The position numbers and the translations under genes are program-made. A stretch of 22,800 nucleotides of DNA from a virus. Location: positions 1 through 22,800 of IMG/VR virus record IMGVR_UViG_3300046532_002411; one strand, given 5' to 3'. Below the pieces are notes generated by a model. That model was not told the DNA's origin, ran no database searches, and was given only the letters and a program-made list of their open reading frames with translations. Positions 1-22,800 of the stretch are shown in pieces (positions within the stretch are counted from its first letter, which is position 1; every line of letters begins with the position of its first letter).

Positions 1-1548
1 GGTAATACTACGAGCTACCATGCGTCTGCAACGACCGCGTTGGTTAATGGACAGGTGGAATATCATACGCTGAACACGGCGCCGAGCTTTGCGTATTCGC
101 TTCGCACACATGATGTGACGAATCTGCGGAAGGTACTGTATAAGAGCAGCAACACGGTCTTCTCTACTGGAGATATGTCTACCGCCACGGATGTTACGTC
201 GCACTTCAGACTGGATACGGGGCAACGCGACAACCATTACAACTACGGCCGCGCCATTGTCGGGACGGGCGCAAGTGCTGTGATCGTCACGACTGGGCGT
301 CTGCTGTTTATCTTTGACCACTTCATGCACTCGGGTATTGGATACGCGACGGTGGATAGTTATCTCTCGACGAACAATGTCGATAAGGGCATGACGTACG
401 ATACTATTCCCACGTATGTCTCTCCGAAATATGGGCGAGGGACGAACTTACGTGCCTGTCTGGACTTCCGTGTCGCGCAAGGCCATTATGGGGCGGCGAC
501 CGGAAATGTTGCGTTGGTGTTTGCGTCAACAAATACGAGTGCCAACAGCACATATGCGGCCAGCGATGGTACGCCCTATCTTATTCCCGTGTCCGACGAT
601 ATCTGGAATGGTGATTACGATTACTATCTGGCGCGGAAGGATGCTGTATCGATTACCGCCAACGGAGCGTTCCATGTCACGAAAGGACAGGCTGCGGTAT
701 TCCCAGAGGCGCCGCATATCGAAGCAACAGACTTGTTGCTCTATCGATTGACTATTCCTGCATATACGCTCGTTGATGGGGCGGGCATTCCTACTAATGT
801 CACCGTGAAGTCGTACGACTACAAGCGATACACAATGCGGGACATCGCAAAGGTGGACGACCGTGTAAAGCGGGTAGAGTACTATACGGCACTGTCGCAA
901 CTGGAACGCCTCACGCTTGACACGACGGAACTAGATGCCGACGACAACGAGCGGTTCAAGAACGGGATTGTGGTGGATAATTTTACAAGCACCGGAACCG
1001 CGCATGTGTCCCATATAGACTTCGCCGCGTCCATTGACACACGCAAGCACGTACTACACTCCGCGTTCAGATCGTTCTCGACGCAGTTCAGCACGGACTA
1101 TGCGAACACCACCACGGCTGGTATTACCGTTGTTGGTGATATCGCCATTCCGGCCTATACGACGGAGGAGTTCATTTCACAGCCGTTAGCAACCAAATCG
1201 GTTTCGGTAAACCCATTTGATATCGGTTCCTTCTACGGGAAGATTCAATTGTCACCAGCGGTGGATACGTGGAAGTCTACCACGACACTTCCGGCACAGG
1301 TAATAGACGGGGGTGGTCCGACGCAAGCGTGGATCAATGCAAACCTGCCTGCGTACACGGTGTGGGGTGAATGGAATACGACATGGACCGCAACAGCACC
1401 CGAAGAAGAAGAAGAAGAAGAGAATGGCACAGAATGGCGTGTCAACGAGGGGAGTGAGAGCGCAAAGGCAGGCGAGTATAATTGGCGAAGTTGGGAAGCC
1501 TGGGACGCCGCCGGTAATCCACCACTCGTAAGACGGACCGACGTTTGA
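1..1548 (+). CDS. Large virion appendage protein, DUF4815-like, 5' end missing
   Basis: The frame is open from base 1, so this is the C-terminal part of a longer protein; the TTG at 40 is not a credible start. Segments resembling the DUF4815-type structural proteins of marine T4-like phages are visible: a GQRDNHYNYGRA stretch near 229-260, the SGIGYATVDSY segment near 334-364, and RYTMRDIAKVDDRVKRVEYYT near 826-890, followed by a long region ending around the acidic tract. In those phages such proteins are virion components assigned to baseplate or tail fibres; that role here is inference. Near the C-terminus, seven consecutive Glu codons (1402-1422) lead into a Trp-rich tail. The next gene, 33 bases downstream, encodes a protein of the same broad class, so the two probably assemble in the same structure. 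Family assignment is from memory of conserved segments. Confidence 0.75.
   Translation, partial: GNTTSYHASATTALVNGQVEYHTLNTAPSFAYSLRTHDVTNLRKVLYKSSNTVFSTGDMSTATDVTSHFRLDTGQRDNHYNYGRAIVGTGASAVIVTTGRLLFIFDHFMHSGIGYATVDSYLSTNNVDKGMTYDTIPTYVSPKYGRGTNLRACLDFRVAQGHYGAATGNVALVFASTNTSANSTYAASDGTPYLIPVSDDIWNGDYDYYLARKDAVSITANGAFHVTKGQAAVFPEAPHIEATDLLLYRLTIPAYTLVDGAGIPTNVTVKSYDYKRYTMRDIAKVDDRVKRVEYYTALSQLERLTLDTTELDADDNERFKNGIVVDNFTSTGTAHVSHIDFAASIDTRKHVLHSAFRSFSTQFSTDYANTTTAGITVVGDIAIPAYTTEEFISQPLATKSVSVNPFDIGSFYGKIQLSPAVDTWKSTTTLPAQVIDGGGPTQAWINANLPAYTVWGEWNTTWTATAPEEEEEEENGTEWRVNEGSESAKAGEYNWRSWEAWDAAGNPPLVRRTDV
1402..1422 (+). repeat. GAA trinucleotide run encoding poly-Glu
   Basis: Six GAA codons and one GAG in a row give seven glutamates near the C-terminus of the first appendage protein. 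Copy-number change by slippage would stay in frame and only alter the length of the acidic patch. Confidence 0.9.
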
Positions 1549-1581
1549 GCGACGGCTAACACATAACTTTCGAAGGACACT

Positions 1582-4500
1582 ATGTCAGAAACAGTAACCG
1601 CATCTGTGTCGGAACGCACAGGCACCGAATTTTCATACACCTCGCAAACGAATACACAGTCACTTGGCAACGTGATTTTGGACACCTCTGTTGTTCATAG
1701 TATCCGAGCCCGAGACGTTGTGTTCGCCGCCAATGGGTTGCGTCCGAATGCCACGCTGTATCCGTTTTTTGATAGTGTGTCGGTGCAAAAATATGTGCAG
1801 CAAGCAAATGTGCTTGAACTGAACCCCGTCGCTGCGAGTGACATTCCCTCGGGCACCTTCTTCATTGGACAGACGCTCTATGTGAAAAAAGCCTTGACGG
1901 GGACCGTAAGCACTATCACCAATTCAACGGCAGTCACCGGAACCAGTACTGAGTTTGACTTCGAATTGTTGTCGAATCAGTTGGTGCGTGTCAAGTCTGG
2001 TGTGGATGTGTTTGATCGATACATCGCCAGTGTTTCGTCAAACACCGCCGCGACCTTCGATAGCAATGCTGCCCTCAGGTTGAATGGTGCAACCCTTTAC
2101 ACATTGACCCGTGTCGTGGTCGCAGATGTCACCCCGCGTTTGTCGAACTCGGGCGCTACGATCACATACACACTCAAGTGCACTCGGGCGCAGCAGGATG
2201 TGGACGCTGATGCCATTCTTGGGCCCGGGCTGAACTACGGCAGTGCGACGGGTACATTTACGGATCGTGGATCGCGCCTCATTCTACCGGAAGATAATGG
2301 CGCGTATGCTCGGAAGTTTAGCTACGCCGCCGGGAGTTTGCGCCCCGAGAAAATGGCGAAAGATTCTGGTGTTGGCACGGTCGGTGCCGAGGTTATTTTG
2401 CCGATGTCCTCCCGTACGTCCAGTGTTCTCAGCGCGGCCAGTGTTGCGGTAGAAACAAAGACACTCACGGTTAACACGGCGGTGATTACCTCGGGCGTCG
2501 TGCGGGCGTATGATTCAAACAACCTTCGGTTGGACGTGGACATCACGGATACCAAAATCGCCAACACCACGGTGATCTATTTTGTCGGTGGGCCTGGCGC
2601 GGGACAGAGTGCGAGTGTCACCAACTATCACTCAGCGAACCAGACGGCGGTTATTGATACAAGCGCACTCACAGATATCACAGCGGGACAGACGATCTAT
2701 AGCGTCGGGTCGTTGTCATCTGATGGGTTCCTTGCGAACAGTACGGTGACTGCGGGTGGTGCGGGTACCGTATCGGGGGTGCTTCATCTTCAGGAAGGGC
2801 AGTTCGCGACTGGTCAACGACTCTTCCGTTTGACGGATAGCAGTACAAACGATCTCTCAAGCGCCACGACCACCGCAGAAACCAACTATGTGGCCTCCGG
2901 TTTGTCGGTGTCGCAGCAACCCACTAGTATCGTATCTCGTACCACCAATGTCACGCGACGTGGTGTCCACGACTCTCGTTATTGGGAGAACGACACCTAC
3001 ACGTCATGCCCAGAAGGATGGGCAGATCCACTAGCGGAAACGTTCCTTGTGGATGCGACACGCTTTCCACAGGGTATCATGCTAGCCTCGGTGGACTTGG
3101 TGTTCTCAGCAAAACCTACCGATGACATTCCAGTCACGGTTGAACTTCGACCAGTTATCAATGGATATCCTTCGTCATATCAGGTAGTGCCGTGTGCGTC
3201 ACCAGAAGGACAAGCGTCTACCACACTGCGGTACGACGCCGTGAATGTTGTCACAACGGATTTGTCTACCGCGTTCAGCAACACATCCGCGTACACGCGA
3301 TTCACGATGCCCTCACTGGTTCACCTGTTGCCTGGTATTGAGTACGCCCTTGTGGTTCGCTCCGACTCTTCGGAATATAAAGTCTACACCGCCGAACTCG
3401 GCGCGCAGGTGCTTGGCACCGATAAGAAGGTTGCGAAGCAGCCCTATGCGGGCAGCTTCTTCAAGTCACAGAACGGATCGACGTGGACCGAAACACCATT
3501 TGAAGATATGATGTTCCGCTTGAACAAAGCAAAGTGGACATTGTCGAGTGGTGCGAACACTGGCATCCTTGTCGCCCGTGGCGTGCAACCGGCGACAACC
3601 AAGACATTTGATTCGATGACGTTCTATCCGTATGAAGTTACCTTCCCGTTGGTGACATCGACGAGCTATTCGTTGAGCGTCAAGCCAGAAGGTTCGGGCA
3701 CCGCAGTTGCGTATAGCGTTCAACCGAACAAACTGGTAGCGTTGTCCTCACGGTCGTTCTTAACCGGGAGCTACGACGCGAACGCTGCGCCACAGTTCTA
3801 CCCTGCTTTTGCGAATAGTGCGCCAGCGGGTCAGACAGTCAGCGGGGTGTCAGCGAATACCATCGATACCATCGCCACGCTCACAACGCGAAGCACTGAT
3901 GTCGCACCGTATGTCGATCTAAAAAAGATGACTGTCCTTGGTATACAGAATCGCATCAATGAGATGGAACTGTATGCGACACAGTTTGTCATTCTCGATC
4001 CCGGTAGTGGCTATGCGAATGCGGCCGCAGCCACAGGCACCGTCACGACGGTCGCATCGTCTAACGTTGTGACAGGGACGGGCAGTGCGTTCCTCACCTC
4101 AGTTATTGTGGGACGAGATGTGGTGATCGGGGCCAACTTGGCGGTGACCGTTGCGTCCATCGAAAGCGACTCTCAGTTTACTGCGACAACGACCGCCGGT
4201 GAAGCCCGCGTCGCGAATGCGTTCTCGACCTTTGCGAACCTGACGATGACAATAAGCGCCAGTAATGTCGGTGCGAATGCAGTAGGATACGCAGTTGTAT
4301 CCACCGTCAATAGTTCCATCGTCACGGGCACTGTTACTAGTCTTGTGTTAACGACTGACGGAAGTGGCTACCTCACTACGCCGACTGTTACGGTATCTGG
4401 CAATGCGGCGCTGACGTATCGTGGCGAGGACTCCGCACAGCATGGTAATGCGCTGACACGATACTTCACACGGGAGGTGTCGTTAGCGGAAGGGTTCGAC

Positions 4501-4836
4501 GCTCGCGACATCAAGATGTACTTTGATGGATATCGCCCCGAGGGTACTAACTTCTATGCCTATTACAAGGTGCTATCGGGCACGTTGGATAGCGAGAGGT
4601 TTGCGGATCAGCCATGGCGATTGATGACACAAATCACGCCGGATGGAGTGATCAGCACACGTGCCACACAGTATCGGGAGTTTGAGTTCCGCACGCCGCA
4701 AAGTCAAGCGTTGACATCATCTACGGATACCACGGATCGGTTCAAAGTGTTCTCCATTAAAATAGTGATGTCTACCAACGATACGACCGTCGTGCCGAAG
4801 ATTCGCAACTTCCGCGCTATTGCCTTGGATGAGTAA
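1582..4836 (+). CDS. Large virion structural protein (baseplate/tail-fibre type)
   Basis: This 1084-residue protein matches a large structural protein class common in marine T4-like phages. Diagnostic segments are RARDVVFAANGLRPNATLYPFFD (about 42-64), DPLAETFLVDATRFPQGIMLASVDLVFS (about 482-510), QPYAGSFFKSQNGSTW (about 620-636), and near the end a REVSLAEGFDARDIKMYFDGYRPEGTNFYAYYKV block (about 965-1000). Beta-rich modules of the TGTGTxF type occur twice, at about 107-175 and 815-890. Two GSGY motifs, ILDPGSGY and TTDGSGYLTTPTVTVS, flank the second. The ATG has a clear AAGGA ribosome site eight bases upstream. The stop overlaps the next start as TAATG. The product probably acts in the baseplate or fibre network; exact location is unknown. 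No enzymatic motif was seen. Confidence 0.82.
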   Translation: MSETVTASVSERTGTEFSYTSQTNTQSLGNVILDTSVVHSIRARDVVFAANGLRPNATLYPFFDSVSVQKYVQQANVLELNPVAASDIPSGTFFIGQTLYVKKALTGTVSTITNSTAVTGTSTEFDFELLSNQLVRVKSGVDVFDRYIASVSSNTAATFDSNAALRLNGATLYTLTRVVVADVTPRLSNSGATITYTLKCTRAQQDVDADAILGPGLNYGSATGTFTDRGSRLILPEDNGAYARKFSYAAGSLRPEKMAKDSGVGTVGAEVILPMSSRTSSVLSAASVAVETKTLTVNTAVITSGVVRAYDSNNLRLDVDITDTKIANTTVIYFVGGPGAGQSASVTNYHSANQTAVIDTSALTDITAGQTIYSVGSLSSDGFLANSTVTAGGAGTVSGVLHLQEGQFATGQRLFRLTDSSTNDLSSATTTAETNYVASGLSVSQQPTSIVSRTTNVTRRGVHDSRYWENDTYTSCPEGWADPLAETFLVDATRFPQGIMLASVDLVFSAKPTDDIPVTVELRPVINGYPSSYQVVPCASPEGQASTTLRYDAVNVVTTDLSTAFSNTSAYTRFTMPSLVHLLPGIEYALVVRSDSSEYKVYTAELGAQVLGTDKKVAKQPYAGSFFKSQNGSTWTETPFEDMMFRLNKAKWTLSSGANTGILVARGVQPATTKTFDSMTFYPYEVTFPLVTSTSYSLSVKPEGSGTAVAYSVQPNKLVALSSRSFLTGSYDANAAPQFYPAFANSAPAGQTVSGVSANTIDTIATLTTRSTDVAPYVDLKKMTVLGIQNRINEMELYATQFVILDPGSGYANAAAATGTVTTVASSNVVTGTGSAFLTSVIVGRDVVIGANLAVTVASIESDSQFTATTTAGEARVANAFSTFANLTMTISASNVGANAVGYAVVSTVNSSIVTGTVTSLVLTTDGSGYLTTPTVTVSGNAALTYRGEDSAQHGNALTRYFTREVSLAEGFDARDIKMYFDGYRPEGTNFYAYYKVLSGTLDSERFADQPWRLMTQITPDGVISTRATQYREFEFRTPQSQALTSSTDTTDRFKVFSIKIVMSTNDTTVVPKIRNFRAIALDE

Positions 4837-5042
4837 TGCTGATACAGACCGATGACCGCAAGCATGTACGGGACACCTATAACAACGCGTTACTATTAAC
4901 CGACAAAAAGGCTCTCACGCGGTCGCGGGCCCGACGCGAATCCGCGAAGGGCGTATTGTCCCTTAGATCTGAGATTGACGAATTGCAAGCACATGTGTTA
5001 CAATTGACTTTACATGTCACACAACTTCTTAAGGCAAGATAA
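4836..5042 (+). CDS. Small coiled-coil protein of unknown function
   Basis: This 68-residue protein is highly charged, with a basic middle (KKALTRSRARRESAKG, about 24-39). Its C-terminal third shows heptad-like spacing of leucine and valine (VLSLRSEIDELQAHVLQLTLHVTQLL), suggesting a short coiled coil. It has no signal peptide or membrane segment. It is joined at both ends by one-base TAATG overlaps to a large structural gene upstream and the His-x-Asp gene downstream, so the three are probably translated as a coupled set. That tight coupling is the main reason to believe it is real. I do not recognise a family. It could be a small assembly factor or minor virion protein. Confidence 0.62.
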   Translation: MLIQTDDRKHVRDTYNNALLLTDKKALTRSRARRESAKGVLSLRSEIDELQAHVLQLTLHVTQLLKAR

Positions 5043-5728
5043 TGGCTAAGGTTGCTGGTAGTATTTGGGTCGAAGGAACCGCGCTTCATTATGTGGATAG
5101 CGCGGCTGTAGAATATTATATTATCGGCACCAACAAGGGGTCGGCCGGCGCCGGTATAAATGGCTCAATTTGGATGGAGTCTGATCGTTTACGGTATGTA
5201 GATACCTCTGGAAACATACGCGAATGTTCTACTATAGACACCTATGGTACACATACGGGCGCGGTTGCCGGATCACTGTGGATAGAAAATACTGCGGCTG
5301 GGAATCAGCAGTTACGGTATATTGCCAGCGGAACTGGTGAGAACTCCCCGCATGATGATGTGGCATTTGGGGACGTATCACATTCGGACGTGGCGCATAC
5401 CGATACGACTACACACAACGATATACATACCGATAACCATAGCGACTCTGGCGGGCCCGGCCACACGGATTCGGCCGAAGGTAGTGGCCATGCTGATCAT
5501 AACGATGATCATGGTGACCACGATGATGATAGCGATCACACTGATAACGACGGGCAGCCGCACGGAGATCACAGCGACGGCGCGGGGCACGGCGATCATA
5601 ACGATGATCATGGTGACGAAACTACCGAGTCGCACACCGATAGTTCTAGCCATTCGGACGTAGCACACACAGATGTTCCACACGCAGATGCCACACATGC
5701 TGATCAGCCCATTTACGTGGGTGCGTAA
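5042..5728 (+). CDS. Virion-like protein with 22-fold His-x-Asp C-terminal repeat
   Basis: This 228-residue protein has two parts. Residues 1-98 contain three degenerate copies of a GSIWxExxxLxYxD unit (starting at 6, 41 and 78), a short beta-type module that I associate with marine phage virion proteins. Residues 104-221 are low complexity and dominated by H-x-D: by hand count all 22 histidines in this segment are followed two residues later by aspartate, with the middle position varying among S, T, N, G, A and D. There are no cysteines in the tail. The start overlaps the upstream stop (TAATG). A radical SAM/SPASM gene carrying the same motif at its own C-terminus lies 20 bases downstream. 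The tail could bind divalent metal, be a substrate for modification by the downstream enzymes, or both; these roles are inference. Confidence 0.78.
   Translation: MAKVAGSIWVEGTALHYVDSAAVEYYIIGTNKGSAGAGINGSIWMESDRLRYVDTSGNIRECSTIDTYGTHTGAVAGSLWIENTAAGNQQLRYIASGTGENSPHDDVAFGDVSHSDVAHTDTTTHNDIHTDNHSDSGGPGHTDSAEGSGHADHNDDHGDHDDDSDHTDNDGQPHGDHSDGAGHGDHNDDHGDETTESHTDSSSHSDVAHTDVPHADATHADQPIYVGA
5351..5704 (+). repeat. His-x-Asp coding repeat
   Basis: Codons 104-221 of the preceding gene encode 22 H-x-D units with irregular spacing of 3 to 9 residues. The DNA is not a perfect tandem repeat: codons for His (CAT/CAC) and Asp (GAT/GAC) alternate freely. The protein pattern therefore appears selected rather than produced by recent slippage. 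A longer duplicated phrase, H-G-D-H-N-D-D-H-G-D or close to it, occurs around residues 150-159 and 183-192. Confidence 0.9.
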
Positions 5729-5748
5729 AGTTTTACGGCAAAAATATT

Positions 5749-7008
5749 ATGAGTATTGAGATTCGACCTGTTGGCGTCAGTTGTCAGTTGCAATGCACCT
5801 ATTGTTATGAAGAGGGAATGCGAGAAGAGCAGCGATCACATCGATATGATCGTGATGCGGTATTAGCCTCCATCAAAAAACTTGGTCCCAAGGACCATTT
5901 CTCTTTATTTGGTGGGGAGTGTTTGTTATTGCCACTCCATCATCTTGAGGAACTCCTGTCAATTTCCCATGCCCGATCAGGTCGTTCATCGGTGCAGACT
6001 AATGGCGCATTGATTACCGACAAACATATTGAACTGTTCATTAAGTACAACACACATGTGGGTATTTCATTAGATGGCCCAGATGAATTAAATGACAGTC
6101 GGTGGGCAGGTACATTAGAGGCGACACGCAAGCAGACAGCACGAACGCTTCATGCGATTGATACGTTGCTTTCGTTATCGGTACAACATCCGCGTCTTCG
6201 GCCCAGTCTTATTGTCACTATGCACGCCGGGAATTCTAGTGCAGAACGATTTCCTCGGTTTGTGTCATGGCTTCATGAGTTAGATGATCGGGGGCTTAAA
6301 CAGATAAATCTTCATACAATGGAGATGGATCACAAAGCAGATACATTATACCTGCCACAAGAAGAATTGTCGGATCGGTTATTGGACATTTGGCGAATCC
6401 ATGTTCCAACATTTAAGCAACTACGCATGTCTAAATTTGAGGAGATTTTGAAACTCCTCAGGGGTGCTGATGATGTCGTGTGTCATTGGAAACCGTGCGA
6501 CCCGTGGAATACAAGTGCCGTCAACGGTATTGAGAACGACGGTTCTGTCTCTCACTGCTCGCGAACAAACAAAGACGGGTTCAACTGGATGCCAGCAGAG
6601 GGGTCGGGCGACCCAAATGGTAGTTTCATAGGGCACCCAGGCGCTCGCCACTATGAACGACAGATGGCGCTCTACCAAGCACCACAAGAATTTGGTGGAT
6701 GCAAAGATTGTGAATATTGGTTGATGTGCTACGGTCAATGCCCAGGCGAAGGGCAGTCCAATGATTGGCGAATGCGTTCTACATATTGTTCAACATACAA
6801 GAAGTTATTTGCAGAAGGCGCACGAAGACTTCGTGAGGCGGGGACGATTCCGCTGTGTGACTGGACGAATAGAAAAGAACTTGAGCAGGCAGCGTTTTCG
6901 AAATGGCAGAATCAATCATCGTCACACTTATCAACATTAACCGGGCAGCCCAACGGCGGTAGGCAATCTCACGGCGATCACACGGATCACAATGATAATA
7001 CATTATGA
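5749..7008 (+). CDS. Radical SAM/SPASM enzyme with His-x-Asp C-terminal tail
   Basis: This 419-residue protein is a radical S-adenosylmethionine enzyme. The CX3CX2C cluster site is at C12, C16 and C19, the GGE motif at 55-57, and the SLDGP strand typical of SPASM-type maturases at 107-111. The C-terminal auxiliary-cluster domain shows C250, C270, then C318-X2-C321-X5-C327-X3-C331 and C347, the classic SPASM arrangement. Such enzymes commonly modify peptides or proteins by radical chemistry. Unusually, the last residues add three contiguous H-x-D units (408-416), matching the tail of the gene just upstream, and both share a GQP lead-in. The stop overlaps the next start as ATGA. No clear Shine-Dalgarno is present; the start follows an A-rich stretch. 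By hand count it uses about 14 TTA leucine codons against two to four in the terminase or portal genes, hinting at a different origin. The substrate is inferred, not shown. Confidence 0.88.
   Translation: MSIEIRPVGVSCQLQCTYCYEEGMREEQRSHRYDRDAVLASIKKLGPKDHFSLFGGECLLLPLHHLEELLSISHARSGRSSVQTNGALITDKHIELFIKYNTHVGISLDGPDELNDSRWAGTLEATRKQTARTLHAIDTLLSLSVQHPRLRPSLIVTMHAGNSSAERFPRFVSWLHELDDRGLKQINLHTMEMDHKADTLYLPQEELSDRLLDIWRIHVPTFKQLRMSKFEEILKLLRGADDVVCHWKPCDPWNTSAVNGIENDGSVSHCSRTNKDGFNWMPAEGSGDPNGSFIGHPGARHYERQMALYQAPQEFGGCKDCEYWLMCYGQCPGEGQSNDWRMRSTYCSTYKKLFAEGARRLREAGTIPLCDWTNRKELEQAAFSKWQNQSSSHLSTLTGQPNGGRQSHGDHTDHNDNTL
6970..6996 (+). repeat. Three H-x-D units at the radical SAM C-terminus
   Basis: These codons encode HGD-HTD-HND immediately before the end of the radical SAM protein, beyond the SPASM cysteines and a poorly conserved linker. 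The same three units occur in the upstream His-x-Asp protein. This is outside any domain needed for iron-sulfur binding. Confidence 0.88.
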
Positions 7009-8381
7009 ATGATAAACAGAATGTTCTAGCAAGTGACACCCCCACACTTCCCGATTGGACACGATGGTCGTGGCGAAGTCCAGTTGAACGTGAGTGGTGG
7101 AATCCGTTGTTCAAAGCAGCGGCGAATGCCTATGAAAGTGTTGAACGGTTGTCGGTTGTTGATGGCGTTCGCTCGGCGGCATCGCAGATAATAGCACCCG
7201 AAGAATTAGTAGGGCTCACAGAGTGGGCGCGCAATCATAATATTCTTTGCATACCAATAGATAGAATTAGTTATTCCAATTCATACTCATCGGTAGAAAC
7301 GAAACTAAAAAATGGTGAACGATTTAAGTATCGGGTGTTGTTTGTTCGTCCAGAACAATACGCAGATACCGTCGATTTATCAAATATCTCCTCGCGTTCC
7401 GACCGTCGATCCGCGACGGCGCCGTCATATGTCGACCGATTCGGGAAACTATTAGGCTTTCCCGAATGTTGCCGAAAAGCGTTTCTGGAAACGTGGGGTC
7501 GCGGGCAAGTCGATAGTACATGGGAGCAACATTGTTCGCCCATGTTACCCATGACCAGTACACTGTTGCGGTGGATGGGTCTTCGCCTCGTCTCTCACAT
7601 GCCATGTCATTATAGGTGTGAAGCATCACAAAAGATTGCGGAGCAAATGTTTCAGGTGGGCGCGCGGCATGGATATCTGGAAGAGATGCGATTGATTAAG
7701 GAAGTCCTCGCGTGGCCAGTAAAATGGTCTCGGCTGTTCGGGATTGCGGAGATTGTAACTCCTGCGGTCAAAATTTCCACACGCACCGACTGGACACCTC
7801 GTAAAGATGAGTTCAGTACGACGGGTCCGTATCGACAACCGAAGAAAACGTGGTGGATAAACAACGGATTCGATAATGCTCGGGACCTGGGCCGAGCGCA
7901 CGGGGACATGGTTAACGCGTTAATAACGCAATTACCACAAAAAGCTCGCGTATTGGATCTTGGATGTGGCAATGGGATGTTGCTCCGTCGTCTAACTATA
8001 CATAGACCTGACGTTCGTGTTGCGGGGATTGATAGTAACGCCGATGCGATTCGTGAAGCGCAAGAAACGATTGATTTGCGCTCGACATTTTGGTCAGGCA
8101 AGATTGAGGATGGCATATGGCGGGACTGGAACCCGACCGCCGTGCTATACACACCCGGCCGTATGATGGAGACCAATACAGGGGGGATGTCCGAGGCTGC
8201 CACACTTCGTGTAGCAACATGGATTCGTGATATTCCGTGGCAGTTTCCGTATATCTATGATGACATGATACTACGAAAAATCAATGTGCCGGCATTATGT
8301 GAAGATAAACAACTTCCGGTCCCTCTACCGCTCATTAAGACTCCTCTTGTCGAAATGGGGATAGTCGCACCGTTCACCTAA
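7005..8381 (+). CDS. CC-motif (DUF483-like) domain fused to SAM-dependent methyltransferase
   Basis: This 458-residue protein appears to be a fusion. Around 140-210 is a cysteine-containing domain with KLLGFPECCRKAF (C155, C156) followed by C177 and a PCHYRC pair (C201, C205), resembling the G-x-P-x-C-C signature of the DUF483 group; I hold this assignment loosely. The C-terminal part is a class I methyltransferase: motif I VLDLGCGNG at 317-325 and the acidic post-I strand VAGIDSNADA at 339-348. The segment that follows, PTAVLYTPGRMMET (377-390), probably forms the next strand. Methyl transfer from SAM to an unknown acceptor is the expected reaction; the cysteines could bind metal or iron. 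Its ATGA overlap with the radical SAM gene implies co-translation and a shared pathway, probably on the His-x-Asp protein. Codon use is TTA-rich, like its partner. Confidence 0.75.
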   Translation: MNDKQNVLASDTPTLPDWTRWSWRSPVEREWWNPLFKAAANAYESVERLSVVDGVRSAASQIIAPEELVGLTEWARNHNILCIPIDRISYSNSYSSVETKLKNGERFKYRVLFVRPEQYADTVDLSNISSRSDRRSATAPSYVDRFGKLLGFPECCRKAFLETWGRGQVDSTWEQHCSPMLPMTSTLLRWMGLRLVSHMPCHYRCEASQKIAEQMFQVGARHGYLEEMRLIKEVLAWPVKWSRLFGIAEIVTPAVKISTRTDWTPRKDEFSTTGPYRQPKKTWWINNGFDNARDLGRAHGDMVNALITQLPQKARVLDLGCGNGMLLRRLTIHRPDVRVAGIDSNADAIREAQETIDLRSTFWSGKIEDGIWRDWNPTAVLYTPGRMMETNTGGMSEAATLRVATWIRDIPWQFPYIYDDMILRKINVPALCEDKQLPVPLPLIKTPLVEMGIVAPFT

Positions 8382-8384
8382 ATA
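8378..8384 (+). promoter_or_regulatory. CTAAATA late-promoter-like motif
   Basis: The heptamer CTAAATA overlaps the stop codon of the methyltransferase gene and lies 10 bases before the ATG of the fibre-like gene. It resembles the T4 late promoter TATAAATA. A transcript starting 5-7 bases downstream would have almost no leader, which weakens the call; the support is recurrence at three other gene starts. Confidence 0.4.
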
Positions 8385-8394
8385 TAGTTATCTT

Positions 8395-9744
8395 ATGCCA
8401 ATACCAACTCTACCAATTGTAGCACTCGACACCGCAAACACTTTCCGTGCGTGGTTGACGCGAACCAATAACGTCATCGACTTGCTCAACAGCAATGCGG
8501 TACTCGTCGCAGGAGGAACTGCGAACGGCGTCGGGGGTATTGGCGCATTCACCATTGGAAACACGACAGAGACAACGAGTAGTCTGATCATCGCGGGAGG
8601 AAAGTTCGGCGCGAATGCGACGGGGGTAACTCTGACCGGTACGAGTGTATTTGGGGCCAATGTCACCGTGAACAGTTCTGCGGCCAATGTTGCTATCTCT
8701 AGTACTGCCGTCCACCTTATCCCGTCAACTGAAACCTATATCGGTGGCGCCAACTTGTACACCAACAGCGTCAGCACCTTTAATGGTTCTGTCACGCTCA
8801 CGGCCACAACGCCTCTGACGGTTGGAAATAACGCGACCTTCAGCAGCAATGTTACTGTCGCAAACAACATCATTTCATCAAACACCGTTTATACACGGTC
8901 GCTTCTTTACAACCACGCATCGTCGCTCATCTCCGCAACACTATCAAGCACCGAATATAACAACTATAGTCCAGCAGACCTGATTGATGCTATCGCACTG
9001 AATATCAATCCCGATACGTCGGACATTTCGATTACGGGTCTCGACCAACCGTCAAATATGACGACGGGTGTTCGAGTGTTGTATCTTCAGAATACCAATG
9101 CGACCTATAAAATCACGTTGCGAGATGCGAACACGTCATCGACGGTGAACAATCGGTTTGAGACTGGTGTTGGGGACGTGGAGATTGGTCCGAAGGCTTC
9201 CATCTCGCTAGTCTATTCGTTTGCGACAACCAAGTGGCGATTGGTTGGTGCGCCGCCATCTGGTCTTATATCATCGCTATCCGTTGCGGGAAATGTTGCT
9301 ATCACCGGTAGCATGACGGTCGCCGCAAATGTTGCCGTGGATACAAATGTGTTGTATATCGACACCACCAACAACCGTGTTGGTGTCAACATTGTTCCGA
9401 CATCTCCACTTCACGTCAATGGTGCAGCGGTATTTAATAATACCTTTAGTGCCACAGGTGTTACCGCCTTGAGTAACACGTTGAGTGTGACGGGTGCTAC
9501 TAACACTTTGAGTACGTTGGGCGTGACCGGTGCTATTAACGCCTTGAGTACGTTGGGTGTGACGGGCGCTAGCACTCTCGCGAATACGTTGGGCGTGACG
9601 GGAGCCACTACCCTATCAAATACGGCGCTTCTCAACGGTGCCCTGACGATGAATGCGGCATCCACGGTGAATGGTGCTACAAAGTTCACTGGTACATCCG
9701 CACGGTTAGTTATACCAGTCGGCACCAACCTCTACGCGACATAA
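8395..9744 (+). CDS. Tail-fibre-like virion protein with 12-residue repeats
   Basis: This 449-residue protein is rich in Thr, Ser, Asn, Ala and Val and has the look of a trimeric beta-structured fibre. The N-terminus (TANTFRAWLTRTNNVIDLLN, about 13-32) resembles an attachment region seen in marine phage fibres. The middle has a domain with LQNTNATYKITL and a Trp-ending SLVYSFATTKWRLVG strand (about 270-285). Then comes VLYIDTTNNRVGVN..SPLHVNGAAVF (about 319-345), a segment common in fibres that normally end in an intramolecular chaperone. Five 12-residue LGVTGAxxLxxT repeats follow. The protein stops soon after LVIPVGTNLYAT; no S74-type chaperone is visible, so the C-terminus may be truncated or continued by another protein. 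It sits directly before gp13. Receptor binding is possible but unproven. Confidence 0.72.
   Translation: MPIPTLPIVALDTANTFRAWLTRTNNVIDLLNSNAVLVAGGTANGVGGIGAFTIGNTTETTSSLIIAGGKFGANATGVTLTGTSVFGANVTVNSSAANVAISSTAVHLIPSTETYIGGANLYTNSVSTFNGSVTLTATTPLTVGNNATFSSNVTVANNIISSNTVYTRSLLYNHASSLISATLSSTEYNNYSPADLIDAIALNINPDTSDISITGLDQPSNMTTGVRVLYLQNTNATYKITLRDANTSSTVNNRFETGVGDVEIGPKASISLVYSFATTKWRLVGAPPSGLISSLSVAGNVAITGSMTVAANVAVDTNVLYIDTTNNRVGVNIVPTSPLHVNGAAVFNNTFSATGVTALSNTLSVTGATNTLSTLGVTGAINALSTLGVTGASTLANTLGVTGATTLSNTALLNGALTMNAASTVNGATKFTGTSARLVIPVGTNLYAT
9445..9624 (+). repeat. Five tandem 36-bp repeats (12-residue fibre repeat)
   Basis: Five units encode FSATGVTALSNT, LSVTGATNTLST, LGVTGAINALST, LGVTGASTLANT and LGVTGATTLSNT. 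The repeats are in frame and degenerate at DNA level, so copy number could change by recombination without frameshift. Confidence 0.9.
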
Positions 9745-9750
9745 ACTCAT

Positions 9751-10764
9751 ATGCCTGTTCCATCTTCACGCGACGACTTCAAAGAATACTGCTACCGCGC
9801 ACTCGGTAAGCCGGTGCTACAGATTAACGTCGATGACGATCAAGTCGAAGATCGTATCGACGAGGCGCTATATGTGTATCAGCAGTACCACATGGATGCG
9901 GTTATCAAGACCTACATGGCGCATGAAATTACTGCCAGCACGATGGTGTTCGACTCGGCGTTCAGTGGCACCTTTCTGGCGGACGAAAAACTCGTTGGAC
10001 AAACATCCAACGTTGAGGGGCGGTATGTCAGCACCGCGAACACTACGGCGATCACGTTCTATGTCTCCGCGACTTCAAACACCGGTACTGCATCGGCCGA
10101 CGCCTACAGCGACACCGCTCGCAACACGTTCAACGACGGAGAAGTGGTTCTCGGAAACGAGTCCGGCGCGCAGGGCACCGTCAAGACTGATGGTATCACC
10201 TTCGGGGACATGGACAATAAGTGGTTTACCGTTATTGATTCGGTGATTGGCATCACCAAAGTCTTCGCGCCCTATGACTCTCGTCTTTCTGCGGACATTC
10301 TATTTGACCCGCAAGCACAGTTCAATATCTCCTTGATGTCGAGCTTTACCGCGAACTCTATTATTCCATATTATGTTGGTCGTAGCTATCAGCAGTTGTT
10401 GAATGATATGTTCCGCGGCCGGCCGGCGATTCGATTCTCGCGTCACATGAACCGGCTCTATATGGATGTGAATTGGTATGTCACATTTATACCCGGTCAG
10501 CATATCATTCTTGAAGGATATCGCACCATCGATCCCGCAGGGTATACAAAAGTGTGGACCGACCGTTGGTTACAGCGGTATGCCACATCACTAATCAAAC
10601 GTCAGTGGGGAGTAAACCTTTCCAAGTATAGCGGCATCGCGATGCCGGGTGGCGTACAGTTGGATGGTAAGGGTATGTTAGCTGAAGCTAATCAAGAAAT
10701 TACGACACTTGAAGAACAGGTGCGAAGCGAGTTCCAAGAACCGCCAATGTTCATCGTGGGATAA
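9751..10764 (+). CDS. gp13: Neck protein gp13-like
   Basis: This 337-residue protein resembles T4 gp13, which with gp14 forms the head-completion neck joining packaged head to tail. The N-terminus DDFKEYCYRALGKPVLQINVDDDQVEDRIDEALYVYQQYH (8-47) and the C-terminal half from about 157 (KWFTVIDSVIGITKVF, YYVGRSYQQLLNDMF, PGQHIILEGYRTIDP, and the tail PPMFIVG) match the family. It is longer than T4 gp13 (309). Residues about 62-150 are a Thr/Ser-rich beta-type insertion (FNDGEVVLGNESGAQGTV) of the kind seen in other structural proteins here. It lies six bases after the fibre gene and three before gp14. No obvious Shine-Dalgarno. Confidence 0.88.
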   Translation: MPVPSSRDDFKEYCYRALGKPVLQINVDDDQVEDRIDEALYVYQQYHMDAVIKTYMAHEITASTMVFDSAFSGTFLADEKLVGQTSNVEGRYVSTANTTAITFYVSATSNTGTASADAYSDTARNTFNDGEVVLGNESGAQGTVKTDGITFGDMDNKWFTVIDSVIGITKVFAPYDSRLSADILFDPQAQFNISLMSSFTANSIIPYYVGRSYQQLLNDMFRGRPAIRFSRHMNRLYMDVNWYVTFIPGQHIILEGYRTIDPAGYTKVWTDRWLQRYATSLIKRQWGVNLSKYSGIAMPGGVQLDGKGMLAEANQEITTLEEQVRSEFQEPPMFIVG

Positions 10765-10767
10765 ACC

Positions 10768-11652
10768 ATGCCGGTCAATTCCTATTTTAACCACACTAAG
10801 GTTGTTAGTGAACAGGATGTTGTTCAAGATCTGATCGATGAATCGATTGCGATCTATGGGCACAGTGTTCATTACGTTCCTCGGAACGACGCGAACATCG
10901 ACGCGTTCCTCGGTGAAGATCCCCTGTCCAATTTCACAGAAGCCTTCGAGATTGAGATGTACGTAAAGTCATTTGACGGGTTTCAGGGACAATCGGAATT
11001 TGTGGGGAAGTTTGGTTTGCACATTGAAGACCAGATGTACCTCACAGTGTCTCAACGCCGGTTCCGCAATTCGGTCATGAGTCAAACGGCGATCACGGCG
11101 ATGAAGCGGCCGCGGGGTGGCGATCTTATCTACATCGAGATGGATGCAGACAATCGCTTTCTGTTCAACATTCGATTTGTGGAAAACAAGGAAACCCTAT
11201 TTACGTTGGGTAAACTCTACACCTATGAATTGAAGTGTGAGATGTTCAACTTCAACAACGAAGGGGTGACAACGGGCGTGGACGATATCAATGAGGTCGC
11301 TAACAAATTTGCTTATACCATCAACCTCGATATGAAAGCCGCGGGAGGTTCGGGCGACTACAGCAAAACCGAAACGGTTTATCAGGGTGCAAGTCTGGCG
11401 GCCGCTACCGCGACGGGTGTGGTATGGGATTGGGATTCCACAACTCGTCTGCTTCGCGTGCAGGACATCACCGGCACGTTTGTTGCGAATACGGCCGTGG
11501 TTGGTGGCACCTCTGCCGCTACGTGGACAGTGGTTGATACGACACCGGGCATCACACCGAGTACCAATGATCCAATTACTGATAATGAATTCTTGCAGGG
11601 TAATCCGTTGAGTGTCGTTGTGTCTCGCGGCACGCGACCGAATTCAGGCTAA
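10768..11652 (+). CDS. gp14: Neck protein gp14-like
   Basis: This 294-residue protein resembles T4 gp14, partner of gp13 in the neck. Family-like features are the N-terminal YFN..SEQDVVQDLIDESIAIYG (6-31), VPRNDANIDAFLGEDPLSNFTEAFEIEMYVKSFDGF (37-72) and FTLGKLYTYELKCEMFNFNNE (145-165). It is longer than T4 gp14 (256); the excess is a C-terminal beta-type segment at about 201-257 (TGVVWDWDSTTRLLRVQDITGTF..GGTSAATWTV), a module that recurs in marine phage virion proteins. Its stop overlaps the gp15 start as TAATG, indicating coupled translation of neck and sheath-terminator proteins. Confidence 0.9.
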   Translation: MPVNSYFNHTKVVSEQDVVQDLIDESIAIYGHSVHYVPRNDANIDAFLGEDPLSNFTEAFEIEMYVKSFDGFQGQSEFVGKFGLHIEDQMYLTVSQRRFRNSVMSQTAITAMKRPRGGDLIYIEMDADNRFLFNIRFVENKETLFTLGKLYTYELKCEMFNFNNEGVTTGVDDINEVANKFAYTINLDMKAAGGSGDYSKTETVYQGASLAAATATGVVWDWDSTTRLLRVQDITGTFVANTAVVGGTSAATWTVVDTTPGITPSTNDPITDNEFLQGNPLSVVVSRGTRPNSG

Positions 11653-12590
11653 TGAACACACACTTCAAACATCTGCACATGCGCCGATATCTACTGGCGT
11701 TTGGTTCCCTGTTTGACGATATCACCATCACGCGAGAAAACTCAGATGGTGACGAAGCATTTCGTCAACAGGTGCCATTGCAGTATGGTCCGAAAGAACG
11801 TTGGTTAGTTCATCTGACACAAGATCCTGATTATGGGAAGGGTGTGGGTCAAGTAGTTCCCCGTATGTCGTATGAGATGACGAGTCTCGTCTATGATACG
11901 ACGCGCAAGCTGAATACACTCGATAAGCTCAAGTTCAATAGCAACGAAGCACACAAGCTCGCCAAGCTCTACGTTGGTGTGCCGTATGTGATGAACGTTC
12001 AGTTGTCGGTGTTGGTGAAACTTCAGCAGGATGGAATGCAGATCGTTGAACAGATTCTTCCGTTCTTCACGCCGGATTACACGATTGCTGCGCGCCCGTT
12101 AGAGAACTATCCCGATCTTTTGGATCAGGTGCCCGTTGTTTTACAGAGCGTATCACACTCGGATAACTACGAGGAAGACTTCATCAAGCGGCGCGCCATT
12201 GTCTGGACGTTAGACTTTGCGCTGAAGGTGTTCTTCTATGGTCCGATCAGACAGAGTAGACGAATCGAAGAAGTTATCGTCAACCTCTACAATTCGCCAC
12301 ATGCGGATCTTGCGGCGCCGACACCGGATGCCTTACCGAAGGCGACGATCAATGTACTCGCGGATCCGCCGACACAGAACGTTTCATCGGGTACGGCGAT
12401 TACGTCGAATACAACGATCACCGAAGTCCTCACTGCGGCCGGCTCCTCGGAGTCACCGTCTTCGTCCGCATCACCGTCATTCTCGCCGTCTGCTTCACAG
12501 TCACCATCGGCCTCTGTGTCGCTATCACAATCCCCGTCTAGCTCGCAATCAGCATCGGTGTCGCCGTCGCCATCGGTATCTCCATCATAG
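11652..12590 (+). CDS. gp15: Tail sheath stabiliser gp15-like, Ser/Pro-rich tail
   Basis: This 312-residue protein resembles T4 gp15, the tail-terminator that caps and stabilises the contracted sheath and joins tail to neck. Family segments are RRYLLAFGSLFDDITITREN (11-30), VPLQYGPKERWLVHL (about 41-55), LPRM-type VVPRMSYEMTSLVYDTTRKLNT (about 72-93) and the C-terminal core DFIKRRAIVWTLDFALKVFFYGP. Core length fits T4 gp15 (272), but from about residue 264 there is an added tail almost wholly Ser and Pro with some Ala, Gln and Val. This tail is not needed for the known fold and may be exposed on the neck. It overlaps gp14 by one base. Confidence 0.9.
   Translation: MNTHFKHLHMRRYLLAFGSLFDDITITRENSDGDEAFRQQVPLQYGPKERWLVHLTQDPDYGKGVGQVVPRMSYEMTSLVYDTTRKLNTLDKLKFNSNEAHKLAKLYVGVPYVMNVQLSVLVKLQQDGMQIVEQILPFFTPDYTIAARPLENYPDLLDQVPVVLQSVSHSDNYEEDFIKRRAIVWTLDFALKVFFYGPIRQSRRIEEVIVNLYNSPHADLAAPTPDALPKATINVLADPPTQNVSSGTAITSNTTITEVLTAAGSSESPSSSASPSFSPSASQSPSASVSLSQSPSSSQSASVSPSPSVSPS
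12442..12587 (+). repeat. Ser/Pro low-complexity coding repeat
   Basis: Degenerate TCA-CCG-TC type units encode the C-terminal Ser/Pro tail of the gp15-like protein. Read in antisense, the same repeat yields an Asp/Gly-rich open frame, which I regard as an artefact. Confidence 0.85.
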
Positions 12591-12614
12591 GTGGTTTGAT
12601 AACAAAAATATAAT

Positions 12615-13061
12615 ATGTCTGATAATTTGAATGAAATCTTTGATGTGGCGCCGGAGCTAGTAGCGGATACGGCACTAACCACTACACAGGCGGCGCCGGT
12701 TGTAGTTGCCGAAGTCGTAGATGACAAGACGGCGCAAGAAAAACTAGATCGGGATTTTGAGGCCGCTCGCGGCAACATCACACAGATGACGAATGACGTG
12801 ACGGAAGCTGCCAAGAGTGCTATTCTACTTGCACAGAGCGGGGACAGCCCGAGAGCGTATGAAGTTGTTGCGACGATGCTCACCGCGATTGTGAATGCCA
12901 ATAAAGAACTTGTCAATCTCCATAAAATCAAACAAGATGCTGCGCCACAAGGATCGGGCGCGGGGGATGGGGGCGGAGTGAACATAGAGAAGGCCGTGTT
13001 TGTCGGACGCGCCGCTGATCTCTTGCGTGAACTCCGCACCCTCCAAAAAGAAACTAAATAG
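12615..13061 (+). CDS. gp16: Terminase small subunit gp16-like
   Basis: This 148-residue protein resembles T4 gp16, the small terminase that regulates the gp17 motor and selects DNA for packaging. The central helical region LDRDFEAARGNITQMTNDVTEAAKSAILLAQSGDSPRAYEVVATMLTAIVNANKELVNLHKIK (about 44-106) matches the family's coiled-coil core, and the end has VFVGRAADLLRELR (128-141). Length fits (T4 164). A Gly-rich linker (112-121) precedes the C-terminal motif. The start has no Shine-Dalgarno; it follows the A/T-rich CAAAAATATAAT. It is 14 bases from the radical SAM gene, which separates it from gp17, its usual immediate neighbour. Confidence 0.9.
   Translation: MSDNLNEIFDVAPELVADTALTTTQAAPVVVAEVVDDKTAQEKLDRDFEAARGNITQMTNDVTEAAKSAILLAQSGDSPRAYEVVATMLTAIVNANKELVNLHKIKQDAAPQGSGAGDGGGVNIEKAVFVGRAADLLRELRTLQKETK
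13054..13060 (+). promoter_or_regulatory. CTAAATA late-promoter-like motif
   Basis: CTAAATA ends at the last codon of the small terminase gene and lies 15 bases before the second radical SAM start. A GAGG ribosome site sits between it and the ATG. Similarity to TATAAATA and recurrence upstream of other genes support a late promoter, with the caveat of a very short leader. Confidence 0.42.
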
Positions 13062-13075
13062 CAGCGAGGTTTATT

Positions 13076-14170
13076 ATGAATCCATCGCCATATAGCCCGA
13101 TGAAAGTGTACTGGCATCGCGACCGCCTCGATGCACTCGCTCGCGGCGAAGTCCCTTCACCCACACAAGTCCAACTGATCATCAGCGATCTTTGTAATCA
13201 GGATTGTAGCTTTTGCGCGTATCGTATGAGTGGCAACCTCAGCAATGAATTGTTTGGTGAGGCGCGTGAAGATGGCAGTGTCAATAACAATCCGAATCGT
13301 ATGATTTCGTACGAGAAGATTATCGAGATTTTAGAAGACTCCGCAGCGATGGGCGTCAAGGCGATTCAGTTGACCGGTGGTGGCGAACCCACTGTACATC
13401 CCAAGTTTGAACAGGTTGTGGAAAAGTGTTACGAGCTTGGATTGGAAGTTGGCGTCGTGACGAATGGTGTCAAGCTCACACCGAAGCTGATTGATCTACT
13501 CACGAAAGCGATGTGGGTGCGCGTGAGTGTGGATGCATCAACCGTCGATTCGTATGTCTCCATTCGTAATGTGCCTATCGCGCACTACACGCGTGTGTGG
13601 AATAACATCAAAGCGTTAGCGGAACGAAAGAAGGCCACGGGTAGCAACGTAACGATTGGTGTCGGGTTCGTTGTCACCAAGGAAAATTATAAAGAAGTCG
13701 TTGATGCTACCGCCCAAGCACGGGCAGCCGGGGTGGACAACTTTCGTATTAGCGCCGTATTTCAGCCAGAAGACGAAAAGTATTTTGAGACATTTCACGC
13801 AGAGGCCGTCAAGCTCTGTAGTGATGCGGAAGTATTAGGGTCAGATACATATCAAGTCGTGAATATGTTTGGTGACCGCGTGAGTGACTTGGTGCTGAAG
13901 TATCCCGATTATGAGTTCTGCGGGTATCAACACTTCAATACCTATATCGGTGCGGACCTGAATGTGTATCGTTGTTGTGTGCTTGCGTATAACACACGCG
14001 GCGTTGTTGGTTCACTCAAGGAACAGACGTTTGCACACTTGTGGGCAAATGACGCGCCCGGCGCATTTAAGGGCTTCGATGCGGGTGGATGTCCTCGCTG
14101 CCAGTTCAATAATAAGAACCGCGAAATCATTCGGGCTCTGGTGACGCCGCCACATGTGAATTTTGTATGA
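13076..14170 (+). CDS. Radical SAM protein with SPASM/twitch-like C-terminus
   Basis: This 364-residue protein is a second radical SAM enzyme, not closely similar to the first. The CX3CX2C site is C40, C44, C47; GGGEP is at 101-105; VVTNG at 127-131; and VRVSVDAST at 148-156. C-terminal cysteines C282, C300, C301, C339 and C342 suit an auxiliary cluster of the SPASM or shorter twitch type (YRCC..GVVGSLKEQTFAHLW..GGCPRCQ). The substrate is unknown. It sits between small and large terminase genes, and its stop overlaps the glycosyltransferase start as ATGA, so the two are probably made together and may act in one pathway. A GAGG ribosome site is seven bases from the start. Codon use resembles the neighbouring structural genes, suggesting longer residence in the genome than the first cassette. 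Confidence 0.88.
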   Translation: MNPSPYSPMKVYWHRDRLDALARGEVPSPTQVQLIISDLCNQDCSFCAYRMSGNLSNELFGEAREDGSVNNNPNRMISYEKIIEILEDSAAMGVKAIQLTGGGEPTVHPKFEQVVEKCYELGLEVGVVTNGVKLTPKLIDLLTKAMWVRVSVDASTVDSYVSIRNVPIAHYTRVWNNIKALAERKKATGSNVTIGVGFVVTKENYKEVVDATAQARAAGVDNFRISAVFQPEDEKYFETFHAEAVKLCSDAEVLGSDTYQVVNMFGDRVSDLVLKYPDYEFCGYQHFNTYIGADLNVYRCCVLAYNTRGVVGSLKEQTFAHLWANDAPGAFKGFDAGGCPRCQFNNKNREIIRALVTPPHVNFV

Positions 14171-14904
14171 TGCGAGCGTCGGTCGTGTTGTCTACATACA
14201 ACCGTGCCGACATTCTGAACGGCACACTTGCTTCCATCTTTCGTCAGCAGGTACCGTTTGACTATGAGGTCATCGTCGTTGATGACGGTTCGTCTGATCA
14301 CACGACGGAGGTGCTGTCACGCTATCCCGTGGTCACGGAACGTATCGAGCGCCCAGAGGGACATCGCAATCCAGCATATCCACGCAATCGAGCTATCGCA
14401 TTAGCGTCGAGTGATATTCTGATCATGCAGTCGGATGATGTATGGCACGAAACAGCACAGACGATTGAAGAACTCACCAATGCGGCGACCGCACAGCCGA
14501 ACGCCGCGTTCTTCGCCACCGTCTATAATGTCAACGCCGACGGTGTGGTGATTGATACGTTTGTCCATCCGCGCACACGACGGCGCGCATTATTCTTTCT
14601 TGGTGCCATTCACAAGTCGCGTCTGTGTGCGATTGGTGGAAATGATGAAGCCTTCACGGAAGCAGGATATGAAGATGCGTGGTTGCGAGACTGTCTACAG
14701 CACGGCGCGCAGTGCCCGTTCGTGTTCTTGAGCGGGCCCGTCGCGCACCACCAAGATCATACGCGCCCCTCGAAAGATTACGGTACACAGCGTGGCACGA
14801 AGGCGATGCGGAAACTTTATAAGCACAAATGTACGGAAGCGTCACGCGGAGCTATTCCATGGCGCGCAGAGATAAGTAGTTTATATGCCGAAGAGTACGC
14901 GTAG
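14167..14904 (+). CDS. Family 2 glycosyltransferase
   Basis: This 245-residue protein has the GT-A fold features of family 2 glycosyltransferases: SVVLSTYNRADIL (5-17), VIVVDDGSSD (35-44), the metal-binding DxD-like LIMQSDDVW (85-93), and an acidic GYEDAWLRDCLQHG catalytic-base region (168-180). HHQDH at 194-198 may add metal ligands. It transfers a sugar from a nucleotide donor to an unidentified acceptor. No membrane segment is seen, so it should be cytoplasmic. It overlaps the radical SAM gene by four bases and the large terminase gene by 20, placing it firmly in the late operon. Possible acceptors are virion proteins, for example the Ser/Pro tail of gp15, or DNA; neither is shown. Two ATG codons at 14167 and 14170 are both possible starts. 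Confidence 0.88.
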   Translation: MMRASVVLSTYNRADILNGTLASIFRQQVPFDYEVIVVDDGSSDHTTEVLSRYPVVTERIERPEGHRNPAYPRNRAIALASSDILIMQSDDVWHETAQTIEELTNAATAQPNAAFFATVYNVNADGVVIDTFVHPRTRRRALFFLGAIHKSRLCAIGGNDEAFTEAGYEDAWLRDCLQHGAQCPFVFLSGPVAHHQDHTRPSKDYGTQRGTKAMRKLYKHKCTEASRGAIPWRAEISSLYAEEYA

Positions 14905-16546
14905 TAATAAAGGGTACAATGGGAACTCTAATCTCCCATTGCCCGATGAGATTGTCCAACTCACCAAAGCCGAGTTAACAGAGTATGTGAAATGTGCGGA
15001 TGATGTCAATTATTTTATCAACAACTATGTCAAGATCGTTCATGTGGACCACGGTATCGTACCTTTCAAGATGTGGCCGTTTCAAGAAACGATCATTGAT
15101 GTCTTTAATAACAACCGTTTCACCATTTGTAAAATGGCGAGACAGTCAGGCAAGTCTACGGTTGTTGTCTGCGGCTACTTCCTCTGGTATATTCTGTTTC
15201 ATACCGATGTCAGTGTTGGTATTCTGGCGAATAAAGAAAGCACCGCCATTGAACTCCTACGGCGTCTCAAGCAATCATTTGAGTTTCTGCCCGGGTTTCT
15301 GAAACAAGGAATCGTCAAGTGGGATCAGAAGCTCATTATGTTTGCCAACAACTCGCGTGTACGGGCCGAGTCCACGTCTGCGAGTGCTATTCGTGGAGAC
15401 ACGTTTAATATTCTATTCCTTGATGAGTTTGCTCACGTTCCCGATAACATTGCTGGCGAGTTTATGACCTCGGTGTTTCCGGCAATCTCATCTGGTAAGA
15501 CCACCAAGCTATTTATTATCAGCACGCCGAAAGGCTATAACCTCTTCTACAAAATTTGGAATGATGCGGTAGAGGGACGGAATACCTATAAGACGGTTGG
15601 GTTCACCTGGCGCGACGTGCCTGGGCGTGATGATGCGTGGGCAGATGAAACTCGCAAGAACATCGGTGAGCAGCAGTTCGAACAAGAATTTAACTGCTCG
15701 TTTCAAGGTTCTGCTAATACTCTCATCCCCGCCTACAAGCTGGCACAGATGTCCTTCAAGTCGCCGATGGAGGATCGTGGATCACTCAAGATCTATGTGC
15801 CTCCTGTGCGTGCCAACGAGACTGACCCGTCGCATGTCTATGTGATGACAGTGGATACCTCGCAAGGGCAGGATCAAGATTTTGCAGTCGCGAGCATCTT
15901 TGATATTTCGATTACGCCATTTCGTCAAGTTGCGGTCTTTCGTCGGAACGATATCACTCCACAGTTGCTTGCACCGGTCCTGAAACAGATCGGCCAGCAT
16001 TATTGCGATGCATTCATCCTTGTGGAGATTAACGATGTCGGATTGATTGTCGCGGATTCGTTGCGTATGGAACTGGAGTATGATAATCTAATCTTTATCA
16101 AGTCGGATCCCAAACGTGGGCAGATGCTTGGTGGTGGGTTCCACCCCAAGGCGCGTCTGGGATTGCGAATGACACAAGCAACGAAACGGATTGGTTGCGC
16201 TCAGGTGCGAACGATGGTCGAGAAAGACCAGTTGCTCATCTTTGATTATCAGACGATTCGGGAACTGACAACCTTTGTCGCCAAGGGTGCTAAATACCAA
16301 GCAGAAGAAGGCGCACACGATGACTGTGTGATGACGCTTGTCCTCTTGGGGTGGCTCACTGCACAACATGGATTTGAAAACTATGTCGGATTGTCGATGC
16401 GAAAATTGCTGATGAACGAATCGGAACCCGTTTCGTTAGACGAGCCTTTTGTCGGATTCTTTGACACAACCGACCACTCGCTCGATTGGGATTGGGACCC
16501 AAGTTCACCGAATGTGGTGGACGATCCCGACTTCTGGCGCGAATAG
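14885..16546 (+). CDS. gp17: Terminase large subunit gp17-like
   Basis: This 553-residue protein is the T4-type packaging motor and headful nuclease. The ATPase domain has Walker A ARQSGKST (85-92), Walker B ILFLDE (176-181) and coupling motif STPKG (213-217). The RNase H-like nuclease domain has D324 in MTVDTSQG, E381 in LVEIND and the HDD triad region at 478-480, consistent with the expected three acidic residues. It is somewhat shorter than T4 gp17 (610). The frame is uninterrupted, with no intein or intron. The start lies inside the end of the glycosyltransferase gene (20-base overlap). The C-terminal tail is acidic and Trp-rich (DHSLDWDWDP). Its small-subunit partner lies 1.8 kb upstream, separated by the inserted radical SAM and glycosyltransferase genes. 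Confidence 0.97.
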   Translation: MPKSTRSNKGYNGNSNLPLPDEIVQLTKAELTEYVKCADDVNYFINNYVKIVHVDHGIVPFKMWPFQETIIDVFNNNRFTICKMARQSGKSTVVVCGYFLWYILFHTDVSVGILANKESTAIELLRRLKQSFEFLPGFLKQGIVKWDQKLIMFANNSRVRAESTSASAIRGDTFNILFLDEFAHVPDNIAGEFMTSVFPAISSGKTTKLFIISTPKGYNLFYKIWNDAVEGRNTYKTVGFTWRDVPGRDDAWADETRKNIGEQQFEQEFNCSFQGSANTLIPAYKLAQMSFKSPMEDRGSLKIYVPPVRANETDPSHVYVMTVDTSQGQDQDFAVASIFDISITPFRQVAVFRRNDITPQLLAPVLKQIGQHYCDAFILVEINDVGLIVADSLRMELEYDNLIFIKSDPKRGQMLGGGFHPKARLGLRMTQATKRIGCAQVRTMVEKDQLLIFDYQTIRELTTFVAKGAKYQAEEGAHDDCVMTLVLLGWLTAQHGFENYVGLSMRKLLMNESEPVSLDEPFVGFFDTTDHSLDWDWDPSSPNVVDDPDFWRE

Positions 16547-16563
16547 GTGAAAGTTTGGAAGTC

Positions 16564-16570
16564 CTAAATA
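16564..16570 (+). promoter_or_regulatory. CTAAATA late-promoter-like motif before tail sheath
   Basis: CTAAATA lies in the 89-base gap between large terminase and sheath genes, the only one of the four copies with ample leader room (65 bases to the ATG). Placement ahead of the highly expressed sheath gene and likeness to T4 TATAAATA make this the most convincing promoter candidate. Confidence 0.55.
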
Positions 16571-16573
16571 GAT

Positions 16574-16602
16574 GTGTTGCTGCGTAACCAGCACACTCAA
16601 TT
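16574..16602 (+). other. Hairpin in the terminase/sheath gap
   Basis: GTGT(T)GCTG at 16574-16582 pairs with CAGCACAC at 16589-16596 (eight pairs, one bulged T, six-base loop CGTAAC), followed by TCAATTTTA. It could be a weak intrinsic terminator for upstream transcription. Alternatively, since it begins only a few bases after CTAAATA, it could be a 5'-terminal stem-loop stabilising the sheath mRNA. Confidence 0.55.
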
Positions 16603-16635
16603 TTAGCACTCCATTACGGGGAGAGGGTTTAAGCT

Positions 16636-18564
16636 ATGGCATTTCAAGTATCGCCTGGGGTCAACACATCTGAAGTAGATCTGACTGCTGGCGTTCAAAC
16701 AATTTCGACATCCGCCGCCGCTTTTGCTGGCCCGTTCGCATGGGGTCCCGCACTTGAGTCAACCTCTATTGGGTCAGAGTCAAGTCTGGTGCAAATTTTT
16801 GGAAAACCAGATAGTGAACAGTTCGAATATTGGTTCTCCGCGGCTTCGTTCTTAGCGTATTCTAATCAGTTGCGTGTGGTACGTGCTATCGCGGCCACCG
16901 CAGTAAACGCCACCGCCAATAACGTCGCGGGTGCGCTCATCAAGAACAGTGACCATTACGATGTCCTCGCCGAGGGCACGTCCGTGGTTGCGAACGCCAC
17001 ATTCGAGTTGGCGGCCGCAAAGTATCCGGGCGAACTCGGAAACTCACTTAAGATTTCACTGTGCCCAAGCGCGTTAGCGTTTCAGGACGATACCATTACG
17101 GGCACACTCGCACTCACAGCGGATAGTACAGCCGTGACGGGATCAGGTACCGACTTCACTGCCGACCTTGTGGTTGGTGACTATATCAGCGCCAATAGTA
17201 ACTGGTATCAGGTATCCGCCGTCGGGACAGCTACGGCACTTACACTTTCAACGGCATCGAAAGATACCATTAGCACGGTTGCGAGTGGTACTTGGTCACG
17301 GAAGTGGGAGTACCATGATACATTTGGTGAGGACGCGCCGGGCACCTCTGGATGGGCAACGGATCGTTCCGGTGTAACTGACGAACTACATCTTGTCGTC
17401 GTCGATGAAGACGGTTTATTCACTGGTGTCAAAGGACAAGTGGTAGAGAAGTACGCGTACCTTTCCAAGGCTTCCGACGCGAAGACTTTGAATGGCGAGA
17501 CCAACTACTACAAGACAGTGCTTAACCGGAACTCAGCGTATGTCTGGTGGTTGAACCACGTCGGCACGACAACGAATTGGGGCACTGGCGCGACATCGAC
17601 AACGTTCGGGTCGAAGGTGCTTCCCTACTCCACGTCTTTCGTAGGCGGGAATTCAAACAACGACGACATCACCACTGGTAATATTCAAACCGGTTGGGAT
17701 GAGTTCGCGGACAAAGATGGTATTGATGTTTCGCTGTTGATTACCGGACCGTCTATTGCTGATAATCAGGTTGCCACGTTGGCAAGCTACGTCATTGCCA
17801 ATATCGCCGAAGTTCGAAAAGACTGTGTTGCGTTTATCTCACCCGCGAAGAATAGCGTAGTCAGCAATGGTACGGCCCAAGCGGCCGATGTTCTGCTCGA
17901 CCGTGCTGCGGTATCCTCTACGAGTTATGCGTTCATGGACTCGGGGTGGAAGTATACTTACGATAGGTATAACGATGTCTATCGATGGGTGCCGCTGAAC
18001 GGTGATATCGCTGGGTTGGCTGCTCGCTCGGATACGACAAACGATCCGTGGTACTCGCCAGCGGGCTACAGCCGTGGTAACATCAAGAATGTTGTCAAGC
18101 TGGGGTGGAACCCGAAGCAGGTGGAGCGCGACGACCTGTATAGCAAGGGTGTTAATCCCGTTGTGAGCTTCCCGGGTCAGGGTGTGTTGCTCTTCGGTGA
18201 TAAGACGCTGTTGAGCCGTCCGAGTGCGTTTGACCGTATCAACGTGCGTCGGTTGTTCATTGTCTTGGAGAAGACGATTGAGCGGTATGCCAAGTCGCAA
18301 CTGTTCGAATACAACGATGAGTACACTCGTTCCGCATTCCGCAATGTGGTCGAACCATTCCTTCGCGATGTGAAGGGACGCCGTGGTCTTACGGATTATC
18401 TGGTAGTTTGTGACTCATCGAACAATCCAGCATCCATCGTTGACCAGAATCAGTTCGTTGGTGACATCTATGTGAAACCGGCGCGGTCAATTAACTTCAT
18501 TCAGTTGAACTTCGTTGCGGTGCGTTCAGGCGTCTCATTTCAAGAGGTTGTGGGCGCGGTTTAA
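16636..18564 (+). CDS. gp18: Tail sheath protein gp18-like
   Basis: This 642-residue protein matches T4 gp18 (659), the contractile sheath subunit. The N-terminus QVSPGVNTSEVDLTAGVQTISTSAAAFAGPFAWGPA (4-39) is typical of the family, as are the middle SLLITGPSI..VATLASYVIANIAEVRKDCVAFISP and the C-terminal LFGDKTLLSRPSAFDRINVRRLFIVLEKTIERYAKSQLFEYND and GVSFQEVVG. Residues about 152-220 form a Thr/Ser-rich module (STAVTGSGTDFTADLVVGDYIS..) like those in the large appendage protein upstream, probably a surface insertion. A strong GGGAGAGGG ribosome site is nine bases from the ATG, consistent with high expression. It lies downstream of the CTAAATA motif and hairpin. Confidence 0.96.
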   Translation: MAFQVSPGVNTSEVDLTAGVQTISTSAAAFAGPFAWGPALESTSIGSESSLVQIFGKPDSEQFEYWFSAASFLAYSNQLRVVRAIAATAVNATANNVAGALIKNSDHYDVLAEGTSVVANATFELAAAKYPGELGNSLKISLCPSALAFQDDTITGTLALTADSTAVTGSGTDFTADLVVGDYISANSNWYQVSAVGTATALTLSTASKDTISTVASGTWSRKWEYHDTFGEDAPGTSGWATDRSGVTDELHLVVVDEDGLFTGVKGQVVEKYAYLSKASDAKTLNGETNYYKTVLNRNSAYVWWLNHVGTTTNWGTGATSTTFGSKVLPYSTSFVGGNSNNDDITTGNIQTGWDEFADKDGIDVSLLITGPSIADNQVATLASYVIANIAEVRKDCVAFISPAKNSVVSNGTAQAADVLLDRAAVSSTSYAFMDSGWKYTYDRYNDVYRWVPLNGDIAGLAARSDTTNDPWYSPAGYSRGNIKNVVKLGWNPKQVERDDLYSKGVNPVVSFPGQGVLLFGDKTLLSRPSAFDRINVRRLFIVLEKTIERYAKSQLFEYNDEYTRSAFRNVVEPFLRDVKGRRGLTDYLVVCDSSNNPASIVDQNQFVGDIYVKPARSINFIQLNFVAVRSGVSFQEVVGAV

Positions 18565-18572
18565 TGCCGCCC
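18552..18572 (+). other. Hairpin across the sheath stop codon
   Basis: GGG..CGG at 18552-18559 can pair with CCGCCC at 18567-18572 (six G-C pairs, two-base bulge, seven-base loop holding the TAA stop). There is no T-tract, so it is not a canonical terminator. It may be a processing or mRNA-stability element between sheath and tube genes; a chance structure is possible. Confidence 0.4.
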
Positions 18573-18591
18573 TATAGGAGTATAAACTAAC

Positions 18592-19194
18592 ATGGCATTT
18601 AATCTCGATCAGTTCCGCAATAATCTCAAGGGTGGTGGAGCCCGCGCGGCGCTCTTTGAAATGGAACTTCGGTGGCCGGCATCCGTGACAGGCGGACCGT
18701 TGGCTGCAACGTTGTCCCGCTTCATGGTGCAGGTATCCGAAATTCCGGGATCTGTCATTGCCACTTTTGAGGTCCCATACTTTGGACGCAAGTTGAATTA
18801 CATGGGCGACCGAACGTTCGCTCCATTTACTGTCACTATCATCAACGACGAAAACTTTGCCATTCGCCGCGCACTTGAAGAGTGGATGGACCGGATGTCC
18901 GGTCATACGTCCGCGACTTCACAGTTCACGCAGGGGATTCAGGGGGATGGTGGATTCACCACAGACGCGACGGTAACGCAGTTCGGCCGCGAAGGCAATC
19001 GGTTGCGTGCGTATAAATTCATCGGCGCGTTCCCAACCGACCTTGGAACGATTGCATTGGACTGGAATACCACGTCTGAAGTTGAAACCTATACCTGTCA
19101 GTTTGCCTATCAGTGGTGGGAAGTTGAAGGACAAATTCCGACTCGCGATAACCCGACAGTCAGCCTTGATGTCGCTGGCGCCGCTAACATCTAA
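18592..19194 (+). CDS. gp19: Tail tube protein gp19-like
   Basis: This 200-residue protein resembles T4 gp19, whose hexameric rings stack to form the inner tube through which DNA is ejected. Typical features are the N-terminal FNLDQFRNNLKGGGARAALFEMELRWP (3-29), VSEIPGSVIATFEVPYFGRKLNYMGDRTFAPFTVTIINDENFAIRRALEEWM (about 45-97), and the C-terminal beta strands with TYTCQFAYQWWEVEG. It is longer than T4 gp19 (163); the extra length is mostly in the region after 100. The ATG follows an AGGAG site by 11 bases. It lies 27 bases from the sheath gene. Confidence 0.96.
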   Translation: MAFNLDQFRNNLKGGGARAALFEMELRWPASVTGGPLAATLSRFMVQVSEIPGSVIATFEVPYFGRKLNYMGDRTFAPFTVTIINDENFAIRRALEEWMDRMSGHTSATSQFTQGIQGDGGFTTDATVTQFGREGNRLRAYKFIGAFPTDLGTIALDWNTTSEVETYTCQFAYQWWEVEGQIPTRDNPTVSLDVAGAANI

Positions 19195-19204
19195 TCTGTA
19201 TATG

Positions 19205-19242
19205 TTTTCAGAGGGGCGCCTATAATGGTGCCCCTCAGAAAG
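19205..19242 (+). other. Strong hairpin between tail tube and portal genes
   Basis: Ten contiguous pairs join GAGGGGCGCC (19211-19220) to GGTGCCCCTC (19227-19236), with one G-T wobble and a six-base TATAAT loop. Beyond an A-A mismatch, TTTTC/GAAAG extends the helix by five more pairs. No T-tract follows on either strand, so it is not a standard Rho-independent terminator. It lies just before the portal ATG at 19250 and includes the A/G-rich segment that would serve as its ribosome site. Confidence 0.8.
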
Positions 19243-19249
19243 TGAAATC

Positions 19250-20917
19250 ATGCCTCGTCTTTTCGGCTTCGAGTTCAACTTTAATCAAAAGTCATCGGCG
19301 CCTACTGCGTCGTTACTGAAACCGACCTCGAACGCAATCAGTTTCGTTCCTCCCGATAATCAAGACGGCGCCTTAAATATTCAATATGGTTCCGCCGGTG
19401 GTTACTTCGGCTATTATCTGGACCTCGATGGTGCGGTTATTGATGATCCCCAACTCATCAATCGCTATCGAGAAATGCAGATTGTGGCGGAGGTCGATGA
19501 AGCCATAGACCAGATCATCAACGAAATTGTGGTGCAGGATGCTGAACGGATGCCTGTCGCATTGAATCTGGACTATGTGGATCTCGGGGAAGAACTCGAA
19601 ACCCGCATTCAGTCCGAATTCGCGAACCTTCTCAAAATGCTCAACTTCCATCGCGATGCATATAGCCTTGTGCGGCAATGGTATGTAGACGGTCGTATTT
19701 ATTTTCATTGTGTGGCGGATGAATCGGATCCGAAGGCGGGTATTCAGGAATTGCGACTCGTTGATCCGCGCACCATTCGCAAGGTACGTGAGGTCGCCCG
19801 TAAACGCCATCAGGAAGGGCAGTTTGACATTGTTGAAGTTGTTCGGGAGTACTATGTGTACAACCCGATGGGCTTTGTTGCTCCAACCAACCTCTCAGGG
19901 TCAGCGAACACCCCTACAGCGGCCATGCTAAACTATAACGGTATTCGTATCACCACGGATGCTGTTGCGTTCTGCCCGTCAGGACTCTACGACGTAAACA
20001 AGCGGACAGTGCTTTCATGGCTCCATAAAGCCATCAAGCCACTGAACCTGCTTCGCATGATCGAAGATTCCGTCGTCATCTATCGTGTTGCGCGGGCGCC
20101 CGAGCGCCGTGTGTTCTACATTGATGTGGGTAACCTTCCCAAGCAAAAGGCAGAACAGTATCTCTACGACATCATGCAGCGGTATCGGAATAAGCTCGTC
20201 TATGATGTTGGTACCGGTGAGATTCGCGACGACCGCAAGTTCATGTCAGTGCTTGAAGACTTCTGGCTGCCTCGACGTGAAGGGGGTAAGTCAACCCAGA
20301 TTGAGACATTGCCCGGTGGTCAGAACCTCGGGCAGATGGAAGACGTGGATTACTTCCGCAAGAAGCTTTATCGTGCGCTTGGGTTGCCTCCCACACGAAC
20401 AGAAGCAGGGCAGGGTTTCCAGATTGGTCGCGCCACGGAAATTACCCGTGACGAACTGCGATTCACCAAATTTATTCACCGGCTGCAAGTCCAGTTAAGT
20501 CATCTGTTCGATCAGTTGCTTGAAAAGCAATTGCGAATGAAGAATGTGATGACGGAGGCGGAGTGGTATAAAATCAAGGACAGAATTCGCTATAACTGGC
20601 AGCAAGACTCCTACTTCGAAGAACTGAAGATGAACGAAATTCTCACGGCTCGTATGAATCTTGCTACGCAGATGGAACCATTTATCGGGAAGTATTTCTC
20701 GAATCAGTATATCCAACGTGAAGTTTTGAAGCTCTCTGATATGGATTTATCGAATATGCAAGCCGACATGGCTGACGAATCGTCGGAAGCCTCAACATTT
20801 GACATTGAAGCAGATGCCACGTTGCGCGACACCGATAATCGCGAGACTAACACTAACCCTTCAGTGGAACCTTCTGGTGACGTGGCTTCGTCACGGAAGA
20901 AATCCACAATAGACTAA
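19250..20917 (+). CDS. gp20: Portal protein gp20-like
   Basis: This 555-residue protein matches T4 gp20 (524), the dodecameric portal that nucleates prohead assembly and serves as the DNA channel. Family features include YYLDLDGAVIDDPQLINRYREMQIVAEVDEAIDQIINEIVVQD (about 56-98), RQWYVDGRIYFHCV (about 141-154), the IREVRDD-like IRKVREVAR, PERRVFYIDVGNLPKQKAEQYLYDIMQRYRNKLVYD, LPGGQNLGQMEDVDYFRKKLYRALGLPPTR and ITRDELRFTKFIHRLQVQLSHLFDQLL. The C-terminal tail after 515 is polar and probably disordered. A strong hairpin precedes the start, and CTAAATA overlaps the stop. Confidence 0.97.
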   Translation: MPRLFGFEFNFNQKSSAPTASLLKPTSNAISFVPPDNQDGALNIQYGSAGGYFGYYLDLDGAVIDDPQLINRYREMQIVAEVDEAIDQIINEIVVQDAERMPVALNLDYVDLGEELETRIQSEFANLLKMLNFHRDAYSLVRQWYVDGRIYFHCVADESDPKAGIQELRLVDPRTIRKVREVARKRHQEGQFDIVEVVREYYVYNPMGFVAPTNLSGSANTPTAAMLNYNGIRITTDAVAFCPSGLYDVNKRTVLSWLHKAIKPLNLLRMIEDSVVIYRVARAPERRVFYIDVGNLPKQKAEQYLYDIMQRYRNKLVYDVGTGEIRDDRKFMSVLEDFWLPRREGGKSTQIETLPGGQNLGQMEDVDYFRKKLYRALGLPPTRTEAGQGFQIGRATEITRDELRFTKFIHRLQVQLSHLFDQLLEKQLRMKNVMTEAEWYKIKDRIRYNWQQDSYFEELKMNEILTARMNLATQMEPFIGKYFSNQYIQREVLKLSDMDLSNMQADMADESSEASTFDIEADATLRDTDNRETNTNPSVEPSGDVASSRKKSTID

Positions 20918-20920
20918 ATA
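20914..20920 (+). promoter_or_regulatory. CTAAATA late-promoter-like motif
   Basis: CTAAATA overlaps the portal stop codon and is 10 bases before the next ATG, the same geometry as the copy at 8378. It is followed by G, as at 13054 and 16564. Confidence 0.42.
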
Positions 20921-20930
20921 GTGTAAAGAT

Positions 20931-21599
20931 ATGCCGATTACAGCCGACACCGCAGTTACTCAGATTCTTATTGACAATCCAACGCGAGTTGTCGGGAAAT
21001 TTTTATATTACTCCCTTAGTGGTACACCACACGCTGACGTTATGAAAGTGAATGTCGCCGCACTGTCCTATGGTGTTCACAAAGTTGTGCTTACTAGTCG
21101 AAACGTCGAGGTTTTACGCGGTGCAGTAATGGTGGGTACATCCAGCAGCGCCAGTTCCATTGTCGTTGACTGGTTAGCTTCGTCTAACACTGTAGTGGTG
21201 GGTGAGTTGACTGGTGCTACGTCATATACCAATGGTGAGACATTGACCTTTACGGGTGGAGGCGCGGATACTGCTGTGACGGCGACTGCTAATGCGGCGA
21301 CTGCATTTACTACGCCCGACCGTAACCTCGATATCACTAGTGTGTGGTACTCCGTCAGTCCCACGATGGTTGTGGAGCTTGGATTTGCCTCCTCGACTGG
21401 AGCCGCAAATACGACATCGTTGATATTATCGGGATCTGGATACTTCGGTAAGAACGCCCTGCCGTTACAGCTTGATAATCCGACGCTCACTGCTCCTACT
21501 GGGAACTTTTTTATTGGCGCGCCAGTCGTGCCAGCCAAGACGGCGTACAGCATCATCGTTGAGTTCCGCAAGACCGAAGGTTTTGCTGATGTCCAATAA
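20931..21599 (+). CDS. Small beta-rich probable virion protein
   Basis: This 222-residue protein has no catalytic motif and a composition (Thr, Ser, Val, Ala, Gly) typical of a beta-structured virion component. Residues about 82-130 contain the GAVMVGTSSSASSIVVDW..VGELTGATSYTNGETLTFTGGG module also seen at the gp14 C-terminus. The C-terminal half (VWYSVSPTMVVELGF, LILSGSGYFGKNALPL, KTAYSIIVEFRKTEGF) resembles a small structural protein that I associate with other marine T4-like phages. T4 has no gene here: in T4 the portal gene is followed directly by gene 67. It may be a capsid decoration or head-assembly component; that is inference. Confidence 0.7.
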   Translation: MPITADTAVTQILIDNPTRVVGKFLYYSLSGTPHADVMKVNVAALSYGVHKVVLTSRNVEVLRGAVMVGTSSSASSIVVDWLASSNTVVVGELTGATSYTNGETLTFTGGGADTAVTATANAATAFTTPDRNLDITSVWYSVSPTMVVELGFASSTGAANTTSLILSGSGYFGKNALPLQLDNPTLTAPTGNFFIGAPVVPAKTAYSIIVEFRKTEGFADVQ

Positions 21600-21621
21600 T
21601 TCCAGTTACTAGAGGTCACCC

Positions 21622-21762
21622 ATGAATTCATTTACACAACTTGTCCAGCACGTAAAGAACGCCGATTGGTCTGGTGCGAATCAGGTCTTCTCAGAAATCA
21701 TGCAGCAGAAGACCGCAGACAGAATCGAAGTTGAGAAGAAGACGATATTCAAGGAAGGTAAA
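21622..21762 (+). repeat. Duplicated 141-bp segment, copy A
   Basis: The first 47 codons match 22043-22183. By hand comparison the first 63 bases are identical and the remaining 78 have nine differences, mostly silent; the amino-acid changes are V to I, K to Q and I to V. Identity begins at the start codon and stops at the shared GGTAAA. Confidence 0.93.
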
Positions 21763-22026
21763 GGCAAGCTAGGGCCCGGTGGATACGGCGCGCCAGGTGA
21801 GGACGATGGTGGTGTCAGGGAAGATGCGGAAAGTGGCTCGGACGGTTACAAAGCCTACTTCAAGTCTATGATGAAGAAGCACGGGTATGACTCTCCCGCC
21901 GATATTCCAGCCGACAAGAAAGACGACTTCTTTAACGCAGTCGATAAGGGCTACAAAGCTAAGAACGAAGCTGTCGATGATGACGATGACGGAGCAGCAA
22001 TACGTCGCTCTGCGGAGGGACGGTAA
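21622..22026 (+). CDS. gp67: Prohead core protein gp67-like, copy A (acidic C-terminus)
   Basis: This 134-residue protein has an N-terminus (MNSFTQLVQHVKNADWSGANQVFSEIMQQKTADRIEVEK, 1-39) resembling T4 gp67, an internal scaffolding-core protein encoded just after the portal and cleaved by the gp21 protease. IFKE followed by G at 42-46 is a plausible but unproven cleavage site. After a Gly-rich linker comes YKAYFKSMMKKHGYDSPADIPADKKDDFFNAVDKGYKAKNE (about 75-115), a short helical motif common in phage small proteins, then an acidic DDDDD run. An AGAGGT ribosome site precedes the ATG. Its first 47 codons are duplicated in the next gene. Confidence 0.78.
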   Translation: MNSFTQLVQHVKNADWSGANQVFSEIMQQKTADRIEVEKKTIFKEGKGKLGPGGYGAPGEDDGGVREDAESGSDGYKAYFKSMMKKHGYDSPADIPADKKDDFFNAVDKGYKAKNEAVDDDDDGAAIRRSAEGR

Positions 22027-22042
22027 CCAGCAGCCGCACGTC

Positions 22043-22183
22043 ATGAATTCATTTACACAACTTGTCCAGCACGTAAAGAACGCCGATTGGTCTGGTGCGA
22101 ATCAGATCTTCTCGGAGATCATGCAGCAGAAGACTGCGGATAGAATCGAAGTTGAGAAGCAGACGGTGTTCAAGGAAGGTAAA
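22043..22183 (+). repeat. Duplicated 141-bp segment, copy B
   Basis: Direct-repeat partner of 21622-21762, 421 bases downstream, in a different reading frame relative to the window. The upstream ribosome site of copy A is not duplicated. Confidence 0.93.
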
Positions 22184-22507
22184 AGCGTTGAGCGGATCAT
22201 GCGGGATATAGGCAGCCATGACGCTGCACACAGCGGATGGTCTCCCGACCGCGTCGCGGATGAGGTTTATAAAGAGCTAACTGGTAACCGCAATAAGAAC
22301 CGCCAAAGAAGACTGCCGCCCGCAGCCGTCGTTAATAGTGCGATAAAAGATTTCTTAAAGAGCGGTGAGCGGCCGGCGGCTCACGGTAGATCAGCATGGC
22401 GTCGTGCTGGCCAGGTGCTGGACAAGGCCACCAAGGCAGGCATCAAATGGAATCAGAGGTTACTTAAACCGGCAGACCGGCGCCAATTGGAACTGAAACT
22501 CAGGTAG
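22043..22507 (+). CDS. Prohead core gp67-like copy B with unrelated basic C-terminus
   Basis: I start this 154-residue protein at the ATG at 22043 because the gp67-like homology begins there; the frame stays open further upstream only by chance overlap with copy A. Residues 1-47 are nearly identical to copy A. Residues 48-154 are unrelated to it and strongly basic (NRNKNRQRRL, GRSAWRRAGQVLDKATKAGIKWNQRLLKPADRRQLELKLR), with SVERIMRDIGSHDAAHSGWSPDRVADEVYKELTG at 48-81. I recognise no family for this part. It may bind DNA or be cargo carried into the head by the shared N-terminus, as T4 internal proteins are by their targeting peptides; this is inference. No close Shine-Dalgarno is present; GGAGGG lies about 25 bases upstream. 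In T4 the corresponding position is gene 68. Confidence 0.7.
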   Translation: MNSFTQLVQHVKNADWSGANQIFSEIMQQKTADRIEVEKQTVFKEGKSVERIMRDIGSHDAAHSGWSPDRVADEVYKELTGNRNKNRQRRLPPAAVVNSAIKDFLKSGERPAAHGRSAWRRAGQVLDKATKAGIKWNQRLLKPADRRQLELKLR

Positions 22508-22514
22508 GTAATCC

Positions 22515-22800
22515 ATGAAACTAATAGCAGAGTTTGTTTCTCCCCGCGACGTTAAGCCCATCGTTGAATCAACGGACCACGGCAAGACTTACCATATTGA
22601 AGGTGTCTTCCTTCAGTCCGAGATAAAGAACCGTAATGGGCGCATCTATCCACAAGCTGTGTTAGAGCGGGAAGTCGCTCGATACAACGAGGAATACGTC
22701 TCGCAGAACCGTGCGCTGGGCGAGCTTGGGCACCCCGACTCTCCTCATATCAATCTTGATCGCGTCTCTCACATGATCACCAATCTTACGATGGACGGCA
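22515..22800 (+). CDS. gp21: Prohead protease gp21-like, 3' end outside window
   Basis: The first 95 codons of a gene running off the window resemble T4 gp21, the serine-type protease that cleaves core and capsid proteins during head maturation. Visible features are HIEGVFLQSEIKNRNGRIYPQAVLEREVARYNEEYV (27-62) and ALGELGHPDSPHINLDRVSHMI (67-88), where H73 is the expected catalytic histidine. The nucleophilic serine would lie beyond the window end. It starts eight bases after copy B, with an AGGTAGGT sequence upstream. Position after the core genes matches the T4 order. Confidence 0.93.
   Translation, partial: MKLIAEFVSPRDVKPIVESTDHGKTYHIEGVFLQSEIKNRNGRIYPQAVLEREVARYNEEYVSQNRALGELGHPDSPHINLDRVSHMITNLTMDG

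Follow-up and report, generated by a model that had tools for sequence, protein, structure and literature searches.

Viruses of Bacteria and Archaea carry a trio of genes encoding a protein with a tail of His-x-Asp (H-x-D) units, a radical SAM/SPASM enzyme and a DUF483-like protein, and the best explanation for this cassette is a virus-borne, RiPP-like maturation system acting on the tail (we put the probability of this reading at roughly 0.6). The cassette probably staples dozens of H-x-D units within one long tail, and this would be the first known case of a virus building such modified polymers into its own proteins. More tentatively, tailed viruses of Bacteria and Archaea may share an enzyme system dedicated to placing tens to about a hundred aromatic-Cbeta cyclophanes in a single virion protein, i.e., a genetically encoded, crosslinked rod.

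If this is true, it would be the first use of RiPP-type chemistry as virus building material and would supply the first His-Asp/Asn cyclophanes, made by a promiscuous multi-site enzyme that takes His, Phe and Tyr. It would also explain a widespread, uncharacterised viral gene trio, give DUF483 a role, and show a way in which virions in hot springs, brines and sea water could acquire appendages that are stiff and protease-proof. In the literature searched, which was mainly open-access, we found no paper proposing that a radical SAM enzyme modifies a structural protein of a virus, nor a description of many carbon-carbon crosslinks installed post-translationally in a virus protein.

The cassette and its genes

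The window (i.e., the whole 22.8-kb stretch of a virus record analysed here) is a T4-like myovirus structural module, with genes for neck, head-closure, tail sheath stabiliser, small and large terminase, tail sheath, tail tube and portal proteins. These matches bear out the placement of the cassette in a virion module by the initial annotation: it is embedded between two large phrog_358-group proteins, on the left, and the T4-like virion genes, and its ORFs, all on the + strand, overlap or are tightly spaced. A 68-aa ORF (4836-5042) with a weak virion-structural match (phrog_473, E 0.0012) overlaps by one base the H-x-D gene (5042-5728), which is the first of the trio. The radical SAM gene (5749-7008) follows, and the third ORF (7005-8381) begins inside its stop codon with an ATGA overlap, which is the start/stop coupling reported initially.

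Other parts of the window have peculiarities of their own. A second, unrelated radical SAM/SPASM gene (13076-14904, with a Pfam SPASM match and without an H-x-D tail) overlaps a family 2 glycosyltransferase gene and is inserted between the small and large terminase genes. The homologue of the tail sheath stabiliser is unusual for such a protein in having a Ser/Pro-rich repeat, SPSSSASPSFSPSASQSPSAS... (12380-12590), at its end; and at 21622-22200 there are two successive copies of the peptide MNSFTQLVQHVKNADWSGANQ..FSEIMQQKTADRIEVEK, where a short virion gene has apparently been tandem-duplicated and the downstream parts are divergent.

The 228-aa H-x-D protein has two dissimilar parts. Its N-terminal domain (5042-5350; residues 1-104) comprises three GSxWxEG...LxYxD beta-hairpin repeats, which are conserved in 16 aligned homologues and are predicted by AF2 to form beta strands only (pLDDT about 80-97); we propose that it serves as an anchor or as the part recognised by the enzyme, and a fold search with this domain returned nothing significant (best E 0.15). 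The tail (5351-5704; residues 104-221) contains 22 H-x-D units and one F-x-D, is the proposed multi-site substrate, and leads into a C-terminal cap, HADQPIYVGA (5696-5725), in whose HxDQP motif D221 and P223 are invariant (alignment A3). That every histidine of the C-terminal half lies in an H-x-D motif, as first noticed, holds for all 22 His after residue 100, against 5.1 +/- 1.8 motifs (maximum 13) in 20,000 shuffles of the same residues. Because the His and Asp codons of the tail are mixed, and Tandem Repeats Finder detects no tandem array over it (only one weak 34-bp match), the pattern is not a simple DNA repeat and is held at the protein level. The unmodified tail is predicted to be disordered (AF2 pLDDT under 50), and since the protein has no Lys or Arg after residue 92, the tail would escape standard tryptic proteomics.

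The assignment of the second gene to the SPASM-type radical SAM enzymes was confirmed by a Pfam Radical_SAM match (54.5 bits), the CX3CX2C motif and a SPASM cysteine pattern, CX2CX5CX3C with flanking Cys. The Pfam SPASM model itself does not match ORF 5749-7008; anSME-type SPASM models align to the enzyme over residues 4-362. Among curated models, those of anaerobic sulfatase maturase and of the cyclophane maturases AmcB and YhhB score highest, yet none comes near its cut-off: the enzyme reaches 86 of 349 bits with TIGR03942 (anaerobic sulfatase maturase), its top NCBIfam score for any model, then 75 of 425 with AmcB, 61 of 445 with YhhB, 49 of 310 with GrrM and 34.5 of 370 with FxsB. The radical SAM core and SPASM cysteines are invariant in the enzyme alignment (A1), and CX2CX5CX3C is present in all complete family enzymes except that of L029. 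On the basis of its homologues and this cysteine set, the enzyme is a putative maturase of three-residue cyclophanes.

The initial annotation missed that the enzyme has an H-x-D tail of its own (SHGDHTDHND; HGDHTDHND at 6970-6996), in which H408, G409, D410, H411 and D413 are invariant in alignment A1. Such a tail occurs in 38 of 51 distinct radical SAM ORFs of the family, several of these ORFs being truncated. Viral contigs L016-L020 encode two tandem radical SAM paralogues whose tails reach 25 H-x-D units, often HGDHTD, and in the substrates of these contigs H-x-D is mixed with F-x-N and F-x-S.

The third gene, described at the outset as a CC-motif domain fused to a methyltransferase, is resolved into a DUF483-like domain (7038-7859) and a clear class I SAM-dependent methyltransferase (7860-8381). 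The first of these carries G[FY]PxCC and PCxxxC motifs and scores 23.6 bits against PF04467 (DUF483, a domain of unknown function), just under the Pfam cut-off of 25; by profile it is homologous to the DUF483-domain protein of the Thermus phage Cumys. C155, C156, H198, C201 and C205 are invariant over 25 sequences, and C201 is replaced by His in the Thermus and phiLo proteins; as a set, these residues could form a metal or Fe-S site. In the AF2 model of the fusion protein (mean pLDDT 89) the DUF483 domain is mostly above 85, and fold searches with the whole model listed only methyltransferases, for residues 280-458, making the C-terminal half an ordinary class I methyltransferase. Since the methyltransferase is missing from the Thermus, haloarchaeal and Paenibacillus versions of the cassette, it cannot be the core step and is regarded as accessory; the DUF483-like domain is the proposed essential partner.

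Distribution and association of enzyme and tail

The cassette recurs in viruses whose bacterial hosts live in the sea or in hot springs. Thermus phages Cumys, phiMa and phiLo encode enzymes 37-40% identical to that of the window, and in Cumys and phiMa the enzyme gene is preceded by one encoding the same GSxWxEG N-domain, 54 or 53 H-x-D units and the same HADQP cap, and is followed by a gene that in Cumys is annotated as DUF483. phiLo has two H-x-D proteins, of 99 and 72 units, near its enzyme. About 25 further cassette loci are present in IMG/VR, two cyanobacterial genomes carry the cassette, and in a Paenibacillus version the enzyme and DUF483 form a single protein. A haloarchaeal provirus (on a Halomicrococcus plasmid, with a baseplate J gene upstream) has the full trio, and in its tail D or N stands at +2 after 16 of 16 His and 8 of 10 Tyr. 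Substrate length varies among cassettes from about 170 to more than 1000 aa, and the number of units reaches about 100. A Halorussus plasmid (L299, 7001-9206) has a radical SAM (30% identical) and DUF483 pair with no H-x-D gene within 7 kb.

The initial annotation had proposed that the repeat tail is a multi-site substrate and that H-x-D proteins should co-occur with such enzymes. We collected family loci with the enzyme profile only, and took as controls 120 loci of other radical SAM enzymes that the same scans had found. Dense H-x-D coding (i.e., at least six H-x-[DN] within 60 residues) adjoins the enzyme in 30/30 family loci and in 0/120 controls; by a looser H-x-D count the figures are 30/30 and 7/120 (Fisher P 3e-25). 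Many of the 30 loci are close relatives, and 18 are left after removal of redundancy. A separate H-x-D gene is present in 29 of the 30, and the remaining locus, an 8-kb fragment (L027), qualifies solely by the H-x-D tail of the enzyme itself. DUF483 accompanies the enzyme in 27/30 family loci, the contig ending too early in the other three, and in 2/120 controls, one of which (L109) contains a radical SAM and DUF483 pair and no recognised repeat.

The association also holds in reverse. Two DNA patterns written for H-x-D-rich coding, with no reference to the enzyme, retrieved at least 92 loci, at least 31 of them with a dense H-x-D ORF. Far from H-x-D proteins occurring mostly without such enzymes, which the annotation had named as the outcome that would speak against it, all 24 of the non-trivial H-x-D-rich viral records among the matches listed hold the enzyme (22 in the locus and two elsewhere in the record; six of these contigs had also come up in the enzyme search). 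Records with simple tandem repeats (HLDHLD, HKDHKD, etc.) contain it in 0/7 cases among the matches listed, the split between simple and non-simple repeats being our own judgement. This two-way association, together with conservation of the trio, lends good support to the multi-site substrate idea, and the H-x-D tail is, on these sequence comparisons, very probably the substrate of the radical SAM enzyme.

The tail code, the proposed chemistry and its rivals

The rule governing the tails is broader than the H-x-D motif first recognised, being aromatic-x-[D/N]. Across 19 non-redundant tails, D or N stands at +2 after 97.6% of His, 49.5% of Phe, 32.7% of Tyr, 25% of Trp and 4.8% of non-aromatic residues; and F/Y/W-x-[DN] occurs 126 times, as opposed to 28.6 +/- 4.8 (maximum 48) in 2,000 shuffles that kept all H-x-Z positions fixed. 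Such tail counts are not independent, owing to internal duplications, and the pattern recurs in most tails. Ser occupies +2 after Phe in a further quarter of cases (before redundancy removal) and after His in about 0%; in one clade H-x-N is commoner than H-x-D, and many tail aromatics, mostly Tyr, have no D or N at +2. Units never interleave: a spacing of 1 was seen 0 times against about 115 expected, and the minimum spacing is 3. That only aromatics dictate D/N at +2, and that units do not overlap, is what an i,i+2 ring would lead one to expect.

Known triceptide enzymes link the ring of an aromatic residue i with the beta-carbon at i+2, in the pairs Phe-Asn, Phe-Ser, Tyr-Asp, Trp-Asn/Asp, His-Ala and His-Arg (PMC11002830); the literature searched contained no example of a His-to-Asp crosslink as such. 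Judged by residue spacing, the tail units follow this i,i+2 pattern of three-residue cyclophanes, and the enzyme probably forms a crosslink between the aromatic ring and the beta-carbon at +2. The RiPP-like reading offered initially is thus supported, its chemistry being narrowed to aromatic(i)-Cbeta(i+2) crosslinks by the tail code and the triceptide precedent. Under the proposed mechanism, the substrate would be a folded beta-hairpin N-domain bearing a long tail that lacks Lys and Arg and consists of aromatic-x-[Asp/Asn] units without overlap, along which the enzyme would work repeatedly. In each unit, a beta-hydrogen would be abstracted from residue i+2 and the carbon coupled to the ring of residue i (His, also Phe or Tyr), so that the product would be a row of three-residue cyclophanes, each with a mass change of -2.016 Da. 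The DUF483 protein would be an obligate partner, in peptide handling or in metal or Fe-S delivery through its four-Cys site; the fused methyltransferase would add an optional tailoring step; and the enzyme's own H-x-D tail would probably be modified too, or would dock the substrate. The end product might be a rod, stiff and resistant to proteases, carried by a tail fibre or another part of the virion.

The enzyme could also act on the tail by other means, such as C-alpha epimerisation, beta-hydroxylation or oxidation, methylation (by the fused methyltransferase) or another His-Asp bond. Radical SAM/SPASM enzymes are chemically diverse, the association data are silent on the bond formed, and a methyltransferase is fused in many members. 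We nevertheless consider such chemistry unlikely: the restriction of the +2 preference to aromatics and the absence of overlapping units point to an i,i+2 ring, and several members have no methyltransferase. Thioether (sactipeptide/ranthipeptide) chemistry is itself unlikely because the tails are nearly devoid of Cys. Less probable again is a metal-binding (iron, zinc or calcium) fibre whose ligands the enzyme tunes, or that it leaves alone while modifying something else. There are HxH iron sites at the T4 fibre tip, fibres with chelated iron are known, and His and Asp are good ligands in tails that are acidic (pI 4.4); however, the near-perfect two-way linkage to one enzyme family speaks against such a fibre, as does the replacement of His by Phe/Tyr, and of Asp by Asn/Ser, in the same pattern, which metal binding leaves unexplained.

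Modification of nucleic acid by the gene trio, as proposed for the Cumys/phiMa module (PMC11437467), would fit the KilA-N DNA-binding domain found in a cyanobacterial tail protein, but that proposal is silent on the histidine repeats. We consider it very improbable, given that the conserved third gene encodes a repeat protein whose composition tracks the enzyme, and that no deazapurine gene was present among the Scytonematopsis neighbours scanned. Finally, repetitive coding sequence expands easily, and some viral H-x-D runs are indeed simple tandem repeats, so that the tails might be low-complexity drift with no tie to the enzyme. Yet the simple-repeat proteins are those found without the enzyme, whereas the window tail combines mixed codons, no tandem DNA array, His in perfect register and a conserved cap; a chance or low-complexity origin is contradicted by the shuffles, by Tandem Repeats Finder and by the association in both directions, and we regard its probability as negligible.

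Returning to RiPP-like maturation of the tail, the likely site of its product in viruses is suggested by the position of the cassette among virion genes (in Cumys it comes after baseplate and tail-fibre genes) and by the fusion of the tail to laminin-G-containing proteins in two contigs, one of these proteins having a virion-structural match. From gene position and fusions, the H-x-D product is, on balance, likely to be a virion fibre or decoration. In Scytonematopsis (L082, 9113-9877) an H-x-D tail is fused to a KilA-N domain in ordinary chromosomal surroundings, which implies that the tail, as a module, serves more than one purpose and is not always a virion part.

Relation to known systems

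Kolesnik et al. 2024 (PMC11437467) described the radical SAM module of Cumys and phiMa, recognised a functional link among the three genes, and noted the DUF483 fusions and the prophage and cyanobacterial copies. The window contains homologues of all three genes (radical SAM, DUF483 protein and third gene), with the gene order preserved. Those authors suggested DNA modification, on account of homologues near deazapurine genes in cyanobacteria, and do not mention the histidine repeats, whereas we read the repeat protein as a substrate. The present analysis newly adds this reading of the substrate, the aromatic-x-[D/N] code, the tests of association and the copies in Archaea. The DUF483-like domain resembles PF04467 in its G[FY]PxCC motif and in an overall match over residues 145-210, and differs in having a fusion partner, either a methyltransferase or (in Paenibacillus) the radical SAM enzyme.

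Among other candidates, a preprint on the N4 vRNAP, which matched a search for cyclophane and radical SAM, was set aside because it only cites an unrelated fold, and the radical SAM clusters of Campylobacter phages (PMC2853527) have no stated tie to a repeat protein. Membership in the His-Xaa-Ser (Hxs) system of Haft and Basu (HxsA-D) is not indicated by the models: the window repeat protein has no NCBIfam match, and the enzyme is not HxsB by model score (cut-off 370). As far as that system is presented where PMC9062424 mentions it, the two share a His-x-Z repeat protein beside a radical SAM maturase. The viral cassette differs in having H-x-D rather than H-x-S, a DUF483(-methyltransferase) partner, a mostly viral distribution and, as a rule, a single radical enzyme (some contigs have two paralogues).

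One of the 120 control loci, from a Pyrinomonadaceae genome (L157, 8756-13192), encodes an HxsB-like radical SAM enzyme, which reaches 283 bits against the HxsB model (cut-off 370). Two DUF483-like genes adjoin it, and the protein encoded upstream terminates in seven H-D-R units. The locus is possibly a His-Arg triceptide-like system; its H-D-R repeats match the His-Arg chemistry of YhhB, and as a distant relative it supports the theme. By combining an HxsB-like enzyme, DUF483 and H-D-R units, this locus ties the viral cassette to the Hxs idea without making the cassette a member of that system.

A further parallel is with the triceptide enzymes (XncB, OscB/GrrM, MscB/FxsB, YxdB, HaaB and YhhB; PMC11002830), in which a radical SAM/SPASM enzyme likewise lies next to a protein with repeated aromatic(i)/Asp-Asn-Ser(i+2) units. 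However, the known triceptide substrates are short leader-core peptides, whereas those considered here are long virus proteins with a folded N-domain, in which the bond is predicted from residue patterns; and the viral cassette is further set apart by its DUF483 partner and by an enzyme that, in the window, falls below the cut-offs of all curated models.

Follow-up and report, generated by a model that had tools for sequence, protein, structure and literature searches.

Why would a radical SAM (rSAM) enzyme carry at its own C-terminus a peptide that resembles its presumed substrate? This question arises from a stretch of 22,800 nucleotides of viral DNA (IMG/VR record IMGVR_UViG_3300046532_002411, hereafter the window), where the recognised genes for tail sheath, tube, sheath stabilizer, portal, neck protein and terminase correspond to a contractile-tailed phage. 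In this 22.8 kb record, the genes of a module composed of an HxD-array virion protein, an rSAM/SPASM enzyme and a DUF483(-methyltransferase) lie in tandem, with a large tail-region protein on one side and the neck genes on the other (Table 1), and the start of the third gene overlaps the stop codon of the second (ATGA).

The C-terminus of the enzyme is TGQPNGGRQSHGDHTDHNDNTL, followed by the stop codon. As claimed by a first reading of the letters alone (the sequence-only reading), it holds three contiguous H-x-D units, HGD (6970-6978), HTD (6979-6987) and HND (6988-6996), after which come NTL and the stop. At least three HxD units would fall within the last 60 residues by chance with a probability of 7e-4 if the protein is shuffled as a whole, or of 4e-4 from the composition of the last 40 residues. 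The upstream protein, which begins with three GS-x-W-x-E ... L-x-Y-x-D repeats, continues with the array and ends in HADQPIYVGA, does contain the GQP-HGD-HSD string on which the likeness had been based, among 22 HxD units. The echo of GQP in the linker of the enzyme held only in part: the triplet occurs in both proteins, its G beginning in the enzyme gene 3 bases upstream of the start quoted in that reading (6946), but among 27 aligned C-termini of the family only the window enzyme has it, so this part of the echo is probably chance.

Table 1. Coordinates of the module features in the window
Feature	Position	Strand	Basis
HxD-array protein, presumed substrate, 228 aa, 22 HxD units	5042..5728	+	Sequence, array grammar, virion proteins of relatives
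Radical SAM/SPASM enzyme, 419 aa	5749..7008	+	Pfam, NCBIfam, alignment, AlphaFold2, fold match
Variable linker from the C-terminal helices to the tail, includes the non-conserved GQP	6913..6969	+	Codon changes, alignment
Substrate-like tail HGD-HTD-HND, enzyme C-terminus	6970..6996	+	Conservation, codon selection, predicted disorder
DUF483 fused to a SAM methyltransferase, 458 aa	7005..8381	+	Pfam, neighbourhood, fold match

The enzyme and its family

The enzyme matches PF04055 above the cut-off (Pfam, E 2e-14), and in an alignment of 69 sequences the cluster cysteines (C12, C16 and C19) and the SPASM cysteines (C245, C250, C270, C318, C321, C327, C331 and C347) are invariant. With the CxxxCxxC motif and the SPASM cysteines present, its sequence places it in the SPASM subgroup of the radical SAM superfamily. 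AlphaFold2 predicts a confident SPASM fold (pLDDT 90) with a disordered tail, the pLDDT being below 50 for residues 407-409 and 412-419, and the active site is not occupied by the tail in this model. In the fold search, the closest solved folds were tied, these being ChlB (Z 30.0), a multiple cyclophane synthase according to the title of a reference in PMC12636437, and anSME (Z 29.6).

The enzyme passes no curated NCBIfam cut-off, those of the cyclophane families included. Its best score corresponds to anSME (TIGR03942), with 86 bits against a cut-off of 349, and all the cyclophane maturase models score below their cut-offs: AmcB (75 against 425 bits), YhhB (61 against 445), GrrM (49 against 310), FxsB (35 against 370) and XyeB (32 against 450). 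In the tree, the family forms a clade of its own with a support of 100, beside the GrrM and anSME references. anSME targets Cys or Ser in sulfatases and makes formylglycine. The family resembles anSME in the fold, in the SPASM layout and in this top score, but differs in remaining below the cut-off, in its separate clade and in the His/aromatic-x-Asp array that would be its target; the proteins scanned or annotated in the neighbourhood included no sulfatase, and the partner is the HxD-array protein. An identity as viperin or pVip was also considered and rejected, because the score for NF038283 (42 bits) does not reach the cut-off of 180 and the PADLOC pVip match spans only residues 11-125, that is, the shared rSAM core.

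Homologues come from three Thermus phages (Cumys, phiMa and phiLo; 37-40% identity) and from alignment scans of IMG/VR and GTDB genomes. The family is mostly phage-borne and rare in cellular genomes, being found in 1 of the 296 genomes sampled in one phylum, which is the centre genome itself. It is a large family of phage enzymes that is almost unstudied.

Partner arrays and their grammar

Across 82 non-redundant arrays, the residue at position i+2 of His is Asp 2396 times and Asn 288 times, which together represent about 97%. When HxD is masked, the enriched i,i+2 pairs in these arrays are HxN (z 35), FxN (26), YxD (22), FxD (15) and WxD (6), and none of the non-aromatic residues tested before x-[DN] was clearly above expectation. 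As read from the sequences, the partner arrays follow a [His/Phe/Tyr/Trp]-x-[Asp/Asn] pattern, which is the Omega1-X2-X3 substrate grammar of the three-residue cyclophane ("triceptide") enzymes. The pairs known to be joined in three-residue cyclophanes are Trp-Asn/Asp, Phe-Asn, Tyr-Asp and His-Ala/Arg, and the review that lists them (PMC11002830) has no case of a His-to-Asp cyclophane. Because the pairs of the arrays match those joined by known cyclophane enzymes, a reading of the module as a protein modification system is supported, and the enzyme, judged by its substrate grammar, would putatively work like a cyclophane enzyme. Counted against the cyclophane reading are the fit of the anSME fold, as good as that of ChlB, and the scores of the family below every NCBIfam cyclophane cut-off.

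A different explanation is a metal-binding tag, in which tail and arrays would chelate Fe, Ni or Zn and the rSAM enzyme would do something unrelated to the motif. The iron-loaded HxH needle in the long tail fibre of T4 is a precedent for metal binding in phage fibres, and the strictness of His and Asp in the tails, where HxN is found in 0 of 286 units, would agree with this option. Thus, the tail alone fits the metal tag listed in the sequence-only reading, but the partner arrays and their grammar do not, since they are enriched in FxN, YxD and FxD, Phe is not a metal ligand and would not be used by a metal-binding array, and non-aromatic first residues are not enriched. Plain metal binding is therefore disfavoured for the arrays, and the metal tag seems to us decidedly improbable.

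The arrays are carried by GSxWxE-repeat proteins and, among the relatives, by collagen-like tail fibres and LamG virion proteins. For example, a collagen-like tail fibre with GXY repeats (L116, 2510-4186) bears an HxD/HxN array. In phiLo (L004, 13807-17307, minus strand), two very HxD-rich proteins of 72 and about 99 units are located 4-8 kb from the rSAM gene and on the opposite strand, so adjacency of the partner is not required. Also, a cyanobacterial KilA-N protein with an HxD array at its end (L082, 7110-7874, minus strand) lies beside a tail-less member of the family.

A tblastn search in phages with the HxD protein found no match, probably owing to low-complexity filtering, and DNA-pattern scans gave 114 arrays of at least 8 HxD units. 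Since a family rSAM is present in the same locus for only 65 of them, and in only 5 of the 22 records searched whole, array and enzyme do not appear to be strictly linked in the data examined; some of the arrays without a family rSAM in the locus are low-complexity repeats or fragments. Phage HxD-array proteins also occur in L187, L216 and L238, whose contigs (36-78 kb) lack a family rSAM, and these arrays are possibly fragments, or modified by another enzyme. No paper on HxD fibre arrays with an rSAM enzyme was found in the open-access literature.

The Thermus phages Cumys and phiMa hold the same three genes as direct homologues (about 40% identity). In PMC11437467, their module is proposed to act in DNA modification, one of the three genes being of unknown function, and the passages on it mention neither HxD arrays nor the tail. 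The same paper describes homologues beside deazapurine DNA-modification genes in some cyanobacteria, which would favour an action on DNA. However, this gene of unknown function encodes an HxD-array protein in Cumys and phiMa, its counterpart in the window and in many relatives is found among tail genes, and the predicted fold of the enzyme matches peptide maturases. We thus consider DNA modification very unlikely. Instead, the HxD protein may supply the Thermus-type module with a protein substrate. Protein modification, with a named substrate, would in this way become a reading for a module for which an action on DNA has been suggested until now.

Conservation of the tail

The sequence-only reading regarded the tail as an unusual feature, a piece of the presumed substrate carried by the enzyme. 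The resemblance holds, but the tail is no oddity of the window: at least two HxD units follow the SPASM core in 55 of 69 non-redundant relatives, with a maximum of 24, whereas only 1 of 43 other rSAM proteins from the same scans, taken as a control, has even one HxD (a single unit) in its last 60 residues. Because of this conservation, the tail is almost certainly functional. The linker that precedes it has a median of 39 residues in the family. Moreover, the tail occurs in every deep branch, and a minimum of 4 changes is enough on a tree built from the core only, versus 13 for shuffled labels; therefore, an early origin followed by a few losses is probable. No other convincing protein with such a tail was found in these modules.

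At the codon level, for relatives at 60-98% core identity, 5.0% of the His and 4.5% of the Asp codons of the tail are changed non-synonymously, compared with 30% in the core, 28% at the x positions of the tail and 55-56% in the linker and the other tail residues; pairs are non-independent here and the alignment favours matching H and D, the contrast being nonetheless large. Synonymous differences are present in 38-45% of the comparisons of these same His and Asp codons. This pattern indicates that they are under purifying selection.

These data bear on the possibility that the tail is a scar of recombination with the upstream repeat gene. The tail does resemble the units of that gene, and GQP occurs in both, but its DNA is no closer to the partner gene than expected from resampling of synonymous codons (score of 19 versus 17.3 +/- 2.5). 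Together with the conservation across the family and the selection on codons, this refutes the scar, to which we assign next to no probability.

Conserved as it is, the tail is dispensable, because 14 of the 69 members go without it, and an HxD partner is visible for at least 8 of these. An HxD protein is in view at 53 of the 55 tailed loci. The expectation that the tail would be found only next to an HxD protein is then borne out in one direction: on these loci, the tail implies the partner and the partner does not need the tail. A duplicated arrangement is observed in L016 (8001-11451), L017 (8001-11129), L018 (103-3492) and L020 (8001-11390), where two tandem rSAM paralogues, both HxD-tailed, are followed by one DUF483 gene; the longest of these tails have 24-25 HxD units.

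The tail has its own dialect

A comparison of tails and partner arrays shows that tails match the tails of other phages best (mean best score of 119 versus 61 for partners), and that the own partner is no better match to a tail than the partners of other phages (median rank 0.38). HGD represents 57% of the units in tails versus 14% in partners (p 6e-53), HGDHxD is present in 39 of 55 tails versus 11 of 66 partners, and HxN, absent from the 286 tail units, accounts for 288 of 2684 partner units (p 7e-14). Also, Phe and Tyr units are almost absent from tails. The tail corresponds to a stricter HGD/HTD dialect and not to a plain copy of the partner, and because it never uses HxN and almost never Phe or Tyr units, it is not simply "more substrate".

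Moreover, in L109, L119, L122, L148 and L162 the partner has moved towards HxN or FxN units and the tail has kept HxD. The tail must then have a reader that does not vary in the family, which would be either the site of the enzyme itself or DUF483, and not the fibre of each locus. In L148, L161, L162, L109, L119 and L122, HxN or FxN units of the partner are near or above HxD in number, and the tails, where complete, are HxD.

A docking function would imply that the tail and the fibre array, both built of HxD units, bind to each other, like with like, perhaps by a shared metal or by co-assembly, and that the enzyme is thereby held on the long repeats. A substrate of many repeats is found at nearly all tailed loci and the tail is predicted to be flexible, both in agreement with docking. 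Nonetheless, the dialect is independent of the own partner, as seen from the rank of 0.38 and from the HGD/HTD units kept when the partner is HxN/FxN, and we regard docking as unlikely.

The other candidate for a constant reader is the DUF483-methyltransferase. Its match to PF04467 (E 6e-5) falls below the gathering score and is accompanied by methyltransferase domains; the fold search, for a fusion not split by domain, points to a Rossmann methyltransferase fold, with methyltransferases among the matches listed. DUF483 of the window and its relatives share a G[YF]PxCC motif that is nearly invariant, as well as one more invariant cysteine (C205). The tail could be a handle that docks to this neighbouring enzyme or is methylated by it. 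DUF483 homologues adjoin the rSAM gene at nearly all loci, and in one clade, where DUF483 lies upstream of the rSAM gene, the tail is missing in 7 of 8 loci, which would agree with such a handle. However, this clade represents one or two tree events at most, one of its loci (L025) keeps the tail, and six tail-less loci have DUF483 abutting downstream. The handle would accordingly have a low probability.

Proposed mechanism and comparison with known systems

The reading that we prefer, tentatively and at slightly less than an even chance, is that of a fibre cross-linking module whose enzyme bears in cis a substrate-like tail read by its own active site, as a self-modified peptide or a pseudosubstrate. 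From features taken from the sequence (tail, conservation, dialect, module, grammar and fold), we infer the cyclophane chemistry, the role in the virion and the reading of the tail by the active site. The three genes would form a phage post-translational modification module, in which the rSAM/SPASM enzyme would act on the [His/Phe/Tyr/Trp]-x-[Asp/Asn] units of the neighbouring fibre protein. The most likely chemistry would be a bond between the aromatic ring at position i and the beta-carbon at position i+2, giving a three-residue cyclophane, and these rings would stiffen the array. The DUF483-methyltransferase would help or add a second step. The flexible tail would be a built-in, stricter HGD-HTD motif whose reader does not vary, this reader being most likely the active site of the family itself, and would either be modified in cis (or between subunits) or act as a pseudosubstrate that fills the site until the fibre arrives.

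A wider proposal, possible but on the unlikely side, is a widespread phage system in which dozens of His-Asp (and Phe-Asn and Tyr-Asp) cyclophanes would give hyper-cross-linked tail fibres, the enzyme being primed, or kept under control, by the copy of the motif at its C-terminus, which it would itself modify. If true, virions would be reinforced covalently by this means, and new enzymes for the cross-linking of large substrates could be drawn from the family. Cyclophane chemistry comes so far from small secreted peptides, whereas here the arrays that show the grammar reach about a hundred units, and the array-bearing proteins are tail-fibre or virion proteins in several phages. The conserved tail also poses a testable question, which is why a strict copy of the target motif, modified or not, would be under strong selection.

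To our knowledge, a substrate in cis is not known in radical SAM enzymes. The nearest precedent for the layout corresponds to the borosins (omphalotin precursor), in which the substrate peptide is at the C-terminus of the enzyme itself, which methylates it (PMC7878506). However, the borosin enzyme is an N-methyltransferase and its tail is its product, whereas here a separate fibre protein would apparently be the main substrate and the tail a stricter variant.

The triceptide maturases (XncB, OscB/GrrM, MscB, YxdB, HaaB and YhhB; also ChlB) are alike in the rSAM/SPASM architecture and in having aromatic-x-Asp/Asn targets within repeats, and in fold the enzyme is tied between ChlB and anSME. They differ in using a short leader-core peptide instead of a large virion-associated array protein, and the enzyme described here is set apart by scores below all NCBIfam cut-offs, a clade of its own, the motif on itself and the DUF483 partner. 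In the case of the His-Xaa-Ser (Hxs) systems, an rSAM enzyme also lies beside a protein with His-x-residue repeats (PMC9062424), but these have Ser where the arrays described here have Asp or Asn, and Hxs models are not among the best 25 NCBIfam matches of the enzyme.

Finally, the window possibly holds another modification pair, located between the tail and terminase genes. It consists of a second radical SAM protein (13076-14170), whose PHROG matches to radical SAM families are weak, and, after it, a glycosyltransferase-like gene (14167-14904).
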